Source of the DNA: Spiribacter roseus | GTDB lineage: Bacteria > Pseudomonadota > Gammaproteobacteria > Nitrococcales > Nitrococcaceae | Assembly: GCF_002813635.1 (NCBI RefSeq) | Contig: NZ_CP016382.1 | Coordinates: 1,054,001 to 1,118,000 of the forward strand | Reading direction: 5' to 3' | Length of the DNA stretch: 64,000 nucleotides | In this document: positions 1 through 64,000 of the stretch, in pieces | Layout of the letters: every line of letters starts with the position of its first letter | Numbering within the stretch: position 1 is the first letter of the stretch | Notes under the pieces: model-generated | Seen by the model: only the letters and a program-made list of their open reading frames with translations | Database searches by the model: none | Told to the model about the DNA's origin: nothing | Program-made: the position numbers and the translations under genes

Positions 1-170
1 TCCCCGCTAGCACCGCTGAGCCGACTCGGTCGGCGAGCATCGCATAGAACGGATCAGGGCCCCGCTCAGTCCGCGAGACATTCTCCACGTCATGGTTTTT
101 TGCCAGGTGCTCGGCAAGCACCTCGGCCAGTCCTTCTCCGGCACTGTCACCGGCAACGGCGATTTTCATA
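1..170 (-). CDS. eryI: RpiB-family D-erythrulose-4-phosphate isomerase EryI (N-terminal part, cut by window edge)
   Basis: The first ~56 residues of an RpiB/LacA-family sugar-phosphate isomerase are visible, starting [18 protein letters not shown]; the rest lies before base 1. The start is the ATG at 168-170, preceded by a purine-rich GAGAG stretch. RpiB proteins normally begin with a KIAIGSDHAG-like strand; the GDSAGEGLA variant is what I recall for the EryI subgroup, which in Brucella converts D-erythrulose 4-phosphate to D-erythrose 4-phosphate. The gene lies 34 bp downstream of eryH on the same strand and is presumably co-transcribed with it. The catalytic cysteine region is outside the window, so the subgroup call rests on the N-terminus and on the ery context. 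A generic ribose-5-phosphate isomerase B is the alternative. Confidence 0.8.
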
Positions 171-204
171 TCACTCTCTCCTGATAGCTGGAGACCACTC
201 GGTC

Positions 205-963
205 TCATGCGTCGGCGCAGCGGCCAACGATTTCCAGATAGTCCTCCGCCTGCCAGGCGGCGCGACCGATGAATAGCCCGTCAATATCGGGCTGGCGGAC
301 ATAGTCACGGCAGTTCCCGGCGTTGACCGAGCCCCCGTAGAGACAGGGCACAGACCGGCCGGTCGCCGCGCGGGCAACCTCAGCAATCACGGCATGCCGG
401 GCCTGGGCGTAGGCCGCGCTGGCCGGCGTCCCGCCCTCGCCGATGGACCAAACCGGCTCGTAGGCGAGCAACACCGTCGCCTGACGGTGCTCTGGGGCAA
501 CGCCACTCAGGGCGGCGCGGACCTGCTGCGCCAACACACGGTCGGCCTGCCCGTTGGCCCTGTCGGCGGCGGTCTCGCCAATACAGATCAGCGGTGTCAG
601 ACCATGACGCAGAGCGGCCGCCACCTTCTGCGCCACCCTCCCATCGGTGTCCCCGAAGTGCGTTCGGCGCTCCGAATGGCCCAATTCAACGAGGCTCGCC
701 CCGCAATCCCTGACCATTGACGCCGATACCTCTCCGGTCCAAGCACCAGCATCAGCCCAATGGATGTTCTGCGCGCCGATCCTCACATTCGTGGCGGCGA
801 GCGCCTCCGCAACCACCGCAATACTCGTATACGGAGGGATCACGAAGGGTTGCATATCGCTCGGGAAGGACTGGGGCGCCACGGCCGACGCCCACGTCAG
901 TGCCTCATCCCGCGTTTTGTTCATCTTCCAGCTGGTGCCGATCCAAAGCTTTGCGGTTGCCAT
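205..963 (-). CDS. eryH: Triosephosphate-isomerase-like tetrulose-phosphate isomerase EryH (TpiA2)
   Basis: This 252-aa TIM-barrel protein keeps the triosephosphate isomerase active site: Lys13 in WKMNK, the catalytic His in ELGHSERR (~95), and the catalytic Glu in [11 protein letters not shown] (~167), with the phosphate-binding GGSVN and GLFIGRAAW near the C-terminus. The N-terminal TSWKMNKT signature and the position next to eryI fit the TpiA2/EryH subgroup, which in Brucella isomerises a tetrulose phosphate during erythritol breakdown; an ordinary glycolytic TpiA would more often sit beside secG or gap-pgk. The ATG at 961-963 follows a GGAC-type ribosome site. The gene diverges from the transketolase gene across 126 bp carrying direct repeats. 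Ordinary TIM activity cannot be excluded from sequence. Confidence 0.88.
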
Positions 964-1007
964 GCCGTTGCCGTCCTGTGATTTGCCCGACCCTGGGACT
1001 CGCGTTC

Positions 1008-1038
1008 TTTATAACACGCCAGGCCTTTTTTATAACAC
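1008..1038. promoter_or_regulatory. Direct repeats in the eryH/tkt divergent promoter
   Basis: The decamer TTTATAACAC occurs at 1008-1017 and again at 1029-1038, 21 bp apart, i.e. two helical turns and so on the same DNA face. Read on the minus strand each copy is GTGTTATAAA, which also resembles an extended -10 element (TG-n-TATAAA) firing toward eryH. The region is the only AT-rich patch between the two divergent genes. It may be an operator for the SorC-type EryD, a promoter, or both. Confidence 0.4.
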
Positions 1039-1089
1039 TTTAAATTGATAAGTTAACGCTCCAGTCCTTCCACGCCCGGAGCCCCTGCG

Positions 1090-3075
1090 ATGACCATCGA
1101 CCACGCCGATCTCACTAATTGCATCAGCGCCCTGACCATCGATGCGGTGGAAGCCGCCCAGTCCGGCCATCCCGGGGCGCCCATGGGGATGGCCGATGCA
1201 GCCACCGTACTGGCCCGCCGCCATCTCAAGTTCGATGCCTCAGCGCCTCACTGGGCTGATCGCGATCGGCTGGTTCTGTCGAATGGCCACGCCTCGATGC
1301 TCCTCTACGCCCTGCTGCACCTGACCGGAGTCGAGGCGGTTACCCTGGAGGCGTTGCGCAACTTTCGACAGATCGGATCGGCAACGGCAGGACATCCGGA
1401 GTTCGGCCACTTACCGGGTATCGAGACCACCACGGGCCCGCTGGGACAGGGGTTTGCCGCCGCTGTGGGCATGGCGATGACCGAGCGGTTGCTCCGGGCC
1501 GAATTCGGTGAACAGGCGGTGGATCACCACACCTACGTCCTGCTGGGCGATGGTTGCCTGCAGGAGGGCATCGGTCAGGAGGCCCTGTCGCTGGCCGGTC
1601 ACCTGGGGCTTGGCAAACTCATCGTGCTCTACGACGACAACGGCATCACCATTGATGGCCCCACTGACGTCTCTTTTTCGGAAGATGTCCCCGCCCGATT
1701 CGCTGCCTGCGGCTGGCATATCCAGCAATGCGACGGCCACGATCCCGACGCCCTGGATGCCGCCATCGGGGCAGCGCGGGCCAATACCGACAAGCCCTCA
1801 ATGGTGGCCATGAAAACCACCATCGGCTTTGGGGCGCCCACCAAGGCAGGGACCGCGGCCTCGCATGGTGCGCCACTCGGTGCCGAGGAAGCCGCCGGTG
1901 CCAAACACGCACTGGACTGGCATGCTCCGGCGTTCACGATCCCCGCTGAGCTGGCAGCCAAGTGGAAGGCCATCGGCGCCCGTGGGGCCGACGCGCGGCT
2001 GGCCTGGGAACAGCGCATCGATGCAATGCCGCCCGCGCAGCGCCGGGAATTTCTGCGCCGCATGGCCGGCGAGCTCCCGGACGGGTTCGAGCCCGCGTTC
2101 GACAGCGCCCGCCGGGCGCTACTGAGCGCACCGCAGAACGTTGCCACGCGCAAGGCCGGCCAAATGACGCTGGATGCACTGGCCGCCGCTCTTCCCGAAC
2201 TGGTGGGGGGCTCGGCCGACCTGACCGGCTCCAACCTCACCCGCGTCCCGGCGGTCGAACCGCTCTACACCCGCGACGCTCCCGGGCGCTACATTGGCTA
2301 TGGCGTACGGGAGTTTGCGATGGCTGCGGCCATGAACGGCATGGGCAATCATGGTGGCATCATTCCCTACGGGGGCACTTTTCTGGTCTTCTCGGACTAT
2401 GCCCGCAATGCCATCCGCTTGGCTGCATTAATGAAGCAGGGGACCATCTTCGTCATGACCCATGACTCCATCGGGCTGGGTGAGGATGGTCCCACCCATC
2501 AGCCGGTGGAACACCTTGCAGCGCTGCGCGCGATCCCCGGTCTGAATGTCTATCGGCCGGCCGACAGCGTCGAGACGCTGGAGTGCTGGGCGCTTGCGAT
2601 CCGGCATCGCCACGCCCCATCGGTGATTGTCCTATCGCGTCAGGCGACCCCGCAGCTGCGTCACGAGGCGACCAAGAAAAACCCCTGCGAACGCGGGGCC
2701 TACATCATTCGGCGCGTGGGCAGCGGCGACCATCTAGCGCTACTTGCCACCGGAACCGAGGTTGCAATCGCCGTGGCGGCCGCCGAGGTGCTGAGCGCCG
2801 AGCACGGCATTGGTGTTCGAGTGGTGTCCATGCCGTGCTGGGAGCATTTCGAAGACCAGTCGGCCACTGAGCGGGCCGCCGTACTGGGCCAGGCGCCGCG
2901 GCTCGCCATCGAGGCCGCCGGTAAGTTCGGCTGGACCCGCTACGTCGATGACGAGCGCGACGTGATCGGTCTGGACGGTTTTGGCGCATCCGGCCCAGGT
3001 CCGGCACTCTATGAGCACTTCGGGATCACCGCCGATGCCATTATCCAGCGCGCCAGAACGCGCCTTCGCCTCTAA
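1090..3075 (+). CDS. tkt: Transketolase
   Basis: A 661-aa full-length thiamine-diphosphate transketolase that moves two-carbon ketol units between sugar phosphates in the cytoplasm. Visible landmarks are SGHPGAPMGMA (~residue 22), the thiamine-binding GDGCLQEG...DDN motif (~153-185), HGAP (~260), and the pyrimidine-domain signatures GVREFAMAAAMNGM and HDSIGLGEDGPTHQPVEHLA. It begins a plus-strand pair with a transaldolase 19 bp downstream and diverges from eryH. In an erythritol locus it can use the product D-erythrose 4-phosphate with xylulose 5-phosphate to make fructose 6-phosphate and glyceraldehyde 3-phosphate. Whether the genome has another transketolase is not visible. The start is the ATG at 1090; no strong ribosome site was noted upstream. 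Confidence 0.96.
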   Translation: MTIDHADLTNCISALTIDAVEAAQSGHPGAPMGMADAATVLARRHLKFDASAPHWADRDRLVLSNGHASMLLYALLHLTGVEAVTLEALRNFRQIGSATAGHPEFGHLPGIETTTGPLGQGFAAAVGMAMTERLLRAEFGEQAVDHHTYVLLGDGCLQEGIGQEALSLAGHLGLGKLIVLYDDNGITIDGPTDVSFSEDVPARFAACGWHIQQCDGHDPDALDAAIGAARANTDKPSMVAMKTTIGFGAPTKAGTAASHGAPLGAEEAAGAKHALDWHAPAFTIPAELAAKWKAIGARGADARLAWEQRIDAMPPAQRREFLRRMAGELPDGFEPAFDSARRALLSAPQNVATRKAGQMTLDALAAALPELVGGSADLTGSNLTRVPAVEPLYTRDAPGRYIGYGVREFAMAAAMNGMGNHGGIIPYGGTFLVFSDYARNAIRLAALMKQGTIFVMTHDSIGLGEDGPTHQPVEHLAALRAIPGLNVYRPADSVETLECWALAIRHRHAPSVIVLSRQATPQLRHEATKKNPCERGAYIIRRVGSGDHLALLATGTEVAIAVAAAEVLSAEHGIGVRVVSMPCWEHFEDQSATERAAVLGQAPRLAIEAAGKFGWTRYVDDERDVIGLDGFGASGPGPALYEHFGITADAIIQRARTRLRL

Positions 3076-3094
3076 TCATAACGGAGACTGACTG

Positions 3095-3748
3095 ATGAAA
3101 TTCTTTGTTGATACGGCCATTGCCGACGACATCCGCGAACTCAACGACTATGGGCTGCTCGATGGCGTGACCACCAACCCATCGCTGGTCGCCAAATCCG
3201 GGCGCGACTTCAAGGAAGTCGTCGGCGAGATCTGCCAGATTGTCGATGGTCCAGTGTCTGCGGAAGTAGCCGCCATGGACTTTGACGGCATGATGGCGGA
3301 AGGCCGCATCCTGGCGGACATTGCCGATAACGTCGTGGTCAAGCTGCCCCTGACCCTGGAAGGACTCAAGGCCTGCCGGCGTCTGCGTGGCGATGGAATC
3401 CAGACCAACGTAACACTATGCTTTTCGGCCAATCAGGCGCTACTCGCCGCCAAGGCCGGCGCCACCTACATCTCGCCCTTCCTCGGCCGACTCGATGATA
3501 TCCATCTGGATGGCATGGAACTGATCCGCGAGATTCGCGCGATCTACGACAACTACGGCTTCGACACCGAGATCCTCGCGGCATCCATCCGCACCGGCAA
3601 CCATGTCAAGGAAGCGGCGCTCGCCGGCGCCGATGTAGCGACCATTCCGCCGGCGGTGATTCGTGGGCTTGCCCGCCATGTGCTCACCGACAACGGGATC
3701 GATCAGTTCATTCGCGACTGGCAGGCGACCGGGCAGTCGATTCGTTGA
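3095..3748 (+). CDS. tal: TalC/FSA-type transaldolase
   Basis: This 217-aa protein belongs to the short transaldolase family (TalC / fructose-6-phosphate aldolase type, usually 210-220 aa). The Schiff-base lysine is Lys83 in NVVVKLPLT; Asp6 (FVDTA) and Asn28 (TTNPS) are the expected partners, and ILAASIR and VATIPPAV follow. It transfers dihydroxyacetone between sugar phosphates and, paired with the transketolase upstream, would draw D-erythrose 4-phosphate into the pentose phosphate pathway. The ATG at 3095 has CGGAGA upstream. It ends 12 bp before the convergent eryD with no visible hairpin terminator. An aldolase (FSA) rather than transaldolase activity is possible, since the two share this fold. 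Confidence 0.92.
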
Positions 3749-3760
3749 ATAAGGCGTCGA

Positions 3761-4732
3761 TCAGGCGGCGGGGCGACCCAGAATGCGTCGCGACGTCGCC
3801 TCGTCGATGATTAGACCGGTCAGTTTGCGACTCTCAAGCACGGCGGCGATGCTGGCTGCCTTGTCGACGCCGCCGGCGATCGCCACCAGTTCGTCGTCGC
3901 CGGTGTTCTCGAGCAGTGAGATGGTCAGAGTCCGCCCATCGAGTGGGGTCGCCACCTGTTGCCCGTCGGCATCAAAGAAGTGCCCCAGAACCTCACCCAC
4001 GGCGCCCGCTGCGACAATGCCGGCCAGCTCGGATTGATCGATCATTCCGGCTCTCACGAGCTGAGCCTCGGTATCCACTGTGCCCAGACCAACGAGCTTG
4101 ATCGGCGCCGACTGCGCCATCTCAAACACCTCGCGGACACCGCGCTGGGCGAGCAGGATGGACTTATCGTGGACACTGTTGGCGCAAAACGGCACCGGCA
4201 TGACATGCGCGGGCGATTCGGTTCGCTCGGCGATGCGATACATAACGTCATGGGGATTGGCGGCGAAGTTGCGGGTCAGCCCGCCCAGCAAGGATACGAA
4301 CCGGGTCTTGTCTCCGGCCCGCTGCGGCAACTCCCCCACTGCCGCGGCCAGGGTGCGCCCATGGCCCAGGCCGATTGGCCCGCCGCCGGATTGATCGATT
4401 ACCCGTGCCATATAGCTGGCGCCGGCAATCCCCAGCGCCCGTAGCGGCAGCCCGGGCTCCGCCAGGTCAGGCGCCACCTCGCAGACCTGTAGATCATAGC
4501 GCTCGGACAGGGCGGCTTCCATTTCGAGGCACTCGATAATATCCCCGTCGATGCTCAGCTTGACCGCCCCGTCGGCGACGGCGCGGGCTATCAGGCGATG
4601 CGTCTTGACCGAGGTCAGACGGAGCTTGCGCGCCACCGCTGCCTGTGTGAGCCCGCCCGCGTAATGCAGCCAGGCGGCTCGCAGCCCCAGGCTGTACTCG
4701 TCGCCGCCATTTGCGTTGTTGCCTCGGCCCAC
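3761..4732 (-). CDS. eryD: SorC-family erythritol regulator EryD
   Basis: This 323-aa regulator has an N-terminal helix-turn-helix (~residues 20-60, with GGLTQAAVARKLRLTSVKTH) followed by a SorC/DeoR-like sugar-phosphate effector domain containing GIGLGHGRTL-like and LLGGLTRN segments. EryD of Brucella is a SorC-type repressor of the ery operon that responds to an erythritol-derived signal. The GTG start at 4730-4732 has GGGAGGATC seven bases upstream and begins 12 bp after eryC, so it is last in the minus-strand eryABCD unit. Direct repeats at 1008-1038 and the eryA/DUF2291 divergent region are the obvious places to look for its operators. The assignment is strengthened by gene order. Confidence 0.92.
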   Translation of the reverse strand: MGRGNNANGGDEYSLGLRAAWLHYAGGLTQAAVARKLRLTSVKTHRLIARAVADGAVKLSIDGDIIECLEMEAALSERYDLQVCEVAPDLAEPGLPLRALGIAGASYMARVIDQSGGGPIGLGHGRTLAAAVGELPQRAGDKTRFVSLLGGLTRNFAANPHDVMYRIAERTESPAHVMPVPFCANSVHDKSILLAQRGVREVFEMAQSAPIKLVGLGTVDTEAQLVRAGMIDQSELAGIVAAGAVGEVLGHFFDADGQQVATPLDGRTLTISLLENTGDDELVAIAGGVDKAASIAAVLESRKLTGLIIDEATSRRILGRPAA

Positions 4733-4744
4733 GCCCGATCCTCC

Positions 4745-5677
4745 CTATCCGGCGAGATCCGCCGCCCCGGTATCGATGTGCGGCGCCCAGAACGCCACGC
4801 TCTGGGCAATCTGCGACACCACCTGTCGATCGTCCGGCTCACGTTCCTTGAAGCTCAGCTCCAGACAGATCTCGTTGTCCATTGCACCGCCCTCGCCGAG
4901 CGCCTCGAGTAGCGGCTGCGGCTGGATACGACCTTCGGCATTGTACGCCGGGGTAAAGGGCCGATGCCCTCCTTTGTCCATCCGGCTCTGTTTTATATGG
5001 ATGATCGGCGAGTGCCGGGGTACGGCTCTGGCCCAGGCATAGGGATCGTGATCGGCCGGATCGCGGCTTGTGACATCACCATGATCAATATCGGCCATCA
5101 TCCGCAGCGGTAAGGCGAGATCAGCCCGATCGATGCGCTGCTGCAATGCCAAGGCGGCGGGTATGGTCTCACCAAACTCGCGGCCAATGCTCATCGGCTC
5201 CCAGAACAAAAAGGTCAGACCCGCCCGTCGGGCATGCTCGGCCACCTCTGCCCAGCACTCCATCGCGGTATCAATCAGAGCTTCACGGCGAGCGGAGTCA
5301 TCGAAATCGCGATAGGTGAAAATGGCAAACTGCGTGCCGATGGCCTGTCCGCCGATCTCGGCGATCATATCGGCATAGCGTTTGAACCAGTCAACATAGT
5401 AGGCGCGAACCCCGGGGTCGGGATGGCCGAAATGATTGAGACGCCCATAGGGCCCGGTCATCCCCGAGGTGACCCGCACACCGGTCTGGCGCAGCGACCG
5501 ATCCATGCGGCGCATCAAGGCTCGCCGTGTCTCGGCCGGCCAGCTCGGATTGATGAACTCGTGGGTGAGCTGCAGATCCCGAATACGGATTCGCGACGCC
5601 ACGGTTTCAATCAGATCCTCGGGCTCGGCAAAGCGGTTGACCAAAGGATTGGTATTGAGCGACAGGACAAGCGCCAT
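4745..5677 (-). CDS. eryC: Tetrulose-phosphate epimerase/racemase EryC
   Basis: This 310-aa protein belongs to the xylose-isomerase-like TIM-barrel superfamily. It shows metal-site motifs typical of these epimerases: FWEPMSIGREFGET, MMADIDHGD, IHIKQS and NEICLELSFKERE. The sequence closely matches my memory of Brucella EryC, including LSLNTNPLVNRF and LQLTHEFINPSW near the N-terminus and FWAPHIDTGA at the end. EryC, once called a dehydrogenase, was reassigned to inverting the erythrulose phosphate made by EryB. Its ATG lies one base after the eryB stop, indicating translational coupling. It acts in the cytoplasm between EryB and the EryH/EryI isomerases. Confidence 0.94.
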   Translation of the reverse strand: MALVLSLNTNPLVNRFAEPEDLIETVASRIRIRDLQLTHEFINPSWPAETRRALMRRMDRSLRQTGVRVTSGMTGPYGRLNHFGHPDPGVRAYYVDWFKRYADMIAEIGGQAIGTQFAIFTYRDFDDSARREALIDTAMECWAEVAEHARRAGLTFLFWEPMSIGREFGETIPAALALQQRIDRADLALPLRMMADIDHGDVTSRDPADHDPYAWARAVPRHSPIIHIKQSRMDKGGHRPFTPAYNAEGRIQPQPLLEALGEGGAMDNEICLELSFKEREPDDRQVVSQIAQSVAFWAPHIDTGAADLAG

Positions 5678-5678
5678 T

Positions 5679-7190
5679 TCAGGCGGCCTTCCGGGTGCGC
5701 TCGCGGAACCAATCGGCGAATGCCTCCCGCTGGGCCTCGGTTAGATGCAGGCCGTGCTTGGTGCGTCGCCAGAGGATGTCATCTGGCGTGCGCGCCCACT
5801 CATGATCGATCAGATAGCGGGCCTCTGCTTCATGGAAGTCACCACCGAAGTGACGGCCGAGGGCTTTCAGCGAGTCGGCGCCGCCGACAATGTCGCTTAC
5901 CCGTGAGCCGTACAGGCGCCCGTAGTGCCGGCGCACCCCGCGCGGCATCCACGGGTAGCGGGCCTTGACCGACTGCATGAACGCCTCGTAATCGGCATCC
6001 GGCATATCGCCGCCCGGCAACGGCGAGCGATCGGTCCAGTCGTCACCCATGGCTGGAAAGTAGTCGCGCATCCGGTTGATGCCGCGTTCAGCGAGTTCGC
6101 GAAAGGTAGTGATCTTGCCGCCGAAGACATTGAGTAGCGGTGCGCCCTTACTTTCATCCAGATCGAAGACGTAGTCGCGGGTCACTGCCGAGGGGTTACC
6201 CTGACCGTCATCGAACAGTGCCCGCACGCCGGAGAACGTTTCGAGCACATCCTCGCGCCCGAGTTGCTGCTTAAAGTAGCGATTGACTGCGGCGATCAGA
6301 TACTCGATTTCCTCCTCATCAGCGACCACATCCTCGGCCCGCCCCTCCCAAGGGATATCCGTGGTGCCGATCAGCGCCTTGTCACCCTCGTAGGGGTTGA
6401 TGAAGATCACGCGCTTATCGTGGTTTTGCACCAGATAGGCATTGGCGCCGTCCCAGAACTTGGGGACGATGATGTGTGAGCCTTTGACCAGCCGGACATT
6501 GCGGCTGGACTCGGCATTGGCTACGCGCGTGATCACATCGGTCACCCAGGGACCAGCCGTGTTCACCAGCGCCCGGGCGCGAAATTCACGGGTCTCGCCG
6601 GTCAGCGAATCCCGCGTCTCGATGTGCCAGCAGTCGCCCTCACGCCGTGCCATGGTACAGGGGCTGCGAGTCAGCACGGTGGCCCCATGTTCAGCCGCAT
6701 CACGGGCGTTCAGCACCACCAGTCGGGCATCGTCCACCCAACAGTCGGAATACTCGAAACCACGCTTGTAGGCATCCTTGATGGCAGCACCTTCGGGATC
6801 GCGACGCATGTCCAGGGTGCGAGTCCCGGGCAACCGCTTACGCCCTCCCAGATGGTCATAGAGAAACAACCCCAGGCGAACCAGCCAGGCCGGCCGGTCC
6901 TCGGGCGAGTGTGGCAGCACGAATCGCAGCGGCCAGATTATATGCGGGGCGGAGTTCATGAGCACCTCGCGCTCAATCAGGGCCTCGCGCACCAGGCGAA
7001 ACTCGTAATACTCAAGGTAGCGAAGCCCGCCATGAACGAGCTTGCCCGAGCGCGACGAGGTGCCCTCGGCCAGGTCGTCCTTCTCGCAGAGCACCACATT
7101 CAGCCCCCGGCCGGCGGCATCACGCGCCATCCCGGCGCCGTTGATGCCACCTCCGATGATAAACAGGTCGACGATCGGCGGATTGGACAT
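5679..7190 (-). CDS. eryB: Erythritol-phosphate dehydrogenase EryB (GlpD family)
   Basis: This 503-aa FAD-dependent dehydrogenase of the glycerol-3-phosphate dehydrogenase family carries the dinucleotide motif FIIGGGINGAGMARDAAG at residues ~9-26, the GTSSRSGKLVHGGLRYLE motif, and GPWVTDVI, NVFGGKITTFRE and DDILWRRTKHGL. It should oxidise the phosphorylated erythritol made by EryA to a tetrulose phosphate, passing electrons to the membrane quinone pool. The start at 7190 is chosen because GAGGAG in the end of eryA sits just upstream and the protein begins directly before the FAD fold; an open frame continues to 7343 but lies inside eryA. It sits between eryA and eryC. A generic GlpD is unlikely given the context, but substrate cannot be read from sequence. 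Confidence 0.93.
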   Translation of the reverse strand: MSNPPIVDLFIIGGGINGAGMARDAAGRGLNVVLCEKDDLAEGTSSRSGKLVHGGLRYLEYYEFRLVREALIEREVLMNSAPHIIWPLRFVLPHSPEDRPAWLVRLGLFLYDHLGGRKRLPGTRTLDMRRDPEGAAIKDAYKRGFEYSDCWVDDARLVVLNARDAAEHGATVLTRSPCTMARREGDCWHIETRDSLTGETREFRARALVNTAGPWVTDVITRVANAESSRNVRLVKGSHIIVPKFWDGANAYLVQNHDKRVIFINPYEGDKALIGTTDIPWEGRAEDVVADEEEIEYLIAAVNRYFKQQLGREDVLETFSGVRALFDDGQGNPSAVTRDYVFDLDESKGAPLLNVFGGKITTFRELAERGINRMRDYFPAMGDDWTDRSPLPGGDMPDADYEAFMQSVKARYPWMPRGVRRHYGRLYGSRVSDIVGGADSLKALGRHFGGDFHEAEARYLIDHEWARTPDDILWRRTKHGLHLTEAQREAFADWFRERTRKAA

Positions 7191-7191
7191 T

Positions 7192-8757
7192 TCAGACTCC
7201 TCTAATGTCGGCAAGCTGGGCCCAGACGGGCGCAAGATCCTGTCGAGCGTGCTGGTAGGCGGGCAGCAGTGCGTGATAACGCTCGGTGACGGCGGCGTCC
7301 GGGTACTCGCGCTCGCCGAGTAGCGGCACGACCCAGTCGGCAATACACGATTCCATGTCGGGGTAGGCGCCGATGGCCACCGCGGCCATCATGGCGCAGC
7401 CTGCGGCCCCCGCTTCGTCGCGGCTGCAGACCCGCACCGGGGCGCCCACTGCCGATGCCAGCGCGGCCCGCAGCATTGGCGATCGCACCGCACCGCCACT
7501 CAGGCGCAGCTCCCTCGGAGCACCGCCCATCGCGGCATAGCAGTCCGCCGCTGCCAGCGCTACGCCATCCACCACCGCGCGCAGCATGTCCTTGAAGCCA
7601 TGGCGCGTTGACAGGCCGATAAACGCGGCGCGGGCGCGGGCATCCACAAAGGGCCCGCGCTCCCCGGCTTCCGAGATGAACGGTAGATAGAGCAGTTCCG
7701 CCGGGCGCGTCTCGCGCAGCCAGGCGTCCAGCCGCGGCACCAGATCCCGCCCGCTCACTGGCTGCCCGAAGGTCTCGAGCACTTCGGCAAGCACCCCCAG
7801 CAGCCAGTCCATGTTGAGGGTTGCGGCCATGTTGGTCTGCACCTGTGTGACGCGGCCGGCCACCGGCAGACAGATGACATAACCGGTGCGCTCGGCATTG
7901 AGCACCACCTGATGATCCGCGCAGCTTTGCAGGTGCACACCAGTTGAACCGATGGCTGAACAGGCGGTGCCCGCCTCACCGGTGTGCACGCCGGCGCCCA
8001 GCGCACTCATGGCCATGTCCACATACCCAAGACAGACCGGAGTGCCGGCACGCAGGCCGGTCGTGGCCGCCGCCGCCTCGGTCAGTCCATGGGTGTGCTC
8101 GGTCCCTTCGAGTATCGGGGCCAGCAGCGAGCGCCGATGACTCAGGCCCAGCGCGTCGAGTACTGCGCTGTCATAGGCCCGAGTCCGGAAGTTGCCGAAG
8201 GTGAAGCTCGCTTCGGAGGGATCTGTCGCGGCGATGCCGGTCAACTGGAAATACAACCAGTCCTTGCAGTGAAAGGCGACTGAAGCCAAGTCCAGCCGCT
8301 CTGGGCAGTTACGGTCCATGTGCGCCAGCTGGGCACCCTGCTGACAGGTGTTCAGACCCGTGCCGGTGGCCGCGAAGCGGGTAGCGTTCGCCTCTGTACC
8401 CGACAGGGCCGCGGTGGTGGCAGCGGCGCGGGCATCCAGCCACAGCCAGGCATCGCCAACGGGCTCACCGCCAGGGCCGATCAACCAGGTCCCGTCCCCC
8501 TGCCCGGTCACACCAATGGCAGCCGTTCGCTCGCCAAGCCCGTCGATCTGATCGCTCAGGGCTTTAAGGGCATGGGCAGTATCCGACCACGTCTGAGTCA
8601 GCGACTGTTCGGCCCGGCCGTCATCGCCGGTGCGGTACTGGTTGGCCTTTGCCGAGACGCCGACTTGCCGGCCATCCAGCGTGAATGCCACCGCCTTGAT
8701 CACTGATGTGCCGGCGTCGATCCCTACGATCAAATCAGGCTTTGAATCTTTTTTCAT
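7192..8757 (-). CDS. eryA: Erythritol kinase EryA (FGGY family)
   Basis: This 521-aa FGGY carbohydrate kinase phosphorylates erythritol with ATP, the first committed step. The N-terminal ATPase fold shows IVGIDAGTSVIKAVAFTL; DAWLWLDARAA, TGTGLNTCQQGAQ and HCKDWLYFQLTG follow, with the C-terminal LRLSGGAVRSPML and DEAGAAGCAMMAAVAIGAY. These blocks and the length agree with Brucella EryA as I recall it, and this, not the second kinase at 13282, is the better EryA candidate. It heads the minus-strand eryA-eryB-eryC-eryD unit. A TTGACA/ATTAAT promoter lies so close upstream that the transcript would be almost leaderless unless another start is used. Confidence 0.94.
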   Translation of the reverse strand: MKKDSKPDLIVGIDAGTSVIKAVAFTLDGRQVGVSAKANQYRTGDDGRAEQSLTQTWSDTAHALKALSDQIDGLGERTAAIGVTGQGDGTWLIGPGGEPVGDAWLWLDARAAATTAALSGTEANATRFAATGTGLNTCQQGAQLAHMDRNCPERLDLASVAFHCKDWLYFQLTGIAATDPSEASFTFGNFRTRAYDSAVLDALGLSHRRSLLAPILEGTEHTHGLTEAAAATTGLRAGTPVCLGYVDMAMSALGAGVHTGEAGTACSAIGSTGVHLQSCADHQVVLNAERTGYVICLPVAGRVTQVQTNMAATLNMDWLLGVLAEVLETFGQPVSGRDLVPRLDAWLRETRPAELLYLPFISEAGERGPFVDARARAAFIGLSTRHGFKDMLRAVVDGVALAAADCYAAMGGAPRELRLSGGAVRSPMLRAALASAVGAPVRVCSRDEAGAAGCAMMAAVAIGAYPDMESCIADWVVPLLGEREYPDAAVTERYHALLPAYQHARQDLAPVWAQLADIRGV

Positions 8758-8765
8758 ATTATGTA

Positions 8766-8795
8766 ATTAATTTCATCTCTGCCATTGAGTGTCAA
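8766..8795 (-). promoter_or_regulatory. Candidate sigma70 promoter of eryABCD
   Basis: On the minus strand TTGACA (8795-8790), an 18-bp spacer and ATTAAT (8771-8766) form a good -35/-10 pair facing eryA. The predicted transcript start falls only a few bases from the ATG at 8757, implying a very short or absent leader. Confidence 0.45.
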
Positions 8796-8852
8796 CTGAC
8801 GGCATGCCAGCTCCTGCCCTTGATGCCCCCCGAGACACCCCTTGACAGACTG

Positions 8853-8868
8853 TGTGACATATATCACT
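8853..8868. promoter_or_regulatory. CRP-like palindrome between eryA and the transporter operon
   Basis: TGTGA-CATATA-TCACT matches the TGTGA-N6-TCACA half-site pattern of the CRP/FNR family except for the last base. It lies in the 175-bp divergent region, 65 bp before the DUF2291 start, and could link both polyol operons to carbon catabolite control. The related Vfr/CRP proteins of gammaproteobacteria bind the same pattern. No CRP gene is visible in the window. Confidence 0.45.
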
Positions 8869-8932
8869 TTCAAGTTAAGTTTATCGCACAGAGTCCGGTC
8901 AGGTCCGCGATACCCAACAGGAGGAGAGGACG

Positions 8933-9586
8933 ATGGCGTCAGTCAACGCCGAGATGCCAATGCGGCGTCAGCGCCGCCGGCGCGGGTGGCTGCTGGGTGC
9001 GGCGGTTTTCGCATTCATTGCTGCTGCCGGCCTCGATACTGCGGTGGTTTCCATGGGCACGCCCGCCGACCAGCGCGAGGCGGCATTCGATCCGGTGGGT
9101 TTCGGCAACGAGCACTTCCCGCAGATCCGCGATTACGTCGTCGACAATGCCGTCGACGCCCGCATGCTGAGCGAGGCGATCGATGCCGACAGCAGCGCGG
9201 CGGCTGCCGAGTACGGCGTCAGCGCCGGCGTCGGCGCGATCATTCCGGTCCATTTCACCGGCACGGTGGGTGAAGGCAGCACTGGCGTCTTCAACGTACG
9301 GGTCGACGGGTTATCAGCCGGGCGCAACATCCGCGTGCAGACCGGTCCCGCCATCAACGGCACCGACCTGCGTGACGCTACGGGAACCATCCGCTTCGGC
9401 CAGTTCACCAACCAAATCGAGTATCAGGACGCTGGTTCGGGCATCAACAACGCCATGAAAGCCGCGGTGTTCGAGGACCTTGACCGCGAGGCACTCTCCG
9501 GCCGGACGCTCGAGGTGACTGGCGTTTTCCGCCTGATCAACCCCGATAACTGGTTCGTGACGCCGGTGGCGCTGGAGGTCCGGTGA
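8933..9586 (+). CDS. DUF2291-family membrane-anchored protein of the sugar ABC operon
   Basis: This 217-aa protein has an arginine-rich start (RRQRRRRG), one hydrophobic segment at ~residues 19-40, and an exported soluble domain. The block RFGQFTNQIEYQDAGSGIN is typical of DUF2291 proteins, which travel with ribose/erythritol-type ABC importer genes and have no established function. Many relatives are annotated as lipoproteins, but this sequence contains no cysteine at all, so it must be held by its N-terminal segment or released. AGGAGGAGAGG precedes the ATG at 8933. Its stop overlaps the GTG of the ATPase gene, so it is the first gene of the importer operon. A role in assembly or substrate handling of the importer is inference. 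Confidence 0.75.
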   Translation: MASVNAEMPMRRQRRRRGWLLGAAVFAFIAAAGLDTAVVSMGTPADQREAAFDPVGFGNEHFPQIRDYVVDNAVDARMLSEAIDADSSAAAAEYGVSAGVGAIIPVHFTGTVGEGSTGVFNVRVDGLSAGRNIRVQTGPAINGTDLRDATGTIRFGQFTNQIEYQDAGSGINNAMKAAVFEDLDREALSGRTLEVTGVFRLINPDNWFVTPVALEVR

Positions 9587-11100
9587 GCATGGCCGACAAC
9601 GTCGTACTCGCCGCGCGCCACATCGCGAAGTCCTTCGGCGGCGTCCAGGCCCTCAAAGGCGTCAACTTTGATGTCCATGCCGGCCAGGTCACTACCCTGT
9701 TCGGCGAAAACGGCGCCGGCAAAAGCACGCTGATGAAGATTCTCTCCGGTGTGATGCAGCCCACCGCTGGCGAGATTCTGCTGGACGGCAGCCCGGTGGA
9801 ATTCCAGTCAACCTCTGATGCCGCGCGCCACGGGGTGTCGATCATCCACCAGGAACTCAGCCTGGCGCCCAACCTGAACGTGCGCGACAACATCTTTCTG
9901 GGCCGCGAGATTGCCGGGAAGGGTGGTGTCGACTATGCCGAGGAAAGCCGCCAGACGCAGGCCCTGATGGATGATCTCGAGGAGGCCATCAACCCGCTTG
10001 CTCCGGTCGGCTCGCTACGGCTCGGCCAACAGCAGATCGTCGAGATCGCCCGCGCCCTCTCTGTGAACTCGCGCATCCTGATCATGGATGAGCCGACATC
10101 GGCACTCTCAGCCTCGGAGGTCGAGGTGCTGTTCGGGGTGATTCGCGAGCTCAAGTCGCGCGGAGTCTCCATTGTCTATATCTCGCATCACCTCGAAGAG
10201 GCGCTACAGGTCACCGATCACGCCGTTGTGTTGCGCGACGGCAACATGGTGGCGAGCGCGCCGCGAGACGAGATCGATCTTGCCTGGATCGTCCGCAGTA
10301 TGGTCGGCAGCCACTTTGATCTGGGCACGCCCCCGGCACTGGCCCTTGACACCGATCCGGTACTCGAGCTCCGCGAGGTCAGCATTCGCATGGAGGCCGC
10401 CGGCGGCAAGGCGGTGACCAACCTCAACCTCAGCGTGCGCCCTGGCGAGATCGTTTGCATCTATGGACTCATGGGCGCCGGGCGCACCGAACTGCTGGAG
10501 TGCCTGGCCGGCCGGCTGCCGGCGGAAAGCGGCCAGGTCCTTTTGCGGGGCGAGGATATCAGCGAGCTGACCATTCCCGAGCGCATCGACAACGGCCTTG
10601 TTCTGGTCCCCGAGGACCGGCAGCGCGACGGGCTGGTCCAGACCATGAGCGTGGGCCAGAACCTCTCGCTGGCCTCGATCGCCGACTTCTGTCGTCGGGC
10701 GTTTGTCTCGGACCGTCGGGAGCACGACATTGTCGATCGCGCCATGAAGGAAGTGACCGTCAAAGCGGACAGCCCCGATGCGCCGATTACTTCACTGTCC
10801 GGTGGCAACCAGCAAAAGGTCGTGATTGGCAAGATGCTTGCCACTCAACCCACGGTCATGGTCCTGGATGAGCCGAGTCGTGGCATCGACGTGGGCGCCA
10901 AGGGCGAAATATTCCGCCTGCTCGCTCAGCACGCTGAAAGAGGCCTCGCCGTGATCTATTCCACCTCAGAGGTGGAGGAATGCATCGCCATTGCTCACCG
11001 CATCCTTGTCATGCACCGCGGCCGCATTGTTGCCGAGTTCAGTAATAACACCACTAAAGAGGAGATCATGGCCGCCTCGGGCGAAGCCGTGATCGCGTGA
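9583..11100 (+). CDS. eryE: Sugar ABC importer ATPase (EryE-like, two ABC domains)
   Basis: This 505-aa RbsA-type double ATPase powers polyol import. The first domain has Walker A GENGAGKSTLMK (~residue 45), LRLGQQQIVEIARAL and Walker B ILIMDEPTSALS. The second domain has a degenerate Walker A, GLMGAGRTELLE, but intact LSGGNQQK and VMVLDEPSRGID, the usual asymmetry of this family. The GTG at 9583 overlaps the upstream stop; an ATG at 9589 is an alternative start. It lies between the DUF2291 protein and the permease. Substrate is inferred from the adjacent ery genes; in Rhizobium the erythritol importer is encoded by eryEFG. Confidence 0.9.
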   Translation: MSMADNVVLAARHIAKSFGGVQALKGVNFDVHAGQVTTLFGENGAGKSTLMKILSGVMQPTAGEILLDGSPVEFQSTSDAARHGVSIIHQELSLAPNLNVRDNIFLGREIAGKGGVDYAEESRQTQALMDDLEEAINPLAPVGSLRLGQQQIVEIARALSVNSRILIMDEPTSALSASEVEVLFGVIRELKSRGVSIVYISHHLEEALQVTDHAVVLRDGNMVASAPRDEIDLAWIVRSMVGSHFDLGTPPALALDTDPVLELREVSIRMEAAGGKAVTNLNLSVRPGEIVCIYGLMGAGRTELLECLAGRLPAESGQVLLRGEDISELTIPERIDNGLVLVPEDRQRDGLVQTMSVGQNLSLASIADFCRRAFVSDRREHDIVDRAMKEVTVKADSPDAPITSLSGGNQQKVVIGKMLATQPTVMVLDEPSRGIDVGAKGEIFRLLAQHAERGLAVIYSTSEVEECIAIAHRILVMHRGRIVAEFSNNTTKEEIMAASGEAVIA

Positions 11101-12155
11101 TTGCCATGGAGAACACTCAAACCATGACCCAAGCCCCCGTTGCGACCTCGGCCTGGCGGCGCTTCAACCCCGGCAGAATCCTGCTCCAGGGGCGAGCGTT
11201 TTTTGCCCTGATCACTATCATCGCGGTTTTCTCACTGCTGTCTCCCCATTACTTCACGATCAGCAACTTCCTAACCATGTCCTCGCATGTCGCCATCTTC
11301 GGCCTGCTGAGCGTCGGCATGCTGATGGTCATCCTGACCGGTGGTATCGACTTATCGGTGGGATCCGTTCTGGCGGTCTCCGGAGTGTTTGCGGGTTTCC
11401 TCATGCAGGGCATCGAAATCCAGTCCGCCGGCGTCATCCTCTACCCGCCGGTCTGGGCCGTCGCCATCCTGACCCTCGGCTTCGGCGCATTCATCGGCGC
11501 CATCAACGGGATCCTGGTGGCCGTGTTCAAGGTGCCGGCCTTCGTCGCCACGCTGGGCATGCTGTACGTGGCCCGCGGGGTTGCCCTGCTCATGACCAAC
11601 GGCCTGACCTACAACAACCTTGGCGGCAGCTCGGCGCTGGGCAACACGGGGTTCGACTGGCTCGGATTCAACCGCCTCGCGGGCGTGCCCATTGGCATCA
11701 TCATCCTTGCCGTGGTCAGCCTGCTGGCCGCACTGCTGATCTCGCGCACCGCTTTTGGACGCTGGCTTTACGCCACCGGCGGCAACCACCGGGCCGCCGA
11801 ACTCTCCGGCGTTCCCACCCGCCGCGTGACCATCAGCGTGTATGTGTTCTCGGGTATGTGTGCAGCCATTGCCGGGCTTGTGCTCAGCTCTCAGCTAACC
11901 TCGGCGGGCCCCACGGCCGGCTTTACCTACGAGCTCACCGCCATTGCCGGGGTGGTGATTGGCGGGGCGGCCCTCGCCGGCGGTCGCGGCACGGTTCGCG
12001 GCACGCTGCTTGGCGCCTTTGTCATCGGCTTTCTAGCCGACGGACTGGTCATCATCGGCGTCTCGGAATACTGGCAGCAGGTATTCACGGGCTCGGTCAT
12101 CGTGCTCGCGGTTCTGCTCAACTCACTCGAATACGGCGGGCGCAGGACGTCCTGA
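11097..12155 (+). CDS. eryF: Sugar ABC importer permease (EryF-like)
   Basis: This 352-aa RbsC-type inner-membrane permease has about eight to ten hydrophobic segments, a GGIDLSVGSVLAVSGVFAGF block and the later GTVRGTLLGAFVIGF block characteristic of ribose/xylose-type ABC permeases. It forms the channel with the double ATPase encoded just upstream and would work as a homodimer. The GTG start at 11097 overlaps the ATPase stop by GTGA; ATG at 11106 is an alternative. It is separated from the binding-protein gene by 106 bp containing an RNA hairpin. Confidence 0.92.
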   Translation: MIAMENTQTMTQAPVATSAWRRFNPGRILLQGRAFFALITIIAVFSLLSPHYFTISNFLTMSSHVAIFGLLSVGMLMVILTGGIDLSVGSVLAVSGVFAGFLMQGIEIQSAGVILYPPVWAVAILTLGFGAFIGAINGILVAVFKVPAFVATLGMLYVARGVALLMTNGLTYNNLGGSSALGNTGFDWLGFNRLAGVPIGIIILAVVSLLAALLISRTAFGRWLYATGGNHRAAELSGVPTRRVTISVYVFSGMCAAIAGLVLSSQLTSAGPTAGFTYELTAIAGVVIGGAALAGGRGTVRGTLLGAFVIGFLADGLVIIGVSEYWQQVFTGSVIVLAVLLNSLEYGGRRTS

Positions 12156-12213
12156 CGCCCGCACAATGACTTCACCGCCACTGAGACGGGGACAACCTCG
12201 CTGCGGAGGAGAG

Positions 12214-12231
12214 CCAGCCAAACCCGGCTGG
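12214..12231 (+). promoter_or_regulatory. Intercistronic RNA hairpin before the binding-protein gene
   Basis: CCAGCC and GGCTGG form a six-base stem around AAACCC in the permease-binding protein gap. No T-run follows, so it is not a classic terminator. In binding-protein operons such hairpins often stabilise the highly expressed binding-protein segment or shield it from decay; that role is inferred. Confidence 0.4.
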
Positions 12232-12261
12232 ATAATAAGCACCAACAGGAGATCAATCATC

Positions 12262-13209
12262 ATGCCCAATCCCCTCAAGCATATCGGCCGGGCCGTACTG
12301 GCCGGCTCCATGCTCTTTGCCGGTGCCGCATCGGCGGAGGGACTCGTTTCAATCATCGTGACCGATCCGTCCAACCCGTACTGGTACACCGAAGGCGAAG
12401 TCGCCCGGCAAACCGCCGAAGAACTCGGCTACGAGGCCAATGTCGCCGCCCATAACGGAGACACTAATGCCGAGAGCCGCCTGATCGACACGGCGATCAC
12501 CAACGAGTCGGCCGCGATCATCCTTGACCCCGCCAATGCCGATGGCTCGGTGGGTGCCGTGCGCAAGGCCGTCGATGCCGATATTCCGGTGTTTCTGGTC
12601 AATGCCGAAATCAACGAGGCAGGCCTCGCTGTGGCTCAGCTGGTGTCCAATAATGCCCAGGGTGCCGCCATCGGTGCCGCCGAGTGGGTCCAGCGTCTGG
12701 ACGGCTCGGGTGACTACGTCGAGCTTTTCGGCAACCCGGCGGATAACAATGCCGCAACCCGATCCAACGGCTACGAGACGGTTATCAGCCAGTATCCGGA
12801 TGTCCAGCGTCTGGCCATGGAGGTCGCCAACTGGGACCGCACCGAGGGCTACAACAAGATGGCAGCCATGCTGCAGGCCAATCCTGACATTGACGCCGTA
12901 ATCTCGGGCAACGACGAAATGGCGCTGGGAGCCATCGCGGTGCTCAAGGAGCGCGGACAGCTCGATGAAGTGATGGTCGGTGGTTTCGACGGCTCGCCGG
13001 ATGCGGTCGATGCAATCAAGGCCGGCGAGATGGCCTATACGGTCCTCCAGCCCGTAGCTGTATTTGCTGAAGAGGCTGTGCGTCAGGCGGACTACTACAT
13101 CCGCAACGGCGAGCCCATGGTGGACGAAGAAAAGCAGCTCTTTGACTGCATTCTCATCACCGCGGACAACGTGGATCAGTACACCGCACCGTTCGTTCTC
13201 TCCGACTGA
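12262..13209 (+). CDS. eryG: Periplasmic polyol-binding protein (EryG-like)
   Basis: This 315-aa type I periplasmic binding protein of the ribose-binding family has a signal peptide ending near AGAASA|EG at ~residue 26. SNPYWYTEGEVARQTAEELG, AAIILDPANADGS and VGGFDGSPDAVDAIKAGEM are typical family blocks. It captures the substrate for the EryE/EryF importer. I start it at ATG 12262 because ACAGGAG lies nine bases upstream and the signal peptide begins there, although the frame is open from 12166. A strong terminator follows directly. Erythritol as ligand is inferred from context; related polyols are possible. Confidence 0.92.
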   Translation: MPNPLKHIGRAVLAGSMLFAGAASAEGLVSIIVTDPSNPYWYTEGEVARQTAEELGYEANVAAHNGDTNAESRLIDTAITNESAAIILDPANADGSVGAVRKAVDADIPVFLVNAEINEAGLAVAQLVSNNAQGAAIGAAEWVQRLDGSGDYVELFGNPADNNAATRSNGYETVISQYPDVQRLAMEVANWDRTEGYNKMAAMLQANPDIDAVISGNDEMALGAIAVLKERGQLDEVMVGGFDGSPDAVDAIKAGEMAYTVLQPVAVFAEEAVRQADYYIRNGEPMVDEEKQLFDCILITADNVDQYTAPFVLSD

Positions 13210-13219
13210 GTCAAGCCAC

Positions 13220-13258
13220 GGGGTACCGGCGCAACCGCCCGGTGCCCCCTTCTTTTTT
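13220..13258 (+). terminator. Strong rho-independent terminator after eryG
   Basis: GGGGTACCGG (13220-13229) pairs with CCGGTGCCCC (13239-13248) in a ten-pair stem with one G-T wobble and a nine-base loop, followed by CTTCTTTTTT. It separates the importer operon from the second kinase 24 bp further on, either as a full stop or as an attenuator. Confidence 0.85.
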
Positions 13259-13281
13259 CCCTCCGCCGAGGGGCATATTCC

Positions 13282-14802
13282 ATGGCCTGCCTGCTGGGTA
13301 TCGACAACGGACTGACCGTCACCAAGGCGGTAGTCTTTGATGAACAGGGCACGCCGCTGGCGGTTTGCCGCGAGCGCGTCCCGCAATCCGTCCCGCAGCC
13401 TCATCATGTCGAGCGCGATATGCGTGTGCTTTGGGACGCGACCGCTCGCGCCATCCACGCCGCCATCACTCAGTCCGGTCGCGCGCCCGGCGAAATCGTC
13501 GCGGTGGCCGTCACGGCGCACGGCGATGGCCTCTATCTGGTCGACGCCCACGGCGATGCGCTGGGCCCGGGCATCCTGTCGCTGGACAGTCGCGCCGGCT
13601 CAACGCTAAGCAAGTGGAAGGCAACCGGGGTATCCGATCGCGCACTGGCGCTTTCTGGGCAGCAGCCCCACGTATCCGCGGCATCCACGCTGCTGGCCTG
13701 GATCCGCGATCACGACCCTGCCCGCTATGCGCGCATCGGTCATGTGCTGGGCTGCAAGGACTGGCTGCGCCTTTGCCTGACCGGTCAGGCCGGCATGGAT
13801 CGCACCGAGGCCAGCACCGCCTTCACCGATGTAAACACCCAGACCTATAGTCCCGAGCTGCTTGAGCAGCTGGGACTGTTGGAGTTGCAAGGCTGCCTGC
13901 CGCCCATCCACCACCCGGCCGCGGTGGCGGGTCACATCACCACCGCTGCGGCGGCGCGCACGGGCCTGCTAGCCGGCACGCCGGTGGCTACCGGTTTGCA
14001 TGATGTCACCGCCTCAGCCCTCGGTATCGGCGCTCACCGCGCGGATGTTGTCGGCATCGTGGCCGGCACCTACTCGATCAACGAGGTGGTATCGACGGCA
14101 CCGGTTACCGACCCTCGCTGGTTTTGCCGCAGCGCCATCCAGCCCGGACAATGGAACAATATGGCCATTTCCCCGGCGTCCGCCACCAATTACGACTGGT
14201 TCATCGATACGCTTTGCACCGGCGAGCGCGAAGCCGCCGAGTCCGAGGGCATCAGTGTCCACAAGCACCTCTCACCCGAGATTGCCCGCGCGCTGGCGCA
14301 GCCATCGACGCTGCTCTATCACCCCTATCTATACGGATCACCCCACGGCGCCGTTGCCTCGGCGGGTTTTCTGGGCCTGCACGGCTGGCACGACCGCGGT
14401 GACATGCTCGCGGCGGTCCTTGAGGGCGTTGCCTTCAACCACCGTGTTCACGTTGACGCACTGCGGGAGGGCTTTTCTGCCACGGACATTCGCCTGACCG
14501 GCGGGATATCCCGCAATCCCCTGATCGCCCAGCTCTTCGCCGATGTCCTTGGGCTTCCCGTCACGGTGTCGGCCACCGACGAGGCGGCCGCCTGGGGAGC
14601 CGCCCTTTGCGCTGGCGCGGCGGTGGGCCTGTACGACGATGTCCAGAGTGATCCCCGCGACATGCAGGCGCTCGACACTCGGTTCGAGCCCGATCCCGTC
14701 CAGCAGACGATCCGCGATGGGCGCTACCGGATCCACCAGCAAATCGCTCAGGGCCTTATGCCCCACTGGGAAAGCCTGGCCAGCCTCGAAACACTGCAAT
14801 GA
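13282..14802 (+). CDS. FGGY-family carbohydrate kinase of unknown substrate (LyxK-like)
   Basis: This 506-aa kinase has the FGGY layout: LLGIDNGLTVTKAVVFDEQG at the N-terminus, GDGLYLVDAHGD, CKDWLRLCLTG, and IRLTGGISRNPLIAQLF with EAAAWGAALCAGAAVGLYDD in the C-terminal ATPase half. Spacing and blocks such as ARYARIGHVLGCKDWLRLCL remind me of E. coli L-xylulokinase LyxK more than of EryA. It starts at ATG 13282 with GAGGGG upstream and overlaps the next gene by ATGA. Because its partner is a GlpD-like polyol-phosphate dehydrogenase, a polyol (threitol, arabitol, xylitol, glycerol or similar) is a likelier substrate than a ketose; this is inference. Confidence 0.85.
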   Translation: MACLLGIDNGLTVTKAVVFDEQGTPLAVCRERVPQSVPQPHHVERDMRVLWDATARAIHAAITQSGRAPGEIVAVAVTAHGDGLYLVDAHGDALGPGILSLDSRAGSTLSKWKATGVSDRALALSGQQPHVSAASTLLAWIRDHDPARYARIGHVLGCKDWLRLCLTGQAGMDRTEASTAFTDVNTQTYSPELLEQLGLLELQGCLPPIHHPAAVAGHITTAAAARTGLLAGTPVATGLHDVTASALGIGAHRADVVGIVAGTYSINEVVSTAPVTDPRWFCRSAIQPGQWNNMAISPASATNYDWFIDTLCTGEREAAESEGISVHKHLSPEIARALAQPSTLLYHPYLYGSPHGAVASAGFLGLHGWHDRGDMLAAVLEGVAFNHRVHVDALREGFSATDIRLTGGISRNPLIAQLFADVLGLPVTVSATDEAAAWGAALCAGAAVGLYDDVQSDPRDMQALDTRFEPDPVQQTIRDGRYRIHQQIAQGLMPHWESLASLETLQ

Positions 14803-14822
14803 CAAAGGAGGCCCAGGCCCCA

Positions 14823-16478
14823 ATGCGTGACGAAACCTTCGACGTCATCATCATCGGTGCCGGTATCAACGGCGCGGGTGTCTTTCGCGATCTCTGCGAA
14901 CAGGGCCTGCGCTGCCTGATCGTGGACAAGGGGGATTTCGGCGCAGGCACCTCAGCCGCTCCCTCGCGGCTGATTCACGGTGGCCTCAAATACCTCGAGA
15001 CCGCAGAGCTGCGTCTGGTCGCCGAATCCACCCACGAGCGCAATCGGCTGCTTCGCAATGCCCCGCACGTGGTCCACCCCCTGCCCTCTCTACTGCCGGC
15101 GTTTTCATGGTTGCGCGGGACCGGGGCGGCGCTGCAGACCCTGTTCGGCGCCACCAATGCCCCCCGCAGCCGCGGTGCCTTGCTAGTCAAGATCGGACTG
15201 AGCCTTTATGACTTCTATGGCGCCCGCGACCGGGTGATGCCGCGGCATCGGCTGTTCAGCCGACGTACGGCGCGGCAGATGATTCCTGCGCTCACCCGGC
15301 GGGTGAGCGCCGCCGGCCTCTACTATGATGCCGTGGTGACCGCACCGGAGCGCATGGTCTTCGAGCTGATCGAGGACGGACTCGCCGCGCAGCCGGCATC
15401 AATGGCCTGCAACTGGACACCACTGCGGAGCTGCGACGGGGCTAGGCTTGTGTTTGACCGCCCGGATGGGACAACCCTCGAGGCACGCGGGCGGACCGTG
15501 ATCAACGCCGCCGGTCCCTGGATCGATGCCGTGAATGCCCGCCTTGGGGAGCCTACCCGCTTGATCGGCGGTGCCAAAGGCTCGCACATCCTGCTTGATC
15601 ACGACGAGCTGCTCCGACAGCTGGACGGGCGAATGATTTATTTTGAGGCAGACGATGGGCGCATCTGTCTCGTCTTTCCCTACAACGGCCGCGCCCTGGT
15701 GGGGTCGACCGATCAACCAGCGGCGGATCCGGATAACGTGCGCTGCGATGATGACGAGGTCGAGTACTTTCTCGACAGCCTGCGCAAGCTGCTACCCGGG
15801 CTGACCTTCTCGCGTGATCAAATCCTCTACCGCTACAGCGGCATCCGCCCACTGCCCAACAGCGACTCCGACGACCCGAGTCTGATCAGTCGCGACCACT
15901 CCATGCCGCGGCTCCCGGCGAGCGGCGATCGGCCGTTTTCGGTGCTGTCGCTGGTGGGGGGCAAATGGACCACCTTTCGCGCATTCGCCGAGCAAGTGAG
16001 TGACCATGTCCTGGAGGAGCTGGGCGCGGCCCGGCGCAGGCATACGCGAGACCTGGCCATCGGCGGCGGACATGCCTTTCCCGCCGATGCCAACGCCCGG
16101 ACGACCTGGCTGAGTGCCCTCGAATCGGACACGGGCCTTACCGGTTCACGTCTGAATATCCTACTGGAGCGCTATGGCACCCGAGCGGCGGTCATTGCTG
16201 CTCACGAGGCGACGTCATCAACAGTCACCATCGACGGCGCACGGACGCATACCGAGGCCGAGATTGACTGGCTCGCGAGAAACGAGCGCATCGAGCACCT
16301 CGAGGACATCGTGCTACGGCGCACCCTGCTCGCCATCACCGGTCAACTGACGCGGGCCGGACTCGTTCAGGTGGCGCGCGTCACCGCTGCTGCGTGCGGC
16401 TGGGACGAACAGCGCACCCGGGCCGAGGTGGATCAGACCTTAGATGGCCTGCGCCGCAGGCATTCGGTGGAGCTTTGA
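14823..16478 (+). CDS. Second GlpD-family FAD-dependent polyol-phosphate dehydrogenase
   Basis: This ~551-aa flavoprotein belongs to the glycerol-3-phosphate dehydrogenase family: DVIIIGAGINGAGVFRDLC near residue 7, GTSAAPSRLIHGGLKYLE, GPWIDAVNARLGEP, GKWTTFRAFAEQ and DIVLRRTLLAI in order. It is somewhat longer than EryB and E. coli GlpD (~500 aa). I prefer ATG 14823 because AAAGGAGG (14804-14811) lies 11 bases upstream; ATG 14799, overlapping the kinase stop, is the alternative. It should oxidise the phosphorylated product of the adjacent kinase and pass electrons to quinone. True glycerol-3-phosphate dehydrogenase function is possible, but no glycerol facilitator or canonical glycerol kinase is adjacent. 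Confidence 0.85.
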   Translation: MRDETFDVIIIGAGINGAGVFRDLCEQGLRCLIVDKGDFGAGTSAAPSRLIHGGLKYLETAELRLVAESTHERNRLLRNAPHVVHPLPSLLPAFSWLRGTGAALQTLFGATNAPRSRGALLVKIGLSLYDFYGARDRVMPRHRLFSRRTARQMIPALTRRVSAAGLYYDAVVTAPERMVFELIEDGLAAQPASMACNWTPLRSCDGARLVFDRPDGTTLEARGRTVINAAGPWIDAVNARLGEPTRLIGGAKGSHILLDHDELLRQLDGRMIYFEADDGRICLVFPYNGRALVGSTDQPAADPDNVRCDDDEVEYFLDSLRKLLPGLTFSRDQILYRYSGIRPLPNSDSDDPSLISRDHSMPRLPASGDRPFSVLSLVGGKWTTFRAFAEQVSDHVLEELGAARRRHTRDLAIGGGHAFPADANARTTWLSALESDTGLTGSRLNILLERYGTRAAVIAAHEATSSTVTIDGARTHTEAEIDWLARNERIEHLEDIVLRRTLLAITGQLTRAGLVQVARVTAAACGWDEQRTRAEVDQTLDGLRRRHSVEL

Positions 16479-16545
16479 TGATCGTCGTGCAACCGCCGGG
16501 TACAGCGGCTATCCTGCGAGGAGATCCAAACCAAGGACCCCTCGT

Positions 16546-17391
16546 ATGGCCATGACGGGCACGCAGTCCAACGACGCGCTGGATGCACTGTTCAGTGAGA
16601 AGGCACCCGCGGACAGTCGACGCGCAAAGCAGCTCGATCGCCGCCAGAAGATCACCGAAGCGGTGATGGCCGAGGGCTCTGTGCGGATCGAGGATATCAC
16701 CGAGCGCTTCGACATCAGTCTGATGACCGCTCATCGCGATATCGATGAGCTTGTCGCTCGCGGGCTGTTACGAAAGTATCGCGGATTGGTATCAGCCGCG
16801 CCCACATCGCTGATCGAGGCCAGCGATGTCTACCGTGCCGCCCGCCAGCAGAGCGAAAAACGCGCGCTGGCGGAACTGGCCATGGAGTTCATCGACTCTG
16901 GCCAGGCACTTTTGATGGATGACAGCACGACAGTGCTGCAGATGGCCCCCTTGCTGGGCGAAAAAACTCCGCTGACTGTCATTACCAACTCGCTGACGCT
17001 GATGAATGCAGTCAATGAGATCCGCGACCTCGAGCTGATCGGCCTTGGGGGGCGCTTCCACAACTGGTGCAATGCATTCATCGGGCCGGTGACGCGCCAC
17101 GAAATCAGCCGTTTCATGGCCGACACCTACCTGCTGTCCACCTCTGCGATCATGCGTGGACAACTTTTCCATCAATCCCCGGAAATGGTCGAGACCAAGC
17201 GCGCCATGTTCGAGGCTGCTCAACGGCGCATCCTGATGGCTGATCATGTCAAGTTCGAGCAGCGTGCGCTGTACCACCTCGCCAATATTTCGGAATTCGA
17301 CGTCGTTATCGTCGACGATCAAGTCGATGCCCAGAGCCTTGCCATGCTGAACGAGGCGGACGTCGAGCTGCATATCGCCAGGACGCATTAA
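16546..17391 (+). CDS. DeoR/GlpR-family transcriptional regulator
   Basis: This 281-aa protein has an N-terminal DeoR-type winged helix (~residues 30-80, RRQKITEAVMAEGSVRIEDI then DISLMTAHRDIDELVARGLL) and a C-terminal sugar-phosphate sensing domain with LLMDDSTTVLQM, LTVITNSLTLMN and GLGGRFHNW. The start is ATG 16546 with AAGGAC seven bases upstream; an upstream open stretch to 16444 overlaps the dehydrogenase. As last gene of the kinase-dehydrogenase unit it probably regulates that unit in response to the phosphorylated intermediate, separately from EryD. Effector and operator are unknown. Confidence 0.88.
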   Translation: MAMTGTQSNDALDALFSEKAPADSRRAKQLDRRQKITEAVMAEGSVRIEDITERFDISLMTAHRDIDELVARGLLRKYRGLVSAAPTSLIEASDVYRAARQQSEKRALAELAMEFIDSGQALLMDDSTTVLQMAPLLGEKTPLTVITNSLTLMNAVNEIRDLELIGLGGRFHNWCNAFIGPVTRHEISRFMADTYLLSTSAIMRGQLFHQSPEMVETKRAMFEAAQRRILMADHVKFEQRALYHLANISEFDVVIVDDQVDAQSLAMLNEADVELHIARTH

Positions 17392-17404
17392 TCGCAGGGC
17401 GAGT

Positions 17405-18295
17405 CTAGCGCACGGACTCGCGGTGACTCATGACGGTCAGCGCGGTCACCGAGGACAGAATGATTATCATGCCCAGGACCTCGGCAAGGGATAGCGCCTC
17501 GCCCAGGCCGATCACTCCATAGAGCGTTGCGGTGACCGGTTCGATCATCGCCACCACGGCCGCCATCGTGGGCAGCACGCCGCGCAGGCCGATGAAATAG
17601 CAGAGAAACGACAGCCCCGCGCCGATCAACCCGAACAGCAAAAACAACGGTGCGTCGGGCGATAGCGGCACACTGACCGCCTGAGCCGGGTCAACGAGAA
17701 AGGCCAGAGCGAGCACGGCAGCCATGAAGGCGACCGTCAGCGAAACCGGGGTTCTGCCATGAGAGCCGGCCGATTTGAATGCAAAGATGAACACCGAATA
17801 CGAAATCCCCGAGAGCAGCCCCGCGAGCACGCCCCACAGACTGAATGCACCGGGGGTTGTCCGATATAGCCCGGTCAGCAGTACCACCCCCACCACGATC
17901 GCTGCAATCGCACCCAGCTTGAGCGTGGTGGGGCGCTCCGTACCGCGCGCAAACGACACGAAGTAGACCATGACCGGTGCGCTGTACATGAGGGTCACCG
18001 CCACGGCGACACTGGCCTCGCTGATGCTGATGAAATAGAAGGTCAGATTGCCGGTGACCCCCAGGCCCGCCAGCGCCGACCAGGCGACCAACGGGCGGGT
18101 GAGATTGAGGGAATAGCCCTGCAACCGGATCACCGCCACCCACGCCAGCATGCACAGAAGCCCGACAAGCAGCCGCCAGAACGTCAGCAGCTCCGGGGAC
18201 CAGCCCGAGGTCATGAGCTGCCCCGCCAGCCCGCCTGCCAGTCCCCACTGAAAGGCGGCCGCCATGACAAGCGCAATCGGAAGCAACATCGGCAT
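17405..18295 (-). CDS. EamA-family (DMT) metabolite transporter
   Basis: This 296-aa inner-membrane protein has about ten hydrophobic segments arranged as two EamA repeats, the second starting near GVLAGLLSGISYSVFIFAF. The family exports amino acids, purines or other metabolites and the substrate cannot be told from sequence. Characteristic pieces are the TFWRLLVGLLCMLAWVA region and MAAVVAMIEPVTATLYGVI near the end. It is convergent with the DeoR regulator and divergent from an MFS transporter; the 144-bp gap between the two transporters contains a 24-bp inverted repeat. It has no evident metabolic link to the polyol genes. Confidence 0.85.
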   Translation of the reverse strand: MPMLLPIALVMAAAFQWGLAGGLAGQLMTSGWSPELLTFWRLLVGLLCMLAWVAVIRLQGYSLNLTRPLVAWSALAGLGVTGNLTFYFISISEASVAVAVTLMYSAPVMVYFVSFARGTERPTTLKLGAIAAIVVGVVLLTGLYRTTPGAFSLWGVLAGLLSGISYSVFIFAFKSAGSHGRTPVSLTVAFMAAVLALAFLVDPAQAVSVPLSPDAPLFLLFGLIGAGLSFLCYFIGLRGVLPTMAAVVAMIEPVTATLYGVIGLGEALSLAEVLGMIIILSSVTALTVMSHRESVR

Positions 18296-18338
18296 GGTCC
18301 CCGGTCACCGACTGAAAGGGTATGATTTGTGGTGACGA

Positions 18339-18362
18339 TCAATCGACCAATATGGCGATTGA
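18339..18362. promoter_or_regulatory. 24-bp inverted repeat between two divergent transporter genes
   Basis: TCAATCG (18339-18345) and CGATTGA (18356-18362) are perfect seven-base arms around a ten-base centre, between the EamA start and the MFS start. Size and position suit a dimeric repressor operator. No regulator gene is adjacent, so the binding protein is unknown. Confidence 0.35.
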
Positions 18363-18439
18363 GGGTTCCAGCATCAATAAGCCCTGCCACGACGATTACT
18401 GAGCGTGGCGTTCAACTTTTCTGACAGGCCTTGGGCGCA

Positions 18440-19660
18440 GTGGAAGTGGATACAGCGAAGCCGGCGAACGAGAAGACCAATGTCGCCATTCTTGCCGTCA
18501 GCCAGGCGTTATTCCTGATTGCGGCCATTACTGTGATGACGTTAAGTGGCGTGGTGGGTCAGCAGCTGACGACCAGCCCCGCGCTGGCGACACTGCCGGT
18601 CGCTCTCATGCAGGTCGGTGCCCTGCTGGCCACCTTCCCGGCGTCCCTACTCATGAAACGGATGGGGCGTCGCCCCGGGTTCATCCTCGGCGCTACCGCG
18701 GGCGGTGCAGCCGGCGGCGCCCTGGCGGCTGCCGGCATTGCCCAGGACTCGTTCGTCCTGTTCAACGTGGGCAATCTGCTTTTGGGCGTCTATCAAGGCT
18801 TCGCCATGTATTACCGGTTTGCGGCCGCCGACTGCGCCAGCGAGGGCTTCCGAAGCCGGGCCATCTCTCTGGTAATGGCCGGTGGCGTCGCCGCCGCCTT
18901 TCTGGGGCCGTGGAACGCCAATTATGGCCAGAGCCTGTGGACAGCCCACGCCGAGGCGGGTCCCTATCTGATCGTGACCGCCCTGGCGCTGGTGGTCAGT
19001 CTACTCATGGTATTCCTCGATGTGCCGGCGTCGGGCCGGCCGGACAATACGGCCGCACAGCGACGTCTGCCGCAGATCATCAGCCAGCCGCGATTCATGG
19101 TGGCCCTGATGGCGGCTGCCATCGGCTATGCCGTGATGACTCTGGTGATGACCGCGACGCCCCTCGCCATGCGCGACAGCGGCTTTGCGATGGGCGATGC
19201 GGCTTTCGTGATGCAATGGCACGTGCTCGGCATGTTCGCCCCGTCGTTTGTCACCGGATCACTCATCGCCCGCTTCGGTGTGCTCAATATCCTGTTCGCG
19301 GGTGGAGTCATCATGCTGACGAGTGTTGCCATTGCCCTCAGTGGCCAGACCCTCCCCCAGTATTGGGCGGCATTGGTGGCGTTGGGCATTGGCTGGAATT
19401 TTCTGTTTATCGGGGGCAGCACCCTGGTCACCGAAACCCACACGGTTGAGGAGCGCGGCAAGGTGCAGGGCATCAACGACCTGGTGATCTTCGGGCTGGT
19501 CGCCGCCGGTTCATTGATGGCGGGCGCGCTGCTGCATCACCTTGGCTGGGTAGGCCTCAACCTGACGGTCCTCCCCTTCATCTCACTGACGCTGCTGGCG
19601 ACCGCGACCCTGCAGTTAAGCCCGCGCAGCGTACGCGCCGCGGCCGCGAAGGAACCCTGA
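18440..19660 (+). CDS. Major facilitator superfamily transporter
   Basis: This ~406-aa protein has roughly twelve membrane segments and the MFS loop motif LLMKRMGRRPGFILGA between segments 2 and 3. A short soluble linker (~residues 200-215) joins the two six-helix halves. It is of the YfcJ/arabinose-efflux-like type with no clear substrate. GTG 18440 is preferred, with TTG 18431 as an alternative; neither has a strong ribosome site, so the start is uncertain. It ends ten bases before the tRNA-Arg-associated repeat region, whose transcription runs toward it from the other strand. Confidence 0.85.
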   Translation: MEVDTAKPANEKTNVAILAVSQALFLIAAITVMTLSGVVGQQLTTSPALATLPVALMQVGALLATFPASLLMKRMGRRPGFILGATAGGAAGGALAAAGIAQDSFVLFNVGNLLLGVYQGFAMYYRFAAADCASEGFRSRAISLVMAGGVAAAFLGPWNANYGQSLWTAHAEAGPYLIVTALALVVSLLMVFLDVPASGRPDNTAAQRRLPQIISQPRFMVALMAAAIGYAVMTLVMTATPLAMRDSGFAMGDAAFVMQWHVLGMFAPSFVTGSLIARFGVLNILFAGGVIMLTSVAIALSGQTLPQYWAALVALGIGWNFLFIGGSTLVTETHTVEERGKVQGINDLVIFGLVAAGSLMAGALLHHLGWVGLNLTVLPFISLTLLATATLQLSPRSVRAAAAKEP

Positions 19661-19667
19661 CCGGAAG

Positions 19668-19855
19668 GCGCGCACAAAAAAACCGGCCGCAGCCGGTTTC
19701 CTTGATGTCTGGCGCGCCCGGGAGGATTAACTCGGCCCTGCGGGCCTCGTTCCCTCGCGCGCTGCGCTCGGGTCGAACCCATGTTCATTGGCTGGGGCTT
19801 CGAACCCTCCCGGGCGCGCACAAAAAAACCGGCCGCAGCCGGTTTCCTCGATGTC
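19668..19855 (-). repeat. tRNA-Arg tail repeat region: 146-bp unit plus an extra terminator copy
   Basis: Downstream of tRNA-Arg (minus-strand sense) the last 19 nt of the tRNA gene recur at 19710-19728, exactly 146 bp from the genuine copy at 19856-19874. Both tails are followed by the same terminator hairpin (ACCGGC/GCCGGT plus T7). Between them lie two TTCGA-loop, T-arm-like hairpins (around 19771-19780 and 19798-19812), a GCGCAGCG block and TCGGCCCTGCGGGCCTC (plus strand 19732-19748). The same internal blocks recur in the tRNA-Ser repeats at 24808-25165. The arrangement resembles the tyrT repeats of E. coli. No protein is coded here. Confidence 0.85.
19816..19848 (-). terminator. Rho-independent terminator of tRNA-Arg
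   Basis: On the minus strand AAACCGGC-TGC-GGCCGGTTTTTTT follows the tRNA CCA by about 13 bases: a GC-rich stem with a long T-run. A near-identical copy lies at 19670-19702 behind the duplicated tRNA tail. Confidence 0.8.
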
Positions 19856-19932
19856 TGGCGCGCCCGGGAGGATTCGAACCCCCAGCCTCCTGATCCGTAG
19901 TCAGGTGCTCTATCCAGTTGAGCTACAGGCGC
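19856..19932 (-). tRNA. tRNA-Arg (anticodon ACG)
   Basis: The minus strand folds as a 77-nt tRNA. The acceptor GCGCCTG pairs with CGGGCGC, the discriminator is G and CCA is encoded. The anticodon loop is CTACGGA, giving ACG (arginine, CGN family after A34-to-inosine editing; tadA is at 28449). The T loop is GGTTCGAAT. Its own terminator follows, then a duplicated copy of its 3' tail. Confidence 0.96.
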
Positions 19933-20030
19933 TGTGACGAGCGCGAAGTATGGCCAATTCACCCGGGGGCGTCAAGCGATGAGCAGCGGGCGGCCCAGAC
20001 TTGCAACCGGGCTTTGCCGGTCTGTAGCGT

Positions 20031-20052
20031 ATTGATTGAACGCTCAATCAAT
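20031..20052. promoter_or_regulatory. Perfect palindrome (TetR/BetI-like operator) upstream of glycerophosphodiesterase
   Basis: ATTGATTGA (20031-20039) and TCAATCAAT (20044-20052) are perfect nine-base arms around ACGC, ending nine bases before the start codon. The pattern TTGATTGAACGNTCAATCAA is close to what I remember for BetI, the choline-sensing repressor of glycine betaine synthesis. At this position bound repressor would block initiation. BetI itself is not in the window. Confidence 0.6.
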
Positions 20053-20061
20053 AGGATTTGT

Positions 20062-21009
20062 ATGGACCATCCAATGCTCACTACCCGCCCCCTTCGCACC
20101 CTCGCCGGCGCCCTCGCCGTGGCAACCCTTTTCACCTCATCCGGCACGAGCGCCAACAGCATCGAACAGCAGCTCGAAGCCCTGCAGTATTTTCAGGTGA
20201 TCGCACATCGTGGCGCTAGCGGTCACGCACCGGAGCATACGCTGCCCGCCTGGCAGCTGGCCCATGACATGGGCGCGGATTATCTCGAGCTGGATATCCA
20301 GATGACGGCGGATGGCCGGCTGGTGGTTTTTCACGATGAAACCATCGACCGCACAACCAATGGCGAAGGCCCTCTGCGCGACTACACGCTCGCAGAGCTG
20401 CAATCACTCGACGCCGGGAGCTGGTTCAACGAGGCCAACCCCAACCATGCGCGGTCAGACTTCGAGGGCGCCCGGGTAGTTACGCTCGACGAGGTCATCG
20501 ATCGATTCGGCACCCAGACTCGATATTACATTGAGACCAAATCCGCGGAACGCGACCCCACGCTTGAGGCCGAGCTGATGGACACTCTCAGCGAACGTGG
20601 CTTGATTGAGGCCGGCGCCGTCGTGATTCAGTCGTTTTCGCAGGAGAGTCTGCGGGAGGTCGAGTCCATCAATCCGGACGTACCGCTTGTGCAGCTCGTG
20701 TGGTACTACCCCGAATCAGAGGACAGCGACACATTGATCGAGTGGACGGGCGTCACGCCAGGCCCAGGCACGATCACCGACGCCGATTTCGAAACGATCC
20801 GTGAATATGCCGTGGGTATCGGCAGCAACCTGAATTATCAGGGGGATGCGGTGATTGATGAGGCATTCGTCAAACAGGCGCAGGCCAATGACCTGCGGGT
20901 GCATGTCTATACGATCAACGATATCCCGGCGATGGAGCAGATGATTGACTGGGGTGTGGATGGAATCTTCACGGACTTCCCCGACCGGTTGGTTCGGCTG
21001 ACCCGCTGA
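20062..21009 (+). CDS. Secreted glycerophosphodiester phosphodiesterase (GlpQ/UgpQ family)
   Basis: This 315-aa protein has a signal peptide (~residues 1-33, ending near GTSANS) and a GDPD TIM barrel. HRGASGHAPEHT carries the first catalytic His and the metal-binding Glu, ELDIQMTADGRLVVFHDE the next acidic residues and second His, and DGIFTDFPDRL closes the barrel. It hydrolyses glycerophosphodiesters such as glycerophosphocholine to glycerol 3-phosphate and the alcohol, in the periplasm. ATG 20062 has AGGA five bases upstream; the frame is open further back but that part overlaps tRNA-Arg. The palindrome directly upstream suggests repression, perhaps choline-responsive. A bidirectional terminator follows. 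Confidence 0.9.
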   Translation: MDHPMLTTRPLRTLAGALAVATLFTSSGTSANSIEQQLEALQYFQVIAHRGASGHAPEHTLPAWQLAHDMGADYLELDIQMTADGRLVVFHDETIDRTTNGEGPLRDYTLAELQSLDAGSWFNEANPNHARSDFEGARVVTLDEVIDRFGTQTRYYIETKSAERDPTLEAELMDTLSERGLIEAGAVVIQSFSQESLREVESINPDVPLVQLVWYYPESEDSDTLIEWTGVTPGPGTITDADFETIREYAVGIGSNLNYQGDAVIDEAFVKQAQANDLRVHVYTINDIPAMEQMIDWGVDGIFTDFPDRLVRLTR

Positions 21010-21018
21010 GCGCATGAA

Positions 21019-21050
21019 AAAAAGGGGGCGGATTCCCCTGCCCCCTTTTC
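21019..21050. terminator. Bidirectional rho-independent terminator
   Basis: AAAAGGGGGC pairs with GCCCCCTTTT around a ten-base loop, giving a stem with a T-run on either strand. It sits between the convergent phosphodiesterase and beta-helix genes and can serve both. Confidence 0.8.
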
Positions 21051-21071
21051 GTTCCTCACAATGCCGTGGGT

Positions 21072-22484
21072 CTAGCGCGACACGCTGACGCCCTCGACTT
21101 CCATGCCGTCCTCGATCTGACTGCCGGCCAGGGAAAGCTCACCGGTTCCAGCATCTTCCTGAACAATCTCGAGCCCGGTGTCGTCGCTATCGTCATTGTT
21201 GACGGTGTGGACGTCGCTGATCTGTACAACCAGATTGCCGTCGGACTCTTCCTCGAACACGACACCAACCCCGCCATTGTCGCGGGACACCGACCCCATG
21301 ACGGCTCCATCGACGCCGCCGGCGTCCTCTTCGGACATCTTGAAGCCGTCATCGCTGTTGCCGTACGCGACGGTGCTGATGTAGCGCAGGTTGCCATTAC
21401 CCGGGCCGGCTTCATCCATGTCGACGCCCTCGTCGTAGTTGCCGCTGACGGTGCTCCCGATCATGGTCAGGTTGAGATTGCCGGAATCGGCCTCGTCATA
21501 ATCAATACCGTCATCAAGATCCAGTCCGATCTCGTACTCTTCCACCGAGCCCGAGTCGTACAGCGACACCTCACGCTCGAAGCAGTTGTCATCGGGCGTG
21601 CCGGTCACCGCGGAGGGGATGTCAGAGGGCTGCATCATACCGTCCTGGAAGCTGCCCTCCGGCTCAGCCGGCATATACTCGGCGAGAACATCCGGATTGC
21701 AGTATGGGCCATTGTCGATGAACGCGGTCCGGATGATCGTCGAGTGGATGCTCCCGGCCTGACCTTCATCAAGCTCCAGACCGTCGGCGCCGACCCGGGC
21801 GAACTCCGAGCCATTGGCGGACAGGTGGATATCGCCCGCGCCCCGCTCATCGGCCCGGAGGCCATCGGCGTCGAACTTGCCAGTGCCGGCGCCATCAACG
21901 GTAACGTTCTCGAGCTGGATGTGCAGCGAGGCCGGCGATCCGCCTCCGGCGCCGCCAGCGCCGCTCCCGCAGTCATCGGCCAGCGTGCAGTCGGAGACGT
22001 GAATGCCATGGTTGGCGACGCCCTTCACGGATACGTTGGTCAACGCCAGCTGGACCATGCCGGTCTGATCCTCGCGGACATCAAGAAAGATCCCCTTGCC
22101 GGCGGTCTGCCCGTCCACATCACCGCGGTTGAGCACACTGAAGCCGCCGGGGCCCTCAAAGGCCAGATCGCTGATGGCCAGATCGCCACCATTCGCGCTC
22201 ACAAGAAGGTCGGTGTTGGCATCACTGCGCACGCGCTGACCATTGCCGATGATCTCGAGCGGTGCCTCACCGGTGTAGACGAGGCTCTCATCAATCACGA
22301 TATCGCCGCTCACGGTCATCACGATCTGCGAGGCACCACCGCTCTGCGAGGCAGCCTCCAGCGCCGCACGCAGTGAGCCTTCTCCAGCGTTTGCGGTGTC
22401 AGTGACAACCAGCGGGGCCTGAGCCTGCGCGGCGGCCGCCCCCATGATCGCAGCAGCGATGGTCAGGGCATTGAGCTTTCTCAT
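21072..22484 (-). CDS. Secreted acidic right-handed beta-helix protein
   Basis: This 470-aa protein has a clear signal peptide (MRKLNALTIAAAIMGAAAAQA) and then short repeating beta-strand turns typical of parallel beta-helix proteins, e.g. LENVTVDGAGTGKFDADGL, STVSGNYDEGVDMDEAG and STVAYGNSDDGFKMSEEDAG. The early GEGSLRAALEAA stretch resembles the start of polymorphic outer-membrane and adhesin-like beta-helix proteins. Asp and Glu are very abundant and Lys rare, as in proteins exposed to high salt. Two cysteine pairs (~residues 170-176 and ~275-315) may form disulfides. There is no visible autotransporter barrel or anchor. Adhesion, polysaccharide binding or lyase activity are all possible; I assign none. 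Confidence 0.75.
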   Translation of the reverse strand: MRKLNALTIAAAIMGAAAAQAQAPLVVTDTANAGEGSLRAALEAASQSGGASQIVMTVSGDIVIDESLVYTGEAPLEIIGNGQRVRSDANTDLLVSANGGDLAISDLAFEGPGGFSVLNRGDVDGQTAGKGIFLDVREDQTGMVQLALTNVSVKGVANHGIHVSDCTLADDCGSGAGGAGGGSPASLHIQLENVTVDGAGTGKFDADGLRADERGAGDIHLSANGSEFARVGADGLELDEGQAGSIHSTIIRTAFIDNGPYCNPDVLAEYMPAEPEGSFQDGMMQPSDIPSAVTGTPDDNCFEREVSLYDSGSVEEYEIGLDLDDGIDYDEADSGNLNLTMIGSTVSGNYDEGVDMDEAGPGNGNLRYISTVAYGNSDDGFKMSEEDAGGVDGAVMGSVSRDNGGVGVVFEEESDGNLVVQISDVHTVNNDDSDDTGLEIVQEDAGTGELSLAGSQIEDGMEVEGVSVSR

Positions 22485-22574
22485 GGTGAAGTCCTCTGTC
22501 GTAGGAATAACTCAGCAAGACGATAGGAGTTACCTGTGACAGTCCGATGACGCCGCGATGACCAAACGATGTCG

Positions 22575-22602
22575 TGGCCAATGAGCCCTCACCGGGTATA
22601 CT
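22575..22602 (+). promoter_or_regulatory. Candidate sigma70 promoter of the purine permease
   Basis: TGGCCA, a 16-bp spacer and TATACT (22597-22602) lie 31 bases before the permease ATG. The -10 is good and the -35 moderate. Confidence 0.4.
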
Positions 22603-22632
22603 CGCATTTTGCGTATTGCGGGGGCTCTTAGC

Positions 22633-23922
22633 ATGTTGGATCGATACTTCGAACTGGCGGAAAGCGGCACGACGATCCGTCGCGAGCTGCTGGCCGGTCT
22701 GACCACCTTTCTGACGATGGCCTATATCGTCGTGGTCAACCCGAGCATTCTTTCCGAGACCGGGATGAACTGGGGGGCGGTGTTTGTCGCGACCTGCCTG
22801 GCCGCGGCACTCGGCAGCCTGATCATGGGGCTCTATGCCAACTACCCATTCGGGCTCGCACCGGGCATGGGCCTGAACGCCTACTTCACCTACGGCGTGG
22901 TGCTGGGCATGGGAATCGCCTGGCAGACGGCCCTTGGCGCGGTCTTCCTATCGGGCATTCTGTTTTTGATCATCTCCGTACTGCCCATCCGTGAGTGGCT
23001 GATCAATGCGATTCCGTTATCGCTGAAAATGGCGATCTCGGCTGGCATCGGTTTCTTTCTGGCGATCATCGCGCTGCAGAACGCCGGCGTTGTGGTCAAC
23101 AGCGATGCGACGCTGGTCACGCTCGGCGATCTGACCGCCGTCCCAACGCTGCTCGCCATGCTCGGATTCGCAATTATGGTGGCGCTGAGCTATCGCGAAG
23201 TCCCGGGCGCCGTGCTCATTGGCATTCTGGCGGTCAGCTTGATTGGTGTCCCCTTCGGCGTTGCCGAGTTTGACGGGGTGGTATCGATGCCCCCGGATCC
23301 GAGCCCGACCTTCCTGCAGATGGACGTTGCCGGTGCGCTCGAGCTGGGACTTGTGTCCGTGGTGCTGGTGTTCCTGTTTGTTGATCTGTTCGACAGTACG
23401 GGCACTCTAGTGGGCCTTTCGCATCGGGCCGGCTTCCTCGACCGCGACGGTCGTCTGGGCCGGTTGCGCAGCGCACTGGTCGCGGATTCGGGCGCGAGCA
23501 TCGGCGGCGCACTGTTCGGCACCTCGACCACCACGACCTATATCGAAAGCGCATCGGGTATCAATGCCGGTGGCCGGACCGGACTGACCGCCGTTGTGAT
23601 TGCGGTGCTGTTCCTGCTCTCACTGTTCTTCCTGCCGGTGGTCAGCGCCATTCCGGGCTATGCCACCGCACCGGCGCTGCTGTTTGTGGCCTGCATGATG
23701 GTCCGCGGCCTGGCCGAGCTTGACTGGGACGACATTACCGATACGGGACCGGCCGTCGTGACCGCCATCGCGATGCCACTCACCTACTCCATTGCTGATG
23801 GCATGGGGCTGGGTTTCATTACCTATGTGCTCGGTAAGACGCTGGCGGGCAAGCCGACGGCCGTCCATCCAGCGGTGTGGCTGATCGCGGCCCTGTTCGC
23901 GCTGCGATTTGCGTTCATTTAG
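22633..23922 (+). CDS. AzgA-type (NCS2-like) purine permease
   Basis: This 429-aa inner-membrane protein has 12-14 hydrophobic segments and the AzgA/AdeP signatures: ELLAGLTTFLTMAYIVVVNP near the N-terminus, FGLAPGMGLNAYFTY, LFVDLFDSTGTLVGL and GTSTTTTYIESASGINAGGR. This family imports adenine, guanine, hypoxanthine or xanthine with protons; which base is not clear from sequence. ATG 22633 is chosen with GGGGGC upstream; an open frame back to 22609 would overlap the predicted promoter region. A nine-base-pair hairpin follows at 23934. Confidence 0.92.
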   Translation: MLDRYFELAESGTTIRRELLAGLTTFLTMAYIVVVNPSILSETGMNWGAVFVATCLAAALGSLIMGLYANYPFGLAPGMGLNAYFTYGVVLGMGIAWQTALGAVFLSGILFLIISVLPIREWLINAIPLSLKMAISAGIGFFLAIIALQNAGVVVNSDATLVTLGDLTAVPTLLAMLGFAIMVALSYREVPGAVLIGILAVSLIGVPFGVAEFDGVVSMPPDPSPTFLQMDVAGALELGLVSVVLVFLFVDLFDSTGTLVGLSHRAGFLDRDGRLGRLRSALVADSGASIGGALFGTSTTTTYIESASGINAGGRTGLTAVVIAVLFLLSLFFLPVVSAIPGYATAPALLFVACMMVRGLAELDWDDITDTGPAVVTAIAMPLTYSIADGMGLGFITYVLGKTLAGKPTAVHPAVWLIAALFALRFAFI

Positions 23923-23933
23923 TAACGCGGACG

Positions 23934-23960
23934 ACCTGAGCCGGCGTTGACGGCTCAGGT
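23934..23960 (+). terminator. Hairpin after the purine permease (weak terminator)
   Basis: ACCTGAGCC and GGCTCAGGT form a perfect nine-base-pair stem with a nine-base loop, 12 bases after the permease stop. The following CCCCTT has only a poor T-tract, so termination may be partial and allow reading into the small lipoprotein gene. Confidence 0.5.
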
Positions 23961-23990
23961 CCCCTTACCATTGCAAATCAGGAGCAACTC

Positions 23991-24071
23991 ATGATCCGAA
24001 CCGCACTGATCATCTCGCTGATCACCCTTTTAACCGGCTGCAGCGGCGTCCCCTTAGTGCCCGGCATCTAG
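23991..24071 (+). CDS. Very small lipoprotein (26 aa)
   Basis: The frame ATG...TAG encodes 26 residues: a hydrophobic signal (MIRTALIISLITLL), the lipobox LTGC with Cys17, and only ten residues after it (CSGVPLVPGI). AGGAG at 23980-23984 is well placed before the ATG. Such a product would be lipid-modified and processed to a ten-residue lipopeptide. Tiny lipoproteins of this shape exist in many gammaproteobacteria but I recognise no named family. Its position behind an incomplete terminator suggests either read-through from the purine permease or an own promoter. Confidence 0.6.
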   Translation: MIRTALIISLITLLTGCSGVPLVPGI

Positions 24072-24078
24072 TCTCAGA

Positions 24079-24582
24079 TCATGCGGGTTGTGATGCTCGG
24101 TATGCGATCGCGGCATGCAAGACGATCACGACAAGCATCGCGACCAGATGAATCAGTATCGGTGCGGGGGTGGCCGCGAAAATCCAGGCCGCCAGCGGCA
24201 AGAATAGAACGGCAGCGCTCCAAAGGCCGGGGTTATAGCGGCGTAGCCGTACCGCCCAGACCACGTGCAATAACGCATTAACTGCGACGAGATAACCTGC
24301 CAATACGCCCCACGCCGGATCGAGCCGGGTGAGATAGAAAACCGCGAGCAGGGCAAACCATACGAACACGACATTGACGACCCAGATATCTGCCGCTGTC
24401 AGCCCTCTGCGCCTCGGCCCAAGCAGCTCGTTCAAAAAGGCCGCGAAGCGATCCGCATCATGCTCCTCGAACTGGTGGGCCATATAGATGGGCAATGCAA
24501 GATAGACCGGCAGTGCGATTCCGGCACCGATGAACGGATAAAGTCCGATCAGCAGTAGCGCCGCTGGGAGCGTTGCATACAC
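24079..24582 (-). CDS. HXXEE-motif membrane protein, possibly N-terminally disrupted
   Basis: This 167-aa protein carries the HXXEE signature in IYMAHQFEEHDADRF (~residue 35-45) and about five hydrophobic segments, matching the HXXEE membrane family of unknown function. The best start in this frame is a GTG at 24580-24582 with no good ribosome site. Just upstream on the same strand another frame (24673 down to ~24590) encodes a hydrophobic stretch (VSVAIGLLSFCAALHSGAF) ending at TTTTTT, which looks like a missing first membrane segment. A frameshift in that T-run may have broken the gene. It could still be expressed from the internal start. Confidence 0.6.
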   Translation of the reverse strand: MYATLPAALLLIGLYPFIGAGIALPVYLALPIYMAHQFEEHDADRFAAFLNELLGPRRRGLTAADIWVVNVVFVWFALLAVFYLTRLDPAWGVLAGYLVAVNALLHVVWAVRLRRYNPGLWSAAVLFLPLAAWIFAATPAPILIHLVAMLVVIVLHAAIAYRASQPA

Positions 24583-24673
24583 CCAGTACTAAAAAATCCG
24601 GTTCAGCAAGGTCGAACGCTCCACTGTGCAGGGCGGCGCAAAAACTCAACAGCCCAATCGCCACGGATACCAA
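24583..24673 (-). pseudogene. Possible out-of-frame N-terminus of the HXXEE gene
   Basis: In a frame offset from the HXXEE ORF this stretch encodes a membrane-like segment followed by SGAFDLAEPDF up to a six-T run near 24590-24595; reading continues past it into nonsense. In the HXXEE frame the same place has a TAG directly before YWVYATLPAAL. The arrangement is what one frameshift in the T-run would leave. Alternatively it is chance open frame. Confidence 0.35.
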
Positions 24674-24807
24674 AGCGTAGTATTGGCTGAATTTTAATCA
24701 GACACAAGGAGGGTTCTGCCGGCAGGAATCCTGCGCAGAATCTTAGCCACTACACTGCCCTACCCACAAAAACGCGATCAGTAGCGAGCTCAAATGCCTG
24801 ATTTTAT

Positions 24808-25165
24808 TGGCGGAGAGGGAGGGATTGATTCGGCCCTCCGGGCCTCACCCTTCGGGCGCATCGCTGCGCGACGCGTCCCAATCGCCTACCGGCGATTGGT
24901 CGAACCCCGTCCGCTTGGCTCCGGGGGCTCGAACCCCAGCACTGCATCAGACACAAAAAAGGGGCCGATGGCCCCTGTTTTATGTCTGGCGGAGAGGGAG
25001 GGATTGATTCGGCCCTCCGGGCCTCACCCTTCGGGCGCATCGCTGCGCGACGCGTCCCAATCGCCTACCGGCGATTGGTCGAACCCCGTCCGCTTGGCTC
25101 CGGGGGCTCGAACCCCAGCACTGCATCAGACACAAAAAAGGGGCCGATGGCCCCTGTTTTATGCT
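24808..25165 (-). repeat. Two tandem 179-bp tRNA-Ser tail repeats
   Basis: Units at 24808-24986 and 24987-25165 are identical by eye except for the final two bases. Each begins (plus strand) with the 19-nt 3' tail of tRNA-Ser (TGGCGGAGAGGGAGGGATT), and the genuine tail follows at 25166, so tails recur every 179 bp. In transcript sense each unit holds a terminator hairpin (GGGGCC/GGCCCC plus T6), two TTCGA-loop elements, a perfect CCAATCGCC/GGCGATTGG hairpin, a GCGCAGCG block, and a GGCCC/GGGCC hairpin three bases before the next tail. The internal blocks match those behind tRNA-Arg. Open frames across the repeats are artefacts of tRNA-like sequence. Confidence 0.92.
25134..25155 (-). terminator. 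Rho-independent terminator of tRNA-Ser
   Basis: Minus strand AGGGGCC-ATC-GGCCCCTTTTTT begins about ten bases after the tRNA CCA. An identical copy occurs 179 bp further downstream at 24955-24976. Confidence 0.85.
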
Positions 25166-25255
25166 TGGCGGAGAGGGAGGGATTCGAACCCCCGGAGCCC
25201 TCTCGGACTCACCGCATTTCGAGTGCGGCGCTTTCGACCACTCAGCCACCTCTCC
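25166..25255 (-). tRNA. tRNA-Ser (anticodon CGA)
   Basis: The minus strand folds as a 90-nt serine tRNA with the long variable arm. The acceptor GGAGAGG pairs with CCTCTCC, the discriminator is G, and CCA is encoded. The anticodon loop CTCGAAA gives CGA (reads UCG), and the T loop is GGTTCGAAT. Its 3' tail is repeated twice downstream. Confidence 0.96.
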
Positions 25256-25370
25256 AGCGATGTAGATTGTACAACATTCCCCGTCGCGAGCGAAAACCAC
25301 GGTTGCCCCAAGCCGCTGGCTTTCGGACGCGCTATACTGTGGCGCTGAAATCGCGCTCAACAGGACGCCC

Positions 25371-26294
25371 ATGGATCACGCATCGCCCTCTACCCTGTGC
25401 TCGGCCCCGCTTGGTTTTACCGCCTACGAGGCCATCCGTCATCGGCTGCCGGCCCCTGCCCGGCCAGGGGCGGCCCGACGTGCCGCCAACCTTGGCGAGA
25501 TCATGGATCACTTCGACACCGTGCTGCTGGATGCCTTTGGCGTGCTCAATCGCGGGCAGGACCCCATCCCGGGTGTCCCTGAGCGGATCGCCGCCCTGCA
25601 GGCCGCCGGAAAGCGGGTCATGGTGGTCTCCAACGCCGCCGGGTTCTCGCATGCGACGTTGATGGCGCGCTATCAGCGTCTGGGCTACCACTTTGACGCC
25701 GCCGATGTGGTCACCAGCCGTAAAACCCTGGTGCGCCAGCTCGAGCAGGAGGCGCCGCGGCACTGGGGCATCATCGCCGGCCAGCAGTTCGGTCCTGATG
25801 AGTTCCCACCCCTGGACTATCGGATGCTGGCGGATGACATCGCGGACTATCACGCCGTTGAGGGCTTTCTGTTTGTCGGCGCCTCGGAGTGGACGCCGGC
25901 ACGACAGGATCTGTTGACCAGCAGCCTCCAAGCCAATCCGCGGCGTCTGCTGGTGGCCAACCCGGATCTTCTCGCGCCACAGGCAGGCGGGGATTCCACC
26001 GAGCCGGGGACTTTCGCCCACCAGATCCAGGATGCCACCGGCGTCGAGCCGGCGTTCTACGGCAAACCGTTTGCCAACATCTTTGAGCTCGCCCTCGAGC
26101 GCCTGGGCCCCGGTATCGACCGCGAGCGGACACTGATGGTGGGCGATACACTGCATACCGACGTCCTTGGCGGCCAGGCGGCGGGGGTTCGCACGGCGCT
26201 TGTCACGCAGACCGGGGTGCTTGCCGATATGGATATCGATGCGGCCATCGACTCATCCGGTATCGCCCCGGACTGGATCATCGATCAGGCCTGA
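25371..26294 (+). CDS. NagD-like HAD-superfamily (class IIA) hydrolase
   Basis: This 307-aa protein has the class IIA HAD layout. Motif I is FDTVLLDAFGVLNRG (~residue 48-62), the threonine/serine motif is VMVVSNAAGF, the lysine is in AFYGKPFANIFELAL, and the acidic motif is MVGDTLHTDVLGGQAAG. In motif I the usual second aspartate (DxD) is replaced by Phe (DAF), as in the subfamily annotated as HAD-IIA hypothetical 4, so general acid catalysis is altered and the substrate unknown. The start at 25371 gives ~45 residues before motif I; a later ATG at 25504 would start right at the domain. It overlaps the convergent downstream gene by 42 bp. Confidence 0.82.
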   Translation: MDHASPSTLCSAPLGFTAYEAIRHRLPAPARPGAARRAANLGEIMDHFDTVLLDAFGVLNRGQDPIPGVPERIAALQAAGKRVMVVSNAAGFSHATLMARYQRLGYHFDAADVVTSRKTLVRQLEQEAPRHWGIIAGQQFGPDEFPPLDYRMLADDIADYHAVEGFLFVGASEWTPARQDLLTSSLQANPRRLLVANPDLLAPQAGGDSTEPGTFAHQIQDATGVEPAFYGKPFANIFELALERLGPGIDRERTLMVGDTLHTDVLGGQAAGVRTALVTQTGVLADMDIDAAIDSSGIAPDWIIDQA

Positions 26295-27338
26295 GCGCGG
26301 ATCCAGCAGCCACTCCAGACCGCGCTCGGCGATCACGGGGCTGGTGGCCGGAAGGCTGAGGCGGCACCGGCCGACCACTTGCGGCATGCCGCTGACCTGG
26401 GTCCGGATGCTCGGATAATCCCCCACCCGGCTCTGTTCAATGACTCGGCCCTCGAAGGTCGTCCCCGCGGGGCTGGTGTTGCGCAGCGTGGTTCCCACGC
26501 CGGCCTGCCCGCGGTGCATCCGCCGGGCGAGGCGCGCGACGGTGCCGGTGCCTGTGGGGCAACCCCAAAGCACGCCGGGGTGACCATAAGTCCCGCCGGT
26601 TGCCTGCAGGGACCCCGGCGAAGTCTCGGTCTCGGGCCACATCCAGTGCAGAAACCGCGGCGCCCCGACATCACCCAGCCGCGGGTGCAGATCCTGAAAA
26701 TCCGCCTGTACCGCCTCGATAATCCGTGCCGCCAGGGCAAGCGCATCCGCTCCGCCCGCGTCCGCCGGGCGCAGACCCAGCGAATCGGCGTTGACCATCA
26801 CGTAATGACCACCACTCCAGACCAGGTCATACGCCACGGTCCCCAGGCCAGGCAGCTCGACCCGGGCATCGGCCCGATGCACGAAGGCCTCGTCCCCCTC
26901 GACGGTCACCCTGACCACCTGCCCATCGCGCCGCTGCACATGCGCATCAACCCGCCCGCCCGGGGCCTCGAGGCGCAGGCACTGCGTGCCATCGGGATGG
27001 GTTCCGGGGATGCGGCCACTCTCGATCAGGGCGCAGGCGGTGGCCATGGTGTTCGACCCCGAGAAGAACGGATAGCCCATCACCTCCATGATGATGAACG
27101 CCGCCTGGGCCTCGGGGTCATCAGGCAGCGTCAGCAGATCAACGCAGAAGGTCGGCGTGCCATAGGGGGGCTCGATCAGCAGCTGCCGCAGTCCGTCGCC
27201 CGGCCCGCTCAGCCACTCCATGCGCTCGCGCACGCTGCGGGTCGCGTCGGTGGGGACACCGGCGAACACCACCCGATGGATGTCGCTGCCCACGGCGACG
27301 TCCATCCACTCGAGCGTCCCCGGGTCAGTCGCGGACAT
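26253..27338 (-). CDS. Proline-racemase-superfamily protein with Ser/Thr in place of both catalytic cysteines
   Basis: This 361-aa protein belongs to the proline racemase / hydroxyproline epimerase / 3-hydroxyproline dehydratase superfamily. The region normally holding the first catalytic Cys (MCGH) reads FFSGSNTMA, and the second (SPCGTGT) reads CPTGTGTVARLA, so the pair is Ser and Thr. The known functional classes I recall are Cys/Cys, Cys/Thr and Ser/Cys. The start is ATG 27338, overlapping the upstream dehydrogenase stop by 14 nt, implying one operon and perhaps one pathway. A dehydratase or isomerase of a hydroxylated imino acid is possible. It is not a standard proline racemase. Confidence 0.78.
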   Translation of the reverse strand: MSATDPGTLEWMDVAVGSDIHRVVFAGVPTDATRSVRERMEWLSGPGDGLRQLLIEPPYGTPTFCVDLLTLPDDPEAQAAFIIMEVMGYPFFSGSNTMATACALIESGRIPGTHPDGTQCLRLEAPGGRVDAHVQRRDGQVVRVTVEGDEAFVHRADARVELPGLGTVAYDLVWSGGHYVMVNADSLGLRPADAGGADALALAARIIEAVQADFQDLHPRLGDVGAPRFLHWMWPETETSPGSLQATGGTYGHPGVLWGCPTGTGTVARLARRMHRGQAGVGTTLRNTSPAGTTFEGRVIEQSRVGDYPSIRTQVSGMPQVVGRCRLSLPATSPVIAERGLEWLLDPRSGLIDDPVRGDTG

Positions 27339-28440
27339 GGGGCGCACCCACCCTGTCCCAGTGCCGGTCGGGAACCACCACGAGCTTGCCGACGTAGTCC
27401 TTGCCCATGAAATCGCGCTGGGCGTGATGAAAATCCGAAAGCCGATAGGTGGCATGCAGCAGCGGCCGGATCCGCCCTGCGAGGACGTGGCCCAGCAGCC
27501 GCCGAAAGTCACTGCGGCGCCCCTGGGAGGAGCCGTTGATCTGGAGCTGCTTGAGATAGAGGGTCCGCAGATCCAGCTCGACCACGGGTCCGGCGATGGC
27601 GCCAGCGGTAGTATAGCGCCCCTCAGGCCGCAGAATGCGGAGCAGGTCGTTGAAGTGCGGCCCGGCGACCAGATCGGCCACCACATCAATCGGCGCACCG
27701 CCGGTGGCCGCCTCCACGGCCTCCACCCAGTCGGCTGCGCCGCGATCGATCACCGCCTCGGCACCGATCGCCATCAAGGCTTCCGCCTTGTCAGCCCGGG
27801 TCACCGCATAGGGGATCGCCCCGCGCGCCCGGCACAGCTGAACAATCCCCGAACCCACACCGCCCGAGGCACCGGTGACCAGTACCCGCTCGCCGGCCTG
27901 CACGTTGGCGCGCTCGAGCATATGCTCGCCGGTGAGATAGGCACAGCAGAAGGTCGCCAGTTCCGCATCAGTCAGCGTGGTATCGACGGCATGGGCATTC
28001 GCGGCGGGCACACACTGATATTCGGCATAACCCCCGTCACGGCCATGGCCGATGTAGTCGATATCCGCGAGGCTGTCGTCGTCGCGATTGTAGAGGCTGA
28101 AGTCGATGACCACCCGCTCGCCGATGCGAGCGGCGGGCACACCCTCACCGACCGCCACGATGACTCCGACACTGTCGGTGCCCTGAATGCGCGGGAACGT
28201 CAGCGTCGAGCGGCCCCGGCGCCAGGTGGACACGGCATTGGGATCGGTGTCGCTGCCATAGGCGCCCTCGCGCACCCAGACATCGGTGTTGTTCATGCCA
28301 CAGGCATGCACTTCGATGAGGACCTCATCGCCAGACGGCCGGGGCACCGGCACGTCATTGCGGTAGGTCAGGGCATCCAGACCGCCATGGCGGTCAAGCT
28401 GGACGGCGGCCATGGTCCGGGGCAGTTCAGTCGATGTCAT
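27325..28440 (-). CDS. Medium-chain (zinc-type) alcohol dehydrogenase-like oxidoreductase
   Basis: This 371-aa protein has the GroES-like N-terminal domain (~residues 25-150, with HACGMNNTDVWVREGAY and IQGTDSVGVIVAVG) and a Rossmann domain with VLVTGASGGVGSGIVQL. It lacks the four-cysteine structural zinc loop of classical alcohol dehydrogenases and looks like the quinone-oxidoreductase/acryloyl-reductase side of the family. ATG 28440 follows GAGGCAC; the frame is open further upstream inside the intergenic space before tadA. It is translationally coupled to the racemase-like gene downstream, suggesting they act on the same substrate. The natural substrate is unknown. Confidence 0.8.
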   Translation of the reverse strand: MTSTELPRTMAAVQLDRHGGLDALTYRNDVPVPRPSGDEVLIEVHACGMNNTDVWVREGAYGSDTDPNAVSTWRRGRSTLTFPRIQGTDSVGVIVAVGEGVPAARIGERVVIDFSLYNRDDDSLADIDYIGHGRDGGYAEYQCVPAANAHAVDTTLTDAELATFCCAYLTGEHMLERANVQAGERVLVTGASGGVGSGIVQLCRARGAIPYAVTRADKAEALMAIGAEAVIDRGAADWVEAVEAATGGAPIDVVADLVAGPHFNDLLRILRPEGRYTTAGAIAGPVVELDLRTLYLKQLQINGSSQGRRSDFRRLLGHVLAGRIRPLLHATYRLSDFHHAQRDFMGKDYVGKLVVVPDRHWDRVGAPHVRD

Positions 28441-28448
28441 GATGTGCC

Positions 28449-28907
28449 TCAGCGTTCGCGTCGTACCCGAAAAAAGTCCCTCAAAAGCGCCGCGCATGGC
28501 TCTGCCATCAACCCACCCTGCGCCGACAGGCGATGATTGTGGAGCGGATCGTCATGCAGTCGCATGGCGCCCCCGCAGGCCCCGGTCTTGGGATCAGTGG
28601 CACCATAGATGACCGTGTCGACCCGGGCATGGATGAGGGCACCGACACACATGGGGCAGGGCTCGAGCGTCACGTAGAGCTGGGTGCCCGGCAGGCGGTA
28701 GGCGCCCAGCCGCGTGCCGGCGGCCCGCAGGGCGACGATCTCGGCATGCGCGGTGGGGTCGTGGCGGCCGATGGGTTGGTTGCAGCCCTCGCCGATCAAC
28801 TCGCCATCGCGTAGCAGCACCGCCCCCACCGGCACCTCGCCGGCGCCCGCCGCCCGTTCGGCCAGCGCCAGCGCACGTTGCATGGCCGCTTCCGGTGTCA
28901 CTCCCAC
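28449..28907 (-). CDS. tadA: tRNA-specific adenosine deaminase TadA
   Basis: This 152-aa zinc deaminase converts A34 to inosine in tRNA-Arg(ACG), the tRNA encoded at 19856. The active-site HAE is in [10 protein letters not shown] (~residue 53-55), and the zinc cysteines are in [24 protein letters not shown]-like [17 protein letters not shown] follows as in E. coli TadA. The GTG start at 28907 overlaps the end of guaA by ten bases, so it is co-translated with guaA, a common gammaproteobacterial order. Confidence 0.94.
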
Positions 28908-30481
28908 TCGATGGTGGCGGGTGGCTTGCCGGAGATGTCATACACCACCCGCGAGATCCCGTCGATTTCATTGATGATCCGCCGCGAGACATCATCGAGG
29001 AAGTCGTAGGGCAGATGCGCCCAGCGAGCGGTCATGAAATCGATGGTCTCCACCGCCCGCAGCGCCACCACCCACTCATACCGTCGGCCATCCCCGGTGA
29101 CCCCGACCGAGCGCACCGGCAGGAACACGGCAAACGCCTGACTGGTCCGCTCATACCAGCCGCCGGCGCGAAGTGCCTCAATGAAAATGGCATCGGCGCG
29201 GCGCAGCAGGTCCGCGTATTCCTTGTGGATTTCGCCGAGGATACGCACGCCCAGGCCGGGGCCGGGAAACGGGTGGCGATGGATCATTTCCGCTGGCAGA
29301 CCCAGTTCCAGCCCGATCCGGCGCACCTCGTCCTTGAACAGCTCACGCAGGGGTTCGAGCAGCTTCAGATTCATGCGCTCGGGCAGGCCGCCGACGTTGT
29401 GATGCGACTTGATGACATGGGCCTTGCCGGTGCTGGCGCCGGCGGACTCGATGACATCCGGGTAAATCGTGCCCTGCGCCAGCCACTGGATGTTGTCGAG
29501 CTTGCCCGCCTCCTCGTCGAACACCTCAATGAAGGTGCGGCCGATGATCTTGCGCTTGACCTCGGGGTCGGCCTCGCCGGCGAGGGCGTCCATGAACCGC
29601 GCCTCGGCATCCACGCGGATCACGCGAATGCCCATGTGGCGGGCGAACGTCTGCATGACCTCATCGCCCTCGCCCAGGCGCAGCAGGCCGTTGTCGACGA
29701 ACACGCAGGTCAGCTGATCACCGATGGCCTTGTGCAGCAGCGCGGCGACCACCGATGAGTCGACGCCGCCGGACAGCCCCAGGAGCACATTCTGATCGCC
29801 GACCGTCGTGCGCACCCGGGCGATCAGATCCTCGATAATGTTGTCCGCCGTCCAGTTCCCCGAGCAGCCACAGACGCCGTGGACGAACCGCTCGAGAATG
29901 CGCTGCCCCTGGGCCGTGTGAGTGACTTCGGGATGAAACTGCAGGCCATAGAAACCGCGGTCGTCGTCACCGATGCCGGCGATGGGAGCCGAAGGCGTGC
30001 TGGCAATGACCTTGAAGCCCGCGGGCAATCCGGACACCCGGTCGCCATGGCTCATCCACACGTCCAGAAGCCCATGCCCCTCGGCGTTGGTGCGGTCCTC
30101 GATATCCTGCAACAGCACCGAGTGGCCGCGGGCACGCACCTCGGCGTAGCCGAACTCTTTGGTCTGCGAGGCCTCGACCGCTCCACCCAGCTCGTGGGCA
30201 AGGGTCTGCATGCCGTAGCAGATGCCCAGAACCGGGACTTCCAGATCGAGGACGGTCGTCGGCAGCCGCGGTGTCTGTTCGCTGTCTTCGTGCACCGACT
30301 CAGGCCCACCCGAGAGGATCACCCCCCGTGGCGCGAATTCGCGGATGCGCTCGGCTTCCACATCCCAGGGGCGGATCTCGCAATACACCCCGGCTTCACG
30401 GATGCGACGGGCGATGAGCTGGGTGTACTGCGAACCGAAATCGAGGATCAGGATCCGCTCGGCATGGATATCGCCGGTCAT
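28898..30481 (-). CDS. guaA: GMP synthase (glutamine-hydrolysing)
   Basis: This 527-aa cytoplasmic enzyme makes GMP from XMP, glutamine and ATP. The N-terminal glutamine amidotransferase domain shows [18 protein letters not shown], the catalytic Cys in [10 protein letters not shown] and the His/Glu in [10 protein letters not shown]. The ATP-pyrophosphatase domain has [16 protein letters not shown], and the dimerisation domain ends with PPATIEWE as in other GuaA proteins. It starts four bases after guaB and overlaps tadA, forming guaB-guaA-tadA. Confidence 0.97.
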
Positions 30482-30485
30482 GGCG

Positions 30486-31952
30486 TCAATCGCTCCGGTA
30501 GTTGGGCGCTTCCTTGGTGATGCTCACATCGTGGACATGCCCCTCGCGCACCCCGGAGTTGGTGATGCGTGCAAAGGTGGCCCGCTCGCGGAACGAGTCG
30601 ATGTCCGCACAGCCGCAGTAGCCCATGCTGGCGCGCAGACCGCCCAGAAGCTGGTGAATGATGACGTTCATCGGGCCCTTGTAAGGGACCCGACCCTCGA
30701 TGCCCTCGGGCACCAGCTTGTCGGCGTCGCGGGCGTTTTCCTGGAAGTAGCGATCCGATGAGCCCTGTTTGCCGGACATCGCACCGATCGAGCCCATGCC
30801 CCGGTACGACTTGTAGCTGCGGCCCTGATAGAGCTCAACCTCGCCGGGTGCCTCGTCGGTACCCGCGAACATGCTGCCCATCATCACGCAGTGGGCGCCG
30901 GCGGCCATGGCCTTGGCCATATCCCCGGAAAAACGGATGCCACCGTCGGCGATCACCGGCACATCGGTGCTGGCCAGTGCCGTGGCGACGTTGTCGACCG
31001 CCGTGACCTGGGGCACCCCGACGCCGGCGATGACCCGGGTGGTGCAGATGGATCCCGGGCCAATGCCCACCTTGACCGCGTCGGCACCGGCATCCGCCAG
31101 GGCCCGCGCGGCATCGCCGGTGGCGATGTTGCCACCAATGACCTGTACGCCGGGGAAGTGACGCTTGATCCAGCCCACCCGATCGATCACGCCCTTACTG
31201 TGGCCGTGGGCGGTGTCCACCACCAGCAGATCGGCGCCCGCCTCGGCCAGCGCCTCGACGCGCTCCTCGGTGCCTTCGCCCGTAGAAACCGCCGCGCCCA
31301 CACGCAGGCGGCCATATTCGTCCTTGCAGGCGTTGGGGAAGTCCTCGGCCTTCTGGATGTCTTTGACGGTGATCATGCCGCGCAGCTCAAAGCGGGGGTT
31401 GACCACCAGCAGCTTCTCGATGCGGTGGCGATGCAGCAGCGTGAGGATCTCGTCCCGCTCGGCCCCTTCCTGGACCGTCACCAGCCGGTCCTTGGGCGTC
31501 ATCGCATCGGTCACCTTCATGTCGAGCCGGGTCTCGAAACGCAGATCACGACTGGTGACGATGCCGGTGAGCTGACGGCCCTCGACCACGGGGACGCCGG
31601 AGATGCCGTATTGCCCCATGAGCGTGATCACCTCGCGGATGCTCGCCTCGGGGTTGACGGTGATCGGCTCTTTGATGACGCCGCTTTCGAATTTCTTGAC
31701 GATGCGCACTTCCCGCGCCTGGTCTTCGACGCTCATGCTTTTGTGCACGATGCCGATGCCGCCCTGCTCAGCCAGCCGGATGGCGAGGCGCGATTCGGTG
31801 ACCGTGTCCATGGCGGCGGAGAGCAGCGGGATATTGAGCCGGATGTCGCGGGTCACCCGCGTCGACAGGTCGACGGCCTTGGGCAGCACATCGGAGTAAT
31901 CCGGCAGCAGGAGGACGTCGTCAAAGGTCAGGGCTTCCTGGGCGATCTGCAT
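30486..31952 (-). CDS. guaB: IMP dehydrogenase
   Basis: This 488-aa enzyme oxidises IMP to XMP with NAD, the first step to GMP. It has the TIM-barrel start [15 protein letters not shown], two CBS domains inserted at ~residues 95-210, the catalytic Cys in [18 protein letters not shown] and the mobile flap region [18 protein letters not shown]18-TATAAT promoter lies about 40 bases upstream. It is first in guaB-guaA-tadA and diverges from xseA, the classical E. coli arrangement. Confidence 0.97.
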
Positions 31953-31987
31953 GGTGACGTCCTCTTCTGGCGCGATGGTAACCGTCT

Positions 31988-32017
31988 ATTATAGGCCGCC
32001 TCCTGCCTGAACGCCAA
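31988..32017 (-). promoter_or_regulatory. Sigma70 promoter of guaB
   Basis: On the minus strand TTGGCG (32017-32012), an 18-bp spacer and a perfect TATAAT (31993-31988) stand ~35 bases before the guaB start. Confidence 0.65.
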
Positions 32018-32048
32018 TGTCAGAAACGCTGCATCTGGCATTCAGGGC

Positions 32049-33422
32049 ATGAGCTGCTACGCTCGATGTATGGACAGCCCTGACGCCCGTCACGTGTACA
32101 CCGTCTCTGATCTCAACCAGACCGTTCGGGGCCTGCTCGAACAGGCGCTCCCGCTGGTATGGGTCGAAGGCGAAATCTCCAATCTCGCCCGGCCCCGTTC
32201 GGGGCATCTGTACTTCACCCTCAAGGATCCGGATGCCCAGGTGCGCTGTGCACTGTTCCGCAACCGCGCCATGCGCCTGCGCACGACCCCGGCCAATGGT
32301 GACCAGGTACGACTGCGGGCACGCATCGGCCTCTACGCGCCGCGCGGTGAATACCAGCTGATCGCCGAGCACCTGGAACCCGCCGGGGATGGGGCGCTGC
32401 AGCGGGCGTTCGCCGAGCTCAAGGCCCGCCTCGAGCGCGAGGGCCTTTTCGATCCGGCCTGCAAACAGGCGCTGCCGACCCTGCCGCGGCGCATCGGCGT
32501 CATCACCTCGCCCACCGGCGCCGCCATCCGCGACATCGTCAGCGTCCTGCGCCGGCGGTTTCCGGCGTTGCCGATCCTCATTTACCCCGTGGCGGTCCAG
32601 GGGGCCCAGGCCACAGCGGCCATTGTCGAGGCCATTCATCGCGCCGATCAGCGCCAGGAGGTGGATGCCCTGATCGTCGGCCGGGGTGGCGGCTCGCTGG
32701 AAGACCTGCAGGCCTTCAACGACGAAGCGGTCGCCCGCGCGATTCACGCCTGCAGCCTGCCGACCGTCAGTGCCGTCGGCCACGAGGTGGACGTCACCAT
32801 CGCTGATCTGGTGGCCGATGAGCGTGCCGCCACGCCATCGGCGGCCGCGGAGCGGCTGTCCCCCGACGGCGAGGCCCTCGGGCGCCGTGTGCAGCAACAG
32901 CAGGCCCGCCTCAGCAAAGGCCTGTCGCGGGTTCTGGGCGAGCGCCGCGAGCGCATCCATCGCCTGACCCGGCGGCTGAATGCCCAGCATCCCGGCCGGC
33001 GGCTGCGGGATCGCGCCCAGCGGCTGGATGAGCTTGACCAGCGCCTGGGACGCGCCGTCCGCGCCCGGATGGCAGAGCGCGCGCGGCATGTCGAGCGGGT
33101 CCAGCAGCGCCTGCAGGCCCAGGACCCGACCCCGCGGATCCAGCGGCTCAGTGACACCACGGATCAACTCGCGCGGCGCCTGGACCGTGGCGTGCGGGAG
33201 CTCATCACCCGGAAGCGGACCCGGGTCGAGGCCCAGGCCCGCACGCTCGACAGTCTCAGTCCACTGGGCACGCTGGCCAGGGGCTATGCCATTGTCCAGC
33301 CCCGGGACGGCCAGGCGGTGATCCATCGCGCGACGGATGTCGCCGTCGGTGATCCGATCCGCGCGCGCCTTCGCGAGGGCACGCTGATCGCGCGGGTCGA
33401 GGATCACGACGAGGGGAGTTAA
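32049..33422 (+). CDS. xseA: Exodeoxyribonuclease VII large subunit
   Basis: This ~450-aa protein carries the OB-fold (VYTVSDLNQTVRGLLEQ, LPLVWVEGEISNLARPRSGH) and the catalytic region with RIGVITSPTGAAIRDIV and VGRGGGSLEDLQAFND, then GHEVDVTIADLVAD and a long charged helical C-terminal part. With XseB it degrades single-stranded DNA to oligonucleotides. Two starts are possible, ATG 32049 and ATG 32070; the protein family begins close to the second, and neither has a strong ribosome site. It is divergent from guaB. Confidence 0.94.
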   Translation: MSCYARCMDSPDARHVYTVSDLNQTVRGLLEQALPLVWVEGEISNLARPRSGHLYFTLKDPDAQVRCALFRNRAMRLRTTPANGDQVRLRARIGLYAPRGEYQLIAEHLEPAGDGALQRAFAELKARLEREGLFDPACKQALPTLPRRIGVITSPTGAAIRDIVSVLRRRFPALPILIYPVAVQGAQATAAIVEAIHRADQRQEVDALIVGRGGGSLEDLQAFNDEAVARAIHACSLPTVSAVGHEVDVTIADLVADERAATPSAAAERLSPDGEALGRRVQQQQARLSKGLSRVLGERRERIHRLTRRLNAQHPGRRLRDRAQRLDELDQRLGRAVRARMAERARHVERVQQRLQAQDPTPRIQRLSDTTDQLARRLDRGVRELITRKRTRVEAQARTLDSLSPLGTLARGYAIVQPRDGQAVIHRATDVAVGDPIRARLREGTLIARVEDHDEGS

Positions 33423-33500
33423 ACCCCATTTCAGCTGGCTTGTTGCGCGACAACGCCGGGCGCATCATGCCGGGATCATCCACCCCTGCGTTGGAACCTT

Positions 33501-36500
33501 ATGGATCTTGATCTGAGCCTGGGCCGTTTCGGCCTCGATTTTACCGCCCTTCAGACACCCGAGGGCCTTGCCCGCGTCGACGCGGCCTTCCTCGATGAGC
33601 TGGACAGCGCGGCACCCGCCCTCGCCGCCCGGCTGCGGGACTACCGTGGCCGCGACAGCGACCTGCCCGGCACCCAGAACAGCGAACTGCTCATCGAGCT
33701 CGGCCCCTACGTCGAGGCGTTCATCGGCCGACTGTTCGGCATCGAATCCGAGCTGCACGAGCTGCGCGAGTCGATTCTGGCCGACGACGTGGTCATGCAG
33801 TTCAAGCAGGCGTTCGTGCAGCGCCGCGTCAAACGCCACCGCCGCCCCGTGGAGCACACGTTCGAGGCCCTTGATGCCGCGGTGCGTGCCAGCTTGGGCG
33901 AGGTCGCCGGCGATGACGAGGAGCGCGCCATCGCCCGGTTCGGCATGGCACTGCTCGAGGACGAAGCCGCCAATGCCGAGGCCATCGAAACGCTGACCGC
34001 CTGGTGCAAGCTGGCCCGTCAGACCCAGGCCGGTCAGGCGCGGGTGCGTGGCTGGGCAAGTTTCAAGCTGCCCGAGCGGGTCGATCACTTCGATCGCGTG
34101 CCCGCCGAGCGGGTTGAGGTGGATGGCGTCGAGCGCCTGCAGGCCGAGCCCTCCCGGCGCCGGGCGCGGGATGGGTTCTCGCTGACCGACTACCGCATGG
34201 ACTCGCGTCACGTGCAGAGCGAGATCCACTACTGCATCTACTGCCATGACCACGAGGGAGACTTCTGCTCGAAGGGCTTCCCCGAGAAAAAGACCCAGCC
34301 CGAGCTGGGCTTCAAGGAGGATCCGCTCGGCGTCACCCTGACTGGCTGTCCGCTCGAGGAAAAGATCTCCGAGATGCATGTGCTGCGCCGGGATGGCTAC
34401 AACCTGGCGGCGCTGGCCATGGTGATGGTGGACAATCCCATGGTGCCCGCCACCGGCCATCGCATCTGCAACGACTGCATGAAGGGCTGCATCTACCAGA
34501 AGCAGGACCCGGTCGACATCCCTCAGATCGAGACCCGCGTCCTCAGCGACAGCCTTGATCTGACCTGGGGGGTAGAGCTCTATCACCTGCTCACGCGCTG
34601 GAACCCACTGCGCCGCGAGCAGTACATCCAGCAGCCCGACAATGACCGCCGGGTGCTGGTCGCCGGCATGGGCCCGGCGGGCTTTACCATGGCGCATCAC
34701 CTGACCATGAACGGCACGGCCGTGGTGGGTGTTGACGGGCTCAAGATCGAGCCCCTGCCGGCCTCGCTGCTCGATGCCCCGGTGCCGCGCTGGGCGGATC
34801 TCCAGGAGGATCTCGATGAGCGCATTCTGATGGGCTTTGGCGGCGTCGCGGAGTATGGCATCACCGTGCGCTGGGATAAGAATTTCCTCAAGCTCATCTA
34901 CCTGACGCTGGCCCGGCGGCATAATTTCAGGGTCTATGGCGGGGCGCGGCTGGGCGGCACCGTGACCCTCGAAGACGCCTGGGCGCTTGGGTTCGACCAC
35001 GTCGTCAACGCCACCGGCGCGGGCCTGCCGCGGGTCGTGCACATGGGCAACAGCCTCGCCCGCGGCATGCGTCAGGCCAGCGACTTTCTGATGGCCCTGC
35101 AGCTGACCGGGGCCGCCAAGGCATCGAGTCTCGCAAGCCTGCAGGTGCGGCTGCCCGCGGTGGTCGTGGGCGGTGGACTCACCGGCGTGGATACCGCCAC
35201 CGAGGTGCAGGCCTACTACGTCAAACAGGTCGAGAAAATCCTCGAGCGCTACGAGCGGCTATCCGAGCGCCTTGGCGAATCGGCCGTCACCGCCGGGATG
35301 AACGACGAGGACCAGGCGACGCTCGAGGAATTCCTCACGCATGGCCGCGCCATCCGCACCGAGCGCGAAAACGCCGCGCGGGAGGGCCGCGAGCCCGACT
35401 TCAACCCGCTGATCCGCGCCTGGGGCGGGGTCACCGTCGCCTATCGCAAGGGCATGACCGACTCGCCGGCGTACGTGCGCAACCACGAGGAGGTGATCAA
35501 GGCCACCGAGGAAGGGCTCTACTACGCCCAGGGTCTGGAGCCGCTCCACGCCGAGGTGGATGAGTACCAGCATGTCAGCTCGCTGGTCTGCCGCGAGCTC
35601 GACCGGCGCGATGGTAAGTGGGCGCCCACCGGTGCCGAACGGCGCCTGCCCGCCCGGGCGATCTTCATCGCCGCCGGCACGGTGCCCAACACCATCTACG
35701 AGCGCGAACACGCAGACACCTTCCGGCTCGAAGGCAACCACTTCCTTGCCCACACCCCCACCGATCAGGGGCTGGAGCCGGTGGCCGACGCCGAGCATTC
35801 CAAGTCCCGGGTGTTTGGCCCCTTCACCTCCTATCAGGAGGGCGGCCGCCGGGTGACCTTCATCGGCGACACGCATCCGGCGTTCCACGGCAGTGTGGTC
35901 AAGGCGATTGCCTCGGGGATGCGTACTTATCCCTACGTCATGGCCGCCATGGCCCATGAAGTCCCCGGCACTGACGAGTCTCACAGCGATTTCCTGACCC
36001 GGATGGACGACCTGCTGACCGCCCGGGTGGTGGAGGTCAGAAACGACAACCCGGCAATGGTCGAGGTATGGGTCAAGGCGCCCATGGCAGCCCGGAACTT
36101 CCGCGCCGGCCAGTTCTATCGCCTGCAGACCTTCGAATCACTGTCACCCGTCGTCGATAACACGCGCCTGCAGATTCCGCTGATCACCGTGTCGGGCACG
36201 GGGGTCAAGGATGACTGCATCCGATTGATGGTGCTGCAGTGGGGCGCGGGGCCACGCCTGGTGGGCCGGCTGCGCCCCGGCGACCCGCTGGTGCTCATGG
36301 GCCCCACCGGCGCCCCGACCGACATGCCCACCGGCCGTACCATCATGGTGGTGGCGGGCCGCTGGGGCGCGGCGGTCATGCTGGACATCGGCGCCGCCCT
36401 GCGGGCTGCCGGTAATCGGGTGCTGTACGTGGCCGCGTTCGGCGGTGCCGGCGATGTCGATCATCAGGACGAGCTCGAGGCCGGTGCCGACCAGATCATC

Positions 36501-36989
36501 TGGTGCACGGCCCGTGAGGACACCATCGAGCCCCGCCGGCCCCAGGACGTCAGTCTGCAGGCGACCGACATGATCGATGTGGTGAAGCGCTACGATGACG
36601 GCGACATCGGCCCCGCCGAAGGCGGCATCCCGCTGTCGGATGTCGACCGCATCATGGTCATGGGCGGCACCGGGCTGCTGAAGGGCTTTCAGCAGGCGGT
36701 CCGTGGTGAACTGGCGACACGCGTCGCCGAGGGCTGTGACGCCTTCGGGACCGTGGGCAGCCCGATGCAGTGCATGATGCAGGGCGTGTGCGCCCAGTGC
36801 CTGCAGTGGCAGATCGACCCCGAGACCGGCGAGCGCACCCGACCGGTGTTCTCCTGTGCCGGCCAGGACCAGCCGCTGACCTGGATCGACCTCGACAACC
36901 TCTCGGCCCGCCAGCAGCAGAATCGCCTGAGCGATCGGCTCAACTCGCAGTGGCTCGAGCAGGTCCTGCCCGAGGCCGAGCCCCGTTAG
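33501..36989 (+). CDS. Large fused FAD / iron-sulfur / ferredoxin-reductase-like oxidoreductase (1162 aa)
   Basis: The N-terminal ~230 residues are mostly helical and unassigned. Then come cysteine clusters (YCIYCHDHEGDFCSKGFP at ~245 and CNDCMKGCIY at ~325), a GltD-like FAD domain with VLVAGMGPAGFTMAHHL (~385) and VVVGGGLTGVDTATEV (~555), and a ferredoxin-reductase-like domain (~840-1040) with FRAGQFYRLQTF and LVLMGPTGAPTDMP. A C-terminal cysteine set (CMMQGVCAQCLQWQID...FSCAGQ) resembles the [2Fe-2S] site of PyrK. The layout suggests electron bifurcation or NAD(P)H-linked electron transfer with everything in one chain. I know no named function. Its TAG overlaps the convergent acpS stop by three bases. 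Confidence 0.75.
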   Translation: MDLDLSLGRFGLDFTALQTPEGLARVDAAFLDELDSAAPALAARLRDYRGRDSDLPGTQNSELLIELGPYVEAFIGRLFGIESELHELRESILADDVVMQFKQAFVQRRVKRHRRPVEHTFEALDAAVRASLGEVAGDDEERAIARFGMALLEDEAANAEAIETLTAWCKLARQTQAGQARVRGWASFKLPERVDHFDRVPAERVEVDGVERLQAEPSRRRARDGFSLTDYRMDSRHVQSEIHYCIYCHDHEGDFCSKGFPEKKTQPELGFKEDPLGVTLTGCPLEEKISEMHVLRRDGYNLAALAMVMVDNPMVPATGHRICNDCMKGCIYQKQDPVDIPQIETRVLSDSLDLTWGVELYHLLTRWNPLRREQYIQQPDNDRRVLVAGMGPAGFTMAHHLTMNGTAVVGVDGLKIEPLPASLLDAPVPRWADLQEDLDERILMGFGGVAEYGITVRWDKNFLKLIYLTLARRHNFRVYGGARLGGTVTLEDAWALGFDHVVNATGAGLPRVVHMGNSLARGMRQASDFLMALQLTGAAKASSLASLQVRLPAVVVGGGLTGVDTATEVQAYYVKQVEKILERYERLSERLGESAVTAGMNDEDQATLEEFLTHGRAIRTERENAAREGREPDFNPLIRAWGGVTVAYRKGMTDSPAYVRNHEEVIKATEEGLYYAQGLEPLHAEVDEYQHVSSLVCRELDRRDGKWAPTGAERRLPARAIFIAAGTVPNTIYEREHADTFRLEGNHFLAHTPTDQGLEPVADAEHSKSRVFGPFTSYQEGGRRVTFIGDTHPAFHGSVVKAIASGMRTYPYVMAAMAHEVPGTDESHSDFLTRMDDLLTARVVEVRNDNPAMVEVWVKAPMAARNFRAGQFYRLQTFESLSPVVDNTRLQIPLITVSGTGVKDDCIRLMVLQWGAGPRLVGRLRPGDPLVLMGPTGAPTDMPTGRTIMVVAGRWGAAVMLDIGAALRAAGNRVLYVAAFGGAGDVDHQDELEAGADQIIWCTAREDTIEPRRPQDVSLQATDMIDVVKRYDDGDIGPAEGGIPLSDVDRIMVMGGTGLLKGFQQAVRGELATRVAEGCDAFGTVGSPMQCMMQGVCAQCLQWQIDPETGERTRPVFSCAGQDQPLTWIDLDNLSARQQQNRLSDRLNSQWLEQVLPEAEPR

Positions 36990-37378
36990 CGCTCGAGGAT
37001 GACGAAGGCGAGCGCGTAACCGCGCTCGTCGCTAATGCTCAGGTGCGCGGATCGCACGCCCAGACGCTCGGCCTGGCGGCCCGCCGCCCCGGTCAGGGTC
37101 AGGCCGGGCGCGCCGGCGCCGGTGTGGGTAACCACCAGTTCCGACAAGCGCGCCTGCGCCCCGATGCCGCAGCCCAGGGCCTTGGCGGCGGCTTCCTTGG
37201 CGGCGAATCGGCGGGCCAGAAAGGCCGCGGCCTGGCGGTCGCCGGCGGCATGGGCCTGATAATCCGATCGCTCGGCCGGGGCGAGCAGCCGCGCGGCCAG
37301 TCGGGTGGAATAGCGTTGCTGGAGCGCTTCAAGCCGATCGATTTCAACCAGATCGGTGCCGATCCCGACAATGCTCAA
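36986..37378 (-). CDS. acpS: Holo-[acyl-carrier-protein] synthase
   Basis: This 130-aa enzyme transfers phosphopantetheine from CoA to acyl carrier protein. The metal-binding aspartate is in [12 protein letters not shown] and the glutamate in [15 protein letters not shown], both at family positions. It is the last gene of the lepA-lepB-rnc-era-recO-pdxJ-acpS run and overlaps pdxJ by ATGA. Confidence 0.95.
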
Positions 37379-38124
37379 TGACGCGCCTCACGGATCAGGC
37401 GTTTCATCTCACGCACCGCGCCGTCCAGCCCGGCGAAGATGGCGTGGGCAATGATCGCATGGCCGATATTGAGTTCGGTGATCTCGGGCAGCGCGGCAAT
37501 CGGCGCCACATTGTGGTAATGCAGTCCGTGCCCGGCATTGACCTGCAGCCCCAGCGACGCCCCCAGGCTTGCCGCCTCGCGCACCCGCTGGAACTGGGCA
37601 TGGATCTCGCCATCGCTGCGGGCATCGGCAAACGCGCCGGTATGCAGTTCGACCACCGGCGCGCCTACTTCGACCGCGGCATGCAGCTGCGCCGGTTCGG
37701 GGTCGATGAATAACGACACGCGGGATCCCGCCTCGGTGAGGGCCTGACAGGCGTCCGCACAGCGCGATGGATCAGAGGCCACATCCAGCCCGCCCTCGGT
37801 GGTCAGTTCCTCACGCCGTTCGGGCACCAGACAGCAATCCGTCGCCCGGATGCGCTGCCCGATCGCGAGCATCTCATCGGTGACCGCCATTTCCAGGTTC
37901 ATCCGGGTCTGCAGCGTCTGTGCGAGGATCTCGACATCACGGTCGGTGACATGTCGCCGGTCCTCGCGCAGATGCACTGTAATGGCGTCGGCGCCGGCCT
38001 GCTCCGCCACCTGCGCGGCGTGGACCGGATCGGGATAGCGGGTGTCGCGCTTGCGCCGCAGCGTCGCGACATGATCGACATTGACGCCGAGCAGTGGCTC
38101 AAGACTGCCCTGATGATGGGCCAT
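37375..38124 (-). CDS. pdxJ: Pyridoxine 5'-phosphate synthase
   Basis: This 249-aa TIM-barrel enzyme closes the pyridoxine ring from 1-deoxyxylulose 5-phosphate and 3-amino-2-oxopropyl phosphate. Landmarks are [39 protein letters not shown] and [12 protein letters not shown]. The start at 38124 lies 26 bp inside the end of recO; a start nearer GVNVDHV would also be acceptable. It is part of the conserved recO-pdxJ-acpS order. Confidence 0.95.
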
Positions 38125-38854
38125 GATCAGGATCTCCCCTGGCTGTGGTGCGACCGTAGAGTTCGCGGGTTTTCAGTGGACGGTTGCCAATATGCGGCTC
38201 CAGCGCGGCCCGCATCAGGTCGCGGCTGGCCCGTGCGGTGGCCTCGGTGAGCGTCGGCCGGGCAAGGCCGAGCAGTGTTTCCCCGCTGACCACTTGACCC
38301 GGTGCGTCCGGCCCCGCCACGGGGATGGCCCCTCGCCCCGGATCGTAACGATACCACCGCGACGCGACCAGCGGCGCATCCTCGGTATCGCGCGCCAGCG
38401 GCAGGCCATAGCCGAGCAGCCCCAGGAGATCGCGCTCGAAGCCGCGCAGCGCCACGGCCTCGGGCACCGCTTCCGCCAGCGCCTCGAGACAGTTGAGGTA
38501 GTGCTCGAACACCCCGGGATGCGGGTCCTCGCGCCCCAGCAGACGCATCAGAAGCTCATTGATGTAAAGCCCACTGACCAGACGCCGGCCCTTGAGCATG
38601 AACGGTCGACCGGCCGACTCGACCTGGCGCAGGCTGCCCATTTCGCCGCGGCTGCGCCACGACAGCGCAAGCGGCTGAAATGCCTGAAGCAGGCCCGCCG
38701 TCCGCGACCTGCGACTCCGCGCGCCGCGCGCGACCAGGCCCACCCGGCCGTGGCCGCGGCTCAGCACCTCCAGCAGCAGGCTGGTGTCACGATACGCCCG
38801 GGTATGCAGGATGAACCCCGGCTCGAGGGTTGCCACCCGCGGCGTCGCGGTCAT
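38099..38854 (-). CDS. recO: DNA repair protein RecO
   Basis: This 251-aa protein has the N-terminal OB-fold ([22 protein letters not shown] and [13 protein letters not shown]) followed by the helical domain with [12 protein letters not shown] and [15 protein letters not shown]. RecO helps load RecA onto SSB-coated single-stranded DNA in the RecFOR pathway. It overlaps the end of era by four bases and the start of pdxJ by 26. Confidence 0.92.
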
Positions 38855-39771
38855 CGATCGGCGCTGTAACCCAGCGACTTGAGCAGTCGGGCGTCATCGG
38901 ACCAGCCCTCGCGGACCTTGACCCAGAGTTTGAGGTAGACCCGGCCGCCCAGCAGGTGCTCCATCTGCAGGCGGGCCGCCGCCCCGATGCGCTTGGCCTG
39001 CTCGCCCCCTTCGCCGATGACGATGCGGCGCTGGCCGACGCGCTCGACCCAGATGATCGCGGCGATTCGGCGCAGCTGCCCCTCCTGCTCAAAGGCCTCG
39101 ATCTCCACCGTGCTCGCGTAGGGCAGCTCATCGCCCAGCATCAGGGTCAGCTGCTCGCGGATCAGCTCGGTGGCCATGAAGCGCTCATCGCGATCGGTGA
39201 TCTGGTCGCGGGGGAACAGCGCCGGCCCGCGCGGCAGGGCCTCGATCAGTGCGCTTTCAAGGGCATCGAGCTTGTCGCTTTTAAGCGCCGACACCGGGAC
39301 CACGGCGGCGAAATCGTAGCGCCCGGCGAGCGCTTCGATCTCGGGCAGGAGCCGATTCTTGTCGCGCAGCCGATCCGCTTTGTTGATCACCGCCACCACC
39401 GGTGCCCTGACGGTCTGCAGCCGTTGGAGCACGCGCTCGTCGGCGTCGGTCCAGCGCCCTGCCTCGATCATGAAGACCACCACATCGACATCGCCCAGCG
39501 CACTGCCGGCGGCCTCGTTCATGTAACGGTTCATGGCGGTCCGCCCGCCCTCGTGCAGGCCGGGTGTGTCGACATAGACGATCTGAGCGTCATCGCGCTG
39601 GTGGATGCCAAGAATGCGGTGGCGCGTGGTCTGCGGTTTGCGCGTGGCGATGCTCACCTTCTGGCCGAGCACGGCGTTGAGCAGGGTCGACTTGCCCACA
39701 TTGGGGCGGCCGACCAGTGCGACAAACCCTGAGGCAAAGTCGGTGTCCGTCGCGGATTCGGTTTCAGTCAT
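38851..39771 (-). CDS. era: GTPase Era
   Basis: This 306-aa GTPase assists 16S rRNA 3'-end maturation and 30S assembly. Its G motifs are GRPNVGKSTLLNAV, YVDTPGLHEGG and VINKADRL, and a KH RNA-binding domain occupies ~residues 200-306 (IIVIGEGGEQAKRIG-like VIGEGGEQAKRIGAAAR). The ATG at 39771 overlaps the end of rnc by eight bases; the open frame continuing to 39960 lies within rnc and is ignored. Confidence 0.96.
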   Translation of the reverse strand: MTETESATDTDFASGFVALVGRPNVGKSTLLNAVLGQKVSIATRKPQTTRHRILGIHQRDDAQIVYVDTPGLHEGGRTAMNRYMNEAAGSALGDVDVVVFMIEAGRWTDADERVLQRLQTVRAPVVAVINKADRLRDKNRLLPEIEALAGRYDFAAVVPVSALKSDKLDALESALIEALPRGPALFPRDQITDRDERFMATELIREQLTLMLGDELPYASTVEIEAFEQEGQLRRIAAIIWVERVGQRRIVIGEGGEQAKRIGAAARLQMEHLLGGRVYLKLWVKVREGWSDDARLLKSLGYSADR

Positions 39772-40459
39772 TATTCTTTCCTGTGTCGGCGGCGGCGATC
39801 TTGGCCAGCAGGTCGTCTGCGGCCGCCTGTTCCGCCTGGCGTCGGTTACCGGCCGTGCCTTCCCCGGTAAGCTGGAGCGACTCGCAGTGACAGCCGACGC
39901 GGAAGGTCTGTTGGTGCGCCCGCCCGCTGACCGCATCCACCTGATAGGTGGGCAGTTCAAGGTGCCGGGCCTGGAGATATTCCTGGAGTCGGGTCTTGGG
40001 GTCTTTGAGTGCCTCCATGTCGGGCAGGCGGCTGAGGTGCGCCTCGAACAGCTGCAGTATCACCTGCCGCCCCGCCTCATACCCCCCATCCAGATAGACC
40101 GCACCGATCACCGCCTCAAGCCCATCGGCGAGGATGGAGTCGCGGCGACTGCCCCCGGTCTTGAGTTCGCCACTGCCCAGCACGATGTGCGCACCCAGAT
40201 CGATCCCCCGGGCGATCGCAGCCAGCGCATTCTTGTTGACCAGCGCCGCCCGCAGCCGGCTGAGCTCACCCTCGTGCAGTTCGGGACGGCGCTCAAAGAC
40301 CTCAGCGGCAATCACGAAGTTGAGAATCGAATCACCCAGAAACTCGAGTCGCTCGTTGTTGGGGCCCTCGGCGCTGCGATGGGTGACCGCCTGATCGAGC
40401 AGCGCCGGGTCCTCGAACGCCCGACCCAGGTGGCCGACAAGATCTGCGCGGTGCGTCAT
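39764..40459 (-). CDS. rnc: Ribonuclease III
   Basis: This 231-aa endonuclease cleaves double-stranded RNA, including rRNA precursors. The signature NERLEFLGDSILNFVIAAE contains the catalytic acidic residues, the second acidic site is in DGLEAVIGAVYLDGG, and a C-terminal double-stranded RNA-binding domain starts at ~residue 155 (DPKTRLQEYLQARHL). The gene lies 19 bp after lepB and overlaps era. Confidence 0.96.
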   Translation of the reverse strand: MTHRADLVGHLGRAFEDPALLDQAVTHRSAEGPNNERLEFLGDSILNFVIAAEVFERRPELHEGELSRLRAALVNKNALAAIARGIDLGAHIVLGSGELKTGGSRRDSILADGLEAVIGAVYLDGGYEAGRQVILQLFEAHLSRLPDMEALKDPKTRLQEYLQARHLELPTYQVDAVSGRAHQQTFRVGCHCESLQLTGEGTAGNRRQAEQAAADDLLAKIAAADTGKNND

Positions 40460-40478
40460 ACCCAGCCGCTCCCTGCCG

Positions 40479-41222
40479 TCATTGGATCACATCGCCCATG
40501 CGTGACCAGTTGGGCCCCCCATTCCAGCTGAGCCAGACGAAAAACGCCTGCCCGACCAGATGATCCCGGGGCACGGTGCCCCAGAAGCGGCTGTCACTGC
40601 TGCGGTCCCGGTTATCCCCCATCACGAAGTACTCGCCCTCGGGCACCGTCAGGCTCAGCTGCCGGTCATGGGGCGAGCGATGCACCAGCATCTCATGCCA
40701 GTCGCCGCCCAGCTGCTCGCGCAGCAGGTTGAATGCGTCATCGCCGCGCCAGGCGCCGAGGCGCTCCACCTCGAGGGGTTCGCCGTTGATGATCAGGCGC
40801 TTGTCGACGTAGGACACGGTATCCCCCGGCAGACCGACAATGCGCTTGATGTAGTCCTGAGAGGGATCCTCGGGATAGCGGAACACCGCGACATCGCCGC
40901 GCGAGGGATCGCCCACCGGCACGATCAGCTCATGCGCCACCGGCAGTCGCAGGCCATACCCGAACTTGTTGACGAGGATGAAATCGCCCACCTCGAGCGT
41001 CGGGAGCATGGACCCCGAGGGGATGCGAAAGGGCTCGATGACGAACGAGCGGATGATCAGCACGATCAGGATCACGGGAAACAGCGAGCGGCCCAGATCA
41101 AACCACCACGAGACCCGCGCATCAGCGGCGCGCCGACGGCGGCGGAACCGGTCGATCACCCAGATGACGCCGCTCACCAGGGTGAGGATGACCAGGAGCT
41201 GTTCAAAATCGGGCATTGTCAT
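40479..41222 (-). CDS. lepB: Signal peptidase I
   Basis: This 247-aa inner-membrane serine/lysine protease removes signal peptides. One membrane segment is near the N-terminus (~residues 7-23) and a second at ~45-62. The catalytic Ser is in FRIPSGSMLPTLEVGD and the Lys in DPSQDYIKRIVGLPGD; GEYFVMGDNRDRSSDSRFWG is the conserved C-terminal box. It begins 16 bp after lepA, the usual lepA-lepB-rnc order. Confidence 0.96.
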   Translation of the reverse strand: MTMPDFEQLLVILTLVSGVIWVIDRFRRRRRAADARVSWWFDLGRSLFPVILIVLIIRSFVIEPFRIPSGSMLPTLEVGDFILVNKFGYGLRLPVAHELIVPVGDPSRGDVAVFRYPEDPSQDYIKRIVGLPGDTVSYVDKRLIINGEPLEVERLGAWRGDDAFNLLREQLGGDWHEMLVHRSPHDRQLSLTVPEGEYFVMGDNRDRSSDSRFWGTVPRDHLVGQAFFVWLSWNGGPNWSRMGDVIQ

Positions 41223-41238
41223 GGGCTAGTACGCCGGT

Positions 41239-43035
<1,797 letters not shown>

Positions 43036-43146
43036 GAAGTCCTGGCCGGGGTCGGGCCGGTTGCGGAAACAAATCAGCCGCGGCGGCTTGATGCCACCGC
43101 GGCCTCATCGGCGCAGGGCCGACACGCTATCGCGGTACGATACCGA

Positions 43147-44607
43147 TCAGGGGATACGCAGGGCAAGAAACCGCTGACTCCCGTCTCGCAGTACCAGCAG
43201 CGGGACACGGCGTCCCGACTCCATACCGGCGATGATCTCGCGGAACGCCTCGACCCCCTCGACCGGGGAACGGTTGACCCGGGCGATGACATCCCCGGGC
43301 TCGATCCCCGCCTCGGCGGCCGGCCCGCCATCAACGCCGGCCACGACAAGCCCGTCAACATCCGGCTCCAGGCCCAGCGCATCACGGCGCTCGGCCGTCA
43401 GGGGCTGCAGCATCAGTCCCAGCTCCTCGAACGCGCCGGGTTCGGTCTGCGGCGACCCGCCACCACGCTGGCCGGCATCGTCCGGCAATTCAGCCAGGGT
43501 GACCTCCAGCGTCTGACGCTCGCCATCGCGCATCACCACCACTGGTACGGTCGAGCCGACGGTCGCCTGGCCCACGATCGGTGGCAGGGCACCCGACGTC
43601 GCAACATCATTGCCGTCGAACTCAAGCACCACATCCCCCGGCTCAATACCGGCGGCCGCGGCGGGGCTGTCCGGCAGGACCTGGGCGATGAGGGCCCCCT
43701 CGGGCCGATCCATGCCGAAGGATTCCGCCAGATCGCGGGTAACGTCCTGGATCACGACGCCCAGCCAGGCCCGGCTGACTTCGCCCCCGTCACGCAGCTG
43801 ATCGGCCACATCCATTGCCAGCTCGATGGGAATGGCGAAAGAGATGCCCTGAAAGCCCCCGGAGCGGCTGTAGATATGCGAATTGACCCCGATCACCTCG
43901 CCGTCGAGGTTGAACAGCGGGCCGCCGGAATTGCCCGGGTTGATCGCCACGTCGGTCTGCAGGAAGGGAATGTAGTTTTCCATGGGCAGACTGCGCTGCT
44001 TGGCGCTGATGATGCCGGCGGTGACCGAATATTCGAAACCGAACGGCGCACCGATGGCCAGCACCCACTCACCGACCTCGACTTCGGAGGACTGGCCGGT
44101 TTCCACCGTTGGCATATCCTCGCCATCCACCTTGAGCAGGGCGAGATCCGCCCGGTCGTCGGCGCCGACCAGTTCCGCGGTCATCTGGCGGCGATCGTTC
44201 AGCCGGACGATGATCTCGCTGGCGTCCTCGACCACGTGATTGTTGGTGAGGATGTAGCCGTCCTCGGAGATGATGAATCCGGAGCCCAGCGACCGGGCGT
44301 CGCGGCGCGGCGGCGCCTGCTCCGGCCCTTCGTCATCCATGAACCGGTCCATGAAGTCACGGAATGGATGCCCCTCGGGAAGATCCTCGGGGTCGGGCAT
44401 GCCCGGCACATCGGGCATGCGGGCGCGGCCTTCCGGCTGGGCCTGGGTCGTGCTGATGTTGACGACCGCCGGGCTGTTTTCGCGCACCATGTCGGTGAAA
44501 TCCGGCAGATTCTGGGCGCCGACACCCGGCGCCAGCAGCATCGTGACCGCCATCAGGGCCATGGCCCCCCGGCGGGTGCCACGGGAAATCGATCGTAAGA
44601 GGGTCAT
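43147..44607 (-). CDS. mucD: Periplasmic serine protease of the DegP/MucD family
   Basis: This 486-aa protease/chaperone has a signal peptide (~residues 1-31, ending near PGVGAQ), a trypsin-like domain with catalytic His in TNNHVVEDA, Asp in DDRADLALLKV and Ser in NPGNSGGPLFNLDG, and two PDZ domains (~residues 275-370 and 395-486). It degrades misfolded envelope proteins. It directly follows rseB, so it belongs to the rpoE-rseA-rseB-mucD envelope-stress operon, as in Pseudomonas. Confidence 0.94.
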   Translation of the reverse strand: MTLLRSISRGTRRGAMALMAVTMLLAPGVGAQNLPDFTDMVRENSPAVVNISTTQAQPEGRARMPDVPGMPDPEDLPEGHPFRDFMDRFMDDEGPEQAPPRRDARSLGSGFIISEDGYILTNNHVVEDASEIIVRLNDRRQMTAELVGADDRADLALLKVDGEDMPTVETGQSSEVEVGEWVLAIGAPFGFEYSVTAGIISAKQRSLPMENYIPFLQTDVAINPGNSGGPLFNLDGEVIGVNSHIYSRSGGFQGISFAIPIELAMDVADQLRDGGEVSRAWLGVVIQDVTRDLAESFGMDRPEGALIAQVLPDSPAAAAGIEPGDVVLEFDGNDVATSGALPPIVGQATVGSTVPVVVMRDGERQTLEVTLAELPDDAGQRGGGSPQTEPGAFEELGLMLQPLTAERRDALGLEPDVDGLVVAGVDGGPAAEAGIEPGDVIARVNRSPVEGVEAFREIIAGMESGRRVPLLVLRDGSQRFLALRIP

Positions 44608-44612
44608 TCGGT

Positions 44613-45644
44613 TTACTGCCCTGTCGCGTTGGGTTGACTGGAGCGGACCATGGCATTGGCCATCCGTTCCACGGTGATTGCCGGTACCTGTCCGACAACC
44701 AGAATCTGGACACCGTCATGCGTTCGCGCATGGATGTTCACACCGCCCATGCTCATCGCGCCCTGGAGCGCCTCGGCCGCCTCGGATTGCTTGATGTAGA
44801 CCGAAACACTGGCGATGCCGTCCGAGAACACCAGATGCCGAACCGGCCGTTCGTGGCCCGGCAGCGCCTGAGTGCGATCCGCCTGTCGGGTGAAGCCGGG
44901 GGGAGGATCGGTCAACGACCAGTCGCCATGGACCGGGCCATCCTGGTCGGCCGCCGCATTCCCGCGGGTCGCCCGCTCGAAAGTCGCGCCCTCGTCAGCG
45001 AGCACCGGATCAAGCAGGCTCGGATCCATTGCCTCACGACGGTTCAGCTCGACCACCATGAAGCGCTCCACCGGCCAGCCGTCGGGCTCGAGGATATCGG
45101 CCCGCAACACAATGCCGGTCTGCTGGTCGAGCCACAGCGCATACCCATACCGCAGATCGTCCTGAGGGATCACGCGAAGCCGCTGCGCCGCGCGTTGCGC
45201 GACCCGCCCCTGTCCCTCGAGATTGAGCGTGTAGGACTGATCGAGCCGATCAATGGCATCCGGATCGGGCAGCCGCAGCGAGCGGTTCGCGTAGCGCTGG
45301 CGGGGATGGGGAGCGGCGGTGGGAGAAATGTAGGTGGTGGTGGTCGGCGTTCTGAGAATCTCGCGCGGGGGGCCTGACAGCGACATGAGCCGTTCACGGC
45401 TGCCGTCCGCCACGGAGGCATCGCGCCACAGCCGCAGCGCTTCGACATGCGCCCCCTGTTCGTAGATCACATCGGCAACAAAGCTGTGACGCCCCATCGC
45501 ATCGCTGGCATGTTCCAGCCACCCGCTGGCGCTGCGCGGGGTTTCCGCCGCTGCCAGGTTGGCAAGCAACAGGGCAAGCGCCAGTAGGCCGGTCGCACCG
45601 CGTCGGCGGCCGCGCCGCCACGATGGATCAGCGTTCGCGGTCAT
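44613..45644 (-). CDS. rseB: Sigma-E regulatory protein RseB (MucB)
   Basis: This 343-aa periplasmic protein has an Arg-rich start and a signal segment (~residues 17-33), then the MucB/RseB lipid-binding-like N-terminal domain (DQSYTLNLEGQGRVAQRAAQ, YGYALWLDQQTGIVLRAD) and a C-terminal domain (VFSDGIASVSVYIK). RseB binds RseA and shields it from proteolysis until stress signals arrive. The ATG at 45644 overlaps the end of rseA by 17 bases; longer frames upstream are inside rseA. Confidence 0.9.
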   Translation of the reverse strand: MTANADPSWRRGRRRGATGLLALALLLANLAAAETPRSASGWLEHASDAMGRHSFVADVIYEQGAHVEALRLWRDASVADGSRERLMSLSGPPREILRTPTTTTYISPTAAPHPRQRYANRSLRLPDPDAIDRLDQSYTLNLEGQGRVAQRAAQRLRVIPQDDLRYGYALWLDQQTGIVLRADILEPDGWPVERFMVVELNRREAMDPSLLDPVLADEGATFERATRGNAAADQDGPVHGDWSLTDPPPGFTRQADRTQALPGHERPVRHLVFSDGIASVSVYIKQSEAAEALQGAMSMGGVNIHARTHDGVQILVVGQVPAITVERMANAMVRSSQPNATGQ

Positions 45645-46221
45645 GACCGATGATTCTCGCCGACTCCAGAGTCCCGCCAATGGGCCGGGCCGTGGTCTGG
45701 TCATTGTGATCGATGAAATAGGGCTGGAGCTGGCGTCGCACCTGTGCGTCGACGCCGTCGTCCTGCCGGGCCGCTGAAGGACCGCCCACCCGCGAAAGAC
45801 TGCCGTTGGTGGGCTCCGCAGCGATCTGCACGGGGGTAGCCGTGGGTGCCGGCGTCGAGGGCGCGGTGAACATCGGCCAGGCGACCACCAGCCCCAGCGC
45901 GACACTCGCCGCAATGGCCAACCCCGCCACCGGCTGGACCATGAACGAAGCCCGTCGCCAATTGGCTTGGGCCAGGGCGTCGTCCGCTTCGTGGGCGGGC
46001 TCTGCCTCGAGCTGCCCGCGCACCCGATCCGCCAGCCCCTCGACACCGGCGACATGCTCGCCACGCACGGCGGCCCGCATTGAATGGTAGCGCTCGAGCG
46101 CCTGCCTCAGCCCCGGATCGGCGGCCAGGCGGCGCTCCAGAAAGCGACTTTCATCACGACCCAGCTCGCCGTCTACATAGGCCGAGAGTTGTTGATCCGT
46201 ATCATCCTGCATCGCTATCAC
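45628..46221 (-). CDS. rseA: Anti-sigma-E factor RseA (MucA)
   Basis: This ~195-aa inner-membrane protein has the N-terminal anti-sigma domain (LSAYVDGELGRDESRFLERRL), one membrane segment (PVAGLAIAASVALGLVVAW, ~residues 98-116) and a periplasmic tail for RseB. It holds the sigma factor inactive until cleaved. The GTG at 46221 overlaps the rpoE stop by three bases; the ATG at 46212, three codons later, is an alternative. Identification combines the visible layout with its position between rpoE and rseB. Confidence 0.9.
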   Translation of the reverse strand: MIAMQDDTDQQLSAYVDGELGRDESRFLERRLAADPGLRQALERYHSMRAAVRGEHVAGVEGLADRVRGQLEAEPAHEADDALAQANWRRASFMVQPVAGLAIAASVALGLVVAWPMFTAPSTPAPTATPVQIAAEPTNGSLSRVGGPSAARQDDGVDAQVRRQLQPYFIDHNDQTTARPIGGTLESARIIGHDRER

Positions 46222-46805
46222 CCGTCTGTACCGGACACCAGCGGCCGCAGCCGCTTATCAATTGACTCACGGGCACGGAATATCCGTGACCGGACCGTTC
46301 CTATCGGGCAGTCCATTGCCTCGGCGATTTCCTCGTACGTGAGCCCGTCGAACTCACGCAGGGTGATCGCCGTGCGCAGGTCATCGGGCAGATCCTCGAT
46401 GGCGCTGACCACTGTCTCCTGCACTTGGTCCCGCTGCGCAAGCGCTTCTGGCGACTCCTGATCCTTCAGACGCGATTCGATGTCATATCGTTCAGCATCC
46501 TGGGCATCAATGTCATTATCCGGTGGCCGCCGGCCCTGCGAGACCAGATAGTTCTTCGCCGTATTGATCCCGATTCGATAGAGCCAGGTGTAGAAGCTGC
46601 TGTCGCCACGAAACCTCGGCAACGCCCGATAGGCCTTGATGAATGCCTCCTGGGAGACATCCATCGCCTCAGCGTGATCATGCACGTACCGGGAGATGAG
46701 CTTGACGAGCTTGTGTTGATACTTGAGCACCAGCAGGTCGAACGCCTGCTTGTCACCCGCTTGAACACGCTCTACCAGCTCCTTGTCCGCATTGGCGGTA
46801 CTCAT
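46218..46805 (-). CDS. rpoE: RNA polymerase sigma factor RpoE (AlgU)
   Basis: This 195-aa ECF sigma factor has region 2 with YHDHAEAMDVSQEAFIKAYRAL-type YVHDHAEAMDVSQEAF and FYTWLYRIGINTAKNYL, and region 4 with LPDDLRTAITLREFDGLTYEEIA. It directs the envelope stress response and is held by the downstream rseA product. GGAGGG sits directly before the ATG at 46805. A GAACTT-type sigma-E-like sequence upstream is too close to the start to be convincing. Confidence 0.96.
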   Translation of the reverse strand: MSTANADKELVERVQAGDKQAFDLLVLKYQHKLVKLISRYVHDHAEAMDVSQEAFIKAYRALPRFRGDSSFYTWLYRIGINTAKNYLVSQGRRPPDNDIDAQDAERYDIESRLKDQESPEALAQRDQVQETVVSAIEDLPDDLRTAITLREFDGLTYEEIAEAMDCPIGTVRSRIFRARESIDKRLRPLVSGTDG

Positions 46806-46890
46806 TCACCCTCCGCAATGACCCGTGAGTCTGGTAGAAGTTCAGTCATCCTGATGAGGCTAGCGGATCGCCCCGACACCGGCAAACGCC

Positions 46891-47352
46891 TCAGCATGCG
46901 CTCACGGCCCGGCGCAGCTGCCGATGGGCCTCGCCCCCGAGAGCGTCCCGCGGTATGAACAGCGCCCGGCGATCCCTGCCGTCGGCCAGCGCCAGCACCA
47001 CCAGCGCCGGCCAGATCCGACTGTCCCGGAGACGATACCGGGCCTGTGCCCCATCATACCGCCACATCCGCACATAATGACCGGATTCAAGCTGAAAGGC
47101 CTGAACCGCCCGGGGTTGCGTCGGCCAATGCCGGGGCACCGTCCACGCCGCCACCGCGAGGGTCAGGATCAGCGCCGCAATCCGCAGGGTCGGGGCCAGC
47201 CCGGGTGCGACCAGCGCCACCAGAACCGCCAGCAGGAACAGTCCGATCAGCGCCCCACGCAACCAGGCGCTAGGCGTGAGTCGGTAGATCGGAGGCGTGG
47301 CGAATGCGGTTGACGATGTCGACAAGGCTTTCCTCCGAGGGCCGCTGACCAT
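46891..47352 (-). CDS. ygfX: YgfX/CptA-like small membrane protein
   Basis: This ~150-aa protein has two membrane segments (ALIGLFLLAVLVALVAPGL and LRIAALILTLAVAAWTV) near the N-terminus followed by a soluble part with VRMWRYDGAQARYRLRDSRIWPAL and FIPRDALGGEAHRQLRR. Position directly after sdhE, overlap with it, and the two-helix layout match YgfX, which in E. coli is paired with SdhE and proposed to affect cell shape proteins. The start is unresolved: ATG 47352 or TTG 47325 are possible, both inside sdhE. Sequence identity of the family is weak, so the call leans on context. Confidence 0.65.
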   Translation of the reverse strand: MVSGPRRKALSTSSTAFATPPIYRLTPSAWLRGALIGLFLLAVLVALVAPGLAPTLRIAALILTLAVAAWTVPRHWPTQPRAVQAFQLESGHYVRMWRYDGAQARYRLRDSRIWPALVVLALADGRDRRALFIPRDALGGEAHRQLRRAVSAC

Positions 47353-47533
47353 TGACCAGCCAGTCGATGAGGTGGTCATCCTCGATGGTCAGAAGGCGGT
47401 CAAACGCCTCGCGTCCCTCGGCATCAAGCGCGTCATAGCCCTGGGCCGGCGCGTCCAGGAACCGGGTCAGCAGTCGGTCCAGTTCCGTGGTTCCGCGCCG
47501 GCATCGCCAGCGCAATCTCGACCGCTCGCCCAC
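47270..47533 (-). CDS. sdhE: Succinate dehydrogenase flavinylation factor SdhE
   Basis: This 87-aa helical protein has the SdhE signature: RRGTTELDRLLTRFL (with the essential Arg-Gly of the RGxxE motif) and FDRLLTIEDDHLIDWLVNG. SdhE helps attach FAD covalently to SdhA. It starts (GTG) 15 bp after sdhB, so it is in the sdh operon, which fits its role. Confidence 0.92.
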   Translation of the reverse strand: MGERSRLRWRCRRGTTELDRLLTRFLDAPAQGYDALDAEGREAFDRLLTIEDDHLIDWLVNGQRPSEESLVDIVNRIRHASDLPTHA

Positions 47534-47548
47534 GGATCGTGCCGCCGC

Positions 47549-48328
47549 TTACTGGCGGGCCACCATCATGCGCTTGATCTCAGCGATTGCCTTGGCGGGG
47601 TTCAGACCCTTGGGACAGGCGGATGCGCAGTTCATGATCGTGTGGCAACGATAGAGCTTGAACGCATCATCGAGGTCGTCAAGGCGACCGGCGGTGTCCT
47701 CATCGCGCGAATCGGCAATCCAGCGGTAGGCCTGCAACAGCACGGCCGGTCCCAGATAACGGTCGGGGTTCCACCAGTAGCTGGGGCATGAGGTCTGGCA
47801 GCAGGCACACAGGATGCACTCGTAGAGGCCGTCCAGCTCTTCGCGGTCCTCAGGGCTCTGCAGCCGCTCACGATCGGGGGGCGTCGGCGTCTCGGTGCGC
47901 AGCCACGGGCGGATCGACGCGTACTGGGCATAGAAATGCGTCATGTCCGGCACCAGATCCTTGACCACCCGCATGGAGGGCAGCGGATAGATCCGCACAT
48001 CACCGTCGATTTCATCGATGGCCTGAATGCACGCCAGGGTGTTGCGGCCATCAATGTTCATCGCACACGACCCACAGATGCCCTCGCGGCAGGAACGCCG
48101 GAAAGTCAGTGTCGGGTCGATCTCGTTTTTGATCTTGACCAGGGCGTCGAGCACCATCGGACCACAGGTATCGAGATCCACCTCGTAGGTGTCGAGACGC
48201 GGGTTTTCCCCCTTGTCCGGCTCCCAGCGGTAGACCTTGAAGGTCCGGGTGTTACTGACCCCGTCAGGCGCCTCGTGGTGTTCGCCCTGCTTTATCCGGG
48301 AATTGGGGGGTAGTACGAACTGAGCCAT
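47549..48328 (-). CDS. sdhB: Succinate dehydrogenase iron-sulfur subunit
   Basis: This 259-aa subunit carries the three clusters of complex II. The [2Fe-2S] ligands are in [16 protein letters not shown] plus NTLAC; the [4Fe-4S]/[3Fe-4S] ligands are in [16 protein letters not shown] and [17 protein letters not shown]. It carries electrons from SdhA to quinone. The start lies 18 bp after sdhA. Confidence 0.97.
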
Positions 48329-48346
48329 CGCTAATCTCTCCTGGAA

Positions 48347-50134
48347 TCAGTACACGCGCTTTTTGGGCGGAATCACTTCCATCTCATCGGAAAGCGTCGT
48401 CATGTGTACCGGCCGGTAGTCAAGCTGGACCTCGCCACTGTCCTGCATCCAGGACACGGTATGCTTCATCCAGTGCTCGTCATCACGCTCGGTGTAGTCC
48501 TCGCGGGCGTGGGCGCCGCGACTCTCCTGCCGGTTCAGCGCCGAATCCATGCTGACGACCGCATTGCCCAGCAGGTTCTCGAGCTCGAGGCTCTCCACCA
48601 GATCCGTGTTCCAGATCAACGACCGGTCGGAAAGCTGCACATCCTCAAGCATGGCGTGGATCTCGTGGATGCGCTCCCGGCCGGTGGCGAGCGTCTCTTC
48701 GGTGCGGAACACGGCGGCGTATTCCTGCATGGTCTTCTGCATCTGCTCACGGATGCTGGCGGTGGGATGGCTGCCGTTGGCATGGCGCAGTCGATCCAGC
48801 CGCGTGAGCGCGTAGTCGGCGCTGTCCGCCGGCAGTGGCTTATGCTCGCCGGTTTCGGCCACGATCTCGGCCGCCCGGATCGCCGCCGCGCGGCCGAACA
48901 CCACCAGGTCAAGCAGCGAGTTGGAGCCCAAACGATTGGCGCCGTGCACCGAAATGCACCCGGCTTCGCCAATCGCCATCAGCCCGGGCACCACCGCATC
49001 CGGGTCGCCATCGCGGGGTGCCACCACCTCGGCCCGATAGTTGGTGGGGATGCCGCCCATGTTGTAGTGCACGGTCGGCAGCACCGGGATGGGCGACTGC
49101 GTGACGTCGACACCCGCAAAGATCTTGGCGGTCTCGGCGATACCCGGCAGCCGCTGGTTGATGACATCGGGGCCGAGGTGCTCGAGATGCAGATGGATGT
49201 GATCGGCGTTGGGCCCGACGCCGCGTCCCTCGCGGATTTCAACGGTCATTGAGCGTGACACCACGTCGCGCGAGGCCAGGTCCTTGGCGTTGGGGGCGTA
49301 ACGCTCCATGAAGCGCTCGCCATCGGAGTTGGTCAGGTAGCCGCCCTCGCCGCGGACGCCTTCAGTGATGAGGCATCCGGCGCCGTAGACCCCGGTCGGA
49401 TGGAACTGCGTGAACTCCATGTCCTGCAGCGGCAGGCCGGCGCGCAGCACCATACCGCCGCCATCGCCGGTGCAGGTATGGGCCGATGTGCAGGAGAACC
49501 AGGCGCGGCCGTAACCGCCGGTGGCCATCACCACGATATGGGCCCGGAAGCGATGGATCTTGCCGGTGGCCAGCTCCAGGGCAATCACTCCGCGGCAGGC
49601 GCCGTTTTCCATGATCAGGTCAAGGGCGAAAAACTCGATGTGAAAGTCGGCCGAGTGCGCCATCGACTGCTGGTAGAGCGTGTGCAGGATCGCATGCCCG
49701 GTCCGGTCGGCGGCGGCACAGGTGCGCTGCGCGGTCCCCTCGCCGAACCGGGTGGTCATGCCGCCGAACGGCCGCTGGTAGATCTTGCCTTCCTCAGTCC
49801 GCGAAAAGGGCACGCCGTAGTGCTCCAGTTCGATGATCGCGGGGATCGCCTCGCGGCACATGTACTCGATGGCATCCTGATCGCCCAGCCAGTCGGAGCC
49901 CTTGATCGTGTCATAGGCATGCCAGCGCCAGTCGTCCTCGCCCATGTTGCCCAGCGCCGCGCTGACGCCGCCTTGGGCGGCCACGGTATGGCTCCGCGTG
50001 GGGAAGACCTTGGTGACGCAGGCCGTTTTCAGGCCCTTGGCGGCCATGCCGAAGGTCGCGCGCAGGCCGGCGCCGCCGGCACCCACCACCACAACGTCAT
50101 AGGTGTGATCGATAATCTCGTAATCGGTGCTCAT
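48347..50134 (-). CDS. sdhA: Succinate dehydrogenase flavoprotein subunit
   Basis: This 595-aa subunit oxidises succinate to fumarate. Visible are [19 protein letters not shown], the FAD-linking His in [13 protein letters not shown], the active-site region [21 protein letters not shown] and [17 protein letters not shown] start at ATG 50134 ([13 protein letters not shown]), seven codons inside a longer frame, because the family begins there. The stop of sdhD at 50139 is four bases upstream. Confidence 0.97.
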
Positions 50135-50138
50135 CCGG

Positions 50139-50519
50139 TCAGCCTCCGAACGCAATCTTGAGTAGGGCGAATATCGCCGAGACGGCCAGCAGTGCGGCCA
50201 GGAACCGCACGGCGGTCACCAGTGCCAGTCTTGTGCCCGTGTGGCTGACGTAGTCCTCGAGGACCACCTGGAGCCCGAGCGAAGCATGATAGAACAGCAC
50301 GCCGAAGGCGATCACCAGCACCACGGTGTTGATCGGGTTGCCCAGCCAGGCCACGGCACCTTCGTAACCACCACCGGTGTGCGTGGCGAGGCCAACCACC
50401 AGCCAGAGCATCAGCGGCACCATTGCCACGGCACTGAGCCGCTGCATCCACCAATGGCCCACACCATGGTGGGAGGCGCCCAGGCCCTGTGCGCGCTTCA
50501 GGGGAGTCCGATAATCCAT
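50139..50519 (-). CDS. sdhD: Succinate dehydrogenase membrane anchor SdhD
   Basis: This 126-aa inner-membrane subunit has three hydrophobic segments ([49 protein letters not shown]). [15 protein letters not shown] and the His in [17 protein letters not shown] are the quinone and heme b region as in the family. Its gene lies 11 bp after sdhC. Confidence 0.92.
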
Positions 50520-50530
50520 TGCTGTTCTCC

Positions 50531-50911
50531 TCAGACCAGGGCGATGAGCCAGGCGATCAGGGTGAGCGCGGCGGCCGCGCCAATGGCGATCTGCCCGGAG
50601 CGCTGCGCCGTTTTCAGGTCAAAACCATAACCCACGTCCCAGACCAGATGACGGATGCCGTTACACAGGTGATAGAACAGGACGAAGGTCCAGAGGAAGA
50701 TCAGCGCCTGGACCGGCAGGCTCGAGAGGATGCTGCTGGCGGTGGCATAGGCCTGCGGGCCGGCGGCCGCGGCCACCACCCAGTACACCAGTGCCAGCGC
50801 GCCCCCGGAGAGCAATACACCACTGATGCGATGGCTGATGGAGGTCAGCGCGGTGAACGGCAGGCGGTAGACCTGAAGATGGGGCGAGAGGGGCCGGTTA
50901 TCGGTACTCAT
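50531..50911 (-). CDS. sdhC: Succinate dehydrogenase cytochrome b556 subunit SdhC
   Basis: This 126-aa inner-membrane subunit has three hydrophobic segments and the SdhC signatures RPLSPHLQVYRLPFTALTSI and SISHRISGVLLSGG; the heme-ligand His is in FYHLCNGIRHLVWDVG. It begins the sdhCDAB run, 108 bp after the SDHAF4-like gene on the same strand. Confidence 0.94.
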   Translation of the reverse strand: MSTDNRPLSPHLQVYRLPFTALTSISHRISGVLLSGGALALVYWVVAAAAGPQAYATASSILSSLPVQALIFLWTFVLFYHLCNGIRHLVWDVGYGFDLKTAQRSGQIAIGAAAALTLIAWLIALV

Positions 50912-51019
50912 CTGAACACTCTCCGAGGGTCATCATCTTTGGAATTATTCCGATAAACTACGCTTCCATGCCGCATCGCGCAATATCGCCGCAGTGCAAC
51001 AAATCGCCCTCGATGCCGG

Positions 51020-51208
51020 TCAGAAATCGGTGCAGCGGCCGTTGCTTTCCCAGTCGCCGTAGCGGGTCGGTTCCGGGCCGCGCTTGCCGCCCACCTCTTT
51101 GGGCCAGGTCTCGGGCCGCTCCCAATCCACCGTCTCCGGTGACGGGGTCCCGGCAGCGCCTTCCTGAGCCTCAGCGTCAGACGGATGAGTCTTGCGATCG
51201 TCGGTCAT
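51020..51208 (-). CDS. DUF1674 / SDHAF4-like succinate dehydrogenase assembly factor
   Basis: This 62-aa soluble protein ends in the family signature KEVGGKRGPEPTRYGDWESN followed by GRCTDF, which is the DUF1674 (SDHAF4/Sdh8) C-terminus. In eukaryotes this factor protects the FAD-loaded SdhA subunit before assembly. GGAGG precedes the ATG at 51208. It lies upstream of sdhC on the same strand, so the sdh operon carries an SDHAF4-like gene at the front and sdhE at the end. Role in bacteria is by analogy. Confidence 0.88.
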   Translation of the reverse strand: MTDDRKTHPSDAEAQEGAAGTPSPETVDWERPETWPKEVGGKRGPEPTRYGDWESNGRCTDF

Positions 51209-51301
51209 GTCGGATCCTCCAGCTACACGGGGCGGTCTGCAAATGGCATCATTTATGACAGCGGAGGCCGACATTCTATCCGCTACCGTCTGGAGCCGAC
51301 C

Positions 51302-52264
51302 ATGCATGAACCCGCGAATACGCCCGATGAAATGGAAATGGCCCTCAACGACAGCGGACTGATCTGTCCCCTTCCCTCGTTGGGCTTGCTCCACGTCGCC
51401 GGCGACGACGCCGTTGCGTTCCTGCAGAACCAGTTGACCGCCGACGTTGCGGGACTGGAGCCATCCGCCAGCGCACTCGCCGCCTGGTGCAATGCCAAGG
51501 GCCGGGCGCGCGCGGTGTTCCGCGTCGTCCCCAGTGACACAGGCATGCTGCTGCTGGCCGATGCGGACCTGATCGAGGCGATCCGCCCGACCCTTCAGAT
51601 GTTCATACTGCGCTCGCAGGTCGCGCTCACTGATCTGCGACCCGATGAGGGGGCACTGGGGATGGCCGGCCCGGCCGCCGCCAGCCTGCTGAGCGAGGCG
51701 GCCGGCACCCTGCCCGCCCAGGCGGGCGACGTCGCGCGGGCCGGCGACCTGCATGTCATCGCCCTGCCCGGCGCGGCTGACCTGCGCTATCTGGTCATCG
51801 CGCCCGCCGATCAGCTGGCCGCCCTGCGCACCCGCTTTGGCCACGCACTCGTCGAGGGCAGCGAGGATTTCTGGCGTCTGCAGTCGATCCGCGCCGGCCT
51901 CCCCGAACTGACCCGCGAGGTCAGCGAATCCGTCGTGCCGACCATGCTCAACCTCGAACCCCTGGGCGGGATCAGTTATGACAAGGGCTGCTACCCCGGT
52001 CAGGAAGTGATCGCGCGCATGCATTACCGCGGCCAGCTCAAGCGCCGACTCTACCGGGCGGCCATCGCCGACGATCCACCGGCACCCGGCACGGCGGTGC
52101 TCGACGCCGATGATCAGGAGGCCGGGGTCGTCATCAGCGCGGCGGCGGCCGGTGGTGGCAGTGAACTGCTGGGGGTGCTGCGCATCGAAAAGGCCGGGCA
52201 GACACTGTCCGTCGCGACACGCATCCTCGAGATCCTGGATCTCCCCTACACCCCGCCGCACTGA
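51302..52264 (+). CDS. ygfZ: Folate-binding protein YgfZ
   Basis: This 320-aa GcvT-like protein supports iron-sulfur cluster assembly/repair using folate. The YgfZ signature motif with the key cysteine is GISYDKGCYPGQEVIARMHY (~residue 222-241); WCNAKGRARAVFRV is an early family block. ATG 51302 is chosen because homology starts here; longer frames have no support. It diverges from the SDHAF4-like gene and is commonly near sdhE in gammaproteobacteria. Confidence 0.94.
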   Translation: MHEPANTPDEMEMALNDSGLICPLPSLGLLHVAGDDAVAFLQNQLTADVAGLEPSASALAAWCNAKGRARAVFRVVPSDTGMLLLADADLIEAIRPTLQMFILRSQVALTDLRPDEGALGMAGPAAASLLSEAAGTLPAQAGDVARAGDLHVIALPGAADLRYLVIAPADQLAALRTRFGHALVEGSEDFWRLQSIRAGLPELTREVSESVVPTMLNLEPLGGISYDKGCYPGQEVIARMHYRGQLKRRLYRAAIADDPPAPGTAVLDADDQEAGVVISAAAAGGGSELLGVLRIEKAGQTLSVATRILEILDLPYTPPH

Positions 52265-52294
52265 CGGCGGTATTCGAACGCAGGCGATTGACTT

Positions 52295-53575
52295 ATGGCC
52301 TCCGAACCGCGCGCCCGTCACTGGATTCGGCTGGGCTTTGTCCGACTGATCCTGCCCCTGCTGATCATCGCCCTGGCGGCGGGCGGCTACATCTGGCTCA
52401 CCCAGACCGGGCCGACGCCGCCGCGGGCGGACGTGGCCGAGCGGGCCTGGCGGGTGGACACCGCCGTCGTTGAGCCAGGCACGCACCAGCCCCGATTGAC
52501 ACTCACCGGCGAGGTGGAGAATCCGGATCGACTCTTGATCAACGCGCCGCTGACGGCGCGGGTGGCCCGCCTGCCGGTCGCCGATGGCGACGCGGTTGAA
52601 CAAGGCGATCTGCTGGTGGCGCTGGATCCCGCCGATTACGAGCCGCCACTGCGACGCGCAGAGGCCAATCTTGCTGACCTGCAGGCCCAGATCCAGGAGG
52701 CCCGCCGCGCTTACCAGAGCGATCAGCAGGCGCTCGAGATCGAGCAGGCACTGGTGGACACCGCGCAGCGTTCCCTCGAGCGGACCCTCACGCTGCAGAG
52801 CGATGAACTGGCCTCGCCGTCCGAAGTGGAGTCCAACCGCGATGCGCTCAACCAGGCGCGGCTCGCGCTGAACACCCGCGAGGAGCGGGTCGCGACATTC
52901 GACGCCCGACTTGCCTCGCTGCAGGCCCGCCGCAAGGCCGCCGAGGCGGATGTCCGCAGCGCCCGTCGTGACGCCCGACGCTCGCGGGTTGAAGCCCCCG
53001 GCGCCGGGATTATTACCGGGCGCGAGGTCGCCACCGGCGAGCGGATCAGCACCAGTCAGGCGCTGCTGACGTTTCTCCCCCGAGACGGTTTCGAAGTGCG
53101 CGCCCTGATTCCCAATCAACGCGCGGAGCCGCTGTTGCGAGCGCTGGCCCGCGACGAGCATCCGACCGCCGAGGCCCAGCTGCTGGGCGGCACGGTGGCG
53201 CTGCGGCTCATGCGGCTTGGCGGCTCAGCGAGTGCCCGGGGCGTCACCGGGCTGTTTCAGTTCGAGGCACCGGATCGCTCGCTGCGCCCCGGTGAGGTCA
53301 TTCGCATGGAACTGCGGATGCCGGCCATGCCTGACACCATCGCGGTCCCGCAGAGCGCGCTGTACGGCAACGACCGGGTCTACCGGGTCCGCGATGACCG
53401 CCTTGAGCGGGTGGCCGTCGAGCACCTCGGCACCACCCGCGTTGATGGCACCGAGCGCGCGCTGATCCGCAGCGGCGCGCTGACCGCCGGCGACCGGATC
53501 GCCACCACCCAGCTCCCCAACGCGGTGGAGGGTCTGCGCGTGCAGCCCGCCGATGACGACGGGGCATCACCGTGA
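52295..53575 (+). CDS. RND efflux periplasmic adaptor (membrane fusion protein)
   Basis: This 426-aa HlyD/AcrA-type adaptor has an N-terminal membrane anchor (FVRLILPLLIIALAAGGYIW), a split lipoyl domain (INAPLTARVARLPVADGDAVEQGDLL and SRVEAPGAGIITGREVATGE), a long alpha-helical hairpin (~residues 110-230) and a beta-barrel domain. It links the inner-membrane pump encoded next to an outer-membrane TolC-type channel, which is not in the window. The stop overlaps the pump start by four bases. The substrate is unknown. Confidence 0.92.
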   Translation: MASEPRARHWIRLGFVRLILPLLIIALAAGGYIWLTQTGPTPPRADVAERAWRVDTAVVEPGTHQPRLTLTGEVENPDRLLINAPLTARVARLPVADGDAVEQGDLLVALDPADYEPPLRRAEANLADLQAQIQEARRAYQSDQQALEIEQALVDTAQRSLERTLTLQSDELASPSEVESNRDALNQARLALNTREERVATFDARLASLQARRKAAEADVRSARRDARRSRVEAPGAGIITGREVATGERISTSQALLTFLPRDGFEVRALIPNQRAEPLLRALARDEHPTAEAQLLGGTVALRLMRLGGSASARGVTGLFQFEAPDRSLRPGEVIRMELRMPAMPDTIAVPQSALYGNDRVYRVRDDRLERVAVEHLGTTRVDGTERALIRSGALTAGDRIATTQLPNAVEGLRVQPADDDGASP

Positions 53576-56500
53576 GCGAATCGCCGGGTCTGCTCGAGCG
53601 CTTCGCCCGTCACCGCGTCGCCCCGCATCTGGTCATGATACTCATGATTCTGGGCGGGCTTTTCGCCATTTCACGGATGAATGTGCAGTTCTTCCCCAAC
53701 TTTTCCATCGATGTCATCACGGTTTCAGTGGTCTGGAGCGGAGCCTCGGCTGAAGACGTCGAGCGCGGCATTACCGAGCCGCTCGAGGAGCGTCTGCGGG
53801 CGGTCCCTGATGTCAGCAAGATGACCTCGACCTCGGCCCAGGGCATCGCCACGATCACGCTGGAATTCATCGAGGGCACCGACACCGTGCTGGCCCTGGC
53901 GGACGTACGCGAGCAGGTCGACAGCTTCCGCAATTTTCCCGCCAACGCGGAATCCCCCCAGATCAGCCGCGCGCCGGAATTCGACCCGGTGGGACGGGTG
54001 CTGGTGCACGGCGACGTCGACCGCTCGGCGCTGCGCACATGGGCGGATCAATTTGAGCGCGAACTCGTCCAGCGTGGCATCGATCGCATCAGCGTCAACG
54101 GCATGCCCGATCAGCAGATCTCGGTGGCGGTGCCGGCACAGCGCATCCCGTCGCTGGATCTGAGCCTGCCCCAGCTCTCCGATCGCATCGCCAGTCGCTC
54201 CACGGACATCCCGGCCGGCGAGTTCGGGAGCCTCGATGGGGGCCGGGAGCTGCGCGCCGTCGAGCAGCGCCGCGACGTGCTGGGTTTTGATGAACTGCCG
54301 GTTGTCAGTGACCCGCGCAGTTCGCTGACGCTGGGCTCGATTGCCTCGATCCGCGAGGAGCCGAGGCCGGATTCGGTGCTGATGCGCCATGATGGCGCCC
54401 CCGCCATCGAACTCGTCCTGCAGCGGGCCCAGCACGGCGACAGCCTGGAATCGGCTCAGGCCCTCGAGCAGTGGGTGGCCGATACCCGGCCGCGTCTGCC
54501 CGCCAACCTCGAGCTGACCCTCTACGACCAGTCGTGGCAGTTGATCCGCGACCGCATCAACCTCCTGGTCAGCAACGGGCTGGGCGGTCTTGTGCTTGTC
54601 CTGATCCTGCTCTACCTGTTCCTGCCCGCCCGTGTTGCATTCTGGGTGGCAGTGGGCATCCCCTCGGCATTCCTCGCGGCGCTCGCCATCCTCTGGCTGA
54701 TCGGCGGGAGCATCAACATGATCTCGCTGTTTGCGCTGATCATGGCGCTGGGCGTGATCGTCGATGACGCCATTGTCGTGGGTGAGGATGCCGATGCCCA
54801 TTTCCGCGGCGGCGAACCCGCACTCCTGGCCTCGCAGGGCGCCGCCCGGCGCATGTTCTGGCCCGTGATGGCCTCGTCGCTGACCACGGTCGCGGCGTTC
54901 ATGCCGCTGCTGGTGGTCGGCGGGACCATCGGCCAGATCCTGCGGGACATCCCCATCGTGATGATCTGCGTCATCGCCGCGTCGCTGGTGGAGAGCTTTC
55001 TGGTCCTGCCGGGTCATCTGCGGGGTGCGTTCACCGGGCGCAGCCGCCCTCAGACACCGACCGCCCCGACGCCATCGCCGCAGCGCGCTCCCGGCCGCTG
55101 GCGGGCGCGGTTCGAGCGTGGCTTCGAGGGATTCCGGGAAAACGGGTTCCGGCGCGCCGTCCGTCTGGCCGTTAGCCACCGGGCGGTGACCCTGTCAATC
55201 GCCGCCGCCAGTGTCGTTCTGGCCGCTGGCCTGCTCGCCAGCGGACGGCTGGGCTTTACGTTTTTCCCGACGCCCGAGTCCCAGATCGTCTACGCCAACG
55301 CGACCTTTGTCGCCGGCACGGATCGCCAGGAGATGGAGGCATTCCTCGACGAGCTCGAGCGCAGCCTGGCCCAGACACAGGCGGAGTCGGGTGAGAATCT
55401 CGTGCAGACGGCCATCACCCGGGCCGGCGGTACCGTCGGCGGGACCGGCGCCACCCAGGGTGATGCCCTGGGCTCAATGCTGGTGGAGCTCACGCCCCCC
55501 GACGCGCGCACGACCCGTAACAGCACCTTTATCGGCGACTGGAAAGCCAACACGCAGGTGCCGCCGGGCATGGAAAACTTTTCCATCACCTCGCGCCAGG
55601 GCGGTCCACCGGGTGCCGATCTGACCGTCCGCCTGACCGGAGCGGGCACCGATGCGCTGAAAAACTCGGCCGTGTCGCTGTCCGAGACCCTCAGGGGCAT
55701 CCCCGGTGTGGTGGACGTCAGTGATGACCTGCCCTACGGACGTCAGCAGATCACCTTCTCGGTCAATGAGCAGGGCCGTGCGCTGGGCCTTTCCACACAG
55801 GACGTGGGCTCGCAGCTGCGGGCCGCGTTCGATGGCGCGCTGAGCCAGATCTATCAGTCCGGCCCCGATGAGGTGGAGGTGCGGGTATTGCTACCCCGCG
55901 ATGAGCAGCGACGCATCGGGGCCCTCGACGAACTGACCATCCGCACGCCGGCCGGCGAGTTCGTGCCGGTCAATCAGGTGATCAACCGCGGCTCGCAGCG
56001 CGGCTTCGAGGCGATCCGCCATGCCGATGGCGAGCGCGCGGTGCAGATCCAGGCATCTCTGGACAATCAGGTGGCCAATGCCGATCGCATCATCGGCTCA
56101 TTGCAGGATGGCGCGCTGTCCCGACTGGCCGAGCGCTACGGCATCGATTACAGCTTCGAGGGGCGCCAGGCGGATCAGCGCAACACGCTGGATGATATGC
56201 GGTTCGGCCTGTATCTGGGCCTCGCCCTGATGTCCGTTGTCCTGGTCTGGGTGTTCTCGGCCTGGACCCTACCCCTGATCGTCATGGGAGTCATCCCGCT
56301 GGGACTGGTCGGCGCCATCGTCGGCCACTGGCTGATGAACATCGAACTCACGGTGCTCTCGCTGTTCGGTCTGTTCGGCCTCTCGGGCATCGTGGTCAAT
56401 AACGCGATCATCCTGGTGGCGTTCTACCGCGATCAGCTGGCCGCAGGACTGAGCGTGGACGCCGCCCTTGAGGAGGCGGCGGTGCGGCGCCTGCGGGCCG

Positions 56501-56712
56501 TGATGCTGACCTCGCTGACCACGATCGGCGGCCTGACGCCGCTGCTGTTCGAGACATCGCTGCAGGCGCAGTTCCTGATCCCGATGGCCACCTCCATCGC
56601 CTTCGGTCTGGGCTATTCCACCCTGCTGGTGCTGTTCGTCATCCCGGTGTTGCTGTCGTTGCACGCCTCGATCGGCGAGCGCCTGCCCGGCCGGCGCCCG
56701 GCAGGCGACTAG
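53572..56712 (+). CDS. RND-family efflux transporter (inner-membrane pump)
   Basis: This 1046-aa AcrB-like proton antiporter has twelve predicted membrane helices in two halves, with the large periplasmic loops after helices 1 and 7. Family pieces include [27 protein letters not shown] near the N-terminus, [17 protein letters not shown] (helix 4, with the proton-relay Asp pair) and [16 protein letters not shown] in the second half. It appears closer to the multidrug HAE1/Oar-like group than to heavy-metal pumps. It is co-transcribed with the adaptor. Its TAG overlaps the lysS stop by three bases. Confidence 0.93.
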
Positions 56713-58196
56713 TCGCGGGGGCGCATGGCGGGGAACAGCAGCACATCCCGGATCGAGGCGCTGTCAGTAAGCAGCATCACCAGCCGGTCGATGCCGATCC
56801 CCTCGCCCACGGCCGGCGGCATGCCGTACTCGAGCGCGCGGATGTAGTCGGCATCGTAATGCATCGCCTCGTCGTCACCGGCGGCCTTCTCCTCGGCCTG
56901 GCGGCGGAAGCGGCGCGCCTGATCCTCGGCATCGTTGAGCTCCGAGAAGCCGTTGGCGATCTCCCGACCCGCCACGATGAGCTCGAAGCGCTCGGTCACC
57001 GCCGGGTTGTCATCCCGTGGCCGGGCCAGCGGCGAGACCTCCACCGGATAGTCGGTGACAAAGGTGGGCTGGATGAGCGCGGCCTCCGCGGTCTTCTCGA
57101 AGACCTCCAGCAGGACCTTGCCGTTGCCCCAGTGCGGGCCGACCTCGATGCCCAGTGACTCGGCATAACCGGCGAGGGCCTGCGGATCGTCCACCCCGGC
57201 ACCGAGCTGGGGGTTGTGCTCGACGACCGCGTCGCGGACGCTCAGCCGGCGGAACGCGGGGGCCAGATCAATCGACTCGCCCTGCCAGACGAGCTGCTCG
57301 GTGCCCACGGCATCCTGGGCCAGCCGGCGCAGCAGCGACTCGGTAAAGTCCATGGCGTCCCGGTAATCGGCGTACGCCTCGTAGAATTCGAGCATCGTGA
57401 ATTCGGGGTTATGCCGCGTCGAGACCCCTTCATTGCGGAAGTTGCGGTTGATCTCGAACACCCGCTCGATGCCGCCCACCACCAGCCGCTTGAGGTAGAG
57501 CTCGGGGGCGACGCGCAAAAACAGATCGACATCGAGGGCATTGTGATGCGTGACGAACGGCCGGGCGGCCGCGCCCCCCGGGATCGGCTGCATCATCGGT
57601 GTCTCGACTTCGAGAAAACCGCGCTCGTGGAAGGCCTCGCGAATACTGCGGATGATGCGACTGCGCACGGTGAAGATCCGCTGCGAATCGGGGTTGGTCA
57701 TCAGGTCGAGATAGCGTTGCCGGTAGCGCGCCTCGGTATCCCCCAGACCATGGTATTTATCGGGCAGCGGGCGCAGCGATTTGGTCAGCAGCGCCAGCCG
57801 GTCGCAATGCACCGAGAGCTCGCCGGTCCGGGTGCGCATCAGCGTGCCCGATACGCCGATGATGTCGCCGGCATCCCAGCCTTTGAATGCCGCATACAGG
57901 CCCTCGGCCAGATCATCGCGGCGTACGAACAGCTGAATGTCGCCGGACATGTCGCGGAGCGTTGCAAAGCTTGCCTTGCCCATGACGCGTTTGCGGATCA
58001 GTCGCCCGCCGATGTGTACCCGTACCGGGGTAGCCGCCAGCTGCTCGGCGTCGTGATCGGCATAGCGCGACTGCAGATCGGCGGCCAGCGCGTCACGCCG
58101 GAAATCATTGGGGAAGGCGGCCCCTTCGGCGCGCCACTCATCGAGCTTGCGCCGCCGCTCGGCGATCAGGCGGTGTTCATCCTGCTCTTCAGCCAT
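56709..58196 (-). CDS. lysS: Lysyl-tRNA synthetase (class II)
   Basis: This 495-aa enzyme charges tRNA-Lys. The N-terminal OB fold ([20 protein letters not shown]) is followed by the class II core: motif 1 in [21 protein letters not shown], motif 2 in [21 protein letters not shown] and motif 3 in [20 protein letters not shown]. It lies 39 bp downstream of prfB on the same strand, the classical prfB-lysS pair. Confidence 0.97.
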
Positions 58197-58235
58197 GCTG
58201 TTCCTGTTCCAAGAGTTGTCCGGCGTGTCGCCCGC

Positions 58236-59334
58236 CTACAGGCCGGCCTTGAGACTCGCCTCTATGAATGAATCCAGACCGCCGTCGAGCACGGCCTGGG
58301 TGTTGCCCACCTCGACGCCGGTGCGCAGGTCCTTGATGCGGCTCTGATCCAGCACGTAGGAGCGGATCTGGCTACCCCAGCCGATATCCGACTTCGAATC
58401 CTCCACCGCCGCCGCCTGTTCGCGCTTGGCCTCCATCTCGCGCTCGTAGAGCTTGGCCCGCAGCTGATTCATGGCGGTCGCCCGGTTCTTGTGCTGCGAG
58501 CGATCATTCTGGCACTGCACCACGATGCCGGTGGGCTGATGGGTGATGCGCACCGCCGACTCGGTCCGGTTGACGTGCTGCCCGCCCGCACCGCTGGCGC
58601 GATAGACATCGATGCGCAGATCCGACGGATCGATTTCGATGTCCACATCCTCGTCCAGCTCGGGGCTGACGAAGACCGAGGCGAATGATGTGTGGCGACG
58701 GTTGCCCGAGTCGAAGGGTGATTTGCGCACCAGTCGGTGCACACCGGTCTCGGTGCGCAGCCAGCCAAACGCGTATTCCCCCTCGACCCGGATGGTGGCA
58801 CTCTTGATACCGGCCTGGTCGCCTTCGGAGACCTCGATCAGATCGGCCTTGAAACCCTTGTGCTCAATCCAGCGCAGGTACATGCGCAGAAGCATGTCGG
58901 CCCAGTCCTGGGCCTCGGTACCGCCGGAGCCGGCCTGGATGTCGACAAAGGCGTTGGTGGGGTCCATCTCGCCGGCGAACATGCGCCGGAACTCCAGCGA
59001 CTGGACAACGCGCTCGTGGGCGGCGAGGTCCGCCGCCACCGACTCCAGGGTGTCGGCGTCATCCTCCTCCCGGGCCATCTCGAGCAGTTCGCCCGCCTCC
59101 TCCAGCCCGGTCAGCAGGCCGCGCATCTGAGCGACGACCGTGTCCAGCGCCGCGCGCTCGCGATTCAGGTTCTGGGCGCGCTCGGGGTCGTTCCAGACAT
59201 CGGGCTGTTCGAGCTCGCGGGTGACTTCTTCGAGGCGTTCCTCCTTTTCAGCGAGGTCAAAGATACCCCCTCAGGGACTCGGAGCGTCCCTTGAGATCGT
59301 CAAGCTGGGTGGCAAGCTGATTACTGTCGAGCAC
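58236..59334 (-). CDS. prfB: Peptide chain release factor 2 with programmed +1 frameshift
   Basis: The first 25 codons run from GTG 59334 (AGAGGA six bases upstream) to an in-frame TGA at 59259-59257. A +1 shift then continues to 58236, giving 365 aa, the length of E. coli RF2. The stop-recognition SPF tripeptide is in [12 protein letters not shown] and the peptidyl-release GGQ in [16 protein letters not shown]2 terminates at UGA and UAA. The frameshift autoregulates: scarce RF2 makes the ribosome pause at its own UGA and shift. It pairs with lysS downstream. Confidence 0.97.
59256..59271 (-). promoter_or_regulatory. prfB programmed frameshift site
   Basis: The minus strand reads AGGGGGTATCTTTGAC. 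It contains the internal Shine-Dalgarno-like AGGGGG, the slippery CTT and the TGA-C stop context, identical in layout to the E. coli prfB site. Confidence 0.97.
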
Positions 59335-59371
59335 GGTGTTCCTCTTGTTGACTGTCGATTGGCCTGGCGGC

Positions 59372-62300
59372 TCAGCGCACGGCTTCCCAGGCGCGGGCCA
59401 GGCGTTTTTCCGATACCCGCTCGCGGGTGCCCAGATCCTGGGCAAACAGCGAGATACGGTACTCCTCCACCAGCCACCGGACCTGCGCCAGGGCCGGGTC
59501 ACGGATGGCCCGTCGGGCATGACGGGCCAGCGCCTCGTCGAGCCGGCGCTGATGCGGCTGGATCGCCGCCAGGCCGGCCGCGTCACGGTTCGGGTCCTGC
59601 TGCAGGCGCTCGAGCCGGCGGGCCATTCCCGCCAGATAGCGCGGCAGATCGGCGAGCCGCTCCGGGTCGGTGTCCAGCAGAAACCCGGGGTACACCAGCC
59701 CGTCCAGCTGCTGGCGGAGATCCTGGTAGCTGTCCATCATGCCCAGCGGGATATTGCCCTTGAGTGCCCGGCGCACCCGCTTTTGTCGCGACAGGATATC
59801 AGAGACCCGATCCCGGAGCTGCTCACCGTGGGGGATGATCGCGGTGCGGCCCTGCTCGCAGATTTCGAGCCAGCTGGCCCGGTCCCGCGGAACGGTCCCG
59901 GCGAGAAAAACCTGATCGAATACCGCGGCCACAAAGCCGCGTTTGAACTCATCGGCGTCCCCCACATCGCGGTAGTCGATGGCCATGCGATCGAGCCCCT
60001 CGAGCCCCCGGCGCAGGTGGCGCGCCTGCTGGGCGAAGCGCTTCATCAGGAGACTGCGAACGCCCTCGCGATGGGCAATGGCGGCGCGCTCGGGGCCGTC
60101 AAGCAGGCGCAGGGCCACCGCGCCCTGTTCGGCACACAGGGCCGGATAGCCCTGCAGCTCGATCCCGCCCTGCACGAAAGGCACCCGCTCCGGCAACGTG
60201 CCGATGTCCCAGTCGGTGATCCCGGTGCGCTCGAAGCTGCTGTCGGCCGGCGCCCGGAAGTCGCGCGCCGCATGATCGGCGCAGGACCGCTGCAGCGCGG
60301 GCAGATCACGACCGCTGTCGAGCAGCGCACCGGCCTCATCGAGCACCTCGAAGCGCATCTGCAGATGTCCGGGCAGGACCAGTTCATCCCACAGGCCACC
60401 AGGGATATCAATCCCGGTCATGCGCCGCAGTTCGGCGCGCACCGCCGCCTCTAACGATCCCTCTCGGGTGGGCAGTGACTCGAGAACCGCACGGGCAAAA
60501 TCCGGCACGGGCACAAAATGCCGTCGCAGCGCCTTGGGCAGTGCCCGGATCAGGGTGACCACCTTTTCCTCGAGCAGGCCGGGCACCAGCCACTCGAAGG
60601 GCTCCGGCGAGAGCGCGTTGAGGGCCGCCACCGGAATGCAGACCGTGACGCCATCGACCTCGCTACCGGGCGTAAAGGCGTATCGCAGTGGCAGGCGCAC
60701 GCCGTTGACATCGAATGTGTCGGGGTAGTCGGCCGCCCCCTCGGTCACGCCCCGGGCCATCAACTGATCGCGATCCAGCCGCAGCGCACGGTCGTCGCCA
60801 CCGTCGCGCAGCCAGCGATCAAGACTCGGGCCATCCACTACCGCGGCCGGCAGGGCCGCGTCGTAGAAGGCCGCAAGCGCCTCGTGATCCACCAGCACAT
60901 CACGGCGTCGGGTCTTTGCCTCGAGGGTCTCGACCTCGGCGATCAGGTCCTGGTTGGCCCGCAGAAAGGCCGGCGGATCCGGTGGTGGCTCGCCCAGCAG
61001 ACCCTCGCGGATGAACACCTGCCGGGCCTCCGCCGGGGCCACACGCGCATAGTCGATCTTGCGTCCGGTGACGATGGGCAGACCGTAGAGGGTGGCATCC
61101 TCGCGCCCGAACACCTTGCCCCTGCCGGCCTCCCACCACGGATCGCGATGGCGGCGCTTGAGCAGATGCCCGGCCAGCGGTTCGATCCACTCCGGCCGCA
61201 CATCGGCCGCCACCCGGGCGAACACCCGGCTGGTTTCGACAAGCTCCGCGGCCATGATCCAGCGCGGCCGCTGGCGCGCCACCGCCGAGCTCGGATGAAT
61301 GGCGAGCTTGAGCCCACGCGGCCCGACATACTCACCGCCGTCCTCGCGCCGGGCGATGTTGGAGAGAAAGCCGCTGAGCAGGGCCCGATGGATCGCCACC
61401 GGTCGTGCCGGCGCGGTATTTTCGGTGAGCCCCATATCCCGCACGAGGCGGCGCAGCTGGGCGTGGGTATCCGCCCACTCACGCATCCGCACATGAGACA
61501 GGAAATGCTCATGGCACCAGGCCTGGAGTTTGCGCCGACTCAGATGGTGGGCCTGCTCCCGATAGGCGGCCCAGAGGCGCAGCTGTCCGCCAAAATCCGA
61601 GCGCTTGTCCTGCCAGGCGGACTGCGCGGCATCGGCCGCCTCGCGTCGATCCATGGGCCGCTCACGCGGATCCTGCACCGACAGCGCGGCGGCGATCACC
61701 AGCAGCTCATCCAGCGCACCCTCGCGGTCGCCCGCCAGCAGGATGCGCGCGATGCGCGGATCCACCGGCAGGCGGGCCAGCTGACGACCCAGGCGCGAGA
61801 GATTCTGGCGGCGGTTGAGCGCGCCCAGTTCATCGAGCAGCTTGAGCCCGTCCTTGACGTAGCGCGGATCCGGCGGCTCGATGAAGGGAAACCGCTCGAT
61901 GGCGCCCAGCCGCAGATGCTTCATCTGCAGGATGACCGAGGCCAGATTGGTGCGCAGGATTTCGGGATCGGTAAACCGCGGCCGCGCCTCAAAGTCGGCC
62001 GCGTCGTAGAGGCGTATGCACACGCCCGGCCCCTCACGCCCGCAGCGCCCGGCGCGCTGGTCGGCGCTGGACTGTGCGACCGGCTCGACCGGCAGGCGCT
62101 GGACCTTGGTGCGATAGCTGTAGCGGCTGATCCGCGCAAGCCCGCTGTCCACCACATAGCGGATTCCCGGGACGGTGAGCGAGGTTTCGGCGACGTTGGT
62201 GGACAGGACGATCCGCCGGCCACGGTGCGGTGCGAACACGCGCTGCTGCTCGGCGGTGGACAGGCGCCCGAACAGGGGCAGCACCTCGGTATGGGGCGGG

Positions 62301-63112
62301 TGATGCTTGCGCAGCGCCTCAGCGCACTGACGGATCTCGCGCTCGCCGGGCAGGAACACCAGAACGTCGCCGCGGCCGAGGCCCGCGAGCTCATCCACGG
62401 CCTCGACAACGCCCTGGCGCAGGCTGCGTTCGCGCTCATCCTCCGACTGTTCGACCAGCGGCCGGTAGCGGACCTCCACCGGGTAGGTGCGTCCCGAGAC
62501 CTCGATCACGGGGGCATCGTCGAAGTGTTGCGAGAACCGGACCGGATCGATGGTCGCCGAGGTAATGATCACGCGCAGATCGGGCCGTCGGGGCAGGAGG
62601 CGCTTGAGGTACCCGAGCAGGAAGTCGATGTTCAGGCTGCGCTCATGGGCCTCGTCGATGATGACCGTGTCGTAGCCTTCAAGCCGATCGTCGGCCTGGG
62701 TTTCGGCGAGTAGCATGCCGTCGGTGAGCAGCTTGATGCGCGTTTCCGGCCCGGTCTGGTCACTGAAACGCACCCGGTAGCCGACCCCGCTGCCCACTCT
62801 CGTCCCACACTCTTCAGCCACACGGCCGGCGAGGCTGCGGGCGGCAATGCGCCGTGGCTGGGTATGCGCGATCATCCCGTCGATACCGCGACCGAGATCG
62901 AGCATGAGCTTGGGCAGCTGCGTGCTCTTGCCCGATCCGGTCTCGCCGCAGACCACGACCACGGGATGATCGCGCACCGCCGCCTTGATGGCCTCGGCAT
63001 GCTCGAGGACGGGCAGATCCAGGGCATAATCCGGGCGCAACGTGATCGCCTCCCGGGCGGCCCGGGCCTTCGCAGCGCTACGCGTCGGGGGGGCGTTGGA
63101 GTGCTCAGCCAT
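59372..63112 (-). CDS. hrpA: ATP-dependent RNA helicase HrpA
   Basis: This 1246-aa DEAH-box helicase has Walker A VVCGETGSGKSTQLPKL (~residue 55), DEAH in TVIIDEAHERSLN, motif III ITSATID, motif V/VI VLSTNVAETSLTVPGIRYVVDSG and QRAGRCGREGPG, then the HA2 and OB-fold regions and the long HrpA-type C-terminus. E. coli HrpA (~1300 aa) takes part in fimbrial mRNA processing and rescue of stalled ribosomes. ATG 63112 is chosen because it lies at the family start and overlaps the upstream gene by eight bases; the frame is open to 63250 inside that gene. Confidence 0.95.
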   Translation of the reverse strand: MAEHSNAPPTRSAAKARAAREAITLRPDYALDLPVLEHAEAIKAAVRDHPVVVVCGETGSGKSTQLPKLMLDLGRGIDGMIAHTQPRRIAARSLAGRVAEECGTRVGSGVGYRVRFSDQTGPETRIKLLTDGMLLAETQADDRLEGYDTVIIDEAHERSLNIDFLLGYLKRLLPRRPDLRVIITSATIDPVRFSQHFDDAPVIEVSGRTYPVEVRYRPLVEQSEDERERSLRQGVVEAVDELAGLGRGDVLVFLPGEREIRQCAEALRKHHPPHTEVLPLFGRLSTAEQQRVFAPHRGRRIVLSTNVAETSLTVPGIRYVVDSGLARISRYSYRTKVQRLPVEPVAQSSADQRAGRCGREGPGVCIRLYDAADFEARPRFTDPEILRTNLASVILQMKHLRLGAIERFPFIEPPDPRYVKDGLKLLDELGALNRRQNLSRLGRQLARLPVDPRIARILLAGDREGALDELLVIAAALSVQDPRERPMDRREAADAAQSAWQDKRSDFGGQLRLWAAYREQAHHLSRRKLQAWCHEHFLSHVRMREWADTHAQLRRLVRDMGLTENTAPARPVAIHRALLSGFLSNIARREDGGEYVGPRGLKLAIHPSSAVARQRPRWIMAAELVETSRVFARVAADVRPEWIEPLAGHLLKRRHRDPWWEAGRGKVFGREDATLYGLPIVTGRKIDYARVAPAEARQVFIREGLLGEPPPDPPAFLRANQDLIAEVETLEAKTRRRDVLVDHEALAAFYDAALPAAVVDGPSLDRWLRDGGDDRALRLDRDQLMARGVTEGAADYPDTFDVNGVRLPLRYAFTPGSEVDGVTVCIPVAALNALSPEPFEWLVPGLLEEKVVTLIRALPKALRRHFVPVPDFARAVLESLPTREGSLEAAVRAELRRMTGIDIPGGLWDELVLPGHLQMRFEVLDEAGALLDSGRDLPALQRSCADHAARDFRAPADSSFERTGITDWDIGTLPERVPFVQGGIELQGYPALCAEQGAVALRLLDGPERAAIAHREGVRSLLMKRFAQQARHLRRGLEGLDRMAIDYRDVGDADEFKRGFVAAVFDQVFLAGTVPRDRASWLEICEQGRTAIIPHGEQLRDRVSDILSRQKRVRRALKGNIPLGMMDSYQDLRQQLDGLVYPGFLLDTDPERLADLPRYLAGMARRLERLQQDPNRDAAGLAAIQPHQRRLDEALARHARRAIRDPALAQVRWLVEEYRISLFAQDLGTRERVSEKRLARAWEAVR

Positions 63113-63692
63113 TCCGGCCGTCGTTGGGCTCCGATCCGTCGCGGCCCGAACGGCGTCGGGTCCGGGGCGCCGTGCGCGGCTCAAACTGCAGGGCCTCAAG
63201 ATCCCAGTGCGCGTCGTCACACTGCAGGACCAGGCAGCCCGGTCCGCCATAGGTCCGCGTCCGGCCCGCGGCGCCGGGGTTCAGCACCCAGGGCGCGGCA
63301 CTCTGATCGACGCACTGGCGGTGACTGTGGCCGTAGACCACCGCACGGCAGTCGGCAAATTGCTGCCGGTAGCGGCGATGGCGCTGGTCAATCGTGCCGC
63401 CGTCATCGCCATGGACGAGCTTGATTCGCCCGCCGGGCAGATCCACCGTGGCGTTTTCCGGCAACCTGGCCAGCATGTCCTGCTCGGACGCGGGCCAGTG
63501 CGCCGCATCGTCGTTATTGCCGCGGATCGCCACGGCTTCCTGTTCGGGCTGCATGGCGAAAAGCACATCCGCGCCACCGACATCACCGGCATGCAGAGCA
63601 ATGTCGCAGCGACGAACCTCGTCGGCAATGCGCTGATCAAGGAACCCGTGGGTATCCGCGAGAATGGCGACCCGGACCGAGCGATCAGTCAT
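63105..63692 (-). CDS. YfcE-like metallophosphoesterase
   Basis: This 195-aa calcineurin-like phosphoesterase has all metal-site motifs: ADTHGF, LHAGDVGG, IRGNNDD, LVHGDDGG and VYGHSHRQC. The family (MJ0936/YfcE type) hydrolyses phosphodiesters, with unknown physiological target. A 20-residue Arg-rich tail follows the core. It overlaps thrH by ATGA upstream and hrpA downstream, so the three genes probably form one transcript. Confidence 0.85.
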   Translation of the reverse strand: MTDRSVRVAILADTHGFLDQRIADEVRRCDIALHAGDVGGADVLFAMQPEQEAVAIRGNNDDAAHWPASEQDMLARLPENATVDLPGGRIKLVHGDDGGTIDQRHRRYRQQFADCRAVVYGHSHRQCVDQSAAPWVLNPGAAGRTRTYGGPGCLVLQCDDAHWDLEALQFEPRTAPRTRRRSGRDGSEPNDGRNG

Positions 63693-64000
63693 TGCGCGGC
63701 AAAGCCCGAGTCGATGGCGGCGGTCAGGGCCGGATAGCTGTCAGTCACGGGGAACTGCGGGAACGCCGCGGTGACGTTCGCGGGGGCCGAGAAGAAAATA
63801 CCCTGCCCGGCAGCCGCGAGCATGCTGGTGTCGTTGAACGAATCACCCGCCGCAACCACCGCAAAGTTCAGCCCGCGCAGGGCCTCGACGGCCGCACGCT
63901 TGTGGTCGCGCATCCTCAGCCGATAGCCGGTGATGTCTCCATTGCCATCGGTCTCGAGCTGATGACAGAACAGCGTCGGCCAGTTCAGCTGGCGCATGAG
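63689..64000 (-). CDS. thrH: Phosphoserine/homoserine phosphotransferase ThrH (C-terminal part, cut by window edge)
   Basis: The last ~103 residues of a HAD-family protein are present; the start lies beyond base 64000. WPTLFCHQLETDGNGDITGY, RMRDHKRAAVEALRGL and VVAAGDSFNDTSMLAAAGQG are characteristic of ThrH, which in Pseudomonas has phosphoserine phosphatase and phosphoserine:homoserine phosphotransferase activities. HAD motif IV (GDSFND) is intact; the nucleophile Asp motif is outside the window. Confidence 0.88.
   Translation of the reverse strand, partial: LMRQLNWPTLFCHQLETDGNGDITGYRLRMRDHKRAAVEALRGLNFAVVAAGDSFNDTSMLAAAGQGIFFSAPANVTAAFPQFPVTDSYPALTAAIDSGFAAQ

Follow-up and report, generated by a model that had tools for sequence, protein, structure and literature searches.

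For decades, the tandem repeats that follow tRNA-Tyr at the E. coli tyrT locus have been a known curiosity of a single tRNA. The corresponding Rfam family, RtT (RF00391), is described by a 130-nt model that runs from the inverted arm to the tail and carries a cut-off (gathering score) of 45. In Thioalkalivibrio versutus and T. nitratis, RtT RNA has been detected by RNA-seq, and its level is reported to rise at 10 °C in T. nitratis and in strain AL2 of T. versutus (PMC8092127).

We analysed a window, by which we mean the whole stretch of 64,000 nucleotides taken from the genome of Spiribacter roseus, in which a sequence-only reading had pointed to a tRNA-Ser(CGA) gene followed by 179-bp tandem repeats, each ending in a copy of the 19-nt 3' tail of the tRNA, and had likened their layout to that of tyrT. 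Judged by its sequence, this array is a divergent relative of the RtT family and not a scored Rfam member. It belongs to a kind already known, found here in a new lineage and behind several tRNAs. Our preferred reading, to which we give a probability of about 0.6, is that the array is a divergent T-loop module of the RtT family, which would be duplicated and lost by recombination between the repeated tails and expressed only by read-through.

The array behind tRNA-Ser(CGA) and its relatives in the genus

The host gene, tRNA-Ser(CGA) with an encoded CCA, lies on the minus strand at positions 25166-25255 (ARAGORN; Rfam RF00005, 61.6 bits). Its residues 58-76, AATCCCTCCCTCTCCGCCA (25166-25184, minus strand; repeat search and border statistics), form the 19-nt tail, of which the repeat search located three copies spaced by 179 and 179 bp. 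TRF reports at 24808-25184 a period of 179 with 2.1 copies and 98% matches. ARAGORN, TRF and the repeat search together confirm the array, which comprises a tRNA-proximal unit 1 (24987-25165) and a distal unit 2 (24808-24986), both of 179 bp and in direct orientation; being at lower coordinates, they are downstream of the minus-strand tRNA gene. The two units are identical at 177 of 179 positions and differ in their last two bases only, as had been read by eye: TC at 24985-24986 against CT at 25164-25165. This near-identity fits the recent copying or homogenisation that had been proposed, and copy number differs among relatives. Each unit scores 105 bits with R1, a covariance model built from 12 non-E. 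coli cores with a structure set by hand, the core of unit 1 being itself part of the training set.

In each unit, the terminator directly follows the tRNA or tail copy; the other elements lie behind it, in the order inverted host T-arm, GGTTCGAC, four strongly covarying hairpins and host residues 58-76. In unit 1, the predicted intrinsic terminator, GGGGCCATCGGCCCC TTTTTT (25138-25155; terminator prediction and fold), is enclosed in the fold by a longer dyad with CATAAAACA/TGTTTTATG-like arms. It is followed by an inverted copy of the host variable-arm/T-arm (25096-25116; an inverted repeat with 21-nt arms, 90% complementary), by the core (24997-25086; R1 E = 9e-26, and covariation), which consists of GGGTTCGA, hairpins P1-P4 and then AATCCCTCC, and by the terminal tail copy (24987-25005; TRF and repeat search). 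Unit 2 presents the same succession on the same minus strand, with a predicted terminator at 24959-24976, an inverted copy of the host T-arm at 24917-24937 (inverted repeat), a core at 24818-24907 (R1 E = 9e-26) and a terminal tail copy at 24808-24826 (sequence and repeat search), behind which there is neither a terminator nor an inverted arm. The inverted T-arm is a mirror image of the host T-arm about the terminator. The terminator, TTCGA elements and nine-pair hairpin that the sequence-only reading had ascribed to each unit were all located: the TTCGA elements are the inverted host T-arm and, in direct orientation, half a T-arm, GGGTTCGA, and the nine-pair hairpin is P1, CCAATCGCC/GGCGATTGG.

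No sigma-70-like promoter was found near the array and, since a terminator precedes the core, any RNA from the core would need read-through. Short frames on the tRNA strand of the unit are 22-130 aa long, and none is recognisably tpr (protamine-like). Chance repeats were ruled out by TRF, the repeat search and a whole-genome core search, because the 64-kb window holds no other TRF array of this length and the genome carries the core only behind tRNAs.

A second case in the window, overlooked by the sequence-only reading, lies behind tRNA-Arg(ACG) (19856-19932, minus strand; ARAGORN). Here a single unit, shorter and divergent (19710-19855, minus strand; R1 32.7 bits, E = 9e-6; R2 41.4 bits, E = 5e-7), runs in the order terminator, inverted T-arm, shortened core and 19-nt tail copy (19710-19728), and then comes a second terminator. 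A survey of the tRNA genes of the genome revealed a 19-nt tail copy behind tRNA-Ser(GGA) too, and a truncated unit lies behind tRNA-Ser(TGA). With the covariance model, exactly four cores were found genome-wide, all of them behind these tRNAs, the next match having an E of 0.8. The tRNA-Gln(CTG) gene of S. roseus is followed by a terminator and a decayed inverted arm with no core; in two relatives (G001 and G009), the same tRNA is followed by a unit and then by a second terminator and inverted arm. We also noted an orphan remnant in the S. roseus genome (L051, 663-760; G000:C1, about 713466-713537), made of the last 10 nt of the Ser tail, a terminator and a partial inverted arm, with no tRNA or core, and an orphan in G001 (L295, 708-798, plus strand), made of a core, a Ser(GCT)-type tail and a terminator, with no predicted tRNA gene nearby.

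All 14 genomes of the genus carry cores, from 1 to 9 each by the covariance model, and their host tRNAs are Ser-CGA, Ser-GGA, Ser-TGA, Ser-GCT, Arg-ACG, Arg-CCG and Gln-CTG. A DNA search matched 40 of 40 relatives, partly through the tRNA itself. In G001, G004 and G006 too, the unit behind tRNA-Ser(CGA) adjoins a HAD hydrolase gene, and this common neighbour indicates that the locus is orthologous. Absence of the repeats from this tRNA in close relatives had been named beforehand as a sign of neutral duplication; these three relatives have the unit there.

Core structure, kinship with RtT and fit to the host tRNA

Aligned units of relatives keep a constant core order, namely GGTTCGAC, P1, GRACG, P2, P3 (CCCGAAGGG), YGAG, P4, CGAGT or CGAATC, and AATCC of the tail, in which the core proper spans about 73 nt with four hairpins. 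Among 86 distinct core sequences, 93.1% of the cells are paired and two-sided changes affect 25 of the 28 pairs (593 such cells, as compared with a shuffled mean of 178). These counts lean towards the structure, since the alignment was fitted to it; the covariation signal is gone when partner columns are slid by one to three, and with these slid controls and the diversity of hosts an artefact is improbable. Where a stem cell has Watson-Crick pairs on either side, we counted 19 G-T against 6 A-C, the corresponding controls being 60 to 1 for tRNA and 61 to 5 for terminators. The ratio in the core is between that of tRNA and the strand-blind expectation, and leans to strand-specific pairing. A palindrome acting as DNA only (attC-like or cruciform), an idea prompted by the scarcity of G-T pairs, was not supported by this stricter count. 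Nor is a long closing stem between the tail and an inverted tail within one unit general, because, in the genus, the inverted arm is degenerate over its acceptor part.

R1, which has no E. coli sequence in its training set, matches all four rtT units of E. coli tyrT/tyrV (41-50 bits, E of about 4e-8 to 2e-10). In the other direction, the Rfam RtT model matches four S. roseus units over its full length (1-130) and in register, below the cut-off of 45: the two tRNA-Ser(CGA) units score 26.9 and 26.9 bits, the tRNA-Arg unit 30.5 (E = 0.007) and the tRNA-Ser(GGA) unit 24.1. Elsewhere, the cut-off is passed by units behind tRNA-Ser in Thioalkalivibrio, in an enterobacterial operon of tRNA-Lys and behind tRNA-Pro in E. 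coli. We conclude that the likeness to rtT is homology, since R1 finds rtT while the RtT model aligns in register along its full length here and passes elsewhere; the resemblance to tyrT proposed at the outset is thus correct and deeper than a common layout. Short of the gathering score, the S. roseus units have several traits of the family: they stand directly behind a tRNA and end in its last 19 nt, they have the hairpin core and linkers in common with E. coli rtT (R1, covariation), and they have the tandem period of about 178 bp, here 179 bp in two units. Matches to other Rfam families (sX4, VA, MH_s15 and others) were sub-threshold, and these families were rejected. Sub-threshold sX4 matches were seen over tRNA-Ser and the sequence just behind it (L245, 1054-1225 and 4446-4611, plus strand; L001, 1909-2062, minus strand), and sX4 itself may be a tRNA-Ser-derived RNA.

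Units occur in many Proteobacteria behind Ser, Arg, Gln, Lys, Tyr and Pro tRNAs, E. coli proK included. The earlier remark that the repeats sit on another tRNA in another lineage is true, but this setting is not exceptional. In a survey of 160 units with 12 anticodons, the median period is 179. Among the 151 units whose match was usable, 117 have a tail that agrees with the host over exactly 19 nt (Ser 99, Arg 9, Tyr 4, Lys 3, Gln 2), and the border is T-loop position 58 (standard numbering) for Ser, Arg, Tyr, Lys and Gln. The inverted arm fits its own host better than any of about 40 other tRNA isotypes in 52 of 102 units, where two or three would be expected by chance. Measured from the terminator loop, it lies within 3 nt of the mirror position in 39 of 55 units (permutation 0 of 2000); a plain correlation, spoilt by two outliers, gave a Pearson coefficient of 0.00 and a Spearman coefficient of 0.49. 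This mirror position means that the 3' half of the tRNA, the terminator and the inverted arm form one long palindrome. A terminator precedes the core in 89 of the 160 units, as compared with 3 after shuffling.

Predicted read-through folding, copy number and rival readings

We predicted the folding of read-through RNA for 99 tRNA-unit pairs at equilibrium, co-transcriptional order and tRNA modification being ignored. On these terms, the mean probability of the native acceptor stem falls from 0.96 for the tRNA alone to 0.18 for RNA extending up to the inverted arm and to 0.00 for the whole unit, in which the tail copy is predicted to pair with the 5' acceptor strand at 0.91. Such a takeover by the tail is nearly automatic, given an inverted arm and a second identical tail. 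At least 10 pairs between the tRNA 3' half and downstream sequence are predicted for 75 of 99 unit tRNAs; the controls give 3 of 38 for unit-less tRNAs and 11 of 40 when the spacer is swapped. Relative to the predicted read-through fold, the native one is worse by a median of 6.1 kcal/mol, and by 19.3 kcal/mol for tRNA-Ser(CGA), whose RNA with unit 1 has a z of -8.2. Together with the complementarity to the host, which is kept in five isotypes though the T-loop part is often altered (TTCGAA to GAGAA), the predicted pairing with the inverted arm and the disfavoured native fold speak for a regulatory switch, in which failed termination would let the inverted arm capture the 3' half of the tRNA, so that termination efficiency would set the tRNA yield and the tail copy would serve as a second tRNA-like end. 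We nevertheless hold this switch to be rather unlikely. Real tRNA folds during its synthesis, before the inverted arm is transcribed. At E. coli tyrT, tRNA-Tyr is made although no intrinsic terminator precedes the units, hence the alternative fold is no block there, and zero-unit alleles are common at E. coli proK.

With the covariance model and strict filters, 39 of 150 sampled genomes of the phylum match at E 0.001. A pattern scan yielded, among the matches listed, doubled tRNA-Ser tail loci in many phyla, and units of the same layout were found, again among the matches listed, in Bacteroidota, Verrucomicrobiota, Bacillota and CPR records. R1 matches on those outside Proteobacteria are weak or absent (best E 0.03), so that we claim layout alone there. 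Tandem tRNA-Ser genes account for some of the pattern matches in other phyla (at least 18 loci marked TWO_tRNA) and not for the S. roseus locus. In an IMG/VR contig (L308, 9900-10720, plus strand), a partial tRNA-Ser, the 3' part from the anticodon loop, stands before four units arranged as A-B-A-C; this looks like a prophage junction beside such an array. Some betaproteobacteria have cores far from any tRNA, which makes the tie to tRNAs not absolute, and one betaproteobacterial genome (G049) has at least 29 core copies. Dispersed cores of that genome flank an IS110-family transposase gene (L236, 1473-1545 and 1861-2904 on the minus strand and 3022-3104 on the plus strand; also L237 and L238). 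Dispersed cores that lack a tRNA, some beside such a transposase gene, indicate that the core can spread as DNA.

The near-identity of these dispersed copies, the patchy distribution over the phylum, the gain or loss of units behind Gln and Arg-CCG tRNAs inside the genus and the sharp border at T-loop position 58, like that of tRNA-targeting integrases, would all suit a non-autonomous mobile element, whose REP/MITE-like core would prefer T-loop sequence, capture its tRNA parts from the host and give RNA as a by-product. This too is unlikely in our view: no enzyme or dedicated recombinase inserting units into the T-loop was identified, nearly all cores of the S. roseus genome and genus remain behind tRNAs, the unit at tRNA-Ser persists at an orthologous place, and the excess of G-T over A-C in the stems leans to strand-specific pairing.

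Copy number varies by whole periods within one species. E. coli K-12 MG1655 has one unit at proK (tRNA-Pro CGG), unannotated in RefSeq (L306, 159-240, minus strand; NC_000913.3, about 3708458-3708539), while the O157 strain EC4115 has zero there and differs from K-12 by exactly one 168-bp period. Other E. coli strains label the proK unit 'processed from tyrT transcript' despite the different tRNA. At a coverage of at least 80% of the proK query, the place is found in 2699 of 5426 E. coli genomes; RtT places number 1-14 per genome with a median of 3, and 715 genomes have no match at the threshold used. By their sequence, these copy-number changes are consistent with identical tails and terminators recombining with one another. 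The variation, zero-unit alleles included, implies that a given array is dispensable. Such polymorphism, along with degenerate copies, remnants and no known phenotype in hand, might also be left by a functionless tandem duplication maintained by gene conversion, which we judge quite improbable in view of the covariation seen at 25 of the 28 pairs across many families, the conserved linkers and the presence of cores throughout the genus. Partial 3' duplications of tRNA genes are the usual mark of integration (PMC9897764), yet remnants of attachment sites of prophages or islands integrated at tRNA-Ser are a highly improbable source of the array and are refuted as a general cause by the structured core common to unrelated tRNAs, the period being fixed (median 179), with 160 bp and no coding gene between the tail copies and no integrase or island among them.

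The proposed module and its place among known systems

The divergent RtT-family module takes up what can be read from the DNA itself. This comprises the order of parts in the unit, a tail and an inverted arm that are specific to the host, hairpins that covary, the recurrence at the same tRNA in relatives and the whole-period changes in copy number. In such a module, the unit would split the tRNA sequence within the T-loop, at the junction of residues 57 and 58, and the host tRNA would still be complete because the unit supplies its own residues 58-76 and a terminator; behind the terminator would come the inverted host T-arm, the half T-arm, the four hairpins and the displaced tail. Most transcripts would probably end at the terminator and yield normal tRNA. 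A minority may read through and be processed at the tails into an RtT-like RNA. In the read-through RNA, as folding predicts, the 3' half of the tRNA would pair with the inverted arm and the distal tail would close the acceptor stem, the predicted product being a long tRNA-ended RNA. Units would multiply and vanish via recombination between identical tails and terminators. That they form a T-loop insertion module with a tail switch, by which a single gene yields an ordinary tRNA in one case and a long tRNA-ended RNA in the other, and which the cell uses at several tRNA species, is a bolder proposal that we regard as distinctly doubtful.

In the openly available papers that were searched, we found no description of the general module with its T-loop border, mirrored host-fitted arm and predicted tail takeover. 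The units now appear as a general module with a fixed T-loop border, a host-fitted inverted arm and natural zero-unit alleles at E. coli proK, and existing strains of one species allow tRNA and RNA output to be compared with and without the unit.

Four described systems bear comparison with the array. The tRNA 3'-end duplications of integrative elements likewise comprise a partial 3' tRNA copy with a T-loop border; the units differ from them by the lack of an integrase, the fixed 179-bp period and the common structured core. REPs of the GTAG and CGTC superfamilies are also short palindromic extragenic repeats, tandem or dimeric, and the core is dispersed in some genomes. REPs are single hairpins of 20-40 bp with a GTAG or CGTC tag (PMC3733652), whereas the unit combines four hairpins with a tRNA tail and an inverted T-arm; identity with GTAG/CGTC REPs was rejected for a core of about 73 nt with four hairpins. 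The Thioalkalivibrio tRNA-Ser units (L123, L134 and L138) have the same host tRNA and anatomy and are likely from the same bacterial order, and differ in their hairpin sequences and in their higher RtT scores, which pass the cut-off. One of these loci, L134, is that of T. versutus AL 2; there, at about 1147-1275 on the minus strand, the T-loop of tRNA-Ser(UGA) is directly interrupted by the core, and an intact tRNA copy follows.

Lastly, the array differs from RtT of E. coli by its host, tRNA-Ser, by its divergent sequence (24-31 bits against the cut-off of 45), perhaps by the lack of a tpr-like frame, none having been recognised, and by the loop of the inverted arm, TTCGA as against GAGAA in the tyrT repeats. 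A terminator between tRNA and core is present in S. roseus and at E. coli proK and absent at tyrT. The array and RtT of E. coli (tyrT-tyrV/rttR) nevertheless agree in the order of their elements, the period of 178/179 bp, the border at the last 19 nt, the tandem copies, the inverted T-arm and the core itself, GGTTCGAC...hairpins...GAGT-AATCC.
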